Assembly (NCBI RefSeq): GCF_900102375.1
Contig: NZ_FNBO01000002.1
Coordinates: 124,001 to 188,000 of the forward strand
Source: Halorubrum xinjiangense
GTDB lineage: Archaea; Halobacteriota; Halobacteria; Halobacteriales; Haloferacaceae
Direction: 5' to 3'
Length of the DNA stretch: 64,000 bases
Numbering within the stretch: the stretch's first letter is position 1; every line of letters begins with the position of its first letter. The position numbers and the translations under genes were made by a program. Below are positions 1 to 64,000 of the stretch, piece after piece. The notes beneath the pieces are model-generated. The model ran no database searches. It saw nothing but the letters and a program-made list of their open reading frames with translations, and was not told where the DNA came from.

Positions 1-145
1 CGACCGCGGCGCCCGCCTCCGCGGCGCGCTTCGCAACGGCCGCGCGCTCGGCGACGTCGTCCGCGCGGTCCGTGACGGGGGAGGGCTCGGCGGCGGCGTC
101 GTCGCGGTCGCCCGGGGCGGCGCCGCGCTCGGCTTCGTCGGTCAT
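1..145 (-). CDS. 5' end of a gene cut by the left edge; possibly inositol monophosphatase family
   Basis: Reading leftwards from an ATG at 145, the frame stays open to the edge and gives 48 residues. They start MTDEAERGAAPGDRDDAA and run into an alanine-rich helix, AERAAVAKRAAEAGAAV. Haloarchaeal inositol monophosphatase-like proteins (SuhB/ImpA type) often begin with such a helix, but no catalytic motif lies inside the window, so the family name is a guess. The gene diverges from the small gene at 263, and the 117 bases between them hold both promoters. Confidence is high that it is coding and low for the family. Confidence 0.45.
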   Translation of the reverse strand, partial: MTDEAERGAAPGDRDDAAAEPSPVTDRADDVAERAAVAKRAAEAGAAV

Positions 146-230
146 GCCCCCAGTCGACGCCCCCGACGCGTATAAACGTCGGTTCGGCGCGGGGCGCGGA
201 TCGAAATTAACTCAGTTTCGAATCCGAGTA

Positions 231-240
231 CCTTTAAGTG
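231..240 (+). promoter_or_regulatory. TATA box for the small gene at 263
   Basis: CCTTTAAGTG is centred about 27 bases before the ATG at 263. This is the spacing expected for a leaderless haloarchaeal transcript, and it supports the chosen start. Confidence 0.55.
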
Positions 241-262
241 GGTCGGCGCCGGTGTACCGCGT

Positions 263-520
263 ATGGAACCAGAGGAAGCGGTCCGTCAGCTCGAGTACAC
301 CATCGACGCCTCGCTCGACGAGATCGGTCAGCGCGCCGCCGCGGGCTACCGGCCCACCTTCGAGCGCGTGGCCGAGCGCGCGGACGGATCCGCGGTGTAC
401 GACCTCGCGGGCGAGCTCTGCCAGGACGTCGTCGACGGCACCTGTCCCTCGCCGGCGGAGGCGAACGCGGTCGCCGAGCGCGTACTCGACGACTGGGCGT
501 ACACCGACGGCGGGGAGTAG
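263..520 (+). CDS. Small acidic haloarchaeal protein, function unknown
   Basis: The product is 85 residues, beginning MEPEEAVRQLEYTIDASLD. It is predicted to be mostly helical, acidic and soluble, with two cysteines (in ELCQD and GTCPS) but no CxxC pair. No membrane segment or signal peptide is visible. A TATA box 27 bases upstream supports the ATG and a leaderless transcript. It resembles the short, single-copy conserved proteins common in haloarchaea, and I cannot assign a function. It is convergent with the large secreted-protein gene that ends at 585, so it is probably transcribed alone. Confidence 0.7.
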   Translation: MEPEEAVRQLEYTIDASLDEIGQRAAAGYRPTFERVAERADGSAVYDLAGELCQDVVDGTCPSPAEANAVAERVLDDWAYTDGGE

Positions 521-584
521 GCGAAGGCCGGCCTCACAGTCGTTTTTCTCGCTCCCTCCCGATCCCAAACGCTTCTCGCAGCGA

Positions 585-2258
585 TCACCGCGGCGCACGT
601 CGAACCAGGAACAGCGTCGCGAGGACGATCCCGACGAGCGCCGCGAGCCCCGCGACGTCGCCGAGATCGAACTCGGACAGTTCCGGGCTCGTTTCGTCGC
701 TATCGTCCCCTGACCCGGAACCGCTGTCGCCCACTGACTCGGAACCGCTATCGCCCACTGACTCGGAACCGCTATCGCCCACTGACTCGGAACCGCTGTC
801 ATCCCCTGACCCGGAACCGCTGTCGGCTCCTACTCCGTCCCCATCAGTAAGCTTGGTTCCATCGTCCCCCGGGCCGTCTGCTCGGTCCGCCACCGTGACG
901 GATCCGAGGACCGGCCTCTCGTCTGTCGCTCTCGCCTCGACCGCCTCGCCCGCGAGAACGAGGTCGTACTCTCCGGGATCGTCGAATCGGACCGTCACCG
1001 AGGCGCTCGCGGTCCCTCCGGGCGCGACATCGACCCCCACCCGCTCGCCGGTCGCAAGCGACTCCCCGTTGCTGGCCGCGACTTGGAGTTCGGCGTCGCG
1101 AGCGGGGGCTCGTCCGATGTTCTCGATGTCGACCGCGACCGTCAGGGGCTCGCCCGCCCGGACTTGATCGTCGGAGAGGCTCGCTTCCGCCGGGGCCAGC
1201 GCCGGACGCTCGGCCGCGACCGCGAACGCGGAGAACCCTTCGCTGACGGCCCGGAACCGGACCGTCTCGGTTCCCGCACCGACGACGCGCGTCTCGACGC
1301 GCTCCCAGCCCACATCGGTCTCACGGTAGACGGCGAAGCGCTCTGGGGCGACGCCGGTCTCTTCGAGCCGCTCACGGTCCACGGTAATCTCGGCTGTCGC
1401 CTCCGCGATCGGCTGGCCGGGCTCCGCGAACTCGACCGTGTAGTACCCGATCGGGTCGACGCCGGGCGGAACCGGCGGCACCTCGGCGGGTCGGTCGGTC
1501 CGTCCCCGCACCGCGAACTCGACGTCGCCGGGCGACTCTCGGACGAACGTCAGGTCGTCGAGTCGGACGCTCGGGTCGCCGACGTGTAGGCCTCGCAGGT
1601 CGACCTCCGTCTCCGACCCGCCGACGACCGATAGGAGTTCCACCTCCCGGTGTGTCGCGTCCGGGCGCTCGACGGAGGCGGTCGGTCCCGCGGTCGGGTC
1701 CAGACCGTCACTCTCCCCGTCGCCGTCGCTTCCGTCGTCCCCGCCCGGCTCTTCGGGGCTCTCCGGCTCCGTGGGGCGCGCACGGACCGAGATCTCGTCG
1801 ATGAGTCGGTCGCCCGGCGCGATCTCTGCGACGCGGGTGTCGATCTCGACGCCGACCGGGACGGCGTCGCGTTCGGGCGTGAGCCGCACCGCCCGCTCGG
1901 GGCTCTCGACCGGCTCACCGTTGACGACGAAGGTGACGCCCGTCCCCTCGTGTTCGATCCACGCCTCGGCGGACGCGTTCCCGTCATAGGTGATGTAGAA
2001 GAGCGCCTCCTGAGCGGCGACGGCGTCGACGTTGACCCCCTCGGCGTCGATCCGGGGATTGTCCTCGGTGACGTCGATCGCGAGTTCGCCGTCTTCGTCG
2101 AGGTAGGCGTAGGGGTTGTCGCCGGGCTGGAGAGCGACGTCGTCGGTTATCGGATCGGTGGGGCCATCGAGGACGACCGCGCCGGTGGAGACTGCGAAGA
2201 GGATCGCCGCTCCGACGACGGCGAGCGCGAAGAAAGCGGTCGATCCCCGGGACGACAT
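585..2258 (-). CDS. Large exported, C-terminally anchored protein with PGF-pre-PGF and CARDB-like domains
   Basis: The 557-residue product starts at MSSRGSTAFFALAVVG; an in-frame codon ten residues earlier is less likely because this ATG directly precedes the hydrophobic signal segment. Residues 20-150 resemble the DUF1102-like region of the neighbouring secreted proteins. A PGF-pre-PGF-like domain follows (ERFAVYRETDVGWERVETR to GFSAFAVAAE), then a CARDB-like beta domain (DVAPGGTASASVTVRFDD). An acidic Ser/Gly/Asp linker contains GDSGSESV tandem repeats, and a last membrane helix ends in RRAPR. The architecture fits a cell-surface protein attached at its C-terminus, and ligands are unknown. 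It heads a run of minus-strand secreted genes but is separated from them by a decayed gene. Confidence 0.8.
   Translation of the reverse strand: MSSRGSTAFFALAVVGAAILFAVSTGAVVLDGPTDPITDDVALQPGDNPYAYLDEDGELAIDVTEDNPRIDAEGVNVDAVAAQEALFYITYDGNASAEAWIEHEGTGVTFVVNGEPVESPERAVRLTPERDAVPVGVEIDTRVAEIAPGDRLIDEISVRARPTEPESPEEPGGDDGSDGDGESDGLDPTAGPTASVERPDATHREVELLSVVGGSETEVDLRGLHVGDPSVRLDDLTFVRESPGDVEFAVRGRTDRPAEVPPVPPGVDPIGYYTVEFAEPGQPIAEATAEITVDRERLEETGVAPERFAVYRETDVGWERVETRVVGAGTETVRFRAVSEGFSAFAVAAERPALAPAEASLSDDQVRAGEPLTVAVDIENIGRAPARDAELQVAASNGESLATGERVGVDVAPGGTASASVTVRFDDPGEYDLVLAGEAVEARATDERPVLGSVTVADRADGPGDDGTKLTDGDGVGADSGSGSGDDSGSESVGDSGSESVGDSGSESVGDSGSGSGDDSDETSPELSEFDLGDVAGLAALVGIVLATLFLVRRAPR
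715..830 (+). repeat. 24-base in-frame tandem repeat in the surface-protein linker
   Basis: A 24-base unit containing ACTCGGAACCGCT recurs about four times with CTATCG/CTGTCG variants, for example near 730, 754 and 778. On the minus strand each unit encodes the octapeptide GDSGSESV. Because the period is a whole number of codons, gain or loss of units changes only the length of the stalk between the beta domains and the membrane anchor. Confidence 0.85.
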
Positions 2259-2491
2259 TAAATACAGTGATCTATCTAGAGATACCAAAGTAATCGGTCC
2301 TCGATGGAATATCGAGCGAGCGTTTAGGAAACCAGTTTATTCGCGATACGGACAATCGGTGCGTTGGTCTACGGACCTAAATGTTCAGATAGCTGTAATG
2401 ATACAGGTTAGTCCACATGTTTATATATAAAATCGGGAGGTAGGTAACTAGACTGCGTCGGAGCCGTCTAATCACCGTCGTCCGATGACCA
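2259..2491. other. AT-rich intergenic stretch upstream of the surface-protein gene
   Basis: These 233 bases have a much lower G+C content than the flanking genes and hold TATA-like runs such as GTTTATATATAAAATC near 2418. The upstream region of the 585-2258 gene (TTTGGTATC on the minus strand) lies here. No open frame resembling a known family is seen. Confidence 0.5.
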
Positions 2492-2715
2492 TCAGTTGCC
2501 GCTAACTGCTTCGCCTACAGTCTCCGAGAGACTGCCCGTGATTTCTTGTCCAAGCGTGTCCTTGTCCGGAGGAGCGTAGATGAGGAACGACACCTCACAC
2601 GCCTGGCCAGGAGCGAGATCTATCTTTCACTGCCATTTACTCCCTCGTCGATCAGTCCCTTCTGTTCGCCGTCGTTATACGTCTCGAACTAGAACTCGGT
2701 CTCGGTATGATACCT
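2492..2715 (-). pseudogene. Decayed DUF1102 gene, C-terminal remnant
   Basis: Read on the minus strand, this stretch matches the C-terminal third of the DUF1102 protein encoded next door at 2795-3430. The remnant ends APPDKDTLGQEITGSLSETV then GEAVSGN and a TGA at 2494-2492. The intact neighbour ends EEITGSLSVAVGEAVDG. Two lesions are visible. An in-frame TAG stands where the paralogue has tryptophan (TEF-stop-FETYNDGEQKG against SYWFEVHRKG). A one-base loss in a run of A residues shifts the frame between NGSE and KIDLAPGQACEVSF. Nothing recognisable remains upstream of about 2715, so the 5' two thirds are lost. It is clearly a degraded duplicate. Confidence 0.85.
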
Positions 2716-2794
2716 CACCACACATATTAAGGAATATATTGGCATTCACTCGCTCTAGACAGTGTCAATAAAACAGTAGCTGGGGACTGAGGAG

Positions 2795-3430
2795 CTACCC
2801 GTCGACTGCTTCACCAACAGCGACCGAAAGACTTCCAGTAATTTCCTCACCAGTAGTGTCTCCCGGAACCTGAAGTATGAACGAGACACCACATGCTTCA
2901 CCGCTTCCTAGCGTGATTTCTGCGGTGTCATTCACTGGCTCGTGTAAGAGTTTTCGAGTCCCCTTTCGGTGAACCTCGAACCAGTACGAGGTGTCGAACC
3001 CATCGCTGTCCTCGTCGTCGTTCTCTTCTAGCCGATAATCTATTTTAATTTGTTGTTGTTTACCTGTTTGATTTGCGATGAGAAACGCTGATCCGAATTC
3101 ACCATCATCACGCGCCGACGGAGCGTCAGCTGTAACCGGGAAATCGCCATTAATACTAACACCGTCCGTGGCGGCGAAGAATCCAAACTGATAGACCGAA
3201 TTCTGGTTAATTCCCGGATCGTCTAGGTCAATAGTCAGTTCACCATTATTGTCATGTACGCCCGCAACGTCCGGATTAGGAACAAGGCCAATGAGCGATT
3301 TCGTGTCACTAACAACAGCAATATTGGCCTCTCTGGCGATCTGTGCGGCGCTAAAAGCCCCAGTCCCAACAAGTCCACTAGAGGCGGCGGTGATTCCACA
3401 CGCACTAATAATAAATTTTCGTCTTTTCAT
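2795..3430 (-). CDS. DUF1102 exported protein with SipW/TasA-like signal sequence
   Basis: The 211-residue product begins MKRRKFIISACGITAASSGL. A basic N-terminus and hydrophobic core lead to GTGAFSAAQ, the pattern seen at the signal of TasA/camelysin-like proteins cleaved by SipW-type peptidases. The mature part is beta-rich and acidic, with DNNGELTIDLDDPGINQNSVYQ and a C-terminal SGEACGVSFILQVPG. No membrane anchor follows. DUF1102 proteins of archaea are related in signal and fold to TasA-like fibre proteins, so a role as an extracellular fibre subunit is an inference. Base composition is AT-richer than the rest of the window. It lies 41 bases after a second DUF1102 gene and may be cotranscribed with it. 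Confidence 0.8.
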   Translation of the reverse strand: MKRRKFIISACGITAASSGLVGTGAFSAAQIAREANIAVVSDTKSLIGLVPNPDVAGVHDNNGELTIDLDDPGINQNSVYQFGFFAATDGVSINGDFPVTADAPSARDDGEFGSAFLIANQTGKQQQIKIDYRLEENDDEDSDGFDTSYWFEVHRKGTRKLLHEPVNDTAEITLGSGEACGVSFILQVPGDTTGEEITGSLSVAVGEAVDG

Positions 3431-3471
3431 AGTGTACTATTCTAATAGTTGGGAATTTTCACACGCTCCCC

Positions 3472-4233
3472 TCAGGCGTCAGTAGTTGGCTCCTCGAACC
3501 TGTCGGTGTTCCCAGCGTTAATGACTAATTCACCAATCCAACTATCAGTGTTTTCCGGGTCAAAGTCGCCGGTACTAGCGATCAGTGAAGCATACACCGC
3601 CTCACCAGGCGCGAGCTCGAAACTAGCGTGGTCGGTCCCGCCTGAAATTTCAAGCGAGAACACAGATGTGCCTGCTCCTCCACCACGAACGTTCATTGCG
3701 GCGGTAGCCTTGTCGCGGTCTGGAGCAGATTCGCCTTCCCACGCGATGACAATATCACTGTATGTCTCATCAGATTCGTTCCGAACCACGAACGCTGGGT
3801 CTCCACTCTCTGTTGGTTCGTCATCATCCACCAGATCACCGTAGAGGACATCGTCGGTAAGAGAGGGATCACCATCATCATCATCATCAGCCCAGTAGTC
3901 TATATCATCAAAACCCTGACTTATCGCACCAACTTGGTACACTGAGTTAGGAGCGATACCGGTACCACTGCCGTCAGCACCACCGCCGCTATCGTCGAAA
4001 GTAATACTCAACTGGCCATCCTGGTAAAAAACACGATCAGAGCTGACTGTACCGTCACCGTCAGTAAACTCGTGGCCGGGGATGAGCTGTAAGAGGGCCT
4101 CGCTGTCATCAGAAACTTGAATATTCGCTTTCCGACCGCTGATTTGTGCCGCACTGAACGCACCAGTTCCCATTGCGGCTGCCCCGCCGGCAGCGAGCGA
4201 TCCCGCACCAATCACGAACTTGCGTCGTTCCAT
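3472..4233 (-). CDS. DUF1102 exported protein, larger paralogue
   Basis: I start it at MERRKFVIGAGSLAAGG, residue 5 of the longest frame, because this places RR and the hydrophobic core as in the paralogue. The signal region ends GTGAFSAAQISGRKANIQ, the same motif as its neighbour. The mature domain carries NSVYQVGAI and an acidic insert (DYWADDDDDGDPS), then ELAPGEAVYASLIAS near the end, which aligns with the SGEACGVSF segment of the paralogue. It is 253 residues with no C-terminal anchor. It is the first gene of the AT-rich pair; the 440 bases upstream contain its promoter. The likely role is a secreted structural or surface protein, by family analogy only. Confidence 0.8.
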   Translation of the reverse strand: MERRKFVIGAGSLAAGGAAAMGTGAFSAAQISGRKANIQVSDDSEALLQLIPGHEFTDGDGTVSSDRVFYQDGQLSITFDDSGGGADGSGTGIAPNSVYQVGAISQGFDDIDYWADDDDDGDPSLTDDVLYGDLVDDDEPTESGDPAFVVRNESDETYSDIVIAWEGESAPDRDKATAAMNVRGGGAGTSVFSLEISGGTDHASFELAPGEAVYASLIASTGDFDPENTDSWIGELVINAGNTDRFEEPTTDA

Positions 4234-4671
4234 ATCGTATCTCACCTGTGTTCACGCACCCCCGCAGCCCGGTCGTCCGGGCCGGGAGCGCTCGGATAGT
4301 CCATGCTGGGGATGGTACTTCGTTATGATATTCTCGACATGTTCGCGTGTCGGACTCGATACGCGACGTGAGTGACTCGATACAAGGCAATCAATCCTCA
4401 AACCCCGTATCGATCCGATCCTGAAACCCCATGTAAACCCGTTGTAGTCCAACGTCTGACCTCTGCTTGGCCCGCAACGACTCCCTGAAACCCCCTGTTC
4501 TTGGTCCGATTTTGTTTTAATCACGCATTAAGAAACGACGATCCGAACGTATTACTATCAGAATCCACAAATTAACAGGTTAACTATCCAACCTATTTAT
4601 GATAGATACCTGCGCACGCAAGGAGTGAATACTGCCGGTTTCTGGGAGGGATCCGGCAGCGCGGAATCTGG
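4234..4671. other. AT-rich intergenic region between divergent secreted-protein genes
   Basis: No gene is evident in about 440 bases. Two pairs of short direct repeats stand out: GACTCGATAC at 4353-4362 and 4374-4383, and CTGAAACCCC at 4421-4430 and 4485-4494. TATA-like tracts lie near 4510-4525 and 4591-4600. They could be regulator sites for the two divergent units (DUF1102 leftwards, winged-helix regulator rightwards), but this is inference. Confidence 0.45.
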
Positions 4672-4683
4672 GTGTTCACATCG

Positions 4684-5271
4684 ATGCTCTCTACGGGTGC
4701 CACGACACAGCGGGGAAGTCGAAACGGGGGTGAACTGTCCGAAGACGAGATCTTCGAGGTACTGTCGAACCGGCGGCGCCGCTTCGTCATTCACGCGCTC
4801 AAGCGCGCGGAGGAGCCGCTGGACGTCTCGGAACTCTCCACGCACGTCACGGCGTGGGAGCGCGGTGTCGACCCGGCGGACGTCCAGTACGAGGACCGCC
4901 GGAACGTGTACAGCACGCTCCAGCGCACGCACCTGCCGAAGCTGGAGGAAAAGAACGTGGTGACGGTCCACGAGGAGGAGAACCTCGTCGAGCCGACGCC
5001 CGAGCTGGAGGAGCTCGACATCTACGTCGAGGTCCTCCGGAGCAAGGAGATCCCGTGGAGCCTCTACTACGTCGGGCTCGCGGGCCTCGCCGCTTCGCTC
5101 CTGCTCGCCGTCGGCACGGGAACGCCGGGGTTCGCCGGCCTCGAGGCGCTCGACGTAGGGGTGTTCACCGCCACCGCCTTCGGCATCTCGGCCGCCGCCC
5201 ACCACGTCATCGGTCGCCGGGCGCGGTTGGGGAACACAGAAAAACCGCCCGAGCTCCGACAACGAGAATGA
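4684..5271 (+). CDS. Membrane-anchored winged-helix regulator (DUF7344-like)
   Basis: The 195-residue product starts MLSTGATTQRGSRNGG; a GTG four codons upstream is also possible. Residues 20-110 form a winged-helix domain typical of haloarchaeal DUF7344 proteins: EDEIFEVLSNRRRRFVIHAL, DVSELSTHV, RRNVYSTLQRTHLPKLEE. Two membrane helices follow (YYVGLAGLAASLLLAVGT and GVFTATAFGISAAAHHVI). The domain order suggests a DNA-binding protein tethered to the membrane. Its stop overlaps the start of the next gene (ATGA), so the two are translationally coupled. Position suggests control of the DUF1102 locus, but no binding site is proven. Confidence 0.75.
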   Translation: MLSTGATTQRGSRNGGELSEDEIFEVLSNRRRRFVIHALKRAEEPLDVSELSTHVTAWERGVDPADVQYEDRRNVYSTLQRTHLPKLEEKNVVTVHEEENLVEPTPELEELDIYVEVLRSKEIPWSLYYVGLAGLAASLLLAVGTGTPGFAGLEALDVGVFTATAFGISAAAHHVIGRRARLGNTEKPPELRQRE

Positions 5272-6170
5272 GCACCGCGACCCGGACGCCGACGGTCCGC
5301 GTGCGGCCGCTCCGCGCGCTGAGCCTCGTGCTCGCGTTCACCGCGGCGGTCGGGCTGATCTTCGGCACCGCCGGGTTCACCGCGATGGAGGCCGACCGCG
5401 GGCTCTCGGTCAACGTCACCGACGACGAGAGCGCGTACCTCGGCTACGAGGCGGTCACCGACGAGGTCCACGACGGCGAGCCCACTGCGGTCGTCGACTA
5501 CCGCAACCAGTTCGGCTCCGACCTCGAGGAGTTCGACGTCGACGTCTCGATCGCGGACCCCGAGTTGACGGACGCCGCGATCCGGTCGGTCGAGACGCCC
5601 TCGTCGCTGGACAGGGGATCCGCCGCGCCGGTCAGCGTTACCCTGAGCTGCTCGGAAGAAGAGCCGGTCGCTCTCCTGTTCCGCGCCGACGGGAACGGCG
5701 GCGGCGTCAGCGTCTCGCTGGACCGCGTCCACACGGTGACCTGCGTGCCGAAAGGCCCGACGGTGACGGGAGTCACGTTCAACGACGCCGCGAACGGCCG
5801 AGTGATCGTCGACGGCGGACACGACGAGGTCAGCGCGGAAGTGTGGGTCGCCGAGACCCCGCCGGTCGAGGGGGTCGGAGACCTCACCGAGGTGACGTTC
5901 GATGGAGACGACCCGTTCGACACGTCCGACAAGATCCGCAACCAGGTCAACAACGTATCCTCGTCAGGGCTCACCGGAAATTGGACGATCGTCGCCGTCG
6001 AGTTCCCCGATAGGAACGTTACTTACCTCCATCCAGAGTGGAACGAGGGCGTGTACGATACCCCGAAAACGAGTGACGGCGTCGCGTACGACGGGACGGT
6101 CGACGAGGCGTTCCTGTTGAACGCCTCCGTTGAGAACGGCGAGGTCGTTGAGGACGGAGCCGACAATTGA
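5268..6170 (+). CDS. Exported protein of the DUF1102 neighbourhood, function unknown
   Basis: The 300-residue product begins MSTATRTPTVRVRPLRALSL at an ATG that overlaps the stop of the regulator gene. A long basic leader and hydrophobic segment run to GTAGFTAMEADRGLSVNV and then TDDESAYLGYEA. This aligns loosely with the GTGAFSA...VSDDSEALL motif of the two DUF1102 proteins, so it is probably a distant relative using the same export route. The rest is beta-rich and acidic, with three cysteines (LSCSEEE, VTCVP). There is no C-terminal anchor. I do not know a function; a minor subunit or cap of the same surface structure is conceivable. Confidence 0.65.
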   Translation: MSTATRTPTVRVRPLRALSLVLAFTAAVGLIFGTAGFTAMEADRGLSVNVTDDESAYLGYEAVTDEVHDGEPTAVVDYRNQFGSDLEEFDVDVSIADPELTDAAIRSVETPSSLDRGSAAPVSVTLSCSEEEPVALLFRADGNGGGVSVSLDRVHTVTCVPKGPTVTGVTFNDAANGRVIVDGGHDEVSAEVWVAETPPVEGVGDLTEVTFDGDDPFDTSDKIRNQVNNVSSSGLTGNWTIVAVEFPDRNVTYLHPEWNEGVYDTPKTSDGVAYDGTVDEAFLLNASVENGEVVEDGADN

Positions 6171-6191
6171 TCCCGCTGCGACCTGACCTGT

Positions 6192-7442
6192 TTACAGTTC
6201 GATCCGCTCCCCGATTTCGGGCGCGCTCGCCGCGAACCCGTCCTCCCGCAGGTCGTCCGCGAACGCCTCGCAACGGTCGCCGTGGTTCACCAGCACCCGT
6301 GCGTCCCGATATTCGTTTAGGAACGACTCCAACCCCTCGCGGTCGGCGTGCGCGGAGAAATCGTACGACTCGACCCGCGCGCTCACGGGCTGGACCCGCC
6401 CGTTCAGCTCCAACTGTCCACGTTCCTGTAGCTCGCGGCCCGGCGTCCCCTCCACCTGGTACCCCGTCAGCGTCACGAGGTTCGTCGGGCTCGTCCGGAT
6501 CTCCGGGAGGTAGGTGTGAACCGGTCCGCCCGCGAGCATCCCGGAGGTGGTAACGATGAGCGCGTTCTCGGCCGCGATCCGCTCGCGCTGCCCGTCGCGG
6601 CCTGTAACGACGCGCGCCCGCCCGACCGCTTCGCCGAACGCCTCGGCGTCGCGCAGGAACGACGGGTACCGCCGGAGGGTCTCCGTCACCTCGACGCCCA
6701 TCCCGTCGACGTACGGCGTGAGCCCGTGCGCGGCCGCGACGAGGAGCAGCTCCTGCGTCCGGCCGATGGCGAACGCGGGCGCGACGACGGTGCCGCCCTC
6801 CCAGATCGTCCGCTCGACGCGCTCCGCCCACGCCGACTCCACCGCGGCGCGGTCCTCGTGGGTCACGTCCGCGTAGGTGGCCTCGCAGACGACGACGTCG
6901 GCGTCGGGCCGCGCCGTCGTCCCCGCGACCAGCCGCTGGTCGTCCGTGTGGAAATCGCCGGTGTACAGCAGTCGGGCGTCGCCGTCGTCGACGAGGGCGT
7001 GCGCGGAGCCCGGGATGTGGCCGGCCGCGAACAGCGTGACCTCGTACCCCCCTTCATCGATTCCGCCCGCGACCGGGAACGGTTCGCCGTAGCCATGGCG
7101 CCGCTCGGCCTCGCCCAGCCGCGCGACGTGCTCGGCGCCGAACGGACACAGCGGGCTGTTGCCGTGAAGCTTCAGCGTGTCCTCGGCGAGGGTGCGCGCC
7201 AGCTCGCCGGTCGGCGGCGTCCAGTGGATCGGCGGCCGGCGGTCGCCCTTCAGCAGTGCGGGCACGGCGCCGACGTGATCGAGGTGCCCGTGCGAGACGA
7301 CGACCGCGTCGGGCTCGGGGTCGCGCACCGGGTACCGAGGCGGGTCCGCGGTCATGAGCCCGTAGTCTAAAAGAAGGGTATCGTCGACGAGGAGGGCGCT
7401 CCGGCCGACCTCGCGGGCGCCGCCGAGGAACTCCAGCTCCAT
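6192..7442 (-). CDS. Beta-CASP metallo-beta-lactamase RNase (aCPSF2-like)
   Basis: The 416-residue protein has the metallo-beta-lactamase signature HGHLDHVG at residues 51-58, GHIPGSAH and YTGDFH further on, then a beta-CASP region (VVAPAFAIGRTQELLL, TTSGMLAGGP) and the C-terminal SAHADREGLESF and VNHGD motifs. These supply the two-zinc active site of archaeal CPSF-like ribonucleases. There are no N-terminal KH domains, so it matches aCPSF2 rather than the termination factor aCPSF1. The expected role is endo- or 5'-3' exonucleolytic RNA processing in the cytoplasm. It lies downstream of Gins15 on the same strand, about 100 bases away. Confidence 0.85.
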   Translation of the reverse strand: MELEFLGGAREVGRSALLVDDTLLLDYGLMTADPPRYPVRDPEPDAVVVSHGHLDHVGAVPALLKGDRRPPIHWTPPTGELARTLAEDTLKLHGNSPLCPFGAEHVARLGEAERRHGYGEPFPVAGGIDEGGYEVTLFAAGHIPGSAHALVDDGDARLLYTGDFHTDDQRLVAGTTARPDADVVVCEATYADVTHEDRAAVESAWAERVERTIWEGGTVVAPAFAIGRTQELLLVAAAHGLTPYVDGMGVEVTETLRRYPSFLRDAEAFGEAVGRARVVTGRDGQRERIAAENALIVTTSGMLAGGPVHTYLPEIRTSPTNLVTLTGYQVEGTPGRELQERGQLELNGRVQPVSARVESYDFSAHADREGLESFLNEYRDARVLVNHGDRCEAFADDLREDGFAASAPEIGERIEL

Positions 7443-7540
7443 CGGAACCCCGTAGCCGCCCGCGGCGTTAGTGTCCGTCGGTCGGGCCGAAGCAGGGAGG
7501 GACGCCGGCGAGCCGGCCGCGGTCGGCGTCTCGACCGGCG

Positions 7541-8716
7541 TCAGTCGATCCGCTCGGCGGCGTCGCGCTGGACCAGCGGGTCGGCGTTCTCGACCGGGAG
7601 GGAGACGACGTCCTCGCTGGCGAGCTCGTACTCCCGCTCGTCGACGCCGAAGATGGCCCCGACGTCGCGGGTGATCCGAACCGTGGCCCGACCGGCTCCC
7701 TCGTCCGGGTCCGAATCGGGGTCCGGCCCGCCGCCCGCCGTCGTCTCGGGGACCGCGCCGCCGTCCGTCGTCGCTCCGGGCTCGACCTCTTCGCTCGCGT
7801 CGTCTGCGGGGCGGTCGGCCGCGCCGCCGTCGAACTGGTCGCTCCCGTCGTCGTCCGCGTCGACGCCGACCGCTCCCGGGGGGGCCGGCTCTGGCGGCAC
7901 CGGCGTCGGTTCGTCGTCGCCGTCGGTCGCGGCGCTGTCGGCCGCGGCGCCGTCGGTCGGCTCCGGAGCGGGGGACGCGGCGTCGCCCTCGGCCGGCTCC
8001 GGCGGCGCGCTCGGAGCGTTCGGTGACGAATCCGCCTCGCCGCCGCCCATCGCACCGGCGAGCGCGTCGGAGGCGTCGGGGCCGCTCTCGGCGTCCGCCA
8101 CGTCGGCACTCGGATCTGTCCCCGCCGAGTCCGCGGGCGTCGGGTGTGCGGCCGTCGGATCTCGGCCTGTCGACTCCGCATCGGCGGGAGACGCATCGGT
8201 CGGAGACGCATCGGCCGGGGACGCATCGGTTTCGGGTGTCGGATCGCTCGGCGCCGGGTCGCGCGACCCCGCTGGGTCGGGGGAGACCGAGCTCTCGTCG
8301 GCGGTTCCGGAGTCGTCCGGAATCGGCGACTCGCCGGCGAGCACGTCGAGCACCTCAGACTTGTTCGCGGTGATGCGCTCAACGAGGTCGTCGAACAGCC
8401 GGCGCTCCTCGGTCGTCATCCCCTCCTCGTCGACCGACATGTCGGCCGCGGCGAAGGAGGCGAGCTTGACGACCTTGCCGACCCGGCGCTCGTAGAGCGC
8501 CTCGGCGACCTCCTCGGCGGTCTCGACCTCGTCGGAGAGCCGGCGGACGTCGTCGTCCGCGAACGGGTTCTCGACCTGCTCGGCGCGGCGGTCGCGCGCG
8601 GCGCGGAGGTCCGCGACGTACGCGCCCACGTCGTCGTAAAACGAGTCCCGCAGGTGCTGGAGGCTGTCCTTCCGCCGCTCCTTCGCCTGCGCGGACCGGA
8701 GTTCGTCGAGGTTCAT
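7541..8716 (-). CDS. Archaeal GINS complex subunit Gins15 (Gins51) with a very long acidic linker
   Basis: The 391-residue product has an N-terminal helical A domain (residues 1-115, MNLDELRSAQAKERR...LYERRVGKVVKLASFAA) and a small C-terminal B domain (about 335-391, ATVRITRDVGAIFGVDEREY). The GINS complex joins Cdc45/RecJ and MCM in the replicative helicase. Between the domains lie about 200 residues of low-complexity Asp/Ala/Pro/Ser sequence, so the protein is roughly twice the length of non-halophilic homologues. The gene follows priS by 10 bases, the conserved archaeal primase-GINS pairing, and this context makes the assignment firm. Confidence 0.88.
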   Translation of the reverse strand: MNLDELRSAQAKERRKDSLQHLRDSFYDDVGAYVADLRAARDRRAEQVENPFADDDVRRLSDEVETAEEVAEALYERRVGKVVKLASFAAADMSVDEEGMTTEERRLFDDLVERITANKSEVLDVLAGESPIPDDSGTADESSVSPDPAGSRDPAPSDPTPETDASPADASPTDASPADAESTGRDPTAAHPTPADSAGTDPSADVADAESGPDASDALAGAMGGGEADSSPNAPSAPPEPAEGDAASPAPEPTDGAAADSAATDGDDEPTPVPPEPAPPGAVGVDADDDGSDQFDGGAADRPADDASEEVEPGATTDGGAVPETTAGGGPDPDSDPDEGAGRATVRITRDVGAIFGVDEREYELASEDVVSLPVENADPLVQRDAAERID

Positions 8717-8726
8717 CTGTCGTCGG

Positions 8727-9890
8727 TCATCGTTCGGGGGCTTTCCGCGCCTCGCCGCGGGCCATCAGGAACGCTCCCGCGAACTCGGGCACGGTGTTTC
8801 TACCGGATTCAACTCTGACGCGCTCGCCGTTTAATTCTACCGTCCGATTCGCGTCCGTCTCGATCCGGATCTCGCGGCCGACGAACCGGTCCGGGACCGC
8901 GTCCCGAAGGGGGTCGAAGTCGGCGAGCTCGTCGCGGTCGAGCGGCGTGACGACCAAGGCGGAGCCGCCGTGGAGCGTCCCCGGCAGTCGGATGAGCCGC
9001 CGCGTGTCGGTGGTGACGGGCTCGTCGATCGGCGCCGCGTCGGTCGCCGCGACGCGAGCGGCGAGCGCGGAGACGAGCCGCCGCACGCCCGGGCCGCCGG
9101 CCTCCACGTTGCCCTCGCGCACCGCGGTCGGATTCCGGTCGAATGCGCCGAGGATCGTCTTCGCGCGCCCCTCGCCGATGCCGTCGAGCTCCATCAGTCG
9201 CTCGCGCGCCTCGTCGTCGTCCATCTCGCGGAGGTCGTCGGCGTACTCGATCAGGGCGTCGTGGACGCGCGCGCCCCACCCGCCCTCGGTCCGGAGGACG
9301 CGCTTCGTCGTTCCGCGGTCGGAGACGGTGCGGATCAGGTTGTCGGTGTCGAGGTCGATGGCGCGCACGTAGTCGACGATCTCGCGGCGCGCGTCGCTGT
9401 CCAGCTCCCGGACGCTCTCGTCGCGGACGTGGACGTGGTACCCGCGCCCGCCCGAGAAGACGACGGTCACGTCGTCGAACGCGAAGTCGTCGTCGATGAA
9501 ATCCAGCAGCCGCAGGAGGGCGTCCTTGCACGTCGCCAGCATCTCCGGGTACGAGGTGGTCTCCGGGTCGACGCCGGGGAGGTGGTCGGCGTCTAAGTCG
9601 AAGACGAGGTCGGCGTTCCGCCACCCCTTCTGTCCCATCGTCGCCGCGCCCGGGTTGTCGTAGCGCGCGGCCGAGAAGTAGGCGTGACGGGGGGCGTTGT
9701 CCGCGAAGAACGTGTCGACGTCGCCGAGGTCGAACAGCGACTGGTGGCGGACCATCGTCGTCCCCGACCCCGGGGTCCACGGGATGTGGCCCCACTCGCG
9801 GAGGTTCGCGTCGGGCGGGAGCGACAGCGAGACCGACCGGTAGTAGTCGCCGAACCGCCCCCGGAGGTACTCGCGGGTCCGGTCGTCCAT
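8727..9890 (-). CDS. priS: DNA primase small (catalytic) subunit PriS
   Basis: The 387-residue product starts [17 protein letters not shown]; frames extending further upstream run into a repeat element and are not used. The archaeo-eukaryotic primase motifs are present: FDLDAD with catalytic aspartates at residues 98 and 100, [10 protein letters not shown] near residue 145, and [17 protein letters not shown], which supplies the conserved histidine. It makes primers with PriL, which is not in this window. It forms an operon with gins15. The 70 bases upstream end at the TTTATAAG border of repeat copy A, which could serve as its promoter. Confidence 0.93.
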
Positions 9891-9956
9891 GTCTCCCTTC
9901 ATACCCGCGGTCGACGTATCAACGTTACCGTTCGCGCGCGACCGCAACGAGACTCG

Positions 9957-10382
9957 CTTATAAATGAAACGAGGCGGTGGCGCGTGCCGGCAAGCGCCGC
10001 ACCGCGGCGCGAACCGCACGCGCGAGGTCGCCGGCGCTACGCGCCGGCTGCCAGAGGGACCTTCGGTCCCTCGCTGGAGTCAGTCGCCGGAGCGAAGCGG
10101 AGGCGACTGACGAGGCTGGGGAGGCGTGAGGTGCTGTGCGGGGCTGGGGGGTGGGAATCAAAGGGGCAGCCGGGAGGACGAAGCCCGACGACGCAAGCAC
10201 CGCAGCGAGCGGAGCGAGCAAGGCGCGCAGCGAGGCGCGCGAGTCCTCCCGGCTGGGGCTTTGGAGGTGTTCGTCGCCGATCCACAATCAAATTTTTATA
10301 AACGAGCGGCTGGGGTTTTGGAGGGGTTCTCCGCAGATCCGCAGTCGATTATTTATAAGTGATCGGCTGAGGTCTTGGCGGT
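9957..10382 (+). repeat. Structured repeat element, copy A
   Basis: It begins at CTTATAAATGA (9957). Hairpins follow, including GAGGGACC/GGTCCCTC near 10054-10072. Helix P1 has arms at 10079-10088 and 10102-10111 around a 13-base loop. The block GAGGCTGGGGAGGCGTGAGG starts at 10112, and AAAGGGGCAG is at 10160-10169. Helix P2 is a perfect 13-bp inverted repeat (10167-10179 with 10243-10255), then CTGGGGCTTTGGAGG. The tail has GGCTGGGG-type units at 10251, 10308 and 10365 (57-base period), with TTTATAA between them. No convincing protein is encoded. It lies between priS and a small membrane-protein gene. Confidence 0.85.
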
Positions 10383-10460
10383 GTCCGCTACTGAAACTGC
10401 CTAGCGGTCGTCGGCAGTATTTTGGCCCGCAGCATCGATGCCCGCACACGGCTGGTCCCC

Positions 10461-10685
10461 ATGCTCGACGAGATATTCGACGTAGTCATCGGTGAGATTG
10501 CCAAACTAGTCCCCGACGTCGTGTGGGGCGCCGTCTTCCTCATCGCCGGTCTTGTGACGACGATGCTCGGCGTGACGACGTTCCTCGGCGTGGCGGCGCT
10601 CGGGTGGTCGCCGCGGTTCGGCGGCGTGCTGACCGTCGTCGGCGTGCTGCTGATAGCCGGACCACTCGTCGCGTGGTACCGATAA
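10461..10685 (+). CDS. Small two-helix membrane protein, function unknown
   Basis: The 74-residue product starts MLDEIFDVVIGEIAKLVPDV; an upstream TTG in frame is less likely. It has an amphipathic N-terminus and two strong membrane helices (VVWGAVFLIAGLVTTMLGVT and FGGVLTVVGVLLIAGPLVAW). It belongs to the many short haloarchaeal membrane proteins of unknown function. It sits just beyond the tail of repeat copy A and 62 bases before another very small gene. Confidence 0.65.
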   Translation: MLDEIFDVVIGEIAKLVPDVVWGAVFLIAGLVTTMLGVTTFLGVAALGWSPRFGGVLTVVGVLLIAGPLVAWYR

Positions 10686-10747
10686 CCCTCGACCACCCGG
10701 ATCCTCTCGGCCACAACACTATCTGGGGGCGCTCCCTATCGCCTCCC

Positions 10748-10894
10748 ATGCGCTCCGAAGAGGAGGTCAGAGAGCAGTACGAGTTCCTCCGCGAGCAGCT
10801 GGACGACGAGGAGATGAACCACCGCGGCGTCGAGGAGCTGTTCACGCACTACAAGCGCGCGCTCGGCTGGGTGTTAGAAGAAGAACATATGTAA
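10748..10894 (+). CDS. Very small acidic coiled-coil-like protein
   Basis: The 48-residue product, MRSEEEVREQYEFLREQLDD and onward to YKRALGWVLEEEHM, is helical and highly charged, with alternating Glu/Arg heptad-like spacing. Small proteins with the same EEEVREQYEFL...RALGWVLEEE pattern occur in other haloarchaea as far as I recall, so I consider it real despite its size. It is probably soluble and may bind a partner. No function is known. Confidence 0.65.
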   Translation: MRSEEEVREQYEFLREQLDDEEMNHRGVEELFTHYKRALGWVLEEEHM

Positions 10895-11392
10895 GCGCCG
10901 TACGACACGTTTATCACGCTCTACCCAGTACACCCAGGTGACGCTTCGTCTGGAGGGCCGAAGCGTCAGCGGGGACCAATCGGCAGGCCCGACGCGGCTT
11001 TTTTCCGCGTCGGGCGTGCCTTCTTCCGACACTCGACCGCCGAGCGTTCCGCTTCTCGTTTCTCGCCTCGCGCTCGCGTTTCACCTCACGCTCGCATTTC
11101 ACCTCGCGCCCGCGTCTCGGCGGCGTCCAGACGCACGTCCCCACTGACCGTTCCGGCGTCCTCTTGCTCACAGTGCCCTGACTGACGGGGCGCTGTCCTC
11201 GAACCCGCCATACGTATCAGACGTCAAAAACGACCTTCGGCCGCGAAATGCCGAATCCGCGTCCCGTGCGAGTTGCGGAATTGACAAAACGTCGCCGTCT
11301 GTTTCGCGGGCGTAGGGGCCGGTGCGTGGTCGTACGTGGACTGATATAACGGTATATTTATTTATTTTCAATAGGTATGTACTGGCAGTTGT
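10895..11392. other. Intergenic region with two perfect hairpins and a short tandem repeat
   Basis: About 500 bases separate the small gene from the PadR gene. Two hairpins lie close together (see separate entry). Near 11060-11110 a repeat of about 18 bases (CGCTCGCGTTTCACCTCA and variants) occurs two to three times. The end, 11340-11392, is AT-rich and holds the PadR promoter. No protein frame has a family match. Confidence 0.55.
10939..11015 (+). terminator. Tandem hairpins, possible terminator or small RNA
   Basis: TGACGCTTCG at 10939-10948 pairs perfectly with CGAAGCGTCA at 10959-10968. GCCCGACGCGG at 10987-10997 pairs perfectly with CCGCGTCGGGC at 11005-11015 around the loop CTTTTTT. 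Two GC-rich stems 18 bases apart with a U-rich loop could end transcription of the small gene upstream or form a stable small RNA. Confidence 0.5.
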
Positions 11393-11668
11393 ATGTACGA
11401 CCTCACAGGTTTTCAACGAGACCTGCTCTACGTGATCGCGGGGCTCGACGAGCCGCACGGGCTGGCCATCAAAGAGGAACTCGAAGAGTACTACGAGAAA
11501 GAGATCCACCACGGCCGGCTCTACCCCAACCTCGACACGCTCGTCGAGAAGGGGCTCGTCGAGAAGGGCCAGCGCGACCGCCGCACCAACTACTACACGC
11601 TGACCCGCCGCGGGCGCCGCGAGATCGAGGCCCGCACCGACTGGGAAGCCGAGTACATCGAGCACTGA
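11393..11668 (+). CDS. PadR-family transcriptional regulator
   Basis: The 91-residue product MYDLTGFQRDLLYVIAGLDE is a single winged-helix domain with the PadR features: GLAIKEELEEYY, the GRLYPNLDTLVEKGLVEKG recognition region, and NYYTLTRRGRREIEAR. It lacks the long C-terminal dimerisation helices of PadR subfamily 1, as usual for haloarchaeal members. The upstream region has a TATA run (11353-11365) and the direct repeat GTATGTAC (11375 and 11391), the second overlapping the start codon; this could be its own operator. The effector is unknown. Confidence 0.85.
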   Translation: MYDLTGFQRDLLYVIAGLDEPHGLAIKEELEEYYEKEIHHGRLYPNLDTLVEKGLVEKGQRDRRTNYYTLTRRGRREIEARTDWEAEYIEH

Positions 11669-11836
11669 CCGGCCCCGCCCGCCGCTCCCGCGATTGACTC
11701 GCAGCCGTCGGCCTTCGCCGCTTCCCCCTTCTTCTCCTCCGTCCCCGGATCCCTCCCAGTCCCGACTTCTACGAGAGCGACCCGCGCGCCGCCGCGAACG
11801 GTTGGATTCAAGTCCGCCCCGGCGGAACCCGGTCGT

Positions 11837-13141
11837 ATGCAACCGGGAGATCGCGTCCGCGTCGACCGCGGGGGCGTCACCAACGAGGGCGTACTGCTCC
11901 CCTCCACGACGCGCGACCACCTCGTCGTCAAGCTCGACGGCGGGTACAACGTCGGTATCGACCGCGACGCGGCCGACGTCGAGGTGTTGGAGTCCGGCGT
12001 CCGCGAGGTCGACCCCGCGGCCGACGACGGCGGCGACGCCGCCTCGGAGATCACCTTCGACGACGACCTGCCCACCGTCTCGCTCATCTCTACCGGCGGG
12101 ACCATCGCCTCCACGGTCGACTACCGGACGGGCGCCGTCACGGCCCAGTTCGACGCCGAGGACGTCCTCCGCGCCGTTCCCGAGCTCGCTGGCCGCGCGA
12201 ACTACCGCGGGCGCGTGGTCGCGAACATCCTCTCGGAGAACATGGACCCGTCCATCTGGCGCGACCTCGCCGCGGCCGTCGCCGAGGAGATCGACGCGGG
12301 CGCCGACGGCGTCGTCGTGATGCACGGCACCGACACGATGCAGTACTCCGCGTCCGCGCTCTCCTTCATGCTCGATTCGCCGGTCCCGATCGTGTTCACC
12401 GGGAGCCAGCGCTCCGCGGACCGGCCCTCCTCCGACAACGTGATGAACGCGGTCTGCGCCGTCGAGGCCGCCAAGGCCGACCACGCCGAGACCCTCGTCT
12501 GTATGCACGCGAGCTCCTCCGACGACGCCTGCGCGCTCCACCGCGGCACGCGCGTCCGGAAGAACCACACCTCCCGCCGGGACGCCTTCGAGACGGTCGG
12601 CGCCGAGCCCCTCGGGCTGATCGACTACGAGGCCGCCGCGGAGGCCGGCGCCGACGGCGACGCGGCCGACGCCGCGATCGAGTGGAATCGCGAGCCGCTC
12701 CCGCGCGGCGACGGCGAGGAAGGGGACGGAAACGACGTCGACCTCGCGCCCGACCTCGACGGCGACGTCGAACTCGTCAAGTTCACCCCCGGGATGGATC
12801 CGGCCGCCTGGGACTACCTCGACGACAAGGACGGCGTCGTGATCGAGGGGACCGGGCTCGGCCACGTCCACACCGATCTCATCCCCCGGATCGAGTCGCT
12901 CGTCGAGGGCGGCACCGTCGTCGCGATGACGAGCCAGTGCCTCGCTGGGCGGGTCTGCGACCGCGTGTACGACACCGGCCGCGACCTGCTCGACGCCGGC
13001 GTCGTCGAGGCCGGCGACACCCTCCCCGGCACCGCGAAGGTGAAGCTGATGTGGGCGCTCGCGAACCGCTCGGACCCCGCCGACGCGATGGGCCGCGACC
13101 TCGCCGGCGAGCTGACCGAGGAGTCGCAGCCCTGGCGATGA
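11837..13141 (+). CDS. gatD: Glu-tRNA(Gln) amidotransferase subunit D (GatD)
   Basis: The 434-residue product has an N-terminal Sm-like segment (MQPGDRVRVDRGGVTNEGVL) and an asparaginase-type amidase domain. STGGTIAST at about 85-93 and MHGTDTMQYSAS from 162 carry the catalytic threonines, aspartate and neighbours, and LAGRVCDRVYDTGRDLLDAG lies near the end. GatD supplies ammonia from glutamine to GatE for making Gln-tRNA(Gln) in archaea. GatE is not in the window. An acidic linker (GEEGDGNDVDLAPD) is a halophilic insertion. Its last codons overlap the next gene (ATGA). Confidence 0.93.
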   Translation: MQPGDRVRVDRGGVTNEGVLLPSTTRDHLVVKLDGGYNVGIDRDAADVEVLESGVREVDPAADDGGDAASEITFDDDLPTVSLISTGGTIASTVDYRTGAVTAQFDAEDVLRAVPELAGRANYRGRVVANILSENMDPSIWRDLAAAVAEEIDAGADGVVVMHGTDTMQYSASALSFMLDSPVPIVFTGSQRSADRPSSDNVMNAVCAVEAAKADHAETLVCMHASSSDDACALHRGTRVRKNHTSRRDAFETVGAEPLGLIDYEAAAEAGADGDAADAAIEWNREPLPRGDGEEGDGNDVDLAPDLDGDVELVKFTPGMDPAAWDYLDDKDGVVIEGTGLGHVHTDLIPRIESLVEGGTVVAMTSQCLAGRVCDRVYDTGRDLLDAGVVEAGDTLPGTAKVKLMWALANRSDPADAMGRDLAGELTEESQPWR

Positions 13142-14223
13142 CGGGATCGGAGGGCGAGCCGGCGCCCGACGCCGACTCGGTGTCCAACTCCGACGCCGGC
13201 GACCCGCCGGTCGTCGTCCGCGAGGCGCGCCCGGCCGACGCCGACGCGGTCGCGGCGTTCACGCGGGACACGTGGGGCGAACGCCAGGAGGACTACATCC
13301 CGCGGGTGTTCCCGAAGTGGGCCGCATCCGACGACCCCGACCGCGGCACCTTCGTCGCGACGCTTCCGCCGGACGCCGCCGACGCCGGCTCCCTCGACGG
13401 CCGAGCGGCGGGCGACACCCTCGTCGAGGGCGACGGGACGGGCGCGGCCGCGGCGAGCGAACCGGAGGCGGTCGTCGGCTGTATCCAGGGCGTCCTGCTC
13501 TCCGAGTGGGAGGCGTGGGGACAGGGGATCCGCGTCGACCCCGCCGCGCGCGGCCACGGCGTCGGCTCCGCGCTCTCGACGGCCGCGCTCGACTGGGCGC
13601 GCGAGCGCGGCGCGACGGTCTGTCGCAACATGGTGTTCTCGTGGAACGTCATGGGGCTCGGCCAGTCGCGCGCGGTCGGCTTCGAGCCCGAGACGGAGTT
13701 CCGGTTCGCGGAGCCGGAGCCCGACCCGGACGCGCTCGACGCCGGCGCCGGCCGTATCGCTGCTCTCGCTGACCCAGACCCGGACGCGGCGTGGGCGTTC
13801 TGGAGCGACAGCGACGCCCGCGACCACCTGCGGGGGCTCGCGCTCGATCCGGACGAGTCGTGGGCCTGCTCGCAGCTCACCCGCGAGCGGCTCGCGGCCG
13901 CGGCCGCCGAGGACCGGCTGCTCGCGGTCGCCGACGCGGACGCGCTCGCCGGCTTTGCGGTCCGGACCCGCGTGACGGAGCGCGAGATCGACGGCGAGAC
14001 GACCCGGACGGCGACGTACGGCGTCGCCGCGTGGCGCGGCGTCGACGCCGCGGGCGTCCTGTACGACGCTGTCGCCGCCGACGCCGCTGCGGCCGACGCC
14101 GACGACGCCCGCGTGCTGATCCCCGAGACGGTCGAACACGTGAGCGACACCGGGGCGAACCGCGTCGCGGTCGCGGGCGAACCCGACTTCGTGATGTGCG
14201 CGGACCTCACGGGGAACCTATGA
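13138..14223 (+). CDS. GNAT-family N-acetyltransferase
   Basis: The 361-residue product begins MTGSEGEPAPDADSVSNSD, overlapping the gatD stop by four bases. The first GNAT domain (VVVREARPADADAVAAFTRD to AVGFEPETEFRF) has the acetyl-CoA loop GIRVDPAARGHGVGSALS. The second half looks like a degenerate GNAT-like domain ending in SDTGANRVAVAGEPDFVMCAD. Fused GNAT pairs of this size occur in haloarchaea near gatD. The substrate is not predictable. Its stop overlaps the next small gene (ATGA), giving a three-gene unit. Confidence 0.82.
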   Translation: MTGSEGEPAPDADSVSNSDAGDPPVVVREARPADADAVAAFTRDTWGERQEDYIPRVFPKWAASDDPDRGTFVATLPPDAADAGSLDGRAAGDTLVEGDGTGAAAASEPEAVVGCIQGVLLSEWEAWGQGIRVDPAARGHGVGSALSTAALDWARERGATVCRNMVFSWNVMGLGQSRAVGFEPETEFRFAEPEPDPDALDAGAGRIAALADPDPDAAWAFWSDSDARDHLRGLALDPDESWACSQLTRERLAAAAAEDRLLAVADADALAGFAVRTRVTEREIDGETTRTATYGVAAWRGVDAAGVLYDAVAADAAAADADDARVLIPETVEHVSDTGANRVAVAGEPDFVMCADLTGNL

Positions 14224-14432
14224 CGCTCTTCGGTCTCGCTCTCCCGTGGTCGCTCCCGCTCACGCTCGTGATCTACGGCGTCGTCGTCGCAGCCGCGGCG
14301 TGGATCTACCGCGACGCGAGGGCGCGCGGGAGCCGCTACGCGGCTCTTTGGGCGCTCTCGACGCTCGTTTTCACCATCGTCCCGGTGCTCGTCTACATGT
14401 ACCTCCACCGCGACGCCGGCCCGGCGCGGTAG
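14220..14432 (+). CDS. Small membrane protein downstream of GatD-GNAT
   Basis: The 70-residue product MTLFGLALPWSLPLTLVIYG has two membrane helices (LPLTLVIYGVVVAAAAWIYR and YAALWALSTLVFTIVPVLVY) and a short charged tail. Its ATG overlaps the stop of the GNAT gene. The pattern YRDARARGSRYAALWAL resembles small haloarchaeal membrane proteins that have no assigned function. Translational coupling suggests a link with the acetyltransferase rather than an independent role. Confidence 0.7.
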   Translation: MTLFGLALPWSLPLTLVIYGVVVAAAAWIYRDARARGSRYAALWALSTLVFTIVPVLVYMYLHRDAGPAR

Positions 14433-14535
14433 GCGACTGCGACGCTGGCCCAGCGCGGTAGGCGACTACGACGCCGGCCCGGATCAGCCGAACGCTCCCG
14501 GCCGCTTATGTGAGACGACTAGAAACGACCGACGG

Positions 14536-15813
14536 ATGCCCTCCCGCCCCTTGACCGACCGGGTGCGCGCGCTCGGTCGCGGTCGCCGGCCCCGCGCCCT
14601 CTCGGTGGCCGTCGCCAACCTGCTCCCGCTCGTCGGCGTCGTCGCGCTCGGCTGGAACGCGGCCGCGCTGCTGGCGATGTACTGGTTCGAGCTCGGGATC
14701 GCGTCCCTCTGGGCCGTCGTCCGCGCGCTGTTCGCCGGCCGGCCGTCCGAGATCGAGCGCGACGTGCTGATCTCCGGGCCGCTCGCGCAGCGCCGGGTCG
14801 GGCTGTCGATCCCGCGGACCGACGTTCGGCTCCGGCTCTCCTCGCTGCTCGTGCTCCCGATCGCCGCGCCGGTCCTCGCCGTCGTCTGGCTGTTCGTCGG
14901 CACGCTCACGGTCGGGGTCGTCGCGGATGGGGCACTGAGTCCGGGCGCGCTCGACACCGTAGCGCTCGCGATCCTCGCCGTCTTCGTCGGCGAGGGGGCG
15001 ACGACGCTCGTCGAGTACTTCGGCCGCGGCGAGTACCGCGACCACAGCGCCCAGACGGCGATCCGGGGCGTGTTCGCCCGCGGCGCGGCCATCTTCCTCG
15101 GCGCGCTGTTCACCGTCGTCGTCGTCGCCGCGGGGACCTTGGAGGACGACACGCCGATCGCCGCGCTCGACCCGGACGCGATCGGCGTCCCGCTCCTGCT
15201 CGGGATCGTCGCGGTGAAGTTCGCCTTCGACCTCGCGGGGCTGTACGGCGACCGGCTGGCGGCGTTCGACGAGTCGTCGTCGCTCGATCTGGGCCTCTCC
15301 GACGACCCGCCTGCCCCCGAACCGGCCGACGGATCGCTCGCAGCGCCGGTCGAGACGGTTCGCCAGCCCCGACGTGCCCGCGTCGTGGGAGCGCTGACGA
15401 CGCCCCTAGGCCATCCGGGGCTTTGGTATCTCGCTGGGATCCTCGCGCTCGTGGGTCTCGCGTTCGCGATCGGGGGTAACTGGCCGACCGCTGTCACCCT
15501 CGTCACGGCCGCGATCGCGCTTCCCCTCGGTCTCGCCGCGCTCGATCACGAACTCCGGCACGGGCTCGTCGCGTACCGCGCCGGCGACGACGCGCTCGTC
15601 GCCCGCGACCGCCTGTCCGGCGTGACCCTGTGGCGCGTCGAGCCGTGGGACGAGACGGACCTCCGGGTGGAGCGGAGCCGCCTCGACCGGCGCCTCGGGA
15701 CCGAGACGGTCGTGATCGAACTCCGCGACGACGAGTACCGGATTCCGGGACTCGCCGATCCCGAGCCGATCCTCGACGTCTTCGACAGGGAAGCGGATCG
15801 GCCGGACAGTTAG
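14536..15813 (+). CDS. DUF6498-like polytopic membrane protein
   Basis: The 425-residue product starts MPSRPLTDRVRALGRGRRPR, followed by about eight hydrophobic segments. The opening LPLVGVVALGWNAAALLAMYW, with WFELGIASLWAVVRALFAG, matches haloarchaeal DUF6498 proteins. The C-terminal 80 residues are soluble (RLSGVTLWRVEPWDETDLRV) and may form a small beta domain. No transport motif is visible. Its stop overlaps the stop of the convergent HPP gene by three bases, so the two transcripts necessarily overlap. Confidence 0.75.
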   Translation: MPSRPLTDRVRALGRGRRPRALSVAVANLLPLVGVVALGWNAAALLAMYWFELGIASLWAVVRALFAGRPSEIERDVLISGPLAQRRVGLSIPRTDVRLRLSSLLVLPIAAPVLAVVWLFVGTLTVGVVADGALSPGALDTVALAILAVFVGEGATTLVEYFGRGEYRDHSAQTAIRGVFARGAAIFLGALFTVVVVAAGTLEDDTPIAALDPDAIGVPLLLGIVAVKFAFDLAGLYGDRLAAFDESSSLDLGLSDDPPAPEPADGSLAAPVETVRQPRRARVVGALTTPLGHPGLWYLAGILALVGLAFAIGGNWPTAVTLVTAAIALPLGLAALDHELRHGLVAYRAGDDALVARDRLSGVTLWRVEPWDETDLRVERSRLDRRLGTETVVIELRDDEYRIPGLADPEPILDVFDREADRPDS

Positions 15814-16352
15814 CTCGAACCCCTTCCGTTCCGCGCCTCCTCTCGCCCGTACAGCGGGTGCGTGTCCCCGACGAGCCGCTTGAAGAGCAGGATGACGGCG
15901 GCGTGGAAGGCGACGAGGACCGCCACGCTCGCGACGATGATCGCCACCTCGGCGCGCGTCGAGAGGAGCCCGAGCGAGACGATGAGCGTCGTCGCACACG
16001 CCGGCGGGTGGACGCAGTCGGTCGCGATCATCGCCCAGCTGGTCGCGACGAGCGAGGCGACTGCGCTCGCGGTCAGCCGGAATCCCTCCGGAGAGAACGC
16101 GGGGGGCGTCGCCGTGAGCGCCGCGCCGTCCGCGATCACCGTCCACGCCGCGAGCCCGGCGACGCCGCCGATCAGGTGGCTCCCGACGACGCGGACGGCG
16201 CGCTCGCGCTCGCTCCGCCGGTCGAACGCGAGGACGAACGCGGACGGACCGAGGCTCGGAAAAATGAACGGCTGGCCGGTCGCCCACGCGACGAGGCCGA
16301 GGACGGTGAACAGCAGCCCCGCATAGAGGCTCGTGCCGAGGCGGCGGCGCAT
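15810..16352 (-). CDS. HPP family integral membrane protein
   Basis: The 180-residue product has four to five membrane helices and the defining motif VHPPACATTLI, plus FPSLGPSAFVLAFD near the N-terminus. HPP proteins have been linked to nitrite transport in plants and cyanobacteria, but the haloarchaeal role is unproven. It begins MRRRLGTSLYAGLLFTVLG. It is divergent from the prepilin peptidase gene (about 107 bases between starts), and its 3' end overlaps the end of the DUF6498 gene. Confidence 0.88.
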   Translation of the reverse strand: MRRRLGTSLYAGLLFTVLGLVAWATGQPFIFPSLGPSAFVLAFDRRSERERAVRVVGSHLIGGVAGLAAWTVIADGAALTATPPAFSPEGFRLTASAVASLVATSWAMIATDCVHPPACATTLIVSLGLLSTRAEVAIIVASVAVLVAFHAAVILLFKRLVGDTHPLYGREEARNGRGSS

Positions 16353-16459
16353 TGCGACCCGGTCGGCGGGCGACTCACAAAGCCCCGGCGGATCGGGGAG
16401 GTATCGATCGCGATAGCCGAACCCGAACGCCTAATTGGTCCCGTCTCGCCCGTGGGGAC

Positions 16460-17458
16460 ATGTTCGCGACGCTGCCGGACCTCCTCCGACTGCTCGTCGT
16501 CCCCGTCTTCGCGTGGGCGGCGATTCGGGACGTCCGGACTCGGCGCCTCCCGAACCGGCTGTGGCCGCCGCTGTACCTGTTCGGCGCGCTGCTCCTGATC
16601 TGGGAGGCGGTCTCGCTGTGGCCGTTCGCCGGGTTCGACGGGCGGGTGTTCCTCCTTCGGGCCGCGATCAGCCTGCTGTTCGTCGCGCCGCTCGGCTACG
16701 CCTTCTGGTACCTCGGCGCGTTCGGCGGCGCCGACGCCAAGGCGATGATCGCACTTGCGGTGATCTTCCCGACGTTCCCGGCCTACGAGGTCGGGGGGCT
16801 CGTCTTCCCGCTCGTCGACACCGACATCGGTGTGTTCTCGCTGACGGTCCTCACGAACACGGTGCTGCTCGGCCTCGCGTACCCGGCCGGGCTCGCCCTC
16901 CGCAACCTCGTCCGCGGCGAGGTCTCGTCGAGCATGTTCCTCGCGCGCCCGGTCGCGACCGACTCGCTGCCCGACCGCCACGGCCGACTGTTCGAGGACC
17001 CGGACGGGCCGACCAGAAGCGGGCTCGACCTCGACGCGCTCCGGATGTACCTCCGCTGGCGCGGGCTCACGCTCGCGGCCCTGCGGCGCGACTCCGACGA
17101 GCTGCGCGACCCCGACTCGGTCGGCGAGACGTTCGACCCGACCGACGGCGGGACCCACGTCGGGCCGCGGACCGATGGGGGGCGCGCGGTCGACGCCGGA
17201 ACCGACGGCTCGGCCGGCGCGCCCGCCGACCTCGACGACCCATGGGCGGCCGAGCGCTTCCTCGACGACATCGACCACGGCGCCTACGGCACCGACGCCG
17301 CGACGCTCCGCGACGGCCTCGACGTCGTCGCCCGCGAGGACCGCGTGCTGGTCTCGCCCGGGATGCCGTTCGTCGTCCCGATGGCGGTCGGCCTCCTCGT
17401 CTCGCTGACGTTCGGCGACGCGCTGTTCGCGCTGCTCGGCGCGGTCGGGCTGGTGTGA
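16460..17458 (+). CDS. A24-family prepilin peptidase
   Basis: The 332-residue product starts MFATLPDLLRLLVVPVFAWA; a longer in-frame reading upstream is rejected. The two catalytic aspartates are in RDVRTRRLPN and in GGADAKAMIA (the GxGD-type motif), with about six helices. Such enzymes (PibD/FlaK/TpiD) cleave class III signal peptides of archaellins and type IV pilins at the membrane. An unusual hydrophilic insert of about 120 residues (RDSDELRDPDSVGETFDPTD onwards) precedes the last helix. No pilin or archaellin genes are in the window. Confidence 0.87.
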   Translation: MFATLPDLLRLLVVPVFAWAAIRDVRTRRLPNRLWPPLYLFGALLLIWEAVSLWPFAGFDGRVFLLRAAISLLFVAPLGYAFWYLGAFGGADAKAMIALAVIFPTFPAYEVGGLVFPLVDTDIGVFSLTVLTNTVLLGLAYPAGLALRNLVRGEVSSSMFLARPVATDSLPDRHGRLFEDPDGPTRSGLDLDALRMYLRWRGLTLAALRRDSDELRDPDSVGETFDPTDGGTHVGPRTDGGRAVDAGTDGSAGAPADLDDPWAAERFLDDIDHGAYGTDAATLRDGLDVVAREDRVLVSPGMPFVVPMAVGLLVSLTFGDALFALLGAVGLV

Positions 17459-17476
17459 GCCGGAACCGGCGACGCT

Positions 17477-18013
17477 ATTTATAAATGAGCGAGGCGGTGC
17501 GGCGGCGCGCGCCTCCGAGCGGCCGCCCTCGGCGGCCGCGAGTAGGGAGAGACCGAAGGTCTCTCTGACAGCCGGCGGCGGAGCCGCCGGCGAGAGCGCG
17601 TGCGAGGGACGCGGTGAGCGCTCGAAGAGCGCGAACCGCGAGGCTGGGGAGGCGTGAGGTGCGGTTGCGGTGCTGTGCGGGGTGGGACTCAAAGGGGCAG
17701 TCGCGAGGGCGAAGCACGACGACGCTAGGACCGCAGGAGCGAGCGAAGCGAGCGACGAGGACCGTGGTTCGAAACGGCGGAGCCGTTTCGTCATCGCCAG
17801 AAATCGGATATTTCTGGCTAGCAGTCAGAATCATTCGGATTCTGACGACATCACGAGACGCCTTCGGCGTCTCGAACGACAGCGAGTCGCGCGAGCCCTC
17901 GCGACTGGGGCTTTGGAGGCGCTCACCACCGATCCGCGATCAACTGTTTATAAGCGAGCGGCTTGGGCTTCGGAGGCGTTCACCGCCGCTCTGCTGTCAA
18001 CTACTTATAAATA
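17477..18013 (+). repeat. Structured repeat element, copy B
   Basis: It begins at ATTTATAAATGAGCGAGGCGG (17477). It contains stems such as GAGAGACC/GGTCTCTC and GCCGGCGGC/GCCGCCGGC, then GAGGCTGGGGAGGCGTGAGG from 17640 and CAAAGGGGCAG at 17690-17700. P2 arms CAGTCGCGAGGGC (17698-17710) and GCCCTCGCGACTG (17895-17907) are perfectly complementary. The long P2 interior holds a hairpin module (AAACGGC/GCCGTTT, CCAGAAAT/ATTTCTGG, GTCAGAATC/GATTCTGAC, CGAGACGCC/GGCGTCTCG). The tail has two units 57 bases apart and ends at CTTATAAAT (18004-18012). It fills the gap between the convergent prepilin peptidase and dnaG. Confidence 0.85.
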
Positions 18014-18037
18014 AACGACGACGACCGCATCGTCTCG

Positions 18038-19693
18038 TCAGCTTCCGGCGCGGAGGTCAGCCGCCGTCAGGACTCGCGTCCCAACCGGACGCTTCACGAA
18101 CTCGCCGAGGTCGCGGCCGACGACGTCGCCGACGCCGCGCTGGGCCGCAACGTCCAGCAGCCGCTGGTCGACGGTCCCGTCGACGACGACGGCGTGCGGC
18201 GCGGGGTCGGCGCCCTCGACCGCGTCGAACGCGTCCGCGGCGTCGACCTCGGCTAACACGTCGACCTCGTCGCCGAGGAGCCGCGCGCGGCCGGTCCCCT
18301 CGTCGACGACCTCGCTGACGTGCGCCGCGATCGATCGCGGCTCGTCAGTCGCGTCGGTCTCGTCGGTTTCGTCAGTCGCGTCGGTTTCGGCAGCCTCGTC
18401 GGTTTCGGCAGTCGCGTCGACCTCGTCGATTTCGACTGCGTCGTCGCTGGCGGCCTCATCGGGGTCGACTTCGCCGTCAGCATCTGGCTCCGTATCGACG
18501 GCCGATTCCGCGTTCGAAGCCGCGGTCGATTCGGCGTCCGACTCGCCGATCGGCTCCGACGCCTGATCGGGCTCGTCGGTCGCGGAATGGGGTTCGCCGG
18601 TCGCGGACTCGGGCTCGTCGGTCGGTGAGTCGTGGCCGTCGTCGGTGTCGGGCTCGACGCTCGCCGCCGCGCCGGTCTCGGCCGTCGCGTCGGCGTTGTC
18701 CGATTCGTCCGGGTCCTCCGCCTCCGAACCGGGTTCAGGCGAGGCGGGCGCCGAGGTCGAGGTCCCGGCCGAGTCGCCGCCAGCGGAGTCGCCCGGCACC
18801 GCACCGCCGTCGCCGACGCGGGCGACCGACCCGGGTTCGTCGCCGTCGGTCGCCTCGTCGTCGCTGGCGGCCGCTCGGAGGTCGGCGGCGTCCGCGAGGC
18901 TCGCGTAGGGGACCTTCCCGCGGAGCGCCTCGAAGACGGCGTCCCGGCCGAGGTCCTCGACGGACTCGCCGGGCGGCGCGAACGCGACGTAGTCGACTTC
19001 GCCGACCTGCGCGAGCTCGCGGAGGATGAGCTCGCCGCCGCGGTCGCCGTCGAGGAACGCCGTAACGGTCCGGTCGGCGGTCAGCTCTGCGACCGCCTCG
19101 GGGACGTTCGTCCCCTCGACGGCGACGGCGTTCTTGATCCCGCAGTCGAGCAGCGTGAGCACGTCCGCGCGCCCCTCGACGACGATGACGGCGTCGGAGT
19201 CGCCGACGCGCGGCCCGGCGGGGAGCCCCCGGTAGTCGACGATGCCCTCGACGCGCGCGGCGTCGCGCACCTCGTCTAACACGTCGCTGCTCCCGAGGCT
19301 CGTCTCCTCGAAGCCGCCGGCGATCAGCTCCTTGGCGCGCTCGACGACCTCGCGCCGCTTGGCCGCCCGCACGTCCTCGATGCTCGTCACCTCCACGGAG
19401 GCGTGACAGGGACCGATGCGGTCGATCGTCTCCAGCGCGGCCGCTAAGATCGCGGTCTCGACTTTGTCCAGGCTCGACGCGACGGTGACCTCCCCGAACG
19501 ACTGGCCGTTCTCGGACTCGACGGAGACGTCGATCCGGCCGACGCGCGAGGACTCCTGGAGGTCCCGGAGGTCCAACTCGTCGCCGAGGAGCCCCTCCGT
19601 CTGGCCGAACACCGCGCCGACGACGTCGCTCCGCTCGACGACGCCGTCGGCCGCGATGGTGGCGTGTATCAGGTATTTCTCTGTGTCTTTCAT
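18038..19693 (-). CDS. dnaG: Archaeal DnaG-like primase (exosome-associated) with a long acidic linker
   Basis: I start it at MKDTEKYLIHATIAADGVVE, the conserved archaeal DnaG start. The product is 551 residues. The TOPRIM domain carries VIVVEGRADVLTLL and FLDGDRGG. Archaeal DnaG has a TOPRIM-type primase fold and in studied archaea associates with the RNA exosome. Between the TOPRIM half and the C-terminal domain (IAAHVSEVVDEGTGRARLLG) lies about 170 residues of Asp/Glu/Thr/Ser repeats such as DETDETDATDE. The gene ends just beyond repeat copy B. Confidence 0.92.
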   Translation of the reverse strand: MKDTEKYLIHATIAADGVVERSDVVGAVFGQTEGLLGDELDLRDLQESSRVGRIDVSVESENGQSFGEVTVASSLDKVETAILAAALETIDRIGPCHASVEVTSIEDVRAAKRREVVERAKELIAGGFEETSLGSSDVLDEVRDAARVEGIVDYRGLPAGPRVGDSDAVIVVEGRADVLTLLDCGIKNAVAVEGTNVPEAVAELTADRTVTAFLDGDRGGELILRELAQVGEVDYVAFAPPGESVEDLGRDAVFEALRGKVPYASLADAADLRAAASDDEATDGDEPGSVARVGDGGAVPGDSAGGDSAGTSTSAPASPEPGSEAEDPDESDNADATAETGAAASVEPDTDDGHDSPTDEPESATGEPHSATDEPDQASEPIGESDAESTAASNAESAVDTEPDADGEVDPDEAASDDAVEIDEVDATAETDEAAETDATDETDETDATDEPRSIAAHVSEVVDEGTGRARLLGDEVDVLAEVDAADAFDAVEGADPAPHAVVVDGTVDQRLLDVAAQRGVGDVVGRDLGEFVKRPVGTRVLTAADLRAGS

Positions 19694-19794
19694 GATGGGT
19701 GAATGGTGATGGCGGGCGGTAGCGCCCGTCCGTGTATGGTTGCGCTCCTCGCGGAAAATAGCTATCGCCACGCCCCTCCGGCGCCGGCTATTGA

Positions 19795-19827
19795 AGAGAA
19801 TTTCTCTCCAATACTTGAGTTCGAACT
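19795..19827. promoter_or_regulatory. Two perfect palindromes between dnaG and the DUF3311 gene
   Basis: AGAGAATTTCTCT (19795-19807) and AGTTCGAACT (19818-19827) are perfect dyads in the 177-base divergent region. A TATA-like GTTTATAG (19845-19852) lies about 23 bases before the ATG at 19871. The dyads fit an operator for a dimeric regulator acting on either gene; which one is unknown. Confidence 0.45.
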
Positions 19828-19870
19828 TATCCGATAGTTCTTAGTGTTTATAGACGTACTATTATCGCAC

Positions 19871-20137
19871 ATGGTGCGCTTACGGAGCGATCTCGTGTGG
19901 ATACCGACGTTCGCAATACTCGTGGCGTTCGCAGTGCCGTGGCCGCTGTGGGGCGTCGATCGCGTCGTTGCGGGGCTGCCGGCCTGGATCTGGTGGCACG
20001 TGGCGTGGCTCGGGCTGTGCGCGGCCCTGTTCGCGCTGTTCGTCCGGAGCGGCGCGTGGGAGCGCGGGATGGGACGGCGGCCGGAATCGAGCGACGGTCG
20101 GAGCGGCGGCCCCGCGCCGGGGGGTGACCGGCGATGA
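19871..20137 (+). CDS. DUF3311 small membrane protein, partner of the sodium:solute symporter
   Basis: The 88-residue product starts MVRLRSDLVWIPTFAILVAF and has two helices (AILVAFAVPWPLWGV and AWIWWHVAWLGLCAALFALF). DUF3311 proteins are commonly encoded immediately before SSS-family symporters and are thought to be a small accessory subunit. Here the C-terminal GGDRR-stop coding sequence has been duplicated, so that the gene ends in the first of five linked stop-start junctions leading into the symporter gene. An earlier GTG lies inside the TATA box and is not used. Confidence 0.8.
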   Translation: MVRLRSDLVWIPTFAILVAFAVPWPLWGVDRVVAGLPAWIWWHVAWLGLCAALFALFVRSGAWERGMGRRPESSDGRSGGPAPGGDRR

Positions 20138-20229
20138 CGCTGGGGGGTGACCGGCGATGACGCTGGGGGGTGACCGGCGATGACGCTGGGGGGTGACCGG
20201 CGATGACGCTGGGAGGTGACCGCCCGTGA
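20119..20229 (+). repeat. 23-base tandem repeat making four 8-codon mini-ORFs with chained stop-start overlaps
   Basis: The unit ATGACGCTGGGGGGTGACCG plus GCG (23 bases) recurs from 20134. Starts at 20134, 20157, 20180 and 20203 each encode a nine-codon frame, MTLGGDRR-stop for the first three and MTLGGDRP-stop for the fourth. Every stop overlaps the next start by four bases (ATGA), and the last stop overlaps the symporter start (GTGA at 20226-20229). Each unit also carries GGGGGGTGA, a Shine-Dalgarno-like stretch. The original gene junction has been copied in tandem. Confidence 0.9.
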
Positions 20230-21710
20230 CGCTCGGCGTCTCGCTCGGGGTCGTCGTCGGCTACCTCGCCGTCGCGCTCGCGCTCGGTCTCGTCGCGTAC
20301 CGCGTCTCCGAGACGACGGCCGAGGACTACTACCTCGCGAGCCGGTCTATCGGGACGCTCGTCCTGCTTTTCACGACGTTCGCGACGCTGCTCTCGGCGT
20401 TCACCTTCTTCGGCGGCCCGAACCTCGCGTACGCCGCCGGTCCGGAGTGGTTGGTCGTGATGGGGACGCTCGACGGCGTCTTATTCGCCGTGCTGTGGTA
20501 CGTCATCGGCTACAAGCAGTGGCTGATCGGCGCCCGCAACGGCTACGTGACGCTCGGCGAGATGCTCGGCGACCGGTTCGGCTCGACCGGGCTGCGCGCG
20601 CTGGTCGCCGGGGTGAGCCTCCTCTGGCTGTTCCCCTACGTGATGCTTCAGCAGATGGGCGCCGGCGAGGCGCTCGTCGGGCTCACCGACGGCGCGGTCC
20701 CCTACTGGGGCGGCGCGGCGCTCATCACGGGGTTCATGATCCTCTACGTCGCCGTCGCGGGGCTCCGCGGCGTGGCGTGGACGGACACCCTTCAGGGCCT
20801 GTTCATGCTCTCTATCGTCTGGGTCGCCGCCGCGTGGATCGTCTCGGCGGTCGGGGGCGTCGGCGCCGCGACCGAGGGGATGCTCGCGGCACGACCCGAG
20901 TTCGGGAGCTTCGGCGGCGGGACGTACACGCCCGGGTTCATCGTCTCGACGGCGATCACCATCGCGTTCGGGGTGACCATGTTCCCGCAGATCAACCAGC
21001 GGTTCTTCGTCGCGAAGTCGGGCGCGGTGCTGAAGCGGTCGTTCGCGCTGTGGCCCGTGCTGGTGCTGCTGCTTTTCCTCCCCGCGTTCATGCTCGGCGC
21101 GTGGGCGGCCGGGATGCCGATCGAGGTGCCCGAGGGCGCGAACGTGCTGCCGGTCGTGTTGAACGAGTACGCGCCCGCGTGGTTCGCCGCGCTCGTCGTC
21201 GCCGGCGCGATGGCCGCGATGATGTCCTCCTCGGACTCGATGCTGCTCTCCGGGTCGTCGTACTTCACCCGCGACCTCTACCGACCGCTGATCGACGCGG
21301 ACGCCTCCGAGCGGCGCGAGGCGTGGATCGCCCGGATCGGCGTGGCGGCGTTCGCGACGCTGGCGTTCGTCGCGAGCCTGTTCCGCCCGGGGACGCTGAT
21401 CGAGGTGGGCGACACCGCCTTCTCCGGGTTCGCGCTGCTCGCGCTCCCCGTGATCTGCGCGCTCTACTGGCCGCGGACGACGCGCACCGGGATGATCGCC
21501 GGCGTCGCGGTCCCGCAGGTCGCGTACCTCGCGGTGGTGCTGTCGGCGGTCGTCGGCGCCGTCCCGACGCTCCCGCGGACCGTCCTCGGTGGCTGGGACG
21601 TTGCGCTCGGGCTGATGGTCCTGTCCGGTGCGCTGACGGTCGCGGTCTCGCTGGTCACCGCGCCGACCGAGGAGGGCGACGCCTCGCGGTTCGCGGTGGT
21701 AAGCGACTGA
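20226..21710 (+). CDS. Sodium:solute symporter (SSS family)
   Basis: The 494-residue product, starting with GTG as MTLGVSLGVVVGYLAVALAL, has about 13 membrane helices. Family hallmarks include TAEDYYLASRSIGTLVL, ITIAFGVTMFPQINQRFFVA and AMAAMMSSSDSMLLSGSSYFTRDLYRP around the sodium site. The transported compound may be a carboxylate, an amino acid or pantothenate and cannot be fixed from sequence. It is paired with the DUF3311 gene through a mini-ORF relay, so its translation may depend on reinitiation. The next gene is separated by repeat copy C. Confidence 0.9.
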   Translation: MTLGVSLGVVVGYLAVALALGLVAYRVSETTAEDYYLASRSIGTLVLLFTTFATLLSAFTFFGGPNLAYAAGPEWLVVMGTLDGVLFAVLWYVIGYKQWLIGARNGYVTLGEMLGDRFGSTGLRALVAGVSLLWLFPYVMLQQMGAGEALVGLTDGAVPYWGGAALITGFMILYVAVAGLRGVAWTDTLQGLFMLSIVWVAAAWIVSAVGGVGAATEGMLAARPEFGSFGGGTYTPGFIVSTAITIAFGVTMFPQINQRFFVAKSGAVLKRSFALWPVLVLLLFLPAFMLGAWAAGMPIEVPEGANVLPVVLNEYAPAWFAALVVAGAMAAMMSSSDSMLLSGSSYFTRDLYRPLIDADASERREAWIARIGVAAFATLAFVASLFRPGTLIEVGDTAFSGFALLALPVICALYWPRTTRTGMIAGVAVPQVAYLAVVLSAVVGAVPTLPRTVLGGWDVALGLMVLSGALTVAVSLVTAPTEEGDASRFAVVSD

Positions 21711-21782
21711 TCGTCTCTGGGTCGGGGCGTTGTCGTCCCGCGGTTCGTGTCTCCTCGCCGGCGGAGTGGTGGTGAACCCGGT
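21711..21782. other. Short spacer before repeat copy C
   Basis: These bases after the symporter stop carry no gene. They are GC-rich without a T-tract, so a terminator is not obvious, and the adjoining repeat may do that job. Confidence 0.4.
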
Positions 21783-22165
21783 CAAAGCCCCAGCCGCTCG
21801 CTTATAAATGAGTGATCGCGGATCGGCGGCGAACACCGCCAAAGCCCCAGTCGCTCGTTTATAAATGATACCTCGCAGATCGGTAGCGAATCCCTCCAAA
21901 GCCCCAGTCGCGAGGGCGACGCACGCTCGCTGCGCTCCTCACTCGGTCGCTCACTCCGTTCGCTCCCTCGTTGCGGTGCTTACGTCGCCTGCGCCGCCCT
22001 CGCGACTGCCCCTTTGAGTCCCACCCCGCCCCGCACGGCACCGCAGCCTCACACCTCCCCAGCCTCGTCGGTCGCCCTCCGCGTTGCTCCGGGCGACCGA
22101 CTCCCTCGCACGCGCTCCTCGCGGCCGCCGGAGGCGGCCGCTCGGAGGCGCGCGCCACCGCACTT
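21783..22165 (-). repeat. Structured repeat element, copy C (lacks the TTTATAAATGA end)
   Basis: It lies in reverse orientation. The tail units start CAAAGCCCCAG at 21783, 21840 and 21897 (57-base period), with TTATAAATGA between them. P2 arms at 21905-21917 and 21996-22008 are a perfect 13-bp match, identical to copy B. P1 arms are at 22067-22077 and 22091-22101 around a loop reading GGAGCAACGCGGA on the minus strand. A GGCCGCC-rich stem is near 22122. The GGCGGTGG-TTTATAAATGA terminus seen in A, B and E is absent, so this copy is truncated or diverged there. A 7-bp inverted repeat (22170-22176 with 22190-22196) follows. Confidence 0.82.
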
Positions 22166-22248
22166 GTCGGGGAACGTAGCCCGCCGAACCGTTCCCACCG
22201 CGCCGAAGCCGGCGAAAGCCAAAAGACCGTCTCGCCCCGACAACGCGT

Positions 22249-23109
22249 ATGAACGAGCCCGGTACCGAGGGCGTGTTGTTGGACCAGGAGACGCTCCACG
22301 GTCGGCTCGACGACGCGCCGCCCTGGCTCCGCGAGCACTACCGCACCTTCCGGGAGTCGATGCTCGGCGAGCGCGACGGGTCGCCGTTCCCCTGCTACTT
22401 CGGCATCGAGGTCGAGCGCGAGGGGGACCTCCTGTACGCCGCCTGCGAGTCGACCACGGACCCGGCCGCGCTGCTGCGGTTCCGGGACGTCCTCTTGGAG
22501 TACCTCGACAGCTACGAGGACCACGCCGACCGCGCGCCGCTCGCGGTGTTCTTCAGACCGCCCGACGACGAGCGCGGCGAGGCGCACTACCACGAGCGGC
22601 TCTGGCACGTGCTGGAATTCCTCCACGTCCACGACCCCGAGCCGTGGCCCGACGACATCCCGACCGACCCCGACACGCCGCGCTGGGAGTTCTGCTTCGG
22701 CGGCGAGGCGCTGTTCCCGACCTCGCGGGCGCCCTTCTACGAGGAGCGGAAGAGCCGGTACTCGCCCGTCGGCCTGGAGATCACCTTCCAGCCCCGCACC
22801 GTCTTCGAGGGGATCACGGCCGACACCGAGGCGGGCGAGCGCGCCCGCGAGACCATCCGCGACCGGATGGGCGACTACGACGGGGTCTGCCCCCACGCGG
22901 ACCTCGGCGACTGGGGCGCCGAGGGCGACCGCGAGTGGAAGCAGTACCTCTTCCGCGAGGACGACGACGCGAGCCCCGACGCCTGTCCCCTCGAACCGAC
23001 CCGCGACCACCCGAAGGCGCCCGCGTCGCTGCTCGAACCCGGCGCGTGGCGGCGGTTCGCAGATGGCGACCGGACCGATTCAGCTGTCGCGGGGCGCGCG
23101 GATGACTGA
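22249..23109 (+). CDS. YqcI/YcgG family protein
   Basis: The 286-residue product contains the YqcI/YcgG pattern: [58 protein letters not shown] and [20 protein letters not shown], ending with [10 protein letters not shown]. Members are cytoplasmic proteins of uncertain function; some relatives of this fold handle haem or small oxidised substrates, so no reaction is claimed. Conserved cysteine PCYFG and histidines [10 protein letters not shown] may bind a metal or cofactor. It overlaps the next gene by eight bases. Confidence 0.83.
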
Positions 23110-23668
23110 GGCGGCCGACCCCCCGACCGACGCCGTCCTCCTCCTCGTCGACTTCCAAGTCGGCTTCGACGAGCCGGGGTGGGGCGAGCGCAACAACCCC
23201 GACGCCGAGGCGGCCGCCGCCGGGCTCCTCGACCGCTGGCGCGCGCTCGACCGCCCCGTCGCGCACGTGCGCCACGCCTCGACGGAGCCGGACTCGACGC
23301 TGCGCCCGGACGCCCCCGGCTTCGCGTGGAAGCCGGAGACGGCGCCCGTCGACGGGGAGCCGACGTTCGAGAAGTCGGTCAACGGCGCGTTCCTCGACTC
23401 CGGGCTCGCCGAGTGGCTCCGCGAGGCGGGCCACGATTCCCTCGTCGTCTGCGGGCTGACCACCGATCACTGCGTCTCGACGACGACGCGCGAGGCGGAG
23501 AACCGCGGCTACGACGTGCGCGTCGTCGCCGACGCGACCGCGACGCACGCCCGCGAGGCGCCCGACGGCGAGCGGATCGATCCGGAGACCTCCCACCGCG
23601 TCGCGCTCGCACACCTGAACGGCGAGTTCGCGACCGTCGTCGAGAGTGCCGACCTGCTCGCGGACTGA
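23102..23668 (+). CDS. Isochorismatase-like cysteine hydrolase
   Basis: The 188-residue product starts [20 protein letters not shown] inside the end of the previous gene. The catalytic triad of the family is visible: Asp in LLVDFQVGF, Lys in FEKSVNGAF, and Cys in [20 protein letters not shown]. The conserved cis-peptide region [10 protein letters not shown] is intact. The family includes nicotinamidases, isochorismatases and amidases; the metal-site histidines of true nicotinamidase are not evident, so the substrate is open. It is cotranscribed with the YqcI/YcgG gene. Confidence 0.87.
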
Positions 23669-23699
23669 CGGGAGTTCCCGCCGCCCGACGCGGTCCCGC

Positions 23700-25166
23700 T
23701 CAGTCGTCGGCGGCGTCCGCGGCCTCCGCGCCCCCGCCGCTCGCGCGCTCGGCCGCGTTCGCGAACATCCCGCGCCGCGTCGTGTACAGGAAGTACGCGC
23801 CCAGCCCGAGGAAGCCGACGACGTTCGAGGCCGCGACCGCCCAGAAAACGGCCTCGACGCCCCAGCCCAGCCCCGGCGTCACGGTGACGCCGAACGCGCC
23901 GAACGTCGTCGCGACCGGGACGGCCGCGACCGCGATCGGGAACCGGACCGCCCAGTACTTGACCAGGTCGGCGACGAAGGAGGTCCGGGTGCGGGACGCA
24001 CCGTTGAACCCCGCCAAGAGGGTGTACGTGCCGCCGAGCGCCCAGTAGGAGGCGCCGAGGATCCGGAGGTACGTCACCGCGAGGCCTCGCCCGTCGGCGG
24101 TGAGGTCGGGCGCGAGCAGGTCCGCGATCCCGCCGGCGAAGAGGAACTGGACCGCGCCGAGCGCGAGGAAACCGGCGACGACCATCCCGGTCCCGACCGC
24201 GGTCGTCCGGCGGGCGCGCTCGGGGGCATTCGCGCCGAGGTTCTGCCCGATCATCGACTGGGCGGCCTGCTGTATCCCGAGCGCCGGGACGATCGCGAGC
24301 GTCGCGACCCGCGCACCCACCGTGTACGCCGCGACGCCCGCGGCGCCGCCGGCGACCGCGACGAGGCCGACGACGAGGACGCGGACCAGCTCGCTCACGC
24401 CGCGCTGGCCGCCGAGCGGGAGCCCGACCGAGACGACCTCGCGGGCGGTCGCCGGGTCGAGCGCGAACGCCTCGCGGGTGAGCCGGAAGGTGTCGCGCCC
24501 GATTCCCGCGGCGTACCCGATGACCCACAGGAGGCCGGCCACGGCGGCCAGCGCGGTGCCGAGCGCGGCGCCGGCGACGCCCAGCTCCGGGACCGGGCCG
24601 ACCCCGAAGATGAGCACCGGCGCGGCCACGAGGTTGACGAGGACGCCGACGAGGCTCACGTGGAACACCGCGCGGGTGTCGCCGTACGCCGTGAAGCAGT
24701 TCTCGACGGTGTCGCCGACCGCGCCGACCGGGAGGACGGCGATCACGATCGCGAGGTACGTGGCGGTCGTCCCGGCCAGCGCCGGATCCGCCCCGAGCAG
24801 CGCCACCACCTCTTCGACGTAGATGACCACCGGGATCGCGACCGCCGCGGTGACCGCGAGCGCGACGAGCGCGCCGTTGACCGCGACGCGGCGCGCGCCC
24901 GCGTCGTCTCCGTCGCCGGCGCGCTGCGAGACGAGGATCTGGGTCCCGACCGCGCCGATCACCACCGTCGCGCCGAGCAGCGACTGGATCGGGAGGCTGA
25001 GCCCGACGGCGGCGACGGCGTCCTCGCCGACCCGCCCGAGCCAGAAGGTGTCGACCAGCGCGTTGGCGACGTAGACGACGTTCTGCGCGACGAGCGGCGC
25101 GGCGAGGACGAGCAGCACTCGCCCGACTGGCCCGTCCGTTATCGCCTCGCGGTCGACGTCCAGCAT
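23700..25166 (-). CDS. MATE-family multidrug/sodium antiporter
   Basis: The 488-residue product has twelve predicted helices. It begins MLDVDREAITDGPVGRVLLV and carries the typical LAAPLVAQNVVYVANALVDT, FWLGRVGEDAVAAVGLSLPI and SQRAGDGD segments, with an internal repeat of six helices (ALGIQQAAQSMIGQNLGANA). It exports cationic organic compounds in exchange for sodium or protons. It is convergent with the cysteine hydrolase gene (31 bases apart). A poly-acidic or C-terminal anchor is absent. Confidence 0.9.
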   Translation of the reverse strand: MLDVDREAITDGPVGRVLLVLAAPLVAQNVVYVANALVDTFWLGRVGEDAVAAVGLSLPIQSLLGATVVIGAVGTQILVSQRAGDGDDAGARRVAVNGALVALAVTAAVAIPVVIYVEEVVALLGADPALAGTTATYLAIVIAVLPVGAVGDTVENCFTAYGDTRAVFHVSLVGVLVNLVAAPVLIFGVGPVPELGVAGAALGTALAAVAGLLWVIGYAAGIGRDTFRLTREAFALDPATAREVVSVGLPLGGQRGVSELVRVLVVGLVAVAGGAAGVAAYTVGARVATLAIVPALGIQQAAQSMIGQNLGANAPERARRTTAVGTGMVVAGFLALGAVQFLFAGGIADLLAPDLTADGRGLAVTYLRILGASYWALGGTYTLLAGFNGASRTRTSFVADLVKYWAVRFPIAVAAVPVATTFGAFGVTVTPGLGWGVEAVFWAVAASNVVGFLGLGAYFLYTTRRGMFANAAERASGGGAEAADAADD

Positions 25167-25255
25167 CGAATCGTTCCGGTATTAGGAGGAGATAATAAAA
25201 GTATGCTGGTCGTGAACACGAACCGCTCGTCGGGGCGGCGTCCGGCGCTCCGGGG

Positions 25256-25370
25256 CGGAGCGCGTGCGGTCGGTTCGTCGGGGCGAAGCGCGTGCGGTCG
25301 GTTCACGGGACCAGAGCGCGTGCGGTCGGTTCACGGGACCAGAGCGCGTGCGGTCAGTTCGCCGGGTGAC
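25256..25370 (+). repeat. 28-base tandem repeat before the HEAT-repeat gene
   Basis: AGCGCGTGCGGTCGGTTC followed by a 10-base tail (GTCGGGGCGA, ACGGGACCAG twice, GCCGGGTGAC) recurs four times with a 28-base period. The constant 18 bases alternate with a semi-variable 10. There is no unique spacer, so it is not CRISPR. It lies in the 284-base gap between the divergent MATE and HEAT genes. Confidence 0.8.
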
Positions 25371-25450
25371 GGCGCTCGGCCCCTCGCACGCGGTCGTCGG
25401 CGCCTACGAAGGGAAACCTCTTAATGGACTACACACGGAGGTCGTGGTAT

Positions 25451-26893
25451 ATGAGCAACGGCGACGACGACCCGGCCGACGCTTCCGAGGAGGCGGACGC
25501 CGCGGACGACGGCGGAGACGCCGGCGAGTCGACGGAGACGGCCGCTCCGACGCTCCCCGACGACGCGACCGAGGAGTCGCTGAACGAGTACCTCGACGAG
25601 ATCGCCGACCGCCTCGACGCCGCCGAGACGGAGGCCGACCTCGACGACGTCGAGGCGCTCTTAGACGACGCGGAGGCCGGCATCGAGGAGGCGGACCTCC
25701 CCGAGCCGGACGAGGACGACGAGGACGCCGACGACCCCCGTGCCGACCTCGAGGACCGCATCGCGGAGCTCCGCGACGGCGTCGAGGATGCCCGCGGCCC
25801 CTACGGCGAGGACGTCGTCGACGCGGTCGAGACCGCAGCCGAGAGGGTCGAGGAGACCGAGTGGACGGCCGACGGCCGCGACGACGTCGCGGCCGCCGTC
25901 ACGTCGTTCGTCGGCAAGGCGGCCGACGCGATAGACGAGGCGGCCCCCGGCGCGATCGACGAGGCGGACGAGGACCCCGAGGCGCTCTTAGACGAGGCCG
26001 CGGACGGCGAGGAGAGCGACGCCGCGGAGCCGACCTCCGTCGATCAGCTCGTCGCGGCGCTCGACGCCGTCGCCGCCGCCGTCGCCGACGCCGACTTCGA
26101 CGCGGACGACGACGCGGACGTGATCGCCGCGCTGCTGGAGGCGACCGACGGCTTGGACGCCGACCTCGACGACGCCGAGGAGTGGGACGACCTCGAGACC
26201 CACGAGCAGCTCCGCGCGCAGGGATACTACGACGTGCTCGGCCACTACAAGGACTTCCCGGTCGAGTGGGCCGCGCTGAAGGAACACGAGGCGCGCGGCA
26301 ACGTCGACATGATCCTGCTCGCGCTCGACTCCCTCCAGTCCGAGTTCATGGAGCGCCACTGCCTGGAGGCGTTCGAGCGGATGGGCAAGCGCGGCAAGAC
26401 CGAGGCGTCCGTCGAGGAGGTCCTCGGCCGCGCCGAGAAGCGCGACCGGCCCGCGATCCGGATCCTCGGGAAGATGGCGGCCGAGGAGGCCACCGACACC
26501 CTCGTCGAGTACGTCGACGAGGACTCGAACCCGCAGCTCCAGAAGGCCGTGTTCAAGGCGCTCGGCGAAATTGGCGCGTCGGCGGCCGTTCAGCCGCTCG
26601 CGAACCAGCTCGACCCCGACGGCGACACCGACGAGCTCGTCCGCCCCCACGCCGCCCGCGCGCTCGGCCTGATCGGCGACACCCGCGCCGTCAAGCCGCT
26701 CGCCGACGCGCTCGAAGCGCACCCGTCCGACGACGTCCGCGCGGCCGCCGGCTGGGCGCTCCGCCAGATCGGCACGCGCGAGGCGCTCGAAGCGGTCGCC
26801 GACTACGCCGACGAGCGCTCCTTCGTCGTCTCGACGGAGGGCGAGAAGGCGAAGCGCGCGCTCGACGACGCCGAGCCGGCCGCGACGGCCTGA
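25451..26893 (+). CDS. Acidic HEAT-repeat protein
   Basis: The 480-residue product starts MSNGDDDPADASEEADAADD, chosen over an ATG 27 bases upstream because GGAGGT lies just before it. Residues 1-235 are a highly acidic, probably extended helical region (DADDPRADLEDRIAELRDGV). Residues 250-475 hold HEAT/PBS-lyase repeats such as LQKAVFKALGEIGASAAVQP, RPHAARALGLIGDTRAVKPL and RAAAGWALRQIGTREALEAV. HEAT repeats bind other proteins; the partner is unknown. It is unlike the HEAT gene of the chemotaxis cluster in having the long acidic head. Confidence 0.8.
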   Translation: MSNGDDDPADASEEADAADDGGDAGESTETAAPTLPDDATEESLNEYLDEIADRLDAAETEADLDDVEALLDDAEAGIEEADLPEPDEDDEDADDPRADLEDRIAELRDGVEDARGPYGEDVVDAVETAAERVEETEWTADGRDDVAAAVTSFVGKAADAIDEAAPGAIDEADEDPEALLDEAADGEESDAAEPTSVDQLVAALDAVAAAVADADFDADDDADVIAALLEATDGLDADLDDAEEWDDLETHEQLRAQGYYDVLGHYKDFPVEWAALKEHEARGNVDMILLALDSLQSEFMERHCLEAFERMGKRGKTEASVEEVLGRAEKRDRPAIRILGKMAAEEATDTLVEYVDEDSNPQLQKAVFKALGEIGASAAVQPLANQLDPDGDTDELVRPHAARALGLIGDTRAVKPLADALEAHPSDDVRAAAGWALRQIGTREALEAVADYADERSFVVSTEGEKAKRALDDAEPAATA

Positions 26894-26899
26894 GACGCG

Positions 26900-27060
26900 C
26901 GCTCTGCTGCCACGCGCTCCGTCTCTTCGCCGCCACGCGCTCTGCTGCCACGCGCTCCGTCTCTTCGCCGCCACGCGCTCTGTTCTTCCGCCGCCACACG
27001 CTCTGCCCCTTCGCCGTCTCGCCTCGAACGCTTTTATCTGATGCCGGAGCCACGCGCTCT
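26900..27060 (+). repeat. CCACGCGCTCTG repeat between the HEAT and phospholipase D-like genes
   Basis: A 38-base unit (CGCTCTGCTGCCACGCGCTC then CGTCTCTTCGCCGCCACG) occurs at about 26900 and 26938 and continues partially at 26976. The core CCACGCGCTCTG or close variants appear about six times, the last right before the GTG at 27061. The TATA box CTTTTATC at 27031-27038 lies 27 bases from that GTG. Confidence 0.7.
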
Positions 27061-28800
27061 GTGCCGCTCCCTCGTCCGAAACGGCCGGTTCGCCTCGCGA
27101 CGCTCGTCCTGCTCGTCGCCGCCGCGAGTGTCCTTCTCTGTCCGCCCGCGGCGGCCGCCACGCTCGACGAGACCGACCCATCGTCGCCCAACGCCTCCGA
27201 CGTCGCCCGCGAGCCGCGGATCGTCGAGCTGTACCCGAACCCGACGACCCCGGAGAACCGCGGCGAGTACCTCGTCGTCTCCCTCCCCGAGCGCGGGAAC
27301 TGGTCGCTCTCCGACGGCTACTACGACGTCGCGGTTCCGGCGAACGCGAGCGGCCGGGTGGCGCTGTCGATGGCCCCGAACCGGACCGCGTCGATCCTCG
27401 CCGGCGGCTCCGGGACGGAGGCCGACGGCGCGCCGCGCGAGATCCGGCGACTGACCGACCACTTCCCGCTGTCGGCGTCGGGCGACCGGATCGAGCTCCG
27501 TCGAAACGGGACGGCGGTCGACGTCGTCGCCTACGACCGCGCCCCCGAGGGGCACCGTTGGCGCGCCGCGTGGGGCGAGTGGCGCCCCCGCGGGTACGAG
27601 CCGCGCTCGCCGAGGCCGACGGCGGACGCGGCCGTGACTCCCTTCGTCCTCCCCGACAGTCCCGGCGTGCCGGTCGAGCCGCTCCGGAACGCGGACGACC
27701 GCCTGTTCGTCGCCGGCTACACGCTGACCTCGGAACGGGTCGCCGACGCCCTCGTCGCGGCCGCCGACCGCGGCGTGCGCGTCCGCGTGCTGCTGGAAGG
27801 GTCGCCGGTCGGCGGGTTCTCTGCCCGGAGCGCGGTGCTGCTCGACCGGCTGACGGCCGCCGGCGTCGAGGTCCGGATCCTCGACGGCGAGGTCGAGCGC
27901 TTCCGCTTTCACCACCCGAAGTACGCGGTCGCGGACGGCCGCGCCGTCATCCTCACGGAGAACTGGAAGCCGTCCGGCACGGGCGGGCGGAGCAACCGCG
28001 GGTGGGGCGTCGTCGTCGAGGGGAGTGCCGGCGCAGAGGGCAGTACCGGCGCCGAGCGCGGAACCGGAACCGGGGGCAGCACCGGAACCGAGGGCGACCC
28101 GGCCGTCGCGGACGACCTCGCAGCGCTGTTCCGCGACGACTTCGAGGCCCGCGATGCGCGGCCTTGGAGCGACTTCCGCGCCGACGCCGAGTTCCACGAG
28201 GGCGGGCGCGCGAACGGCACCTACCCGACGCGGTTCGAAGCCCCGGCCGAGCCGGCGGCGGCGGCGAACGTCACCGTCCTGACCGCGCCCGGCAACGCCG
28301 CCGACCGGATCGTCGCGCGGATCGACGCCGCCGACGAGCGGGTCCTCGCGGTCGTGCCGCGTGTGGGCGGTCCGAACGACCGCATCGTCCGCGCGCTCCG
28401 ACGGGCGGCCGACCGCGGGGTCGACGTCCACCTGCTGCTCTCGGACGCGTGGTACGACCGGGAGGCGAACCGGAACCTCTCGAAGCGGCTCGCGGACGAG
28501 CCGATCGCCGTCGACCTCGCCGAGCCGCGCGGTCGGTTCGGGAAGGTCCACGCGAAGGGGCTCGTCGTCGACGACGCGGCGGTCGTCGGGAGCCTCAACT
28601 GGAACCCGAGCGCGGCGACGAACAACCGCGAGGTGCTGCTCGCGGTCGAAGACGAGTCGGTCGCGGACTTCTACGCCCGGGCGTACGCGGCCGACTGGCG
28701 CGGCGGCGGGATCCAGCTCCCGATCGCCTTCGTCGGTGGCTTCGTCGTCGCGCTCGCGGGGGCGGGCGCCGTCGCTCGACGGGAGATCGAGTTCGGCTAA
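27061..28800 (+). CDS. Exported phospholipase D-like protein with lamin-tail-like domain
   Basis: The product, 579 residues from a leaderless GTG, has a signal peptide (PVRLATLVLLVAAASVLLCP). A lamin-tail-like region follows (EPRIVELYPNPTTPENRGEY). Two phospholipase D catalytic motifs come next: FHHPKYAVADGRAVILTENW near residue 282 and VHAKGLVVDDAAVVGSLNWN near 496. A C-terminal helix (LPIAFVGGFVVALAGAGAVA) anchors it. Glycine/serine repeats (GAEGSTGAERGTGTGG) sit between the two halves. The tandem HxK motifs make an active phosphodiesterase likely, acting outside the cell on lipid or nucleic acid. A lamin-tail-plus-PLD arrangement suggests an extracellular nuclease or competence role, which is inference. 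Confidence 0.85.
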   Translation: MPLPRPKRPVRLATLVLLVAAASVLLCPPAAAATLDETDPSSPNASDVAREPRIVELYPNPTTPENRGEYLVVSLPERGNWSLSDGYYDVAVPANASGRVALSMAPNRTASILAGGSGTEADGAPREIRRLTDHFPLSASGDRIELRRNGTAVDVVAYDRAPEGHRWRAAWGEWRPRGYEPRSPRPTADAAVTPFVLPDSPGVPVEPLRNADDRLFVAGYTLTSERVADALVAAADRGVRVRVLLEGSPVGGFSARSAVLLDRLTAAGVEVRILDGEVERFRFHHPKYAVADGRAVILTENWKPSGTGGRSNRGWGVVVEGSAGAEGSTGAERGTGTGGSTGTEGDPAVADDLAALFRDDFEARDARPWSDFRADAEFHEGGRANGTYPTRFEAPAEPAAAANVTVLTAPGNAADRIVARIDAADERVLAVVPRVGGPNDRIVRALRRAADRGVDVHLLLSDAWYDREANRNLSKRLADEPIAVDLAEPRGRFGKVHAKGLVVDDAAVVGSLNWNPSAATNNREVLLAVEDESVADFYARAYAADWRGGGIQLPIAFVGGFVVALAGAGAVARREIEFG

Positions 28801-28833
28801 AAACCGGTGTCGTGCGGGTCGTCGCCGCCGCGG

Positions 28834-30801
28834 TCAGTCGTCGAGCGCGATCGTCGACGAGAGCGCCTCGTCGATCTCGGCGCCCGCCATCTTCTCGACG
28901 AGCGCCTCGATCACCTCGCCTCGGCGTCCCTTCACGAACTTGATGGAGCCGACGACGAGGTGGCCGCCGCCGGAGACGCCGGCCTCGGGCAGCTCCTCGT
29001 TCAGCTCGGTCACCATGTTCGGGATGTCAAGCCGAACCCCGTCCGAGCGGAGGACGCAGAAGTCGGGGCCGTAGCCGATGGTGATGACGGGGTCGCCGGT
29101 CTCTTTCACCTTCGCGTCGTGGAGCTCGCCGGTGGTCTTGCCCGGCGCGGGGTAGGTGAAGCGGTGCGCGTACTCGTCTAAGTCGATGCGGTAGAGGTGC
29201 GCACCGGAGGCCAGCCGCTCGTGCTCGACGTGATCGTTGACCGCGTCGAGCTGGCGCTCCACGTCGCGCTCGGCGCGCTCGGAGAGGAACTCGACGAGCT
29301 CCTCGTGGCGTGCCTCGTCGTCGCAGCCGACGTTCAACGCGTCGTTGACGAGGGTCTTCCCCTCCGAGTAGCGGAGCCAGTGGGCGGCGTAGTCGAGCGC
29401 CTCGCCGATGTCGAGGAGGTCCGACTCGTCGTAGCCCGCCGCCTCGGCGAGCGCGACGTAGTCGTCCATCGCCTCCGCCTTCGAGCGGTCGGAGAGGCCG
29501 GCGACGGCCGGCACGTGTTCGAGCTCCTCGGTGAGCGACGGGTCGACGAGCCGGGCGAGCTCGACGCACATCATCCCGGTGGTGACTCGGTAGTCCTCGC
29601 CGTGGAGGTACGGGTTCACGTGGGCGTCGAGCAGGGGCTCGACCGCCTCCGGGTCTGGGTGGTGGTGGTCGACGGCGGCGATGGGGATGTCGTAGTGCGC
29701 GAGGTTCTCGTAGGCCGGCACGTCCTCCTCGGTCGACCCGTTGTCTAACATGAGGAGGAAGGGGAGCTTCTGCCCGTGGCGGGCGCGGCCCTCTAAGGCG
29801 AAGTTGAGGTCGCGGGTGACGTCCTCCATCTCGTAGTAGGGCGCCTTGCTCGGGAGCCGTTTAAATAGGTGCCGTGGCGCGTCGGGGTCGCCGTGGACCT
29901 CCTCGATCAGGTTTTCGACCGCGAGCTGGACCGGGATCGCGGCACACATCCCGTCGCCGTCGGCGTGGTGGCGGACGCGGATCGGGCGCCCGGCGAGGAC
30001 GGTCCGGCGGAGCAGCCGCGCGAGGTCGCGGAGGTCCTCGTGGATCGGCTCGAACGCCTCCCACTCGACGAGGGGGTCGACGTCGGCGGGCTCGGCGCGC
30101 TCGTCGAGGGCCGCCTCGAAGCGCTCGCGGGCCTCGGCGGCGCGCTCGTCGGGGAGCCGCTTCAGGGAGTCGACCTCCAGCTGGAGCGCGTTCTCGCGGC
30201 TCTCGATCGTCCCGGAGACGTGGACCATATCGCCGACCTCGACCTCGGGGTACGCCCGGACACCGGCGGACTCGAAGGCGGCACACGAGAGGACGCCGGA
30301 GGCGTCCGCGACGGCGAAGATGGTGGGGCCGCCCGTCTGTTTCGCCTGGACGACCTCGCCCTCGACGGTCACCTCGTCGCCGGGGGTGAGGCCGCGAACC
30401 CGCGAAACCGTCGGCTCGTGGGCGACGGTCTCGGTGCGGTAGTCGTCGGGGTCGACGTCGTCGAACGCGACGTCGCCGTTCTCCTTCACCTCGGTGAGCC
30501 GGACGATCAGCCGGTCGCCGACGGCGTAGTCGCCGTCGATGTTCGATTCGTGGACGAGCCCGCTCACGGCGTCCGAGAGGTCGACGAACACGCCGTAGTC
30601 GACGACGCCGTTGACCTCGGCGTGGTATAAGGCGTCGATGTCGGCGTCCTCGAGGGTGCAGTCCGGTGCCAGGTCGTAGACGGTCGGGCGGTCGTCGGCG
30701 CGCTCCGACCGGTCCTCGACCGTCCCCTCCGCCGCGTCGGCGTCGGGTTCGGGGCTCGAATCGCCCCGCGTGCCGGAATCCCCGGCGGTGTTTTCGCTCA
30801 T
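28834..30801 (-). CDS. DHH-family phosphoesterase, RecJ-like, with S1 and OB domains
   Basis: The 655-residue product begins [20 protein letters not shown]; a GTG two codons upstream is possible. An S1-like domain ([20 protein letters not shown]) and an OB-fold ([20 protein letters not shown]) precede the DHH domain with [11 protein letters not shown] and [20 protein letters not shown]. The DHHA1-like end has [20 protein letters not shown]. Archaeal RecJ-like/GAN proteins of this build are 5'-3' exonucleases or Cdc45 relatives working with GINS. Some catalytic aspartates expected in the first motif are changed (LDNGS), so activity should be checked. It diverges from the JAMM-RibL pair. Confidence 0.82.
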
Positions 30802-30941
30802 GGACACGTCTCGGGAACGGGCGGTGTTAAGCCTGTTCTCTCGGGGCTCACGGCTCCGGACTCCGTTCGCCGTCCGCCGAGAGCCCGTCCCGCGTCCCGC
30901 GGTCCGGAACCCCTATGAGGCGACGGCGACTTATCTCGCTT

Positions 30942-31457
30942 ATGCGACTGTTCCGCTCGGACGAGCTCCTCGGCATCGCCCGAGAGACGCTGGAGTTCGT
31001 GCTCGAGGCGAGCGAGGAGACCCACCCCAACGAGTACATGGGGTTCCTCCGCGCGGACGACGCCCGGAAGCTGGACCTCGACCGGGACGGCCAGGTGATC
31101 ACCGACGTGCTCGTCATCCCGGGCACGGAGTCGAGCCCGACAAGCGCCAGCGTCCGCACGCACATGAAGCCGAACGACATGCGCGCGGTCGGGTCGGTCC
31201 ACTCGCATCCGAACGGCGCGCTGCGCCCGAGCGACGCCGACCTCGCGACGTTCGGGCAGGGAAAGGTGCACATCATCGTTGGTGCCCCCTACGGCTGGGG
31301 CAACTGGAAGGCGTTCGACAACGACGGCGAACAGACCACGCTCGACGTCCTCGACGTCGAGGTGCCCGACGAGCACTTCTTCGATTTCACTCAGGAGGAT
31401 ATCGACCGCGAGCTCGACGATCGCGACGCCGGCGGCTTCCTCTCGTGGTTCAAATGA
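30942..31457 (+). CDS. JAMM (MPN+) metalloprotease, HvJAMM2-like
   Basis: The 171-residue product, started at [20 protein letters not shown], has the JAMM motif: the glutamate in [11 protein letters not shown] and [16 protein letters not shown], giving the HxH...D zinc ligands. In haloarchaea the characterised JAMM protease HvJAMM1 removes ubiquitin-like SAMP proteins, and this gene may be the second paralogue. The closing segment is [20 protein letters not shown]. Its stop overlaps the start of ribL (ATGA). An ATG nine codons upstream would add only RRRRLIS-type residues. Confidence 0.82.
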
Positions 31458-31906
31458 CGCGGGTCGTCGCGCAGGGAACGTTCGATCTGCTCCACCCCGG
31501 GCACGTCCACTACCTGGAGGACGCGGCGACGTACGGCGACGAGCTCCACGCAATCGTCGCTCGCCGCACCAACGTCACGCACAAGCCCGCGCCGGTGCTT
31601 TGCGCCCGCCAGCGGCGCGACATGGTCGAGGCGCTCGACGCCGTCGACGAGGCGCACCTCGGCGACCCGGAAGACGTGTTCGTCCCCATCGAGCGGCTCG
31701 ACCCCGACGTGATCGTGTTGGGGTTTGACCAGCACCACGACGAGGCCGACATCGCGGCCGCGCTTGAGGCCCGCGGCATCGACTGCCGGGTCGAGCGCGC
31801 GTCGGGCCGGGAGCCGAACTACGAGGACGAGCTGCTCTCCAGCGGCGACATCGTCGACCGCATCTTGCGCGAGCGCGGCGGCGAGGCAGACGCGAACCGG
31901 AGCTGA
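31454..31906 (+). CDS. ribL: Archaeal FAD synthetase RibL
   Basis: The 150-residue product [20 protein letters not shown] is a nucleotidyltransferase with the [10 protein letters not shown] motif (HxGH). It also has [13 protein letters not shown], and [10 protein letters not shown] replaces the GYDQ signature. RibL converts FMN and an NTP to FAD in the cytoplasm, and works without a flavokinase domain. It overlaps the JAMM gene by four bases, an arrangement I believe is conserved in haloarchaea. Cysteines in LCARQRRDM and IDCRVER recall the redox-sensitive cysteines of RibL. Confidence 0.9.
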
Positions 31907-32011
31907 CCCCGGGCGGTCGTCTACCGCTCGCGGACCGCGTCGTCCCCCCTTCTTGCCGCCGTTTTTTCGAAGCGCGGAACATATATGGGTCGGCTCCGTA
32001 ATCGAGACCAC

Positions 32012-33415
32012 GTGACGCTCCCAGACAGATTCCCCGCGGTGTTGGCCGCGGCCGCGATGGGCGTGTACCTGCTCGTCGTTGTCGGCGCGACCACCTCCCT
32101 CACGGAGGCGGCGACCGCCTGCGGCGGCTGGCCCGCCTGCGGGAGCGGCGCCGCCCTCCCCGCGGAGACCGCCGGGTGGATCGCCCTCGGCCACCGCGTC
32201 CTCGCGGTCCTCGTCGGCCTCCTCGTCGCGCTCTCCGCCGCGCTCGCGTGGCGCGGCGGCGCCGACCGCCGGGTCCGGTTCGCGCTCGCGGCCGCGCTGG
32301 TCGTCTATCCGGCCCAAGCGGGGGTCGGCGCGCTCGTCGCGCTCGGCGACCTGCCGGCCGCGCTCGGCTCTGCCCACCTCCTCCTCGGGATCGGCATTTT
32401 CGGCGCCGTCCTCGCGGCGCTCGCGTGGTGGCTGGAGGCCGAGACGGGAACCCCCGGCGACGCCCCCGACGACTTCGAGCCCGGGACGGACGACCTGCCG
32501 CCGGTTGAGGAGGCGCCGGAGCCGGAGATCCCGTCCGCGACGCTCCCGCGCCTGAAGGCGACCGCGGCCGCCTACTTCCGGCTGATGAAGCCGCGGCTGA
32601 TGTGGCTGCTCTGCCTTGTCGCCGCCGCGGCGATGGCGCTCCGGGGCGGCCCCGGTTTCACCCCGTACGCGGTCGCGGCGACGCTGGCCGGCGGCGCGCT
32701 CTCGATCGGCGCGTCCGGGACGTTCAACCACGTCTTCGAGCGCGACGTGGACAAGCGGATGCAGCGCACGAGCGACCGCCCGCTTGCGACCGACCTCGTC
32801 CCCGTCTCGCACGCGCTCGCGTTCGGCGGCGTCCTGACGGTCGTCTCGCTCGCGCTGTTCTGGACGGTGAACCCGCTGACGGCCGCGCTCGGGCTGGTCG
32901 CAATCTTATTTTACAGCGTCGTGTACACGCTCGTTCTTAAACCGAACACGGTCCAGAACACCGTCATCGGCGGCGCGGCCGGCGCGCTGCCGGCGCTCAT
33001 CGGCTGGGCCGCGGTCACGGGCGAGGTCGGCGGCGGCGGGCTGCTGCTCGCCGCGGTCATCTTCCTGTGGACGCCCGCGCACTTCTACAACCTCGCGCTG
33101 GCGTACAAGGACGACTACGAGCGCGGCGGCTTCCCGATGATGCCCGTCGTCCGCGGGGAGACCGCGACGCGCCGGCACATCCTCTGGTACCTCGGCGCGA
33201 CGCTGGTCGCCGCGGTCGCGCTGGCCGCGGCCGCCGACCCGCTCGGCGCGCTGTACGCCGTCGTCGGCGTCGGCGTCGGGGCCGTCTTCCTCTGGGCGGT
33301 CGTCCGGCTCCACTACGAGCAGACCGAGAGCGCGGCGTTCCGCGCGTTCCACGCCTCGAACGCCTACCTCGGCCTGCTGCTGTTCGCCGTCGTCTTTGAC
33401 GCGCTGGTGGTCTGA
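32012..33415 (+). CDS. ctaB: Heme A synthase-like/heme O synthase fusion (CtaA half-CtaB)
   Basis: The N-terminal part has four helices with a CtaA-like cysteine pair (TACGGWPACGSG) and histidines (LGHRVLAVLVG, SAHLLLG). After an acidic linker, the C-terminal part is a UbiA-type farnesyltransferase with NHVFERDVDKRMQRTSDRPL (DxxxD) and TPAHFYNLALAYKDDYERGG. It attaches a farnesyl group to protoheme for the heme-copper oxidase nearby. I prefer the GTG at 32012, because ACATATATGG centred at 31982 places the transcript start there; an ATG at 31985 overlaps that TATA box. The length is 467 residues. Confidence 0.88.
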   Translation: MTLPDRFPAVLAAAAMGVYLLVVVGATTSLTEAATACGGWPACGSGAALPAETAGWIALGHRVLAVLVGLLVALSAALAWRGGADRRVRFALAAALVVYPAQAGVGALVALGDLPAALGSAHLLLGIGIFGAVLAALAWWLEAETGTPGDAPDDFEPGTDDLPPVEEAPEPEIPSATLPRLKATAAAYFRLMKPRLMWLLCLVAAAAMALRGGPGFTPYAVAATLAGGALSIGASGTFNHVFERDVDKRMQRTSDRPLATDLVPVSHALAFGGVLTVVSLALFWTVNPLTAALGLVAILFYSVVYTLVLKPNTVQNTVIGGAAGALPALIGWAAVTGEVGGGGLLLAAVIFLWTPAHFYNLALAYKDDYERGGFPMMPVVRGETATRRHILWYLGATLVAAVALAAAADPLGALYAVVGVGVGAVFLWAVVRLHYEQTESAAFRAFHASNAYLGLLLFAVVFDALVV

Positions 33416-33495
33416 GGCGGTCGTCTCTCTTCGGCGCGTGAAGCGGGTCGATCGCGACCCTCCCTTTTAATCCGGTTCGCGCTCTATCTCCGCGC

Positions 33496-33738
33496 ATGAC
33501 ACGCGTCGAAGTCGAGTACTGCGTCCCCTGTGGCATGTTGAACCGCGCGCAGGACGTCTCCGAGGCGATCCTCAAACAGTTCGGCGAGAGCATCGACGAG
33601 GTCGCCCTCGTGACCGGCGACGCGGGCGTGTTCGTCGTCCGGGCGGACGACGAGGTCGTCTTCGACAAGACGGAAGACGAGTACGACGTTGACGCCATCG
33701 TCCGCGCGGTCAAGCCGCACGTTGGCGCAGCGGCGTAA
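33496..33738 (+). CDS. Rdx-family (SelW/SelT-like) thioredoxin-fold protein
   Basis: The 80-residue product MTRVEVEYCVPCGMLNRAQD has the CxxC redox motif (CVPC) at residues 9-12 and the family's GESIDEVALVTGDAGVFVV strand region. Rdx proteins are small cysteine (or selenocysteine) redox proteins of the SelW group. TCCCTTTTAA at 33461 is about 30 bases upstream of the ATG, giving a nearly leaderless transcript. It lies between heme and copper genes, so assistance in metal or cysteine redox handling of the oxidase is possible but unproven. Confidence 0.85.
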   Translation: MTRVEVEYCVPCGMLNRAQDVSEAILKQFGESIDEVALVTGDAGVFVVRADDEVVFDKTEDEYDVDAIVRAVKPHVGAAA

Positions 33739-33750
33739 CACTCGGCCGTT

Positions 33751-34235
33751 TATTTATAAACAGCGTCGCACGGATCGGCGGGCAGCGTCGCCAAAAGCCA
33801 AGCCGCTCCCTTATAACTCGTCGGTGACGGATCGACGACGAACCACTCCAAAGCCCCAGCCGTGAGGCGGGCGTGCGCCCGCCTCACGGCTGCCCCTTTG
33901 AGTCTCACCCCGCACAGCACCACCAGAAGACGGTCCTGCTCGCTCACTGCGTTCGCTGCGCGGGCTGCGACTTCCGTGCTCCCGCTCGCGTTGCTCGCGG
34001 GACCGCAGCCTCACGCCTCCCCAGCCTCGTCGGCGGTCCTCCGCTTCGCTCCGGACCGCCGACTCCAGCGAGGGACCGAAGGTCCCTCTGGCAGTCGGGC
34101 GAAGCCCGACGACCTCGCGCGTGCTCTCGCCGGCGGCTTCGCCGCCGGCTGTCAGAGAGACCTTCGGTCTCTCCCTACTCGCGGCCGCCGAGGGCGGCCG
34201 CTCGCAGGCACGCGCCGCCGCCCATTTTTAAATCG
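33751..34235 (-). repeat. Structured repeat element, copy D
   Basis: It is in reverse orientation. Tail units with TATTTATAAAC (33751) and CTTATAACT (33809) are followed by CAAAGCCCCAG. P2 is a perfect 16-bp hairpin (33857-33872 with 33877-33892) with only a 4-base loop, so this copy has the shortest P2. Then come CAAAGGGGCAG, the P1 arms at 34029-34039 and 34053-34063 (loop GGAGCGAAGCGGA on the minus strand) and a series of hairpins (GAGGGACC type, GCCGGCGGC, GGCCGCC). It ends near TTTAAAAATGGG (34223-34234). It fills the space between the Rdx gene and the copper ATPase gene, two convergent 3' ends. Confidence 0.85.
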
Positions 34236-34256
34236 CCTCGTCCGCGCCATCGCCCC

Positions 34257-36713
34257 TCAGTTGCCCTTATAAACGGCGCGGGCGGAGTTCGTCACCACGA
34301 GGATGCTGCTCGACGCCATCGCGAGCGCGGCCAGCAGCGGGTTGAGGACGCCCGAGAGCGCCATCGGAATCGCGACCGCGTTGTAGACGAACGCCCAGCC
34401 GAGGTTCTGCTTCAGCCGCCGGTTCGTCCCGCGCGTGACGGCGAACAGCTCCGGGACCGCGGAGAGCCGATCCTCCAGCAGGACCGCGTCGGCCGCGTCG
34501 GCCGCGAGGTCGGTCCCGGAGGCGATCGAGACGCCGATGTCGGCCGCGGCGAGCGCCGGGGCGTCGTTGCTCCCGTCGCCCACCATCGCGACCGACCCGT
34601 CGGCGCGGAGCCGCCGGACCGTCTCGGCTTTCGCCTCCGGCGGCACCTCGGCGAACACCTCGTCGATCGCGGGGTGGTCCGCGAACCGCCTCGCGGCCGC
34701 GGGCGCGTCGCCGGTGAGTACGACGACTCGGCGACCGTCCGCGTCGAGGTCGGAGACGACCGCCTCCCAGCCGTCGCGAACCTCGTCGCCGACGGCGAGG
34801 ACCCCGCGCACCCGGCCGTCCCAGCCCACGTAAACGGGGACGTTCCCGCGGTCGCGAGCGGCCGCCTCGGCCTCGCGGAGCGGGTCGGAAACCGGCCAGC
34901 CGCGCTCCTCGAAGAGGTCGGGGTGGCCGACGACGACCTCGTCGCCGTCGACGCGCCCCGCGACCCCGCGGTCGAGGACGTCGACGTCGGTCGCGGAGGG
35001 GCCGGCCGGGGGGACGGGCTCGCCGGCCGCGTCGACACCGTCGTCGGCCGAGTCGGGGACGGTCGAATCGCCGGCGGCCGCGGCGCCGCCGTCCGTCGCC
35101 GGTCGTCCTGTCGTCCCGTCTCCCGCGTCCCCCAGCACGCCCGAGACGATCGCCTCGGCGACCGGGTGGGCCGAGGCGCGCTCGACGGCGGCGGCGCGCT
35201 CGCGCACGCGGTCGACCGAGGCCCCCTCGGCCGCGGTCGCGTCGAGCAGCCGCATCTCGCCGTCGGTGAGCGTCCCGGTCTTGTCGAGGACGACGGTGTC
35301 GACGTCGTCGGCCGCCTCGAAGACGGCGTCGGAGACGACGACGATCCCGCGCTTCGCGGCGTCGCGGATGCCGGCGGCGACCGCGAGCGGGGTCGCCAGT
35401 CCGAGGGCGCACGGACAGGAGACGATCAGCACCGTCAGCCCGACGAGCGCGGCGTCGATCGGCGCCGATCCGAGCGCCAGGGTCGCCGCGGCGCCGACGG
35501 CCGCGACCGCGACGACGAGCGGGACGAACACGGTCGCCAGCCGGTCGACGAGCCGCTGGATCCCGGACCGCGAGCTCTGGATCTCCCACAGCAGGCGCAC
35601 GAGGGTGTCGAGGGTGTTCGCCGCGTCCTCGCCGACCTCGATCACGACGGGCGAGTCGGTGACGACGGTGCCCCCGCGGACCGGGTCGCCCTCGCGTTTC
35701 GTCGCCGGCAGCGACTCGCCGGTGACCAAGGCCTCGTCGACCGCGGCGGTCCCCTCGGCGACGGTCCCGTCGAACGGCACGCGCTCGCCGGGGCGAACGA
35801 GGAGGCGGTCGCCTGGGTCGACCGCGTCGGCGGCGACCGTCTCGCCCGCCTCGGTCCGCACGGTGCGGTCCTCGGCTGTCGTCAGGTCGGCGAGCATTCC
35901 GGTCGCCCGCCGCTTGATGATCGACTCGTAGTGGTTGCCGGCGGTGACCACGAGGATGACGGCGATGGTCACGTCGAAGTAGAGGTCGGTCCGGCCGACG
36001 AGCAGCGCAAGCGTGCTGTACGCGTACGAGCTCGTCGCCGCGAGCGACACGAGCAGGTCCATGTTCGGCTGTCGCGCCCGGAGGCTCACGTACGCCCCTC
36101 GTAGGATCGGGTAGCCGGTGTAGAACAGCACGATGGAGGCGAACAGCCAGATCTGCGCGAAGAGGTAGGTCCCGGAGACGCCGCCGAGGTCGACGATCGG
36201 CTCGTACCCGAAGTAGGTCGGGTACAGGAAGAGCACGTACCACAGCATCGCCATCATCCCGAAGAAGCCGCCGCCGATGAGGAACCGGACGACGGCGTCG
36301 TTGTCCGCCGCGTCCGGGTCCGCCCGGTCGCTCGCCGAGTAGCCCGCGACCGAGAGCCTGTCGGGGAGCTCGTCCGCGTCCACGGTCTCGGGGTCGTAGT
36401 CGACCCGGATCGTGTCGGTGGCGTAGCTCGCCTCGGCGGCCGCGACCCCGTCCTGCTCGCCCGCCGTCATCTCGAGGAACGACTCGCAGGTCGCGCAGTG
36501 CATCCCGTCGACGTGGAGGAACGTCGTCTCGCCGTCGAACTCCTCGCCCGGCGTCGCGTCCGGGCGCCGGGCGTCGAGGTCCTCGAGGTCCTCGACGTCG
36601 TCGAGCGAGCGCGCGACAGTCAGGCAGCCTCGGCAGCAGAACTCGCCGTCGACGTCGGGGGCCGTGTGCGGGTCGTCCCCGGTCGGGAGGTCACAGAGCG
36701 TACAGCCTGTCAT
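34257..36713 (-). CDS. Heavy-metal P1B-type ATPase, FixI/CopA-like
   Basis: The 818-residue product opens with a cysteine-rich segment (MTGCTLCDLP and FCCRGC) and an HMA domain with GMHCATCESFLEM. The core has VSCPCALGLATPLAVAAG (CPC metal site in helix 6), the phosphorylation motif DKTGTLTDGE and GDGSNDAPALAAADIG. The N-terminal cysteine-rich region is typical of FixI/CcoI pumps that supply copper to cytochrome oxidase assembly. That fits the ba3 oxidase genes immediately beyond it. The nucleotide-binding domain holds an acidic low-complexity insert (GDAGDGTTGRPATDGG onwards). Confidence 0.9.
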   Translation of the reverse strand: MTGCTLCDLPTGDDPHTAPDVDGEFCCRGCLTVARSLDDVEDLEDLDARRPDATPGEEFDGETTFLHVDGMHCATCESFLEMTAGEQDGVAAAEASYATDTIRVDYDPETVDADELPDRLSVAGYSASDRADPDAADNDAVVRFLIGGGFFGMMAMLWYVLFLYPTYFGYEPIVDLGGVSGTYLFAQIWLFASIVLFYTGYPILRGAYVSLRARQPNMDLLVSLAATSSYAYSTLALLVGRTDLYFDVTIAVILVVTAGNHYESIIKRRATGMLADLTTAEDRTVRTEAGETVAADAVDPGDRLLVRPGERVPFDGTVAEGTAAVDEALVTGESLPATKREGDPVRGGTVVTDSPVVIEVGEDAANTLDTLVRLLWEIQSSRSGIQRLVDRLATVFVPLVVAVAAVGAAATLALGSAPIDAALVGLTVLIVSCPCALGLATPLAVAAGIRDAAKRGIVVVSDAVFEAADDVDTVVLDKTGTLTDGEMRLLDATAAEGASVDRVRERAAAVERASAHPVAEAIVSGVLGDAGDGTTGRPATDGGAAAAGDSTVPDSADDGVDAAGEPVPPAGPSATDVDVLDRGVAGRVDGDEVVVGHPDLFEERGWPVSDPLREAEAAARDRGNVPVYVGWDGRVRGVLAVGDEVRDGWEAVVSDLDADGRRVVVLTGDAPAAARRFADHPAIDEVFAEVPPEAKAETVRRLRADGSVAMVGDGSNDAPALAAADIGVSIASGTDLAADAADAVLLEDRLSAVPELFAVTRGTNRRLKQNLGWAFVYNAVAIPMALSGVLNPLLAALAMASSSILVVTNSARAVYKGN

Positions 36714-36808
36714 GTGTGGTCGCTTCCGCCGTTCCGCCGGGCGCCCGCGCCCCCGGCCTGTCGGTCCCGGCTCGGCGCGTTCCGGTCAACTACGCCCGTT
36801 TCGGTCGA

Positions 36809-37009
36809 CTACGCTCGTTCCGGATCGGTCGCGTCGCCCCCGAATCCCGGCAGGCTCCCGCCGGTCGCGATCCGGAGGCTCGCCCAGATGAGCAGGACGT
36901 TCACCAGCGTGATCGCGACGAACAGCTCCGCCCGATCCGCGATGAACACCGCCGCGGGGACGAGCCCGCCGAGGATCAGGAGCACGGCCTGTTGGATCGA
37001 GAAGTCCAT
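36809..37009 (-). CDS. Small membrane subunit-like protein of ba3 oxidase (CbaC/E type)
   Basis: The 66-residue product MDFSIQQAVLLILGGLVPAA has two helices (LILGGLVPAAVFIADRAELF, FVAITLVNVLLIWASLRIAT). Longer upstream readings are rejected because they run through the promoter. A TATA box in mirror orientation (37036-37045) lies about 27 bases upstream, implying a leaderless transcript. It diverges from the oxidase operon and lies between it and the copper ATPase. The assignment as an oxidase accessory subunit rests on position and size. Confidence 0.65.
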   Translation of the reverse strand: MDFSIQQAVLLILGGLVPAAVFIADRAELFVAITLVNVLLIWASLRIATGGSLPGFGGDATDPERA

Positions 37010-37035
37010 ATCGTCTCCTATCGGCCGCCGAAAAT

Positions 37036-37082
37036 ATATAACACCCGTGTTTTCAGGGTTCGGGAACGGGTAGGTGTTATAT
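37036..37082. promoter_or_regulatory. Mirror-image divergent promoter of the ba3 oxidase locus
   Basis: ATATAACACC at 37036-37045 and GGTGTTATAT at 37073-37082 are perfect inverted repeats, 27 bases apart. Each arm works as a TATA box about 27 bases from a start codon: leftwards at 37009, rightwards at 37107. The two arms also include a conserved GGTGTT next to the TATA, which may be a shared BRE or regulator site. Confidence 0.75.
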
Positions 37083-37106
37083 GGTCTACTACCGATAAGG
37101 CCGCCC

Positions 37107-37283
37107 ATGGGCCAAAATGAGACCGCACACGCTCCGACGGACGACGCGAGCGGTGAGACGGAGGAGTTCGACCCGATCGGGACCCTCACACTCATCGCGA
37201 TCTACTTCGTCATTCTGGTGCTCTCGTGGGTGTACATCTACTACATCGAGTTCCTCGGCCGCGACCTCGTCGTCGTGGGGTGA
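37107..37283 (+). CDS. Small one-helix ba3 oxidase subunit (CbaD-like)
   Basis: The 58-residue product MGQNETAHAPTDDASGETEE has a hydrophilic head and a single long helix (TLTLIAIYFVILVLSWVYIY) ending in EFLGRDLVVVG. It precedes subunit II by six bases, as cbaD precedes cbaB in the ba3 oxidase operon of Natronomonas. In bacterial ba3/caa3 oxidases, such short polypeptides (subunit IIa) pack against subunit I or supply the second helix missing from subunit II. A leaderless start follows the mirrored TATA box. Confidence 0.8.
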   Translation: MGQNETAHAPTDDASGETEEFDPIGTLTLIAIYFVILVLSWVYIYYIEFLGRDLVVVG

Positions 37284-37289
37284 TCACGA

Positions 37290-37805
37290 ATGCACATTCA
37301 CAACTACGAGAAAATCTGGCTGGCCGCGTCGGTGCTGTTGATCCTGCTCCTCCTCGGCTCCGTCACCTACGGCGCCGTCGGGCCCGGCGTCGCCATGGTG
37401 AGCGACAGCGAGCAGGCGATCGACGCCGGCGGCTTAGACGATGACGACCGGTTCTCGGAACCGCGAGTCGAACAGGTCGGCGAGAACGAGTACGAGGCGT
37501 ACGTCGTCGCCTACCAGTTCGGCTTCCAGCCCGACCCCATCGTCGTGCCCGAGAACAGCACCGTGACGTTCTACGTCACCTCTCGGGACGTGATCCACGG
37601 GTTCGAGGTCGCTGGGACGAACGCCAACACGATGGTCGTCCCCGGGGAGGTCTCGAAGATCACGGTCGAGACCGACGACCGACAGGAGTACGGGCTCATC
37701 TGTAACGAGTACTGCGGCGCCGGCCATCACGTGATGGAGGGGAAGGTGAACGTCGTCAGTCAAGCGGAGTTCGACGACCGGAACGACGGGGGTAACGGCG
37801 AATGA
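37290..37805 (+). CDS. cbaB: ba3 cytochrome oxidase subunit II (CuA protein)
   Basis: The 171-residue product has one N-terminal helix (IWLAASVLLILLLLGSVTYG) and a cupredoxin domain with the CuA ligands: DVIHGFEVAG and CNEYCGAGHHVM, i.e. CxxxCxxxHxxM. It receives electrons from a small copper protein (halocyanin-like) at the outer membrane face and passes them to subunit I. The single helix matches the B-type oxidases of Natronomonas and Thermus. Its stop overlaps cbaA (ATGA). Confidence 0.92.
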   Translation: MHIHNYEKIWLAASVLLILLLLGSVTYGAVGPGVAMVSDSEQAIDAGGLDDDDRFSEPRVEQVGENEYEAYVVAYQFGFQPDPIVVPENSTVTFYVTSRDVIHGFEVAGTNANTMVVPGEVSKITVETDDRQEYGLICNEYCGAGHHVMEGKVNVVSQAEFDDRNDGGNGE

Positions 37806-39592
37806 GCGAGGCCATCGAGGCCGAGCAGACGTTCGCCGACAAGTTCCCCGAGGAGGCGCGGATCGTCCGCGCGGCGCTGCTCGGGTCGTTCCTCGCGCTC
37901 ACGCTTGGCGCGATATTCGGCATCATCCAGACGCTCCACCGCACCGGCGTGTTCCGCGGGTTCATCTCCTCGACCGACTACTACACCTCGCTCACCGCAC
38001 ACGGGGTGTTCCTCGCGCTCAGCTTCACGACGTTCTTCCTCGTCGGCCTGTTCACGTGGGCGGTCGTGCGGAGCCTCGACCGGCCGCTGCTCAACACCAA
38101 GATCACGTGGACGTGGTACGGGCTGATGGCCGCCGGGATGACGATGACGGGAGTCTCGATCCTCGCCGGTTTCGTCGACTCCATCGATATGAGCGCGGAC
38201 GTGTTGTTCACGTTCTACGCGCCGCTACAGGCGCACCCGATGTTCTACGCCGGGCTCGCGGTGTTCATCGTCGGCTCGTGGATCGCGGGCGCCGACTACT
38301 TCCGGACGTGGCTCGCGTGGAAGCGCGACAACCCGGACGAGCGGATCCCGCTACAGACGTTCATGGTGCTGACGACGATGGCGATGTGGTACATCGCCTC
38401 CTCGGCCGTGGCCGCTTCGGTGCTGATCTTCCTGCTGCCGTGGTCGCTCGGGCTGATCGACCAGGTGAACCCGACGCTGACCCGGACGCTGTTCTGGTTC
38501 TTCGGCCACCCGGTCGTCTACTTCTGGCTGATGCCGGCGTACCTGCTCTGGTACACCGTGCTGCCGAAAATCGCCGGCGGGCGGCTGTTCAGCGACCCCC
38601 TCGCGCGGGTCGTGTTCGTGTTGTTCCTGCTCCTCTCGACTCCCGTCGGGATCCACCACCAGTACCTCGACCCGGGGATCGCGGAGGGGTTCAAATTCAT
38701 CTCGATGACGAACACGATGTTCCTGCTGTTGCCGAGCCTGCTTACCGCGTTCACCGTGGTCGCGAGCGTCGAGTACGGCGCCCGACAGCGTGGCGGGAGC
38801 GGCCTCCTCGGTTGGCTCACCGACCTCCCGTGGCGGAAGCCCGAGTTCACGGGGATGATGCTCGCGGGACTGATGTTCGCCGCCGGCGGCTTCTCCGGGA
38901 TGGTGAACGCCGGGATGAACATCAACTATATGATCCACAACACGATCTGGGTCCCGGGGCACTTCCACCTCACCGTGGGGACCGCGGTGGCGCTCACGTT
39001 CATGGCCGCCACCTACTGGCTCTGGCCGCAGATCACTAACAAGCCGTTCTACAGCCGGACGATCGGACTGGTCCAGGTCGTCGTCTGGTTCATCGGGATG
39101 GCGCTGATGTCGAACGCGATGCACGCACAGGGGATCATGGGCGTTCCGCGCCGGACCGCCGAACCCGAGTACTCCGGGTTCGAGTACGCGACGATGTTCG
39201 GCGGATTCGAGGAGCTCAACATCCAGATCGCGATCGGCGGGACGCTCCTGTTCGTCTCGACGGTCCTGTTCATCGGGAACCTCGTGCTCACGATGGGGAA
39301 CCCGAAGATATCCGGGCTTGCGGACCCGCTGCCGCCGGCGCTCTCCGGCCCCGACGACTCCCCGAAGGTGCTCGACAACCTCCGGCTGTGGGTCGGTATC
39401 GCGCTGACGCTCGTCGTCCTCGCGTACGCGCTCCCGCTGGCGGCGATCATCAGCCGCGGCGGGCTGCTCGGTCCGGGCGTCGGCACGTATCCGGTGTGGC
39501 TCTCGCCGCTGGTCGACGCGCTCGCGAACGCGGCGACGCTGCTCAGTGCGGTCGTCGACGCGTCGGCCTCGCTCGCCGAGGTGGTCCGATGA
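37802..39592 (+). CDS. cbaA: ba3 cytochrome oxidase subunit I
   Basis: The 596-residue product has about 13 helices. Heme and CuB ligands are visible: TAHGVFLALSFTTFF for the low-spin heme, FFGHPVVYFWLMPAYLLWY with the cross-linked His-Tyr pair, IHHQYLDPG for CuB, and VPGHFHLTVGTAVALTFMAA. There is no D-channel NxxxxxN-type signature, so it is a B-type oxidase. It reduces oxygen and pumps protons. Its stop overlaps the next small gene by four bases. Confidence 0.93.
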   Translation: MSEAIEAEQTFADKFPEEARIVRAALLGSFLALTLGAIFGIIQTLHRTGVFRGFISSTDYYTSLTAHGVFLALSFTTFFLVGLFTWAVVRSLDRPLLNTKITWTWYGLMAAGMTMTGVSILAGFVDSIDMSADVLFTFYAPLQAHPMFYAGLAVFIVGSWIAGADYFRTWLAWKRDNPDERIPLQTFMVLTTMAMWYIASSAVAASVLIFLLPWSLGLIDQVNPTLTRTLFWFFGHPVVYFWLMPAYLLWYTVLPKIAGGRLFSDPLARVVFVLFLLLSTPVGIHHQYLDPGIAEGFKFISMTNTMFLLLPSLLTAFTVVASVEYGARQRGGSGLLGWLTDLPWRKPEFTGMMLAGLMFAAGGFSGMVNAGMNINYMIHNTIWVPGHFHLTVGTAVALTFMAATYWLWPQITNKPFYSRTIGLVQVVVWFIGMALMSNAMHAQGIMGVPRRTAEPEYSGFEYATMFGGFEELNIQIAIGGTLLFVSTVLFIGNLVLTMGNPKISGLADPLPPALSGPDDSPKVLDNLRLWVGIALTLVVLAYALPLAAIISRGGLLGPGVGTYPVWLSPLVDALANAATLLSAVVDASASLAEVVR

Positions 39593-39804
39593 CCGTCGAC
39601 ATCAGCCGCGGCGGACTGCTCGTGACGCTCGCGATCTTCGGCGTGATCGTCTACGAGCTCCGGACCGTGCTCGACTTCGTCGGGATCGAACTGCCGATCA
39701 TCCCGTACATGGCGGCCGTCTTCGTCCTCGCCGGCCTCTCGATCTGGTTCGTCACGCTGAAGGGCGGGTGGCGGACCGAGCCCGAGGGCGACAAGCCGGC
39801 GTAG
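39589..39804 (+). CDS. Small two-helix ba3 oxidase subunit (CbaC/E-like)
   Basis: The 71-residue product MTVDISRGGLLVTLAIFGVI has two helices (GGLLVTLAIFGVIVYELRTV and IIPYMAAVFVLAGLSIWFVT) and a charged tail. It is translationally coupled to cbaA and is probably one of the small subunits reported for the Natronomonas ba3 oxidase. A similar two-helix protein is encoded divergently at 36809. Function is structural by inference. Confidence 0.78.
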   Translation: MTVDISRGGLLVTLAIFGVIVYELRTVLDFVGIELPIIPYMAAVFVLAGLSIWFVTLKGGWRTEPEGDKPA

Positions 39805-39912
39805 CGACGCGATTTCCGACGCGCAGATCTCTTCTCACCGGATTTTGTCTTCCCGACCGCGGTCGACTCCGACGACACAAGCAGTTATCCCTCCCCGCAC
39901 CCAATAATGCGT

Positions 39913-40308
39913 ATGGAATCCAATACTGTATCGAACGACGCCGAGGATGCCGGCGCGTCCGGCGACGGGAGATCGGGCGCCGATCGGCCGGTGTCGCTAT
40001 CGGACGAAGCCGCCCTCGACGCCTTCGTCGCCGACGCGGACGCCGCGCTCGTGGAGTTCTACACCGACGGCTGCGGCATCTGCGCGAGCATGGAGCCGGT
40101 GATCGGGAACGTGGCCCGCGGCGTCGAGACGGACCTCGCCGTCGGTCTGGTGAACCCCCGCGACGACCCGCCGCTGGTTGAGCGGTTCGACGTGCGGAGC
40201 GTCCCGCTGTTCGTCCTCTTCGTCGACGGCGAGCCGGTCGCGCGGCGCGCCGAGGGGTTCATTCCAGGCGAAGACCTCGCGGCGTGGGTCGACGAGCACG
40301 CGGCGTAG
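39913..40308 (+). CDS. Thioredoxin-family protein
   Basis: The 131-residue product starts MESNTVSNDAEDAGASGDGR; an ATG two codons upstream is also possible. It has a short acidic leader and a thioredoxin domain with ALVEFYTDGCGICASMEPVI, the CGIC active site, then DVRSVPLFVLFVDGEPVARR with the cis-proline and a C-terminal GFIPGEDLAAWVDEH helix. There is no signal peptide, so it is cytoplasmic. It may reduce disulfides for nearby oxidase or Fe-S proteins. TATA-like AGTTATCC at 39883 fits a leaderless start near 39913. Confidence 0.87.
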   Translation: MESNTVSNDAEDAGASGDGRSGADRPVSLSDEAALDAFVADADAALVEFYTDGCGICASMEPVIGNVARGVETDLAVGLVNPRDDPPLVERFDVRSVPLFVLFVDGEPVARRAEGFIPGEDLAAWVDEHAA

Positions 40309-40435
40309 GGCGACCGGTTACGGGACGCGGGGGCGTAGCCGGGGCGGTACGTCTCCGGATGAACCGTCACCGGTTACGGTCAACGTTCCGACTGACGGAA
40401 CCCTTTTGAGCGGCAGCGGCGTACGCGGAGCCAGT

Positions 40436-40858
40436 ATGGGACTGGGCTCGGACATGTACCGACAGCAGATCCTCGACCACTACAAGAACCCGCGTAACTA
40501 CGGGGAAATCGAGGATCCGGACTTCACGCACGTCGGCGAGAACCCCTCCTGCGGGGACACGATCCGAATGGACGTTGAGCTCGACGACGCCGGAGAAACG
40601 ATCGAGGCGGTGCGGTTCACCGGCGACGGCTGCGCCATCTCGATGGCCTCCGCGAGCATGCTCTCGGAGCGGCTCCACGGGATGCCCGTCGACGACCTCG
40701 ACGCGCTCGACACCGACGACGTCACCGACATGCTCGGCGTCGACATCTCGCCGATGCGCGTGAAGTGCGCGGTGTTGGGCCGGCAGGTCGCACAGGATGG
40801 CGCGAAGATCCACCGCGGCGAGCTGGACCCCGACGACCGCACCGTCACCGAGGAGTAG
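40436..40858 (+). CDS. sufU: SufU-like iron-sulfur scaffold protein
   Basis: The 140-residue product MGLGSDMYRQQILDHYKNPR contains the IscU/SufU core: NPSCGDTIRMDV, GDGCAISMASASML and VKCAVLGRQ provide the three scaffold cysteines with an aspartate (CGD). The extra spacing before VKC and the lack of an IscU-type LPPVK motif indicate the SufU group, which in bacteria accepts sulfur from SufS. No cysteine desulfurase lies nearby. CCCTTTTGAG at 40401 is 30 bases from the ATG, fitting its promoter. Confidence 0.9.
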   Translation: MGLGSDMYRQQILDHYKNPRNYGEIEDPDFTHVGENPSCGDTIRMDVELDDAGETIEAVRFTGDGCAISMASASMLSERLHGMPVDDLDALDTDDVTDMLGVDISPMRVKCAVLGRQVAQDGAKIHRGELDPDDRTVTEE

Positions 40859-40949
40859 CCGGTCGCGGTTCGACCGCGTGCTGCTGGCACCGGCGCCCGC
40901 TCGTCCCGAGCCCACCGGACTTTTGCCCGCGAACCACGTTCGTCCGCGC

Positions 40950-41645
40950 ATGAGCGACGGCTTCGACAAGGAGGCGGAACGCGAGAAGCTCCGCGAGAAG
41001 CTCGCGGACGACGAGGAGAAGCGCGAGCACACGCAGCGGATGTCCGAGCTCCTGTTAAAGGGCGCGACGATGACGAACCGGCACTGCGGGGAGTGCGGCG
41101 ACCCCATCTTCCGCCACGACGGCCGCGAGTTCTGCCCCACCTGCGGGAACGAGGTCGGGGGCGCGGCCAAGGCGGGCGAGGCTTCGTCCGAGGCGGGCGG
41201 GGCTGCGGTCGATACGGGCGCCGAACCGGCCGACGCGGAAGCCGAGGACGGCGTCGATGCCGCGGCCGAGAACGGCGCGGCCGCCGGGGGCGCGGTCGGC
41301 GCTGGCGGCGCCGGCGAGGACGATTCCGGCACAGTCGACTCCGGCGGGGTCGAGGCCCGCGCGAACGAACCCGCACCGTCGCAGCCGTCTCCGTCGACCG
41401 CCGCGCCGTCAGCGGAGCCGGCGTCGTCGTGGGAGGCGTCGCCGCGCGGGTCCGAGTCCCAGCGGTCACCCTCGTCGCGGCCGGTCGACGACGGCGAGGG
41501 CGTCGCGGCCGCTCGCGCGTCGCTGACGCGCACGCTGACCCGCTTCGCCCGGGCGGCCGAGGAGACGGACGACCCGCGGCGCGCCCGCGACCACCTCGAA
41601 GCGGCCCGCGAGGCGGCCGAGGCGCTCGCGGCACTCGAGCGATAA
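40950..41645 (+). CDS. UPF0148 (Sjogren autoantigen-like) zinc-ribbon protein
   Basis: The 231-residue product begins MSDGFDKEAEREKLREKLAD. A helical start leads to CGECGDPIFRHDGREFCPTC, a zinc ribbon with two CxxC pairs. Such proteins are called Sjogren's syndrome/scleroderma autoantigen 1 family; a human relative binds centromere-associated proteins, but the archaeal function is unknown. About 100 residues of Ala/Gly/Ser/Pro linker separate the ribbon from a C-terminal helix (RARDHLEAAREAAEALAALE). The linker is a halophile expansion. Confidence 0.85.
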   Translation: MSDGFDKEAEREKLREKLADDEEKREHTQRMSELLLKGATMTNRHCGECGDPIFRHDGREFCPTCGNEVGGAAKAGEASSEAGGAAVDTGAEPADAEAEDGVDAAAENGAAAGGAVGAGGAGEDDSGTVDSGGVEARANEPAPSQPSPSTAAPSAEPASSWEASPRGSESQRSPSSRPVDDGEGVAAARASLTRTLTRFARAAEETDDPRRARDHLEAAREAAEALAALER

Positions 41646-41678
41646 CCGGCGGCGCGGCGACGCCTCGAACGGGGTCGG

Positions 41679-41767
41679 AGAGATAGGGAAGAACGGAGAG
41701 ACGAGAGACGGAAAAGACGGGAGAGACGAGAGACGGAAAAGACGAGAGAGAGCGGAGAGACGGAAGG
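41679..41767 (+). repeat. Near-pure purine tract with tandem repeats
   Basis: Between two convergent gene ends the plus strand is almost only A and G with scattered C: GAGAGACGAGAGACGGAAAA and GACG or GACGGG recur about three times. The opposite strand is C/T-rich with TTTT runs, which could act as a transcription terminator for the minus-strand gene. It may also form triplex-type DNA. Confidence 0.7.
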
Positions 41768-41788
41768 TCCGCTTCGGTTGCGGCGGCG

Positions 41789-42076
41789 TCAGACCCGAAC
41801 CGGCGAGCCGGCCGGTTCCATTTTCGCCCAGCTCGGCTCGTCGCACAACAGGGCGTGGACGATCCGGACGACCGCGTCGAGGTTCGCCTCGATGTCGATC
41901 TCGCCGCACTCCGCGCGCCGGACGAACCGCTCGACTTCCTCCAGCGTCACGGTTCCGGCGGCGACGGCGCCGGTGACCGTCTCCGTGTCGCTTTCGAGCG
42001 CGTTCAACAGTTCGGGCGACGGGTCCGGGTCGGACGGGGCGGGGCGCGACGAGCGGTCGGCCTTTGCGGCAGTCAT
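41789..42076 (-). CDS. Small haloarchaeal protein, function unknown
   Basis: The 95-residue product MTAAKADRSSRPAPSDPDPS has a disordered head and a helical domain (ETVTGAVAAGTVTLEEVERF and IVHALLCDEPSWAK). No motif identifies a function. Related short proteins with a VTLEEVERFV...ALLCDE pattern may exist in haloarchaea, and I regard it as real from the composition. It is transcribed leftwards from an AT-rich region (GAGTTAATATATTAG near 42092) and its 3' side reaches the purine tract. Confidence 0.6.
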   Translation of the reverse strand: MTAAKADRSSRPAPSDPDPSPELLNALESDTETVTGAVAAGTVTLEEVERFVRRAECGEIDIEANLDAVVRIVHALLCDEPSWAKMEPAGSPVRV

Positions 42077-42204
42077 CGATAGTTACTACATAGCGAGTTA
42101 ATATATTAGTATCGGAACGTACCACTTTATTGTCATTTCCGATCTGCCAACCTCGCTCGGCGAACAGATACGCCGACACTCGAACCGGACACGCCGGGAG
42201 CACC

Positions 42205-42860
42205 GTCGAGGTCCCAGCCACTGGCTTATAAATGACTGAGTGTGAATCGGCGGCGAACACCGCCAAAACCCAGCCGATCGCTTATAAATGGTTAGCGATG
42301 AATCGGCGGAGAACACCTCCAAAGCCCCAGCCGCGAAGCCGCCGCACACTCGCTGTCGCCCGAAAATCAGAGATTTTCGGGATGTCGTCAGAATCCTTCG
42401 GATTCTGACTGCTAGCCAGAAATCTCTGATTTCTGGCGATGACGAGACGCCTTTGGCGTCTCGAACCACGCTCCTCACTCGTTCGCTCCGCTCACTCGTT
42501 CCGGTGCTTGCGTCGTCTGCGGCGGCTTCGCCGCCGGCGAGACGCTACGCGTCTCTGGCAGCCGGCGGCTTCGCCGCCGGCGACTGCCCCTTTGAGTCCC
42601 ACCCCGCACCGCAACCGCACCTCACGCCTCCCCAGCCTCGTCGGTGGTCCTCCGCTACGCTCCGGACCACCGACTCCAGCGAGGGACCTTCGGTCTCTCC
42701 CTACTCGCGGCCGCCGGGGGCGGCCGCTCGCAGGCACGCAGGGAGGCGCGACGCGCCTCTTGCAGCGAGGGACTACGTCCCTCGGGCAACCGGGCTTCGC
42801 CCGGTGACAGCCGGCGGCTCTGCCGCCGGCGACGCCACCGCCTCGTTTATTTATAAATGG
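42205..42860 (-). repeat. Structured repeat element, copy E, the largest
   Basis: It is in reverse orientation. Tail units with CTTATAAATG are at about 42225 and 42281, then CAAAGCCCCAG (42319). The P2 interior holds a hairpin module shared with copy B (GATTTCTGG, GCTAGC and CAGAATC blocks, each with a different stem). P1 arms are at 42640-42650 and 42664-42674 with minus-strand loop GGAGCGTAGCGGA. More hairpins follow, including GGCCGCC, GAGGCGCG/CGCGCCTC, GAGGGAC/GTCCCTC, ACCGGGC/GCCCGGT and GCCGGCGGC/GCCGCCGGC. It ends at GTTTATTTATAAATGG (42845-42860). P2 arms differ from the other copies and have one wobble pair. Confidence 0.84.
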
Positions 42861-42867
42861 GTCAGTG

Positions 42868-44232
42868 TTATCGCCCGCTCTCGACGGCGACGCGCATGTC
42901 TTGGGCGAGCCGCTCGGCGCGGTCGGCGTCGGCGGATTCGGCGTAGATTCGGATCTTCGGCTCCGTGCCGGAGGGGCGGACGAGTACCCACGCGTCGCCG
43001 TAGTCGAGCCGGTAGCCGTCGGTCGTGTTCGGCTCGGCGTCGGCGGTCTCGACGTAGGCGCGGGCGGCCGAGAGCATCTCGTCGCGCTCGTCGTCGTCCG
43101 CGTACTCCACGTTCTCCCGCACGAAGTGGTAGTCGCTGTACGGCGCTACGATCTCGCTGACGGGCGCGCCGTCCGCGGCCGCCAGGAGTTCGAGGAACCG
43201 TGCGCCGATGTAGGCCCCGTCCCGCGAGAGCCGGTAGGGCGGGAAGAACAGCCCGCCGTTCCCCTCACCCGCGATGGGGACGTTAACGCCCTCCTCGTGG
43301 AGGTCGCGCGTCCGGGTGATGATGTTCGTGGCGCCGATGGGGGTCAGTTCGAGGTCGGCGTCGTTGTCGGCGCAGACGTCGACGAGCCGCTGGGAGACGT
43401 TGACCGCGCTGACGACCGCGTCGTCCGGTTCGAGGCAGGCGTCCGCCAGCGCCGCGAAAGAGGTGTCGCCGTCGACGAACTCGCCGTCTTCGTCGACGAA
43501 GACGGCGCGGTCCGCATCGCCGTCGTGTGCGATCCCCACGTCGGCGTCGGAGGTCGCGACCAGCCGCTGGAGGTCCCCGAGGTTCTCCGGGACCGGCTCG
43601 GAGTCGCGCCCGGGGAAGTGGCCGTCCGGCGTCGCGTTCACGGTCAGCACCTCGCAGCCGAGCTCGCGGTAGATCCGGGGTGACGCCACGGAGGCGGCGC
43701 CGTGACCGGGGTCGACCGCGACCGTGAGATCGGCGTCGGCGACCGCCTCGCGGTCGATCGCGGCGATCAGCTGGTCGACGTAGTCGTCGACGGCCCCCTC
43801 GACGGGCGTCGTCGCGCCGGCCGCCCGCCAGTCCGCGTGGTCGTACTCGTCGTCGAGGACGCGCCGCTCGATCCGCTCTAACACGTCGACTGAGAGCTCG
43901 ACGCCGTCGTCGCCCACGAGCTTGATCCCGTTGAACTCCGGCGGGTTGTGCGAGGCGGTGACGAGGACGGCGGGGACTCCCGCCGACTCGCAGTAGTTCC
44001 CGACCGCGGGCGTGGGGACGACCCCGAGGCGGTCGACGTCGCAGCCGACGGCGGCGAGCCCGCTCGCGGCCGCGTTCGCGAACAGCTCGCCGGTCGTCCG
44101 CGTGTCGCGCGCGACGGCCACGCGCTCGGCGTCCCACACCGTCCCGGCCGCCTTCGCGATGTCGAGGACGAGCGCGGGCGTGAGGTACCGCAGCGCGACC
44201 CCGCGGATTCCGCTCGATCCGAACAGCTCCAT
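42868..44232 (-). CDS. Phosphoglucosamine/phosphomannomutase family protein (GlmM-like)
   Basis: The 454-residue product, started at MELFGSSGIRGVALRYLTPA, has the active-site serine loop VLVTASHNPPEFNGIKLVGD, the metal-binding DGDADRAVFVDEDG, the sugar loop AGEGNGGLFFPPY (GEGNGG) and the C-terminal VRPSGTEPKIRIYAES phosphate-binding loop. It interconverts hexose 6- and 1-phosphates in the cytoplasm, probably glucosamine for UDP-GlcNAc and glycan synthesis. A longer reading to 44301 is less likely. It ends next to repeat copy E. Confidence 0.92.
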   Translation of the reverse strand: MELFGSSGIRGVALRYLTPALVLDIAKAAGTVWDAERVAVARDTRTTGELFANAAASGLAAVGCDVDRLGVVPTPAVGNYCESAGVPAVLVTASHNPPEFNGIKLVGDDGVELSVDVLERIERRVLDDEYDHADWRAAGATTPVEGAVDDYVDQLIAAIDREAVADADLTVAVDPGHGAASVASPRIYRELGCEVLTVNATPDGHFPGRDSEPVPENLGDLQRLVATSDADVGIAHDGDADRAVFVDEDGEFVDGDTSFAALADACLEPDDAVVSAVNVSQRLVDVCADNDADLELTPIGATNIITRTRDLHEEGVNVPIAGEGNGGLFFPPYRLSRDGAYIGARFLELLAAADGAPVSEIVAPYSDYHFVRENVEYADDDERDEMLSAARAYVETADAEPNTTDGYRLDYGDAWVLVRPSGTEPKIRIYAESADADRAERLAQDMRVAVESGR

Positions 44233-44360
44233 GCGGGCCAGTCCGCCGGCCGACGGGAAAGCGGTTCCGAACCGCTCGGCGACGTGTCGTCGTCGAGACA
44301 CTCTCGCGCCGGCCCGCGACGACGCGTGCGGTTCATGCCGGTGGCGCCCGTTCGTCTCGT

Positions 44361-44951
44361 ATGGACTACACGCGACGCGAGGCGCTCGCCGGGAGCGCGC
44401 TCGCCCTGTCCGTCTCGACGGCGGGCTGTCTCGACTTCGCCGCGGGCGACGGACCGCAAGGCCCCGAGGGGACGCCGGCGACGCTGACCTGCGAGGACGA
44501 GGGGTTCGTCCGGCTCGATCAGCCGTTCGAGGGGTCGGTCACGGAGACCCGAGTCGAGACCGACGAGACGACCGTGGAGCTCTCCACCGAGGGGACGACC
44601 GAGACGTACGGCCAGTCGCTCCGGCTCGTCCTCCGGAACGCCGGCGACGCACCCGCCGCCACGCGCGGCGAGGCCGCCTACTCGCTCCAGCGCGAGACGG
44701 GCGAGGGGTGGCTCGACGTGCGCGGGTCGACGACCGGCGAGCCGGTCGAACTCCCCCGGAGCGAGGCCTCGCTCGACACGAGCTCGGCGTACTCCTGGGA
44801 CGTCACGCTGACGGAGTCGGGGATCGCCGACGCGGTCGACGGCGTCGACCTCGCGGTCTGCCCGCCGCTCGGCCCCGGAACCTACCGGTTCGTCTACTGG
44901 GGGCTCGTCGACGCGCCGCCGATCGGCGCGGAGTTCGAACTGGTGGGATAG
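44361..44951 (+). CDS. Tat-exported lipoprotein, function unknown
   Basis: The 196-residue product begins MDYTRREALAGSALALSVST, a twin-arginine signal followed by the lipobox TAGC at about residue 22, so the cysteine is lipidated outside the membrane. The mature part is a small beta domain with SLRLVLRNAGDAPAATRG and YSWDVTLTESGIADAVDGVD, closing with CPPLGPGTYRFVYWGL. The same closing pattern occurs in the larger lipoprotein at 61719 (CPDLVPGRCRFVFFG), so the two are paralogues of a haloarchaeal family. No ligand is known. Confidence 0.82.
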   Translation: MDYTRREALAGSALALSVSTAGCLDFAAGDGPQGPEGTPATLTCEDEGFVRLDQPFEGSVTETRVETDETTVELSTEGTTETYGQSLRLVLRNAGDAPAATRGEAAYSLQRETGEGWLDVRGSTTGEPVELPRSEASLDTSSAYSWDVTLTESGIADAVDGVDLAVCPPLGPGTYRFVYWGLVDAPPIGAEFELVG

Positions 44952-44979
44952 GTCCCCGTTTCGCGCCGCCCGCGTCGAC

Positions 44980-45588
44980 TCAGAACGACTGCCAGTCGGA
45001 GGGCTGCCCGACGCGGCCGCGGACGCGGAACTCCCGCGCGTCGTCGTCGACGCGCGTCTCGACGACGGTCTCGAACGGCTCGTGGAGGGTGTGGACGACC
45101 TGCTCGTCGTGGGCGGTCGACCCGACGACGCCGACGAACGGCCACCCCTCGCCCGAGGTCTGGGAGGTCATCACCCGGGTGAAGCGGTAGATCCGCTCGG
45201 GGTCCCAGTACATCAACAGCTGCGAGAGCGAGTAGACGCCGACCGCGCGGTCGCGCCCCGCCGAGGACTCGACGACGTCGGTGAACTTGATCCCGATGTC
45301 GGTGAGGTTGCCCGCGCTGGCGACGTACTTCGTCGTCGGGGTGTCCTCGCGCTTGTCGCCCTGCTCGTGGGTGACGCAGTCGATGACGACCACGTCGTCG
45401 CCGCGTTCTCCCGTGAGCTCCTCGTAGTCGCCGCGGACCTTCTCCGCGGTTCGCCCCGTCGAGATGACGACCGGGCCGTCGGACCACGCCGCGAGCAGCC
45501 GGTTGAACAGGTCGTACTTCCCGCTCATCGGGGGCCCGCTGATGAGGACGCTGTCGGCGCCGCGGACAGCGTCGGGCAGCCCGGTCAT
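44980..45588 (-). CDS. RecA-superfamily ATPase-like protein (HTR-like, DUF7504-type)
   Basis: The 202-residue product MTGLPDAVRGADSVLISGPP has a modified Walker A, GPPMSGKY at residues 18-25, with tyrosine replacing the usual Thr/Ser. ERGDDVVVIDCVTHEQGD fits a Walker B. It shares the KaiC/RAD55 fold with the protein encoded at 46024. The MS-GKY change may weaken ATP hydrolysis. It is the third gene of a minus-strand unit starting with that ATPase and a small helical protein. Haloarchaeal relatives have been described next to chemotaxis and archaellum genes, so a signalling role is plausible. Confidence 0.72.
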   Translation of the reverse strand: MTGLPDAVRGADSVLISGPPMSGKYDLFNRLLAAWSDGPVVISTGRTAEKVRGDYEELTGERGDDVVVIDCVTHEQGDKREDTPTTKYVASAGNLTDIGIKFTDVVESSAGRDRAVGVYSLSQLLMYWDPERIYRFTRVMTSQTSGEGWPFVGVVGSTAHDEQVVHTLHEPFETVVETRVDDDAREFRVRGRVGQPSDWQSF

Positions 45589-45631
45589 GGTGAAAACGTG
45601 AGAGTGTATCGGGTAAAACCCTTCCGAGGGA

Positions 45632-46024
45632 TCACTTTCGGAGCATGGAGGGGAGGTCGAGCGAGGACGGCGGCCCCTCCCGCGGCCCGTCGGTCAGTGT
45701 CAGTTCGCGTATCGCACCGGGGAGCGCCGCGGGAACTGGCGACTCGCGCGGCGCCCCGGCGCCGTCGACGAGCGACTGCCAGACCGCCTCGTCGTCGGGG
45801 TCGTCCCGCTCCGCCTTCGCCTCCAGCGCCTTCGTCCGGCCCTCGTCGTACGCCAGCTCCACGATGCTCCGGTCGTAGCCCCCCGGAAACGCCTCCAACA
45901 CCCGGTCTACCTCCTCCGGGCGGGCGCTGTCGACGCCGGCCGCGACGCCCAGCGCGAAGGCCCGCTCGACGGCCTCCTCTCGGGAGAGGTCGTCCCACCC
46001 CGTGTCGAAGGTGCGCTCGTACAT
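45632..46024 (-). CDS. Helical protein between two RAD55-like ATPases, function unknown
   Basis: The 130-residue product starts MYERTFDTGWDDLSREEAVE. It has a helical core, VERAFALGVAAGVDSARPEE, EAFPGGYDRSIVELAYDEG, and a proline-rich tail ending in LDLPSMLRK. No catalytic motif is visible. Its start overlaps the stop of the upstream RAD55-like gene by one base (TGATG), and a RecA-like gene follows 43 bases on, so the three are probably one operon. A partner or adaptor of these ATPases is a reasonable guess. Confidence 0.7.
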   Translation of the reverse strand: MYERTFDTGWDDLSREEAVERAFALGVAAGVDSARPEEVDRVLEAFPGGYDRSIVELAYDEGRTKALEAKAERDDPDDEAVWQSLVDGAGAPRESPVPAALPGAIRELTLTDGPREGPPSSLDLPSMLRK

Positions 46025-46719
46025 CAGTGCGTCACCGTCGCGGCCGAGCCGACGCGGAGGCCGCCGTCGGTGAACTCCACGTCCTGGATGTCGGTATCGA
46101 CGTTCGTCCCCCGCATCTTCAGCACTTGGACCCCGCGGCGCATCCCCTCGTCTTCGAGGTAGTTGTGTATGAAGACGACGCCGTGAGCAAGGTAGTGCTC
46201 TTCGGAGTAGGCGCTCGGGTCGGTCATCTCGGAGATGAGGAGGGTCGTGGCGTCGGTCCGCTTCAGCGAGGAGAGCAGCTGGATCATCGTGTCCTCGTCG
46301 TCGTCTAAGAGGAACCGCAACAGCATCGTCGAGTCGAAGACGACCCGGTCGATGTCGCGGGAGTTGATGAAGCCGGTGAGGCGGTTGGTGACGCCGGAGC
46401 GGTCGCGTCGGTCGCCGGGGAGCCCGAAGAAGCGCCGGCCGTCCGACGAGAAGGAGTCGAGGAAGGTGACGCGGTCGGAGTCGAGCGCGCGGTCGAATCC
46501 GAAGTCGTAGCCGCTCATGTCCTCGCGGATCCCCGCCTTGGTCTCGTGCATGCTGATGTACAGGACGTCCTCGCCGTTTCGGGCGCCCTGGGCAGCGAAC
46601 TGCGAACAGAAGGTCGTTTTTCCGCTCCCGGGCGGACCGCTGACCACGTACAGGCGGTCCTCGGGAAACCCGCCGTCGACGAGGTCGTCGAACCCGGGGA
46701 CGCCGCTTGAGACGCGCAT
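46024..46719 (-). CDS. RAD55/KaiC-like ATPase
   Basis: The 231-residue product starts MRVSSGVPGFDDLVDGGFPE, with Walker A GPPGSGKTT at residues 28-36. The Walker B region reads DRVVFDSTMLLRFLLDDDED and IDRVVFDS. The ending KMRGTNVDTDIQDVEFTDGG is typical of KaiC-like single-domain proteins. These ATPases act as switches in signalling (for example ArlH in the archaellum). It sits beside CheW, divided from it by a 128-base gap with a palindrome. TATA-like CGCTTATCAGC on the minus strand is about 25 bases upstream, so the start is leaderless. Confidence 0.8.
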   Translation of the reverse strand: MRVSSGVPGFDDLVDGGFPEDRLYVVSGPPGSGKTTFCSQFAAQGARNGEDVLYISMHETKAGIREDMSGYDFGFDRALDSDRVTFLDSFSSDGRRFFGLPGDRRDRSGVTNRLTGFINSRDIDRVVFDSTMLLRFLLDDDEDTMIQLLSSLKRTDATTLLISEMTDPSAYSEEHYLAHGVVFIHNYLEDEGMRRGVQVLKMRGTNVDTDIQDVEFTDGGLRVGSAATVTH

Positions 46720-46760
46720 ACCTAGGTGACCCGTTGGGCGGCTGATAAGCGTTGGCTCCC

Positions 46761-46780
46761 GGTTCTCACGGGTGAGAACC
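46761..46780. promoter_or_regulatory. 20-base palindrome upstream of the RAD55-like gene
   Basis: GGTTCTCACGGGTGAGAACC has perfect 9-base arms around GG. It lies just upstream of the TATA box for the RAD55-like operon and about 70 bases after the cheW stop on the same strand. It could be an operator or a weak terminator. Confidence 0.5.
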
Positions 46781-46847
46781 GATGCGGTCCGGGACGGATC
46801 GGGTCGATCCGGCGCCGTCCGCCCGCCGGCCGGTCGACTCGGTCCGG

Positions 46848-47318
46848 CTACTCCGCGGTCTCGACGTCGTCGAGGTCGGCGGCGAGCGCGTCGTCGACGT
46901 CGGGCGAGACCCACACGACGAACCGGTCGTCGGACTTGACGATCCCACGGACGCCCTCGTCCTCGACGGTGGTGCTCTGATCGACGTCCTCGGGCGAGAC
47001 GTCGCGGACCTGGAACACCTCGTCGACCATCCAGCCGACGGTCCCGCCCTCGTCGATCTCCTCGTCGTCGAAGACGACGATCCGCTCGCGCGGGCCGTCC
47101 TCGTCGATGTCGAACAGCGTCTTCGGGTCGACGATCGTCGTCGTCCGACCGCGGAGGTCCATCACGCCCTCGACGTGGTCCGGCGAGTTAGGGATGCGCG
47201 TGAGCTCGCCCGCGTCGACGATCTCGTCGATGACGCCGATGTCCAGACAGTACGTCCCGTCGCCCAGCCCGAACTCGAGCACCTTGGTCGGTTCGGCGGC
47301 CGCCTCTGTTGCTGCCAT
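46848..47318 (-). CDS. cheW: CheW chemotaxis coupling protein
   Basis: The 156-residue product MAATEAAAEPTKVLEFGLGD is a CheW SH3-like beta-barrel: YCLDIGVIDEIVDAGELTRI, HVEGVMDLRGRTTTIVDPKT, then RIVVFDD. It links receptors to CheA in the cytoplasm. The adjacent genes are CheB and CheA on the opposite strand. A palindrome and the TATA box lie in the 102 bases between divergent starts. Longer readings upstream are rejected since they cross the promoter. Confidence 0.92.
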   Translation of the reverse strand: MAATEAAAEPTKVLEFGLGDGTYCLDIGVIDEIVDAGELTRIPNSPDHVEGVMDLRGRTTTIVDPKTLFDIDEDGPRERIVVFDDEEIDEGGTVGWMVDEVFQVRDVSPEDVDQSTTVEDEGVRGIVKSDDRFVVWVSPDVDDALAADLDDVETAE

Positions 47319-47353
47319 GGCCGTAGGTGTGGCGAACCGACAGATAATCGTGT

Positions 47354-47371
47354 CCCCTGAATTATCAGGGG
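47354..47371. promoter_or_regulatory. 18-base palindrome in the cheW-cheB divergent region
   Basis: CCCCTGAATTATCAGGGG has perfect 7-base arms about ATTA. It lies 36 bases from the cheW start and 49 from the cheB start. GATTTATGC at about 47389 is the TATA box for cheB (ATG 47421). The dyad could be the site of a regulator controlling both directions. Confidence 0.5.
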
Positions 47372-47420
47372 TGATTACTGGGTCCGTGGATTTATGCTGA
47401 TTCTGGGCGCGCTCTGGAAC

Positions 47421-48515
47421 ATGAGCAGGACGACGGATCGGCGCGGCGGTCGGGACGGGTCGCCGCGGGTGGTGGTCGTCGACGACTCCCCGTTCATGCG
47501 GGGACTGATAAGCGACCTCTTGAGCGACGCCGGGGTCGCGGTCGTCGGCGAGGCGGGGGACGGGGAGGAGGCGCTCTCGGTGGTCGCCGAGACGCGCCCC
47601 GACGTCGTGACGATGGACGTCGAGATGCCCGGAATGGGCGGGCTCGAAGCCGTCGAGCGGCTGATGGAGGAGACGCCGACGCCGGTGTTGATGCTGTCCG
47701 CGCACACCGACGAGGGCGCGGAGGTCACCTTCGAGGCGCTCGACCGCGGGGCGGTCGACTTCTTCGCGAAGCCCGGCGGCGAGGTGTCGACCGGCGTCTC
47801 GCGGGAGTCCGACCGGCTCGTCGAGGCGGTGCGCTCGGTCGCGGGCGCCGACCTCGACGCCGCGACCCGCGAGCGCGACGACCCGAGCGCCGCGGCGGCG
47901 CGCTCGCCCGACGCCGGGGCCGACGCGGACGCGGCCGACGTCGACGAGCCGCTGACCGTGGTGATCGCGGCGTCGACCGGCGGGCCGAACGCGGTCGAGC
48001 GCGTGCTGTCGGCGCTGCCGATGGCGGACTGTCGCGTGGTGATCGTCCAGCACATGCCGGAGGCGTTCACCTCGCGGTTCGCGAACCGGCTCGACGCCGC
48101 CTCGGCGTACGACGTGCGCGAGGCCAGCGACGGGGCGCGGATCGGGGCCGGCGAGGCGCTCGTCGCCCGCGGCGGCAGCCACACGCTGATTGACAGCTAC
48201 CGCTCGGGGCGGCTCCGGGTCAAACTCGACGAGGACGACGACTCCCACACCGTCACCCCGGCGGCCGACGTGACGATGCGCTCGGCGGCCGAGGTGATCG
48301 ACGACCCGCTCGTCGGCGTCGTGTTGACCGGGATGGGATCCGACGCCGCGGAGGGGATCCGCGCGATGGCCGACGCCGGGGCGCGCACGCTGGCGCAGAG
48401 CGAGGACACCTGCGTGATCTACGGGATGCCGAAGCGCGCGGTCGAGACGGGCGGGGTCGACGCGGTGTACGACCTCGACGACGTCGCCGGCGCGATCGTG
48501 GGGGGTGAGGCCTGA
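47421..48515 (+). CDS. cheB: CheB protein-glutamate methylesterase
   Basis: The 364-residue product starts MSRTTDRRGGRDGSPRVVVV. Its receiver domain has Asp66 in VVTMDVEMPG, with VVVVDDSPFM at the N-terminus. The catalytic domain has the serine in IAASTGGPNAV, histidine in VQHMPEAFTSRFA and aspartate in GMGSDAAEGIR. It removes methyl groups from receptors. Linker residues 125-180 are acidic and alanine-rich. The gene joins cheA by a one-base TGATG overlap. Confidence 0.93.
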   Translation: MSRTTDRRGGRDGSPRVVVVDDSPFMRGLISDLLSDAGVAVVGEAGDGEEALSVVAETRPDVVTMDVEMPGMGGLEAVERLMEETPTPVLMLSAHTDEGAEVTFEALDRGAVDFFAKPGGEVSTGVSRESDRLVEAVRSVAGADLDAATRERDDPSAAAARSPDAGADADAADVDEPLTVVIAASTGGPNAVERVLSALPMADCRVVIVQHMPEAFTSRFANRLDAASAYDVREASDGARIGAGEALVARGGSHTLIDSYRSGRLRVKLDEDDDSHTVTPAADVTMRSAAEVIDDPLVGVVLTGMGSDAAEGIRAMADAGARTLAQSEDTCVIYGMPKRAVETGGVDAVYDLDDVAGAIVGGEA

Positions 48516-50869
48516 TGGACTCCCACCGCGCGGCGTTCGTCGCCGAGGCCGAAGACGGGATCACGGACCTGAACAATGCCCTGCTCGCCCTCGAGGCCGA
48601 CCCCGAGGACACCGAGGCGATGGACGACGTGTTCCGCGTCGCCCACACCCTGAAGGGGAACGCCGCGGCGATGGGGTACGAGGACGTCTCCGACTTCGGG
48701 CACGCGCTCGAAGACCTGCTGGACGCGGTCCGGCAGGGCGACCGCGAGGTGACGCCCGAGCTGATGGACCTCCTCTTCGAGGGGGTCGACACGGTCGAGG
48801 CGATGGTCGACGAGATAGCCGAGACCGGAGACGTGTCGACGGACCCCTCCGGCCTCGAGTCGCGGCTGCGGGAGATGGAGGAACGCGGCACCGTCGGCGG
48901 CGGGGACGGCGACGATGACGGAAGCGACGGCGCCGGCGAGGGCGACGCGGACGAGGCCGACGCCGAGGATGCGGTCGACGAGGCCGAAGGCGACGACGCA
49001 GACGGCGAAACCGACGCCGAAGACGGCGCGGACGAGGACGCCCCGGACGTCTCGGTGCCGGAACCGCCGGCGGCCGCTGCCGACCTCCCCGAGCCGGTCG
49101 CGTACGCCGACGTGACGATCGGTGACGCCCAGATGCCGGGCGTCGACGCGGCGCTCGTCCTCCAGGCCATCGACGAGCAGTTCGACGGGCACGCGACCGA
49201 CCCCGCGCCGGAGGCGTTAGAGGACGGCGAGTACGACGAGGGGTTCGACGCCTTCGTCGGCGGCGCCGATCCCGAGGTCGTCGCCGAGGGACTCCGGGCG
49301 CTCACGCAGGTCGAGGCGGTCACCGCCGTCGCGGTCGGCGACGGTGCGGGCGACGGCGACACGACCGCAGAATCGGAAGCCGCGGACGCCGATCGGGTCG
49401 ACGCCGATTCGGAAGCCGCGGACGCCGATCGGGTCGACGCCGATTCGGAAGCCGCGGAGGATCCCGCTGAGGAGGGCGGGGACGAGGAGAGCGGCGGCGA
49501 GACCGAGCAGGTCAACGACGGGAGCGACGACGCCGGCTCTCCGTCTGACGACTCCGGGTCGCAGTCGGACGGTTCCGGGTCGGATTCCGACTCCAAGTCC
49601 GGCGACGAGATCAAGTCGATCCGCGTCGACGTCGACCAGGTCGACGAGCTGTACGGGCTCGTCGAGCAGTTGGTAACGAGCCGGATCAAGCTCCGCCGCG
49701 AGATAGAGGGGACGGACGCGGAGTCCGACGCCTTAGACGAGCTCGACAAGCTCGCCTCCAGCCTGCAGGACACGGCGATGGACATGCGGCTCATCCCGTT
49801 CTCGCAGGTGTCCGACTCGTTCCCGCGGCTCGTCCGCGACATCTCGCGCGACCTCGACAAGCGGATCGATTTCGAGATCCAAGGCGACGACGTCGAGTTA
49901 GACCGGACGATCCTCACGGAGATGCGCGACCCGCTCGTGCACGTCCTGCGGAACGCGGTCGACCACGGGATCGAGTCGCCCGCGGAGCGCGAGGCGGCCG
50001 GCAAGGACCCGACCGGCCACGTGGAGCTCACGGCCGAGCGCGAGCGCGACCACGTGATCATCGAGGTCTCCGACGACGGCGGCGGGCTCGACCCCGACCA
50101 GCTCCGCGAGAAGGCGGTCGACGAGGACGTCAAGAGCCGCGAGGCGGTCGAGGCGATGGAGGACGACGAGGTGTACGACCTCGTCTTCCACCCCGGCTTC
50201 TCCACCGCGGAGGAGGTCACGGATGTCTCCGGCCGCGGCGTCGGGATGGACGTGGTCCGGACGACCGCGCGCGACCTCGACGGCTCCGTCTCCGTCGAGA
50301 GCGACCCCGGCGAGGGGACCACGGTCCGCTTCCGGCTCCCCGTCACCGTCGCCATCGTGAAGGTAATGTTCGTCGACGTCGGCGGCACGGAGTACGGGAT
50401 CCCGATCAAGTCGATCGCGGAGGTCGCCCGCGCCGACGGCGTCGAGGAGGTCCACGGCGACGAGGTTGTCAGACACGAGGACGACCTCTACCCGGTCATC
50501 CGGCTGAACGACCGCCTCGGCGAGATGGGCTCGACCGCGGCCGAGGCCTCGGCGGCCCAGGCGGCCGCCGACGAGACGCCCGCCGCCGACGGCGGGGTCG
50601 CGGTTGACGAGCCGGGCGACGACGGGTTCGTCCCGGCGGACCCCGCGGCGCCCGGGGAGTCCGGCGAGGAGCCGACCGACGACGGAATGCTCGTCCGGAT
50701 CCGCGAGGAGACGCGGCAGGTCGCGCTCCACTGCGACGCGGTGTTAGACCAGGAGGAAGTCGTCGTCAAACCGCTCGACGGGCCGCTCTCTGGAACGCCC
50801 GGCCTCAGCGGCACGGCCGTCCTCGGCGACGGGGACGTCGTGGCCGTGCTCGACGTGGTGAGCCTATGA
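48515..50869 (+). CDS. cheA: CheA histidine kinase
   Basis: The 784-residue product starts MDSHRAAFVAEAEDGITDLN. The Hpt domain carries the phosphoacceptor His44 in RVAHTLKGNAAAMG. A long acidic linker (125-370) follows, with a partial P2-like region (DVTIGDAQMPGVDAALVLQA) and DNA-level repeats near 49375-49455 encoding ADSEAADADRVD. Then come the dimerisation domain (VDQVDELYGLVEQLV), the ATPase with N-box HVLRNAVDHGIE, DDGGGLDPDQL and GRGVGMDVV, and a CheW-like end. It starts two-component phosphotransfer from receptors. The stop overlaps cheR by four bases. Confidence 0.93.
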   Translation: MDSHRAAFVAEAEDGITDLNNALLALEADPEDTEAMDDVFRVAHTLKGNAAAMGYEDVSDFGHALEDLLDAVRQGDREVTPELMDLLFEGVDTVEAMVDEIAETGDVSTDPSGLESRLREMEERGTVGGGDGDDDGSDGAGEGDADEADAEDAVDEAEGDDADGETDAEDGADEDAPDVSVPEPPAAAADLPEPVAYADVTIGDAQMPGVDAALVLQAIDEQFDGHATDPAPEALEDGEYDEGFDAFVGGADPEVVAEGLRALTQVEAVTAVAVGDGAGDGDTTAESEAADADRVDADSEAADADRVDADSEAAEDPAEEGGDEESGGETEQVNDGSDDAGSPSDDSGSQSDGSGSDSDSKSGDEIKSIRVDVDQVDELYGLVEQLVTSRIKLRREIEGTDAESDALDELDKLASSLQDTAMDMRLIPFSQVSDSFPRLVRDISRDLDKRIDFEIQGDDVELDRTILTEMRDPLVHVLRNAVDHGIESPAEREAAGKDPTGHVELTAERERDHVIIEVSDDGGGLDPDQLREKAVDEDVKSREAVEAMEDDEVYDLVFHPGFSTAEEVTDVSGRGVGMDVVRTTARDLDGSVSVESDPGEGTTVRFRLPVTVAIVKVMFVDVGGTEYGIPIKSIAEVARADGVEEVHGDEVVRHEDDLYPVIRLNDRLGEMGSTAAEASAAQAAADETPAADGGVAVDEPGDDGFVPADPAAPGESGEEPTDDGMLVRIREETRQVALHCDAVLDQEEVVVKPLDGPLSGTPGLSGTAVLGDGDVVAVLDVVSL
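49375..49455 (+). repeat. 36-base in-frame repeat in the cheA linker
   Basis: GATTCGGAAGCCGCGGACGC and following bases repeat with a 36-base period (12 codons, ADSEAADADRVD), two full copies and a partial third. The expansion is in the acidic linker between the Hpt and dimerisation domains and keeps the frame. Confidence 0.8.
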
Positions 50870-51684
50870 GCGGGTCGGCGGACGACGGCGAGACGGCGTT
50901 CGAAGGCGTCCTCCGGCAGATCGACGACACGGTGCCGTTCGAGCCGGGATACTACAACGAGTCGTACCTGGACCGCCGAATCACGGCGCGGATGCGCCGG
51001 CGCGACACCGAGTCGCACGCCGAGTACGAGCGCATCCTCCGCGAGGACGCCGACGAGCGGCAGGCGCTGATGGACGCGCTCACGATCAACGTGACCGAGT
51101 TCTTCCGCAACCCGGAGATGTGGGACGTCCTCCGCGGGGTGTTACGCGAGCGGACCGCGGACCAGCGGCGCGTCCGCGTCTGGTCGGCCCCCTCGGCTGA
51201 CGGCCGCGAGCCGTACTCGGTCGCGATGCTGGCCTGCGACGACCCCGAGATAGACGAGTCGCGCGTCGAGGTGCTCGGCTCCGACATCAGCGAGGAGGCG
51301 CTCGACAGCGCCCGCGACGGGGTCTATCACACGACGCGGACGACCGACATCGCCGAGGAGCTGGAGCCGCTCTCCGACCCGGACCGCTACGTCGAGCGCG
51401 ACGGGGACACGTTTCGCGTCCGGGCGGCCCCCCGCCGGCTCGTGAGCTTCGAGACGCACGACCTGATCCGCGACGGCGCCCGCGACCCCTTCGACGTGGT
51501 GTTGTGCCGGAACCTGCTCATCTACATCGACGTCGACCACAAGGCGGCCCTCTTCGACACGCTGGAGGCGTCGCTCGCCGACGATGGCGTTCTGGTGTTG
51601 GGGATGACCGAAAGCGTCCCCCCGGACCGGACCGACCGCTACGAACCGCTCGACAAGCGACGGCGGGTGTTCGGGAGGCGCTGA
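50866..51684 (+). CDS. cheR: CheR receptor methyltransferase
   Basis: The 272-residue product MSGSADDGETAFEGVLRQID has the CheR N-terminal helical domain (SYLDRRITARMRRRDTESHA), then NVTEFFRNPEMWD and the SAM-binding VRVWSAPSADGREPYSVAML and DVVLCRNLLIYIDVDHKAAL. It methylates glutamates of transducers. The SAPSADGREPYS loop is shorter than the SAACSTGEEPYS of bacterial CheR, with Ser-Ala changes. It overlaps cheA by four bases and the next gene by one. Confidence 0.9.
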   Translation: MSGSADDGETAFEGVLRQIDDTVPFEPGYYNESYLDRRITARMRRRDTESHAEYERILREDADERQALMDALTINVTEFFRNPEMWDVLRGVLRERTADQRRVRVWSAPSADGREPYSVAMLACDDPEIDESRVEVLGSDISEEALDSARDGVYHTTRTTDIAEELEPLSDPDRYVERDGDTFRVRAAPRRLVSFETHDLIRDGARDPFDVVLCRNLLIYIDVDHKAALFDTLEASLADDGVLVLGMTESVPPDRTDRYEPLDKRRRVFGRR

Positions 51685-52898
51685 TGTCGCTGTACCAGCA
51701 CGCCCGGGACGGGAACGCGGAGCGCCTCCGGGACGCGCTCGGCAGCGACAGCGCGGCCGTCCGGAAGCGTGCTGCGGAGTTCCTCGGCGAGATCGGCGAG
51801 GAGGGCGACCAGCCGACGGTCGACGGGCTGCTCCGCGCCGCGACGACCGACGACGACCCCGAGGTCCGGGGCGCGGCGGTCGACGCGCTCGACGAGATCG
51901 GCGAGGCGGCGCTCCAGCAGCTCCTCAAGGAGCTCACGGGCGGCGGCGGCGACTCGGAGGCCGAGTGGGTCACCGCCCGCAAGTTCGCACGGGCGCTGAA
52001 GGCCGACCGGCCGGAGCTCCGGATGGCGGCGGCGAACGCCCTCGGGCGCCTCGACGACGCGAGTGGCCTCCAGGCGCTCGTCGGCGCGCTCGACGACGAC
52101 GACCCCCGCGTCCGGCTCCGCGCGGCGCAGGCCTGCGGGACGTTCGCGGACGCCCGGGCGGTCCCCGGTCTGCGCGAGCGGCTCGACGACGAGGAGCCGC
52201 GGGTGCGGCGCGCCGCCGCGAACGCGCTGGGGACGATCGGCACGGACCAGGCGCTGTCGCCGCTGCTCGACCTGCTCGACGACGGCGACGAGTCGATCCG
52301 CCGGATCGCGGCCGGTGCGCTCGGGAAGGCGAGCACCCCGGAGCCGGTCGAGCCGCTCGCGCGGGCGCTCGGCGACGAGAGCGCGGTCGTGCGCAACGCC
52401 GCGGTGTACTCGGTGATCGAGCTGCTCTCGAACGTGCCGACACAGCAGAGCCACGCGGTCCGCGACCGGGTGGTCTCGGAGCTGAAGGCGGCCGACGACG
52501 CGACCGTCGTCGAGCCGCTCGTCGAGATCCTCACCGACGGCCAGCAGTCTCGCCAGCGGCGGAACGCGGCGTGGATCCTCGGTCGGGTGGCGGACCCGGA
52601 CGCGTCGCTGGCGGTGGAGGCGCTCGCGGACGCGCTCGCGGACGACGACCCGCAGACGGCGCAGTTCGCGGCCACGAGCCTCAAGAGCCTCGGCGGGCCG
52701 GTCGTCGAGGACCGCCTCCTCGACAAGCTGGGTCCCGAACACCCGGAGGACGCCCGCGCGAAGGCGGTGTTCGTCCTCGGACAGATCGGCGGGCAGGAGA
52801 CGCTCAACCGCCTCGAGGAGTACGCGGACGACGACAGTCAGGCCGTCAGAAAGCGCGTGTTCTCGGCCGTCTCGAAGCTCCGCGCGGGGGGTCCGTAA
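51684..52898 (+). CDS. Chemotaxis-associated HEAT-repeat protein
   Basis: The 404-residue product starts MSLYQHARDGNAERLRDALG and is built of HEAT/PBS-type repeats throughout, e.g. RMAAANALGRLDDASGLQAL, RLRAAQACGTFADARAVPGL and RRAAANALGTIGTDQALSPL. Between cheR and cheF it matches the position and make-up of the Halobacterium HEAT protein (OE2401F) found with CheF proteins and required for normal taxis. It likely serves as a platform for Che proteins near the archaellum base. Its start overlaps the cheR stop by one base. Confidence 0.85.
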   Translation: MSLYQHARDGNAERLRDALGSDSAAVRKRAAEFLGEIGEEGDQPTVDGLLRAATTDDDPEVRGAAVDALDEIGEAALQQLLKELTGGGGDSEAEWVTARKFARALKADRPELRMAAANALGRLDDASGLQALVGALDDDDPRVRLRAAQACGTFADARAVPGLRERLDDEEPRVRRAAANALGTIGTDQALSPLLDLLDDGDESIRRIAAGALGKASTPEPVEPLARALGDESAVVRNAAVYSVIELLSNVPTQQSHAVRDRVVSELKAADDATVVEPLVEILTDGQQSRQRRNAAWILGRVADPDASLAVEALADALADDDPQTAQFAATSLKSLGGPVVEDRLLDKLGPEHPEDARAKAVFVLGQIGGQETLNRLEEYADDDSQAVRKRVFSAVSKLRAGGP

Positions 52899-53771
52899 AT
52901 GGCGCAACAGGGCGACGAGTACAAGATCACCGACACGCAAGCGAAGTTCGCGGTCGCGGTCCGCGAGGGCCGGAAGGTGAGCGACGTCTCGTGGACGCCG
53001 GGACGCGTCCTTCTCTCGAACCGCCGGCTGATACTCGCGGGCAACGACGGGAAACGGACCGTCCCGCTGTCGAAGCTGGAGCGGCTCGGCGGCCGGCACG
53101 ACGCGAACCAGTCGGTCGCGCGCGTCTCTAACTACGTGAGCTTCGACCTCGGCGAGCAGGTGCTGCTCGTCGCCGCCAAGGACCACGAGCCGTTCGAGCG
53201 CGACGTCTACCGCGCGCTGCTCGACCAGAAGACCGTGATGGTGAAACACCCCGCCATCGAGGGGGGCGTCGTCACGGACACCGAGTGGGAGCAGGCCCGC
53301 GTGAAGATAGACGAGAACGGGCTCAACGCCGCCCTGGAGCGCGGCGCCTTCGTGAAGTTCGACCTCGACGACATCAGCGGGCTCGACGCCGCGAAGCGCA
53401 CGGTCAACGGCGACAAGAAGCCCGTCATCGAGGTGTCGCACACCGACGACGAGGGGACGAGCATCGAGACGCACGTCGCGGGCGACCCGAGCCGGATGCG
53501 GTTCGTGGAGTCGTGGCTCCGGAAGGGGGAACAGCGCAGTTCGACGAACGTCGACCTCTCCAGCCGCGACCGAGAGGTGCTGATGGCGCTGTACTCCGGC
53601 GTCTCGCCGTTCGAGATCCCTTCGTTCCTCGGGATGGACGTCGACGACGTCGAGGAGACGTTCGAGCGGCTGGTCGACCTCGAAGTGGTCGAGGAGGTGC
53701 GTATCCGCCGCGAGGTCGCGCTCAACTCCCGCGGCCGCAACATCGCCAGCGAGGCGATGAACGAGCAGTAG
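52899..53771 (+). CDS. cheF: CheF archaeal chemotaxis-archaellum adaptor
   Basis: The 290-residue product begins MAQQGDEYKITDTQAKFAVA, directly after the HEAT gene stop. It is a DUF439 protein, with LSNRRLILAGNDGKRTVPLS, EQVLLVAAKDHEPFERDVYR and a winged-helix-like end (SSRDREVLMALYSGVSPFEI, RLVDLEVVEEVRIRREV). CheF proteins bind CheY and the archaellum motor and are archaea-specific. It is the last gene of the che unit; no archaellum genes follow in the window. Confidence 0.88.
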   Translation: MAQQGDEYKITDTQAKFAVAVREGRKVSDVSWTPGRVLLSNRRLILAGNDGKRTVPLSKLERLGGRHDANQSVARVSNYVSFDLGEQVLLVAAKDHEPFERDVYRALLDQKTVMVKHPAIEGGVVTDTEWEQARVKIDENGLNAALERGAFVKFDLDDISGLDAAKRTVNGDKKPVIEVSHTDDEGTSIETHVAGDPSRMRFVESWLRKGEQRSSTNVDLSSRDREVLMALYSGVSPFEIPSFLGMDVDDVEETFERLVDLEVVEEVRIRREVALNSRGRNIASEAMNEQ

Positions 53772-53820
53772 GAGGCCGACGAGCGGATTCACCTCGCCCG
53801 CCGCCGCCGCGTCGAACCAC

Positions 53821-53828
53821 GCTTAAGT
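53821..53828 (+). promoter_or_regulatory. TATA box of the HAD-aldolase operon
   Basis: GCTTAAGT is centred about 27 bases before the ATG at 53851, implying a leaderless transcript separate from the che operon. Confidence 0.55.
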
Positions 53829-53850
53829 CGCCGCCCGGCGGAGTACGGAC

Positions 53851-54561
53851 ATGAGCTACGAGGCAGTGCTTTTCGACCTCGACAACACGCTGTACCCGTA
53901 CGCCCCGTGTAACGAAGCGGGCAAGCGGGCCGCGCTCGACGCCCTCCGCGAGCGGGGGTACGAGCTGGACCGCGCGGCGTTCGACGAGCTGTACGCGACC
54001 GGCCGACGAGAGACGAAGCGCGAGACCGGCGGGACCGCCGCCTCTCACTCGCGACACGTCTACTTCAAGCGCGGGCTCTACCGACAGGCGGGCGAGCCCG
54101 ACGTCGCGGGCGCGCTGGCGGCCGGCGACGCCTACTGGAACGGTTTCCTCGCGGCGATGTCGCTCTGTGACGGCGTCGAGGCGGTCTTCGATGCCCTCGA
54201 CGCGGCGGGAGTCGACGTCGCGGTCGTGACGAACCTCACGACGCGGGTCCAGCTGCGGAAGCTCGTGCGCCTCGGGGTCGACGACCGGATCGACCTCCTC
54301 GTCACCTCCGAGGAGGTGGGCCGCGAGAAGCCGAGCGCGCTCCCGTTCGCGACCGCGCTCGCCGAGCTCGACCGCCGGCCGAGCGAGGCGCTGGCCGTCG
54401 GCGACAACGTCGAGACGGACGTGGCCGGCGCGAACGCGGTCGGGCTCGACTCCGCGCTGTTCGTCGCCGACGGCGACGCGCCCGCCGATGCGGACCTCTC
54501 CGAGGCACGCCCTGACCATTGGCTCGACGCCTTCGCCGACCTGACGGAGGTGGCGGCGTGA
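53851..54561 (+). CDS. HAD-family phosphatase, candidate ribulose bisphosphate phosphatase
   Basis: The 236-residue product [20 protein letters not shown] has HAD motif 1 (DLDNTLYPY), motif 2 ([14 protein letters not shown]), motif 3 lysine ([10 protein letters not shown]) and motif 4 ([17 protein letters not shown]). It overlaps the class II aldolase by four bases. In haloarchaea a non-carboxylating pentose bisphosphate pathway uses a HAD phosphatase to turn ribulose 1,5-bisphosphate into ribulose 1-phosphate, which a class II aldolase then splits. The neighbouring R15P isomerase and kinase make this role likely, but substrate specificity is inferred from context. Confidence 0.82.
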
Positions 54562-55286
54562 CCCGAGACGGCTCCGGAGGCGGCCCCGGATCCGGAGGCG
54601 GTCCCGGCTCTGCGGGCGAGCCCGACTCGGGCGCGAACCCCGACCGCCTGCGCGAGGCGCGCGAGGCGGTCGTCGAGTACGCGCCGGCGCTCGCGGACCT
54701 GACGCCCGGCCGGACCGGGAACCTGAGCGTCCGCGACGGCGACGCGGTGGCGGTCACGCCCACCGGCGTCCCCTACGACTCCTTCGACGCCGCCGACGTG
54801 CCCGTGGTCTCCCTGGAGGGCGAGCGGCTGGCCGGGCGGATGGCGCCGTCGAGCGAGGTGCCGATGCACACAGGCATTTATCAGCACGACCGGCCGGGCG
54901 CGATCGTCCACACCCACTCGCCGTGGGCGACGACGATGGCGACGCTCCACCAGCGGCTGCCCCCGATCCACTACATGATCGCCGCCGTGGGCCGCGAGGT
55001 GCCGCTGACCGACTACGCGCCGTACGGCACCGAGGAGCTGGCCGCGAACGTCGTCGCCGCGATGGCCGAGGCGGGCTCCGACGCCGCAATCTTAGCGAAC
55101 CACGGGCTGGTGGTGACCGGCCCAGATATCGAGACGGCGGTCGAGAACACCCACCACGTCGAGGACATCTGCCGGCTCTACCTGCGCGCATCCGCCGTCG
55201 GCGAGCCGCACGTCCTCACCGACGAGCAGATGGCGACCGTCGAGGAGCGGTTCGAAAGCTACGGCCAACAGCCGGACGCGGAGTAG
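54558..55286 (+). CDS. Class II aldolase, candidate ribulose-1-phosphate aldolase
   Basis: The 242-residue product starts at a GTG overlapping the HAD stop (GTGA). A glycine-rich leader is followed by the aldolase domain: [20 protein letters not shown] (phosphate loop), [20 protein letters not shown] with zinc ligands around residues 118-120, [11 protein letters not shown] and [15 protein letters not shown]. It would cleave a ketose 1-phosphate to dihydroxyacetone phosphate and an aldehyde. With the HAD gene it forms the last two steps of the proposed pathway. Fuculose phosphate aldolase is the alternative family name. Confidence 0.85.
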
Positions 55287-55295
55287 GCCGGGACG

Positions 55296-56198
55296 CTACT
55301 CGTCGTCGTCCGCGTTCGTCCCGGCGACGTAGCCGGTCACGTTCCCGTAGTTCATCGCGATCGCGAGGCCGACGGCGATGGCGAGGACAACGAGCGTCGA
55401 TACGGCGTTCAGGACGTTCAGGTTCTCCGCCGACGCCTTCGTGATCTTGCCGAACATCCACTGTGTCAACGGGTCGGTGTTGATGCCGCTGACGAACAAC
55501 GCCCGGATGTAGTCCTCGAAGGAGCGAACCCACGCGAACAGGAAGCCGGCGCCTACCGCCGGCGCGATCACCGGGAAGGTGATGTCGCGAAACGTCGTCA
55601 GGGGATCTGCGCCGAGGTCCCGAGCCGCCTCCTCTAAAGACTCGTCGAACGTGTACAAGCGTGCGCTCACGATGAGCAGGACGAACGGGAGCCCGTACAA
55701 CGAGTGGGTGAGCACGGTCGCGAGGAACGACGGATTGAGCCCCACGGTTAGGAAGTAGAAGCGGAGCCCGACGCCGAGGATCACTCCCGGAACGACCATC
55801 GGAATGATCCCGAACGTGCGGTATACCTCTCGGAGCGGGAACCGGTAGCGGGTGAGCGCAAAACTCGCCAGCACGCCGAGGGTCGTCGCGACGATCGCGG
55901 AAAGTGTGGCGATGCTGAAGCTGGCAACGACTGACGAGCGCAGCCCCGGCTCCCCCGCGATCCCCTGATAGTTGCTGAGGGTGAGCCCGTCGAACGGGAG
56001 GAGGTTGGGAGACTGAGCGAACGAGAGGAAGATAATGATCAACAGCGGCAGCCACAAGAAGACCAGCATCAGCGCCGCGAAGGCGTACAGTCCCTTTCCC
56101 AACAACCGCTCGATCCGTTGGTGGTTGCGGAACCGACCCGCGTACTCTTGGCTCGTCTGCTCGGCCGGCTCGCCGGTTTCGGTCGCCATCTCAGACAC
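55296..56198 (-). CDS. ABC transporter permease, PotC-like
   Basis: The 300-residue product has six helices after a polar leader (MSEMATETGEPAEQTSQEYA). The EAA-type loop is SLEEAARDLGADPLTTFRDI. It pairs with the upstream PotB-like permease, overlapping it by eight bases. The other members are a solute-binding lipoprotein and a divergent ATPase. The family imports spermidine/putrescine-like compounds, but the setting in a pentose bisphosphate cluster points to nucleosides or another sugar-derived substrate. Confidence 0.85.
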   Translation of the reverse strand: MSEMATETGEPAEQTSQEYAGRFRNHQRIERLLGKGLYAFAALMLVFLWLPLLIIIFLSFAQSPNLLPFDGLTLSNYQGIAGEPGLRSSVVASFSIATLSAIVATTLGVLASFALTRYRFPLREVYRTFGIIPMVVPGVILGVGLRFYFLTVGLNPSFLATVLTHSLYGLPFVLLIVSARLYTFDESLEEAARDLGADPLTTFRDITFPVIAPAVGAGFLFAWVRSFEDYIRALFVSGINTDPLTQWMFGKITKASAENLNVLNAVSTLVVLAIAVGLAIAMNYGNVTGYVAGTNADDDE

Positions 56199-57141
56199 CC
56201 CCGAGTTCGTCGAGGTCGACGTACCTGAACACGAGGAACATCGCGACGACGATCGAAAAGACGACCGCCATCGACGCCGCGCTCGCGGTTGCGGCGTTGG
56301 TCGCCTCCCCGATGGCTCGTTGCTCGATGAGGATGCCGATCATCTGGACTTTCCCCTGTCCGAGGATCTGCGGCGTGATGAACGCCCCGACGCTCGGAAC
56401 GAACACGAACAGACTCCCACCGACGATACCGGGCAACGTGAGCGGGATAATGTGGTCTCTGATCACGTCGACCCGCGACGCGCCCAGGTCACGGGCCGCC
56501 TCGATTAACGAGAAGTCCAGTCCGTCTAAGCTGGCGTACAACGTAATTAACATGTACGGGAAGTACGCGTGTGTCAACCCCACGATCACCGCCGGGACAC
56601 CGAATTCGAACGCAGCGACCGGACCGATACCGACGGCACCGAGAACCTGATTGAGCACGCCCGACTGTCCGAACATCAGCCGCCACGAGTACGCCCGAAC
56701 CAGGTACATCGTGAAAAACGGGAGGAGCACGAGGTAGATCACGATCTTGAACGCCCGGTCGTCGAGCCGGGCCATGACATACGCGAGCGGGAACGCGAAC
56801 ACCAGACAGAGGACGGTCGCCACCGTCGCGATGGCGTACGACAACAACACCGCCTTCTCGAAGGCCGTCGCCTTGTACACGAGCGGTCCGAGCGAGTATT
56901 CCGAGGTGCCGCCGACGACCAGGTCGCGGTAGTTGTTCACGGTCGGCTCCCAGACGATGTCGAAGGTGACGCTGTCGATTGACGCGAAGCTGACGGCCGT
57001 CATGAACGCCAGGGGCGCGATCAACAACAGAACGATCCAGATCGCACCGGGGCCGGCCGTCACTCCAAGGCCGGTGCGACGGCGGCTCAGTCCTCTGACC
57101 AGAGCCGCCCGGAGCGTTTCGTCCCTGTCTGGGGCGGCCAT
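56191..57141 (-). CDS. ABC transporter permease, PotB-like
   Basis: The 316-residue product starts MAAPDRDETLRAALVRGLSR and has six helices with the loop SLIEAARDLGASRVDVIRDH for contact with the ATPase. The segment GAIWIVLLLIAPLAFMTAVS is the first helix. It is the first permease after the binding protein and overlaps the PotC-like gene. Together they form the membrane channel of the importer. Confidence 0.85.
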   Translation of the reverse strand: MAAPDRDETLRAALVRGLSRRRTGLGVTAGPGAIWIVLLLIAPLAFMTAVSFASIDSVTFDIVWEPTVNNYRDLVVGGTSEYSLGPLVYKATAFEKAVLLSYAIATVATVLCLVFAFPLAYVMARLDDRAFKIVIYLVLLPFFTMYLVRAYSWRLMFGQSGVLNQVLGAVGIGPVAAFEFGVPAVIVGLTHAYFPYMLITLYASLDGLDFSLIEAARDLGASRVDVIRDHIIPLTLPGIVGGSLFVFVPSVGAFITPQILGQGKVQMIGILIEQRAIGEATNAATASAASMAVVFSIVVAMFLVFRYVDLDELGGV

Positions 57142-58335
57142 CTACGCTTTGACCTCCTCCCAGGCGGCGTTGTACGGCTCTTGAACGTCGGGGTCGATGT
57201 CCTTGAACGGAATGAACTGTTCGAACCGCTCGGGATCGATGCGACCGTACAACTCTGCTTCACTCTCCTCCAGTTCGTCCGCGACGTTCGGATTACAGCT
57301 CGGCGACTTCCCCTGGCGGGCCAGCTCGGCGCCGGTCGTCGGCGCGATGTACTCGTTGACGACCTCCCACGCCACCTCGGGGTTGTCCGAGTCCTGCGAC
57401 ACGACGGCCGTCTCGTACCACGCCATCGCCCCTTCCTGTGGAACGACGAACTCGACCCAGTCGGCGTCCTGGTTTTCCTGGAGCCGAATGACCTCGTTCC
57501 GGCCGGAGTGACCGACGAGGAAGTTTCCTTGTTGGAACTGCTGGATGAAGGTCGTGTCCGAGGAGATGTATCCCTCGAGGCTGGGCTTCTGCTCGATGAG
57601 CAGGTCCCGCATGCTCTGGATCTGATCTTCGGTGAACGTCATGCGGTCGTTCTCGGTGAGCGCTTCCCTGTAGGACGGATCGTCCTCTTCTTCGGCGAGG
57701 TACAGCGCCGCCACCGGCATCGTCTTGGCGGCCTCGTCGTACATGATCACTTCCCCGTCGAGGTCGGTGTCGACGTAGTCGTCCTCGAACATGATGTTGT
57801 AGCTGGGCTCGTGATCGGGTACCTCGCGGGTGTCGTACGCGTATCCGTACCACCCCCACCGGATCGGAACGCCGTACGCGTTGCCGTCCTGCGTGAACTG
57901 CTGACCGACGAAGTCTCTGAACTTCTGGTAGATGTCGCCGTAGTTGCCGACGGTGTCGGTGTCCACTGGTTCTATCAATTCCGCGTTGAGGAACCGCGGA
58001 ACGAGGTTGTTGTTCGGGACCGCGATGTCGAAGTCCGCGCTCTGGTTCATCTGCTGGAACATCTCCGTCGAGGACGTCGACGACGTTATCTCGACCGTGG
58101 CATCGACGTTCTCCTCGACGCTCTCGACCACCGGGTCCTGTGCGAAGTCGTTCCAGGTGATGACGTTTATCGTCGGGGTTCCGCCGCCGCCCTCACCCAT
58201 ACAGCCGGCGCTCGCCAGCGTCGCCGCCGCCCCGGCACCGGCGAGGTACGCGCGCCGACTGACGCTCCGGGAGCCGGGCAGCCGGCCGCCAGTCGTCCGA
58301 TCCGTGTCATCTGTTAACTCGTTATTGTGTGACAT
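57142..58335 (-). CDS. ABC transporter solute-binding lipoprotein, PotD-like
   Basis: The 397-residue product has a twin-arginine signal (VSRRAYLAGAGAAATLASAG) with a lipobox cysteine (AGCMGEGG). The mature protein is a PotD/PotF-type binding fold: NVITWNDFAQDPVVES, QSADFDIAVPNNNLVPRFLN and VPIRWGWYGYAYDTREVP. The ligand pocket residues of spermidine binders are not obvious. It is exported folded and held to the outer membrane face. The stop is adjacent to the PotB-like start. AAATTTATTAG on the minus strand, about 30 bases upstream, is its TATA box. Confidence 0.87.
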   Translation of the reverse strand: MSHNNELTDDTDRTTGGRLPGSRSVSRRAYLAGAGAAATLASAGCMGEGGGGTPTINVITWNDFAQDPVVESVEENVDATVEITSSTSSTEMFQQMNQSADFDIAVPNNNLVPRFLNAELIEPVDTDTVGNYGDIYQKFRDFVGQQFTQDGNAYGVPIRWGWYGYAYDTREVPDHEPSYNIMFEDDYVDTDLDGEVIMYDEAAKTMPVAALYLAEEEDDPSYREALTENDRMTFTEDQIQSMRDLLIEQKPSLEGYISSDTTFIQQFQQGNFLVGHSGRNEVIRLQENQDADWVEFVVPQEGAMAWYETAVVSQDSDNPEVAWEVVNEYIAPTTGAELARQGKSPSCNPNVADELEESEAELYGRIDPERFEQFIPFKDIDPDVQEPYNAAWEEVKA

Positions 58336-58430
58336 GGAACGTGATGTATATTCGAAACTAATAAATTTTGCTTGCGTCGCGACCCCCTTCCGGCGATAGT
58401 TTGATAACGAGTGTCACGCATGATTCGGCG

Positions 58431-59486
58431 ATGGCAGCACACGACGGGACCCTCGTCGAGCTTGACGACGTTCGAAAGGAGTTCGGAGACGTAGTCGCCG
58501 TTAAGGGGATCGACTTCGACATCCGACAGGGCGAGTTCTTCACGCTCGTCGGCCCGTCCGGCTGCGGCAAGACCACGACTCTCCGGATGATCAGCGGCTT
58601 CGAACGCCCGACCGAGGGCCGGGTCCGCATTGACGGCCGCGAGATGACGTCGTTCCCCCCGGAGGCGCGAGACACCAACCTCGTCTTCCAGCACCTCTCG
58701 CTGTTCCCGCACATGTCCGTCGGCGAGAACGTAGGCTACGGGCTGAAGAAGGCGGGCGTCGACGCCGACGAGCGGGACGAGCGGGTCCGGGAGTACCTCG
58801 ACCTCGTCGACCTCGGGGGGTACGCCGACCGGGATCCGGCCGACCTCTCCGGCGGCCAACAGCAGCGGGTCGCGCTGGCGCGTGCGCTGGTCAACGAGCC
58901 GGCCGTCCTCCTGCTCGACGAACCGCTGTCGAGCCTCGACCGCAAGCTCCGGAAGCGGATGCAGGTCGAACTCCGACAGATCCACGAGCAGACCCAGGGC
59001 TCGTTCTTCTACGTCACCCACGATCAGGAGGTCGCGATGACGCTCTCCGACCGCATCGCGGTGATGAACGAGGGCCGGATCGAACAGATTGGGCCCCCCG
59101 AAAAGATCTACCGCGACCCGGCCACCGAGTTCGTCGCCGACTTCATCGGCGACACCAACCTGTTCGACGGCGAGGTGATCGACCGGGACGGCGACCGCGT
59201 TGTTCGGGTCGGCGGTCCGGACGGGTTCGTCGTCCCGGTCGACGGCGCGAGAGGCGACGTGACCGTCTCGGTCCGGCCGGAAGACTTCACGCTCGTCCCT
59301 GAGGGCGGCGATTTCACCGGCGAGGTCACCGAGCGGTACTTCCAGGGCGACCGGACAAACTTCGTCATCGACCCCGACTTCGACGCCGAAGCGGTTCAGA
59401 TCGTCATTCAGGGGCGAGAGGGCGGCGTCGACACCGGTGAGCGGGTCGCCGTGGACGTCGTCGACGGCGCACCGGTCGTCTTCTGA
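58431..59486 (+). CDS. ABC transporter ATP-binding protein, PotA-like
   Basis: The 351-residue product, started at MAAHDGTLVELDDVRKEFGD, has Walker A GPSGCGKTTT, Q-loop VFQHLSLFPHMS, signature LSGGQQQRVALARALV, Walker B VLLLDEPLSSLD and the switch histidine in YVTHDQEVAMTLSD. A C-terminal TOBE domain (VSVRPEDFTLVPEGGDFTGE) completes the PotA/MalK pattern. It is divergent from the other three genes, with 95 bases of promoter between. It energises the importer. Confidence 0.92.
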   Translation: MAAHDGTLVELDDVRKEFGDVVAVKGIDFDIRQGEFFTLVGPSGCGKTTTLRMISGFERPTEGRVRIDGREMTSFPPEARDTNLVFQHLSLFPHMSVGENVGYGLKKAGVDADERDERVREYLDLVDLGGYADRDPADLSGGQQQRVALARALVNEPAVLLLDEPLSSLDRKLRKRMQVELRQIHEQTQGSFFYVTHDQEVAMTLSDRIAVMNEGRIEQIGPPEKIYRDPATEFVADFIGDTNLFDGEVIDRDGDRVVRVGGPDGFVVPVDGARGDVTVSVRPEDFTLVPEGGDFTGEVTERYFQGDRTNFVIDPDFDAEAVQIVIQGREGGVDTGERVAVDVVDGAPVVF

Positions 59487-59559
59487 GCGCCGCCGTTCCC
59501 GCGTCGACGGGTCCGTCGAGGGGCGCTTTTATCACCACACGGCCGGCTACCGGATCAGT

Positions 59560-60531
59560 ATGACGGACACCGAGCCGGCGCCGGCGGTCAGCGAGACCGC
59601 CGAGTCGATCGCGACGATGGAGATCCGCGGCGCGGCGACCATCGCCTCCGCGGCCGCCGAGGCGCTCGCCGAGCAGGCGGAGGCGGCGGCCGCGGCGGAC
59701 GCGACCGCGAGCGACCCGGAGGCGTTCCGCGCGTCGATGCGCGCCGCGGCGCGGACCCTCCGGGAGACGCGCCCGACCGCGGTGTCGCTGCCGAACGCCC
59801 TCCGGTACGTCCTCCAGCGGATGGAGGGCGACTCGGTCGACCGGCTCCGCCGGAGCGTCGTCGACGCGAGCGACGCGTTCGTCGAGCAGTTAGACCGCGC
59901 GCAGGAAGACCTCGGGCAGGTGGGAGCGAACCGCCTCGCGGACGGCGACACGGTGATGACGCACTGCCACTCCACCGACGCCTTGGCGTGTATCGAGGCC
60001 GCCGTCGAGCAGGGGAAGTCGATCTCGGCGGTCGTCAAGGAGACGCGCCCGCGCCAGCAGGGGCACATCACGGCCGAGGCGCTCCGTGACGCGGGCGTCC
60101 CCGTCACCCTGATCGTCGACTCCGCGGCGCGGCGCTACCTCGACGAGGTCGACCACGTCGTCGTCGGCGCCGACTCGATCGCGGCGGACGGCGGCGTCAT
60201 CAACAAGATCGGCACCTCGGGGCTCGCGGTCAACGCCCGCGAGCGCGGCGTCCCGATCATGACCGCCGCGCAGACGATCAAGCTCCACCCGGAGACGCTG
60301 ACGGGCCACACCGTCGAGATCGAGATGCGCGACGAGACCGAGGTGATCGACCCCGACGCCCGCGAGGAGATTGGCGAGATCGACGTCGAGAACCCCGCGT
60401 TCGACGTGACGCCGCCGCGGTACATGGACGCGATCGTCACCGAGCACGGACAGTTCCCCCCGGAGAGTATCGTGACGCTGATGCGGGAGCTGTTCGGCGA
60501 GGGCGCCGCCGAGCCGTGGGCCGAACCATGA
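59560..60531 (+). CDS. Ribose-1,5-bisphosphate isomerase
   Basis: The 323-residue product begins MTDTEPAPAVSETAESIATM. It is an eIF2B-like protein with the R15P isomerase catalytic cysteine in VMTHCHSTDALA (about residue 136) and aspartate in VVVGADSIAADGGVINKIGT (about 205). It converts ribose 1,5-bisphosphate to ribulose 1,5-bisphosphate in archaeal nucleoside and AMP degradation. GCTTTTATC at 59525 is about 30 bases before the ATG. The stop overlaps the kinase gene (ATGA). No RuBisCO gene is in the window. Confidence 0.92.
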   Translation: MTDTEPAPAVSETAESIATMEIRGAATIASAAAEALAEQAEAAAAADATASDPEAFRASMRAAARTLRETRPTAVSLPNALRYVLQRMEGDSVDRLRRSVVDASDAFVEQLDRAQEDLGQVGANRLADGDTVMTHCHSTDALACIEAAVEQGKSISAVVKETRPRQQGHITAEALRDAGVPVTLIVDSAARRYLDEVDHVVVGADSIAADGGVINKIGTSGLAVNARERGVPIMTAAQTIKLHPETLTGHTVEIEMRDETEVIDPDAREEIGEIDVENPAFDVTPPRYMDAIVTEHGQFPPESIVTLMRELFGEGAAEPWAEP

Positions 60532-61688
60532 GCGGGCGCGACGAGGAAGTCGACGACTGGGACGAGACGGTCGCGGCGTGGGACCGCGAGGTCGACGAGT
60601 GGGAGGAGGCCCCGGACGGCGGCACCGAAGGCGCGGTCGACGGCGACCCGGACGCCGACGGAACCGGCGACGAGCCGGACGGAGTCGACCCCGCGGTCGA
60701 CCGCGACCCCGACCTGCCCCCCGACGAGGCCGACCGCGTGCCGAAGGTCGTCTCGGCGGGCCACATCAACTGGGACGTGACGATCCACGTCGACAGCCTG
60801 CCCGAGCCGGACGGGGAGACGCGGATCGACCGGCTCGAACAGTCCGGTGGCGGCAGCGCCGCGAACGTCGCGGTCGGGCTCGTCGACCTGGGCGGCCAGT
60901 CGGTCGTCTACGGCAGCGTCGGCGGCGACGAGTCGGGCGCGCTGGCCCTTCGCGAGCTCGCCAGCGCCGGCGTCGACCCCGGACAGGTGCTCGTCGACGC
61001 CGCCGAGCCCACCTCGGTGAAGTACGTCATCGTCGACGGCGGCGGCGAACTGCTCATGCTCGCGAACGACGGCGCCAACGAGTCGTTCTCCGCGGCCGGC
61101 CTCGACCGCGACACGCTCGCGGCCGCCGACCACCTCCACCTCACCGGGCAGCAGCCCGAGACCGCGGCGGCGCTCGCGACCGCGGCGGCGGAGGCGGGCG
61201 CGACCCGGAGCTTCGACCCCGGGCGCCGCGTCGCGGACCGCGAGTTCGAGGCCGCGCTCCACGCGAGCGACGTCCTCTTCTTGAACGACCGCGAGGCCGA
61301 CGCGCTCGAGGCGGCGACCGACGTCGACCCGTGGGAGCCGGACGACCGCGTCGTCGCGATCAAGCTCGGCGACGAGGGCGCGACGGTGCGGACGCCCCAC
61401 GGCAGCGTCTCGCACCCGGGGTTCGACGCCGACCCGGTCGACACCACCGGCGCCGGTGACGCCTTCGCGGCCGGGTTCCTCGCCGCCGCGCTCCGGGAGC
61501 CGGAGATCGCCAGGGACGGGTTCTCGCACGACCCGCGCGACTATCAGGTGCCGATCCTCGTCGGCAACGCCTGCGGCGCCGTCGCCACCGAGTCGGTGAC
61601 CGCGCGGACCGACCTCTCGTGGGACCGCGTCCGCGAGACGATGGGCGAGTCGCCCGAGACTGACCTCCTCATCGAGGTCCGCGCCTGA
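60528..61688 (+). CDS. PfkB-family sugar kinase, candidate ribose-1-phosphate kinase
   Basis: The 386-residue product starts MSGRDEEVDDWDETVAAWDR, an acidic 80-residue extension absent from most PfkB kinases. The kinase core has SAGHINWDVTIHVDSLPEPD, SGGGSAANVAVGLVDLGGQS and the ATP/catalytic motif DTTGAGDAFAAGFLAAAL. Coupling to the R15P isomerase gene points to phosphorylation of ribose 1-phosphate to ribose 1,5-bisphosphate, as in the haloarchaeal pentose bisphosphate pathway. Alternative sugars such as ribose or adenosine cannot be excluded. Confidence 0.87.
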   Translation: MSGRDEEVDDWDETVAAWDREVDEWEEAPDGGTEGAVDGDPDADGTGDEPDGVDPAVDRDPDLPPDEADRVPKVVSAGHINWDVTIHVDSLPEPDGETRIDRLEQSGGGSAANVAVGLVDLGGQSVVYGSVGGDESGALALRELASAGVDPGQVLVDAAEPTSVKYVIVDGGGELLMLANDGANESFSAAGLDRDTLAAADHLHLTGQQPETAAALATAAAEAGATRSFDPGRRVADREFEAALHASDVLFLNDREADALEAATDVDPWEPDDRVVAIKLGDEGATVRTPHGSVSHPGFDADPVDTTGAGDAFAAGFLAAALREPEIARDGFSHDPRDYQVPILVGNACGAVATESVTARTDLSWDRVRETMGESPETDLLIEVRA

Positions 61689-61718
61689 CGCGCCGCCGGA
61701 TACCGTCGAACCCGCCGG

Positions 61719-62906
61719 TCACCCCTCGTAGTCGAACGCGACCGCGAGGTCGGCGGCGCCGAAGAAGACGAACCGGCACCGGCCGGGGACGAGATCCGGA
61801 CAGACCCGGAGCGCGTCGGCGTGGGGCCCTCCCTCGACGAGCCCCGACTCGGTCATCTCGAACTCCCAGTCGAGCGTCCCGCCCGGTGCGACCCCGAGCG
61901 CCTCGTCCGTATAGCCGAACGTTGCGTCCCCCTCGGCCCCCCGGAGTTCGGTCCACCCCGCCTCGGTCAGAATTTCCAGGTTGTACTTCCCCTGGTTGCC
62001 GACGTACGCCGTGCGCCCGGAGACGTTGGTCAGCTCGATCCGGAACCGGGTTCCGCGGCCGATCGCGAGCGGGTCGGACCCGGGCGCGTCGTCGCCGGGG
62101 CTCACGACCCGGAGCGCGAGCGGGCCGTCGCCGCCCGCGTCGCTGCCTGCGCCGCCCCCGCCGCCCCAGTTGACCTCGCCGTCGTACATCTGCGGGTGGC
62201 GCTCGAAGCCGTCGGCGTCGCAGTCGAAGGCGGCGGGGACGGTCGTCGGCTCGTGGTCGGGGCGGACCTCGCCCGGGAGCCCCGCCGGGTCGCGGGTCCC
62301 GTCACCGTCGCGCACCGTCTCCGTCTCGCCCCAGCCGTCGGTGACCGAGAGCCGCGCCGCGTCGGGGAGCGGGTCGCTCGTGACGCGCAGCAGCGCGGCC
62401 GAGTAGGTGATCGCCTCGCCGCAGGCGACCTCCTCGTCATCCGGCCCTCGGACCGTCGCGTCCGCGACGAGGGTCCCGTCCTCGACGCGTACGTCGTCGA
62501 ACGCGATCTCGTCGTGACAGGTGTCGGGACCGACGGACTCGACGTAGACGATCACCGACTCGGCGAAGTCCGTCTCCTCGACGAACGCGCGGACCGCCTC
62601 AGGCGCCTCGTCGAGCAGCCACGCGCCGTCTCCGTGTTCCTCGGTGATCAGCACGCAGAACCCGCGCCGCTCGGTTCGGTCCCACGCGGGCCCCGAGAGA
62701 GCCGCGCCGACCTGCCGGACGGCGGTCGTCACCTCGCCGCCGTCGCCGTCGTCTCCGTCCCCCCCGTCGGCTCTGTCGCTGCCGTCTCCGTCGCCGCTGT
62801 CGGTCCCGTTTCCGTCCGCGGGGGCACCGGCCTCCGTACAGCCCGCGAGTGCGGCGGCGCCGGCGGCGACGCCGTAGAGGGCCGTCCGTCGCGTGAACTG
62901 GGTCAT
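61719..62906 (-). CDS. Tat-exported lipoprotein paralogous to the 44361 gene
   Basis: The 395-residue product, started at MTQFTRRTALYGVAAGAAAL, has a twin-arginine signal and lipobox AGCTEAG. An acidic Gly/Asp linker (GDGDGSDRADGGDGDD) is followed by a domain with cysteines (RGFCVLITEEHGDGAW, DTCHDEIAFDDV, VACGEAITYSAALL). The final domain (NQGKYNLEILTEAGWTELRG to CPDLVPGRCRFVFFGAADLA) matches the end of the smaller lipoprotein at 44361. A GTATATATGG TATA box on the minus side is about 27 bases from the ATG. It is probably a surface binding protein; the ligand is unknown. Confidence 0.82.
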   Translation of the reverse strand: MTQFTRRTALYGVAAGAAALAGCTEAGAPADGNGTDSGDGDGSDRADGGDGDDGDGGEVTTAVRQVGAALSGPAWDRTERRGFCVLITEEHGDGAWLLDEAPEAVRAFVEETDFAESVIVYVESVGPDTCHDEIAFDDVRVEDGTLVADATVRGPDDEEVACGEAITYSAALLRVTSDPLPDAARLSVTDGWGETETVRDGDGTRDPAGLPGEVRPDHEPTTVPAAFDCDADGFERHPQMYDGEVNWGGGGGAGSDAGGDGPLALRVVSPGDDAPGSDPLAIGRGTRFRIELTNVSGRTAYVGNQGKYNLEILTEAGWTELRGAEGDATFGYTDEALGVAPGGTLDWEFEMTESGLVEGGPHADALRVCPDLVPGRCRFVFFGAADLAVAFDYEG

Positions 62907-63036
62907 GCTTCCCGGTACGGGGCCGGTATATATGGGCTTCCTGTAAACGAAAACGGGCGTCTGTCCCATCTCGGCGGGCGGTTTCGCCCCGGTCGACTCG
63001 GCGCGCCGCGCTCGCCTCGCGCCGATCGCCCTCGCC

Positions 63037-64000
63037 TCACGCCGGCGCGAACAGCGCCTCGATCCCCTCGCCGTCGAGGCCGGCCGCGAGGCCGAGCGCG
63101 AGCGCGACGCGCGCCTTCGCGGCCGGGAGGTCGCCGGCGAACGTCACTCCGTGGTCCGCGAGCGTGACGGCGCCGCCGGGCGTCCCGTACACCGGCTCCG
63201 TCGGCCCGGCGGGCGGGCGGCCGGCGACGACGACCGGAACGACGTCGACCGCGTCGCCCATCGCGTCGCCGAGCGCGCCGGTGACGTTCCCGAGGCCGGT
63301 CCCCTCGACGACGATCCCGCCGACGCCCGCGTCGAGCGCGCGTTCGAGCGCCCCCGCGCCGACGCCGGTCCCCGAGTGGACGACCGGGACCTCCGGCACG
63401 TCCGCAGGTCCCCCTATCTCGTCCCCGAGCGGGGCGACCGGGACGCCGCGCTCGGGGGCCCGGACGAGCCGCGAGGCGGCGCGGGTGAACGTCGCGACCG
63501 GTCCCGCGCCCGGCGAGGTCATCGTCGACAGCGCGTTGCTGTGGCCCTTCACGACGTCGCGGGCGGCGTGGAGCTCGTCGTCGAACGCGACGTGGACGCC
63601 CGGCGCGAACCGGTCGTCCGCGGCCGCTCGGACGGCGAGCGCGAGGTTCGCGGGGACGTCGCTGGAGGGCTCGTCGAGCCGGCGCTGCGCGCCGGTGACG
63701 ACGACCGGCGCGTCGAGGTCGGTGAGGAGGTCGAGCGCGAACGCGGTGTCCGCGAGCGTGTCCGTCCCGTGGGTGACGACGACGCCGTCCGCGCCCTTGC
63801 TCACCGCGTCGCGCGCGGCCGTCGCCGTCGCGAGCACGTCCCGCCACCGGACGTCGAACCCGGGCTGCGAACACACCTCTCTGGTCGTCACCCGCGCGTA
63901 GTCGCTCACGGCCGGCACCGCCGCCACGAGGTCGTCGCCGGTCTTCTCGGGGGCCGCGCCGTCGTCGCCCGGCTCCGAGGCGATGGTGCCGCCGCAGGCG
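63037..64000 (-). CDS. L-asparaginase, 5' end beyond the right edge
   Basis: Read leftwards from the edge, the frame opens ACGGTIASEPGDDGAAPEKT, the asparaginase GGTIAS motif with the first catalytic threonine. It has VVTHGTDTLADTAFALDLLT with the second threonine and aspartate, SNALSTMTSPGAGPVATF and a small C-terminal domain (VVEGTGLGNVTGALGDA). Only a few N-terminal residues are outside the window. It hydrolyses asparagine to aspartate and ammonia, and is a paralogue of GatD, whose gene is at 11837. No signal peptide can be judged. Confidence 0.9.
   Translation of the reverse strand, partial: ACGGTIASEPGDDGAAPEKTGDDLVAAVPAVSDYARVTTREVCSQPGFDVRWRDVLATATAARDAVSKGADGVVVTHGTDTLADTAFALDLLTDLDAPVVVTGAQRRLDEPSSDVPANLALAVRAAADDRFAPGVHVAFDDELHAARDVVKGHSNALSTMTSPGAGPVATFTRAASRLVRAPERGVPVAPLGDEIGGPADVPEVPVVHSGTGVGAGALERALDAGVGGIVVEGTGLGNVTGALGDAMGDAVDVVPVVVAGRPPAGPTEPVYGTPGGAVTLADHGVTFAGDLPAAKARVALALGLAAGLDGEGIEALFAPA

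Follow-up and report, generated by a model that had tools for sequence, protein, structure and literature searches.

How do ribosomes that finish one gene of a coupled pair reach the next when a tandem repeat lies across the border of the two? The question is raised by a stretch of Halorubrum xinjiangense DNA of 64,000 nucleotides (contig NZ_FNBO01000002.1, positions 124,001 to 188,000), here called the window, in which such a repeat lies between a gene for a DUF3311 membrane protein and a gene for a sodium:solute symporter. We analyzed the anatomy of the repeat, the same junction in related genomes, and similar arrangements at other gene borders in haloarchaea.

Anatomy of the array and its flanking genes

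The array detected by TRF (Table 1; 94% matches) contained three identical 23-mers spanning 20138–20206, and its best 92-nt stretch showed a lag-23 identity of 88/92, whereas none of 1000 Markov shuffles exceeded 48. Every 23-nt unit carried an SD, a start, and an overlapping stop. Start/stop overlaps followed one another at 20134, 20157, 20180, and 20203 (ATGA) and at 20226 (GTGA), so that five successive 4-nt overlaps bridged DUF3311 and the symporter. An earlier sequence-only reading had claimed a 23-base repeat of the stop-start junction, with ATGA four times and GTGA once, and four 8-residue mini-ORFs leading from DUF3311 to the symporter; the repeat is real by TRF, overlap positions, and shuffles, and the four mini-ORFs are present at 20134–20229. 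The ending GGDRR, which had been ascribed to all of them, held for mini-ORFs 1–3, whereas mini-ORF 4 ends in RP. The SD of each unit, a feature absent from that reading, is complementary to the 16S 3' end of the same genome (GGAUCACCUCC) and sits within the upstream ORF, which is frequent but not essential in coupled pairs. The duplex energies of all copies were nearly equal, from -18.0 to -18.9 kcal/mol. Within 20119–20218, the copied SDs read GGGGGTGA, and the last one, closest to the symporter, reads GGAGGTGA, a perfect anti-SD match. Runs of six G recurred every 23 nt in the array.

Table 1. Positions of the array, its parts, and the flanking genes in the window.
Feature	Position	Strand	Evidence or remark
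TTTATA, candidate TATA box	19847..19852	+	24 nt upstream of DUF3311 ATG
DUF3311 (PF11755), a small membrane protein of 88 aa ending in ...PGGDRR*	19871..20137	+	Pfam E 2.9e-07
Tandem array, period 23, 5.2 copies	20115..20233	+	TRF, shuffles
First SD GGGGGTGA, within DUF3311 C-terminus	20119..20126	+	then every 23 nt
Mini-ORF 1, MTLGGDRR*	20134..20160	+	ORF translation
Mini-ORF 2, MTLGGDRR*	20157..20183	+	ORF translation
Mini-ORF 3, MTLGGDRR*	20180..20206	+	ORF translation
Mini-ORF 4, MTLGGDRP*; stop overlaps symporter start (GTGA)	20203..20229	+	ORF translation
Final SD copy GGAGGTGA	20211-20218	+	sequence
Sodium:solute symporter, PF00474 SSF, 494 aa, GTG start	20226..21710	+	Pfam

The symporter scored 162 bits against PF00474 (gathering score 22.8) and was PanF-like, yet it fell under the equivalog cut-offs of PanF, PutP, and MctP. 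Its start is conserved as MTLG.. across Halorubrum. The position of the TTTATA upstream of DUF3311 would fit a leaderless operon transcript starting there, since a TATA-to-ATG spacing of this kind is typical of leaderless haloarchaeal transcripts. The sequence-only reading had named an internal transcription start, giving a leaderless symporter mRNA, as the finding that would speak against it. An internal promoter feeding the symporter was set aside for want of sequence support, because there was no A/T-rich stretch between the DUF3311 start and the symporter: no A/T run of at least 5 occurs in 19871–20226, G+C is 74% from 19900 to 20226, and the TTTATA lies before DUF3311.

The window also carries a family of approximately 57-bp tandem units (AAAGCCCCAG..CGCT..TTATAAA..GGCG) at 10250–10378, 17901–18010, 21783–21911, and 42213–42333. 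These units occur in two orientations with a TATA-like TTTATAA or CTTATAA in each, and one of the arrays directly follows the symporter. A perfect 38-bp direct repeat of 2.2 copies at 26898–26982 overlaps predicted ORFs of both strands.

Origin of the array and effect of unit number

The symporter was present in 51 of 53 Halorubrum genomes. Among 130 DUF3311-symporter loci scored, in which some species were counted twice, 122 were coupled by an overlap of 4 nt (85 loci), 8 nt (25 loci), or 1 nt (12 loci). The array occurred at this junction only in the genome studied here (51 symporter-bearing Halorubrum genomes; 130 loci), and a search of the same genome for array-like copies returned only the array itself and one partial match of 72%. 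In the sister locus L009 (G022), the junction is single (GCGCTGGGGGGTGACCGCCGGTGACGCTCGG) and contains CGCT twice, exactly 23 nt apart. This pair is a likely seed for slippage, and slippage between the two copies would explain the array period of 23. Judged from these comparisons, the array evidently arose recently, when one SD and stop-start junction was expanded in tandem. At the same junction of a second species, CBA1125 (L051), a lone 10-codon mini-ORF (VTGATGGDRR*, 29 nt) with -4 overlaps on both sides forms an independent one-step relay.

When 0 to 7 copies of the exact unit were placed at the junction in silico, the two proteins stayed at 88 and 494 aa and the chain of 8-codon ORFs was unbroken, since DUF3311 always ends in the first unit and the symporter always starts in the last. 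Because about 58% of 92-nt inserts of random order would be open, the phase alone is informative for the array in the window, which could be neutral and new.

Mini-ORF chains at other gene borders

We scanned genomes for two SD+RTGA junctions 18–45 nt apart, with the reversed pattern as a control. The pattern matched 8 of 53 Halorubrum genomes and the reversed pattern none; in the class, 46 of 392 genomes matched. Removal of low-complexity and homologous loci from the class scan left 42 distinct loci, and 33 of these were in relay phase, compared with about 13.5 expected (9/28; p=8e-10), although the species are related and the counts are not independent events. All 33 were open ORFs of about 6–15 codons. 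Tandem junction duplications between long ORFs were relays in 12 cases and not in 1 (chance 1/3), with a gene-context filter that was set only once the results for spacings 6 and 7 were known. A hold-out at spacing 4, for which the criteria had been written before the search (originally meant for spacing 5), gave 4 relays and 1 locus that was not; in one of these relays (L289), the end of the upstream gene was later moved to a stop slightly before the first one, and the chain was still unbroken. In the spacing-7 scan without gene context, tandem repeats were not biased in phase (6/17), because repeats inside proteins contaminate that scan. Spacing 5 was left out, since the TGA of GGTGA is in frame with the upstream stop and makes a -4 junction impossible; its matches look mostly like intra-protein repeats. 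Examples of relays run from 273 aa through 11 and 11 to 352 aa, from 424 through 12 and 12 to 279, and from 278 through 13 and 13 to 212. The downstream genes tested were ordinary ones (ABC permeases, MnhE, GNAT, and FecCD), and relays at different junctions had a common architecture with differing sequences. Annotation can easily overlook chains of this kind, since the majority of their ORFs are only 2–16 codons long.

Two further loci were noted in the scans. At L280 (G151:C17:30163-30332), two long ORFs, chitinase-like by eye, are separated by five mini-ORFs, which read MMSIDQQVNQ except for one longer copy that spans an assembly N. At L150 (G000:C1:19454-19528), in the same genome as the array, an SD-ATGA unit of 29 nt (MTLGAGGGRR) is duplicated before a lactate-permease-like gene, with only 39 open codons upstream; this border was rejected as a second array, since no long upstream gene ends there.

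Individual borders allowed inserted and uninserted junctions to be compared. At an ABC permease-ATPase border, inserts of 22–109 nt were found in 12 Halorubrum species including this genome (G000 C2:307644-308452), and the chain was intact, by -1 or -4 overlaps, in 12/12; 18 without an insert were directly coupled. Shuffling the inserts at constant length gave an expectation of 0.49 intact, compared with 11/12 scored by the script, which missed one because it takes another start codon for L341. The relay at that border, the second of this genome and outside the window (G000:C2:308393-308452; L294, L329), has a 47-nt unit and leads from the ABC permease through a 16-codon ORF (VMLCASNGLMRREVTR) to an ATPase starting VMLRASDV. 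At an ECF-type ATPase border (named by eye), the chain was intact at 18 of the 23 loci with an insert, compared with 7.0 expected from shuffles, and the other 5 of 23 had no intact chain. The longest chain at this border (L299; G031:C157:49437-49748) has fifteen serial mini-ORFs before the ATPase, of 2, of 3, and then thirteen of 8 codons, the last with a 23-bp unit and higher-order repeats, and another species (G032) has three 8-codon units. A nosF/nosY-like border (named by eye) carries a mini-ORF in three species, with a period of 26 or 23 nt and differing peptides (MMGSTGDRG, MMGSTGDCG, and MNDAGDHR); in relatives the two genes simply overlap by 4 or 8 nt. At an RNA-methyltransferase border (named by eye), one species has 2 mini-ORFs and a related one has 3. 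The peptides vary while the phase stays, which suggests, in species that are not independent, that selection acts on the chain and not on the peptides.

Proposed serial reinitiation, its rivals, and known systems

Published coupling rules bear directly on the array. In Haloferax volcanii, 9/9 tested overlapping pairs were strictly coupled (Huber 2019, PMC6728339), and gaps of +22/23 nt abolished coupling (Huber 2023, PMC10666635); in E. coli, the last 15 nt of the upstream gene are enough for coupling (Huber 2023, PMC10666635). Because gaps of 22–23 nt abolish coupling, a 92-nt insert should leave the symporter silent if it brought no new stop-start overlaps, and the array supplies them. We propose that a unit duplication at the coupled DUF3311/symporter junction started the array, and that each added copy, being 23 nt long (2 mod 3) with its own SD, stop, and start, would become an 8-codon mini-ORF joined to its neighbors by 4-nt overlaps. 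Ribosomes ending DUF3311 would then most likely go through five successive rounds of termination and reinitiation before they reach the symporter. The peptides would not be the working part; the mini-ORFs would serve as stepping stones that preserve coupling across the 92 nt inserted. The idea of the sequence-only reading that a ribosome leaving DUF3311 reinitiates through the mini-ORFs is thus the best explanation, backed by the comparative data and by published haloarchaeal termination-reinitiation data. The analysis shows the anatomy of the array, its recency, the recurrence of such chains in haloarchaea, and their preference for relay phase; from there we infer translation of the mini-ORFs and a dependence of the symporter on it. 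We consider this explanation as a whole, with recent expansion, serial reinitiation, and coupling preserved over the insert, to be probable.

The strongest rival, to which we give somewhat less than an even chance, is that the array is a neutral minisatellite, in which slippage copied a junction together with both gene ends, harmlessly and without changing expression. Ribosomes may then translate the mini-ORFs with nothing selected at this locus, so that neutrality is compatible with a working relay. It accords with an array found at this locus in one genome only, with near-identical unit copies, with the slippage seed in the sister locus, and with two proteins that are the same whatever the unit number; it does not predict that inserts at coupled junctions elsewhere are strongly biased toward relay phase and intact despite changes in length and sequence.

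It is possible, but rather unlikely, that copy number tunes symporter output downward through the fraction of ribosomes lost at each reinitiation, like serial uORFs in eukaryotes. Any loss per step would be multiplied over five serial reinitiations, and species do differ in unit number at other junctions (13 vs 3; 2 vs 3). With a per-step efficiency of 0.5, only 3% would get through five steps and next to nothing through sixteen, and the 15 mini-ORFs before the ABC-type ATPase of L299 would leave almost no product unless the steps were very efficient. That chain therefore suggests that per-step efficiency is high, and the probability of strong tuning by copy number is lowered accordingly.

There is only a slight chance that the repeated SDs raise the local ribosome concentration and that translation of the symporter begins de novo at the last and strongest of them, GGAGGTGA. 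The perfect anti-SD match of this copy favors such a start, but the duplex energies are almost equal over all copies, and H. volcanii showed no de novo initiation at the downstream SDs of overlapping pairs (PMC6728339). Still less probable is a nucleic-acid element, either a G-tract structure or an RNA fold, that regulates the operon: runs of six G do recur every 23 nt, but 17-nt loops are long for a quadruplex, the fold was barely better than shuffles (z -1.42), and relays elsewhere share architecture and not sequence. A phase-variation switch, in which slippage would change the frame so that the symporter is either made or not, had been put forward because 23 is not a multiple of 3, and it is highly implausible, since the units are self-contained and whole-unit changes (0–7 copies) leave both proteins and the chain unaltered; partial-unit changes alone could switch the frame.

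Serial reinitiation along the mini-ORFs may reach well beyond this locus. We give about even chances to the broader proposal that relay mini-ORFs are general and selected in haloarchaea, that inserts at coupled borders are tolerated mainly with chained overlaps, and that chains of up to 15 reflect many low-loss restarts. Such chains would point to a survival route for operons with DNA inserted at coupled borders, and chains of 1–15 mini-ORFs, some with near-identical units, offer a ready dose series for post-termination restart (70S idling or 30S, and per-step efficiency).

In the open-licence literature we found no report of tandem-repeated coupled junctions in archaea, and MIRU is the nearest system. 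Yeast GCN4 has serial uORFs with reinitiation, and a scanning 40S moves between its spaced uORFs. The array similarly places several tiny ORFs serially ahead of a main ORF, but its stops and starts overlap and leave no room for scanning. HMW1A of H. influenzae, a repeat-based contingency locus (PMC8262952), likewise has a tandem repeat near the gene start; in contrast, unit changes in a contingency locus alter the frame or the promoter spacing, and whole-unit changes in the array (0–7 copies) cause no frame switch and leave both proteins and the chain as they are. MIRUs are short repeats at gene borders, with a small ORF coupled to the downstream gene at -4 spacing, a coupling thought to limit insertion damage; their tandem copy number varies, and they are dispersed over the chromosome and appear mobile (PMC12548453). 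The repeat ORF of the array is also coupled at -4 to the downstream gene. Classification of the array as a MIRU was nevertheless rejected, since its unit is only 23 bp (40–100 bp in MIRU; PMC2734929) and it is a local copy of the junction with no interspersed copies in the genome. The closest mechanistic parallel is termination-reinitiation at -4/-1 overlaps in H. volcanii, which shares with the array the ATGA/TGATG overlap, the internal SD, and the strict distance rule. The H. volcanii cases (PMC6728339, PMC10666635) are single junctions, whereas the array is that junction repeated, with four 8-codon ORFs between the genes, and in one relative 15 mini-ORFs follow one another.
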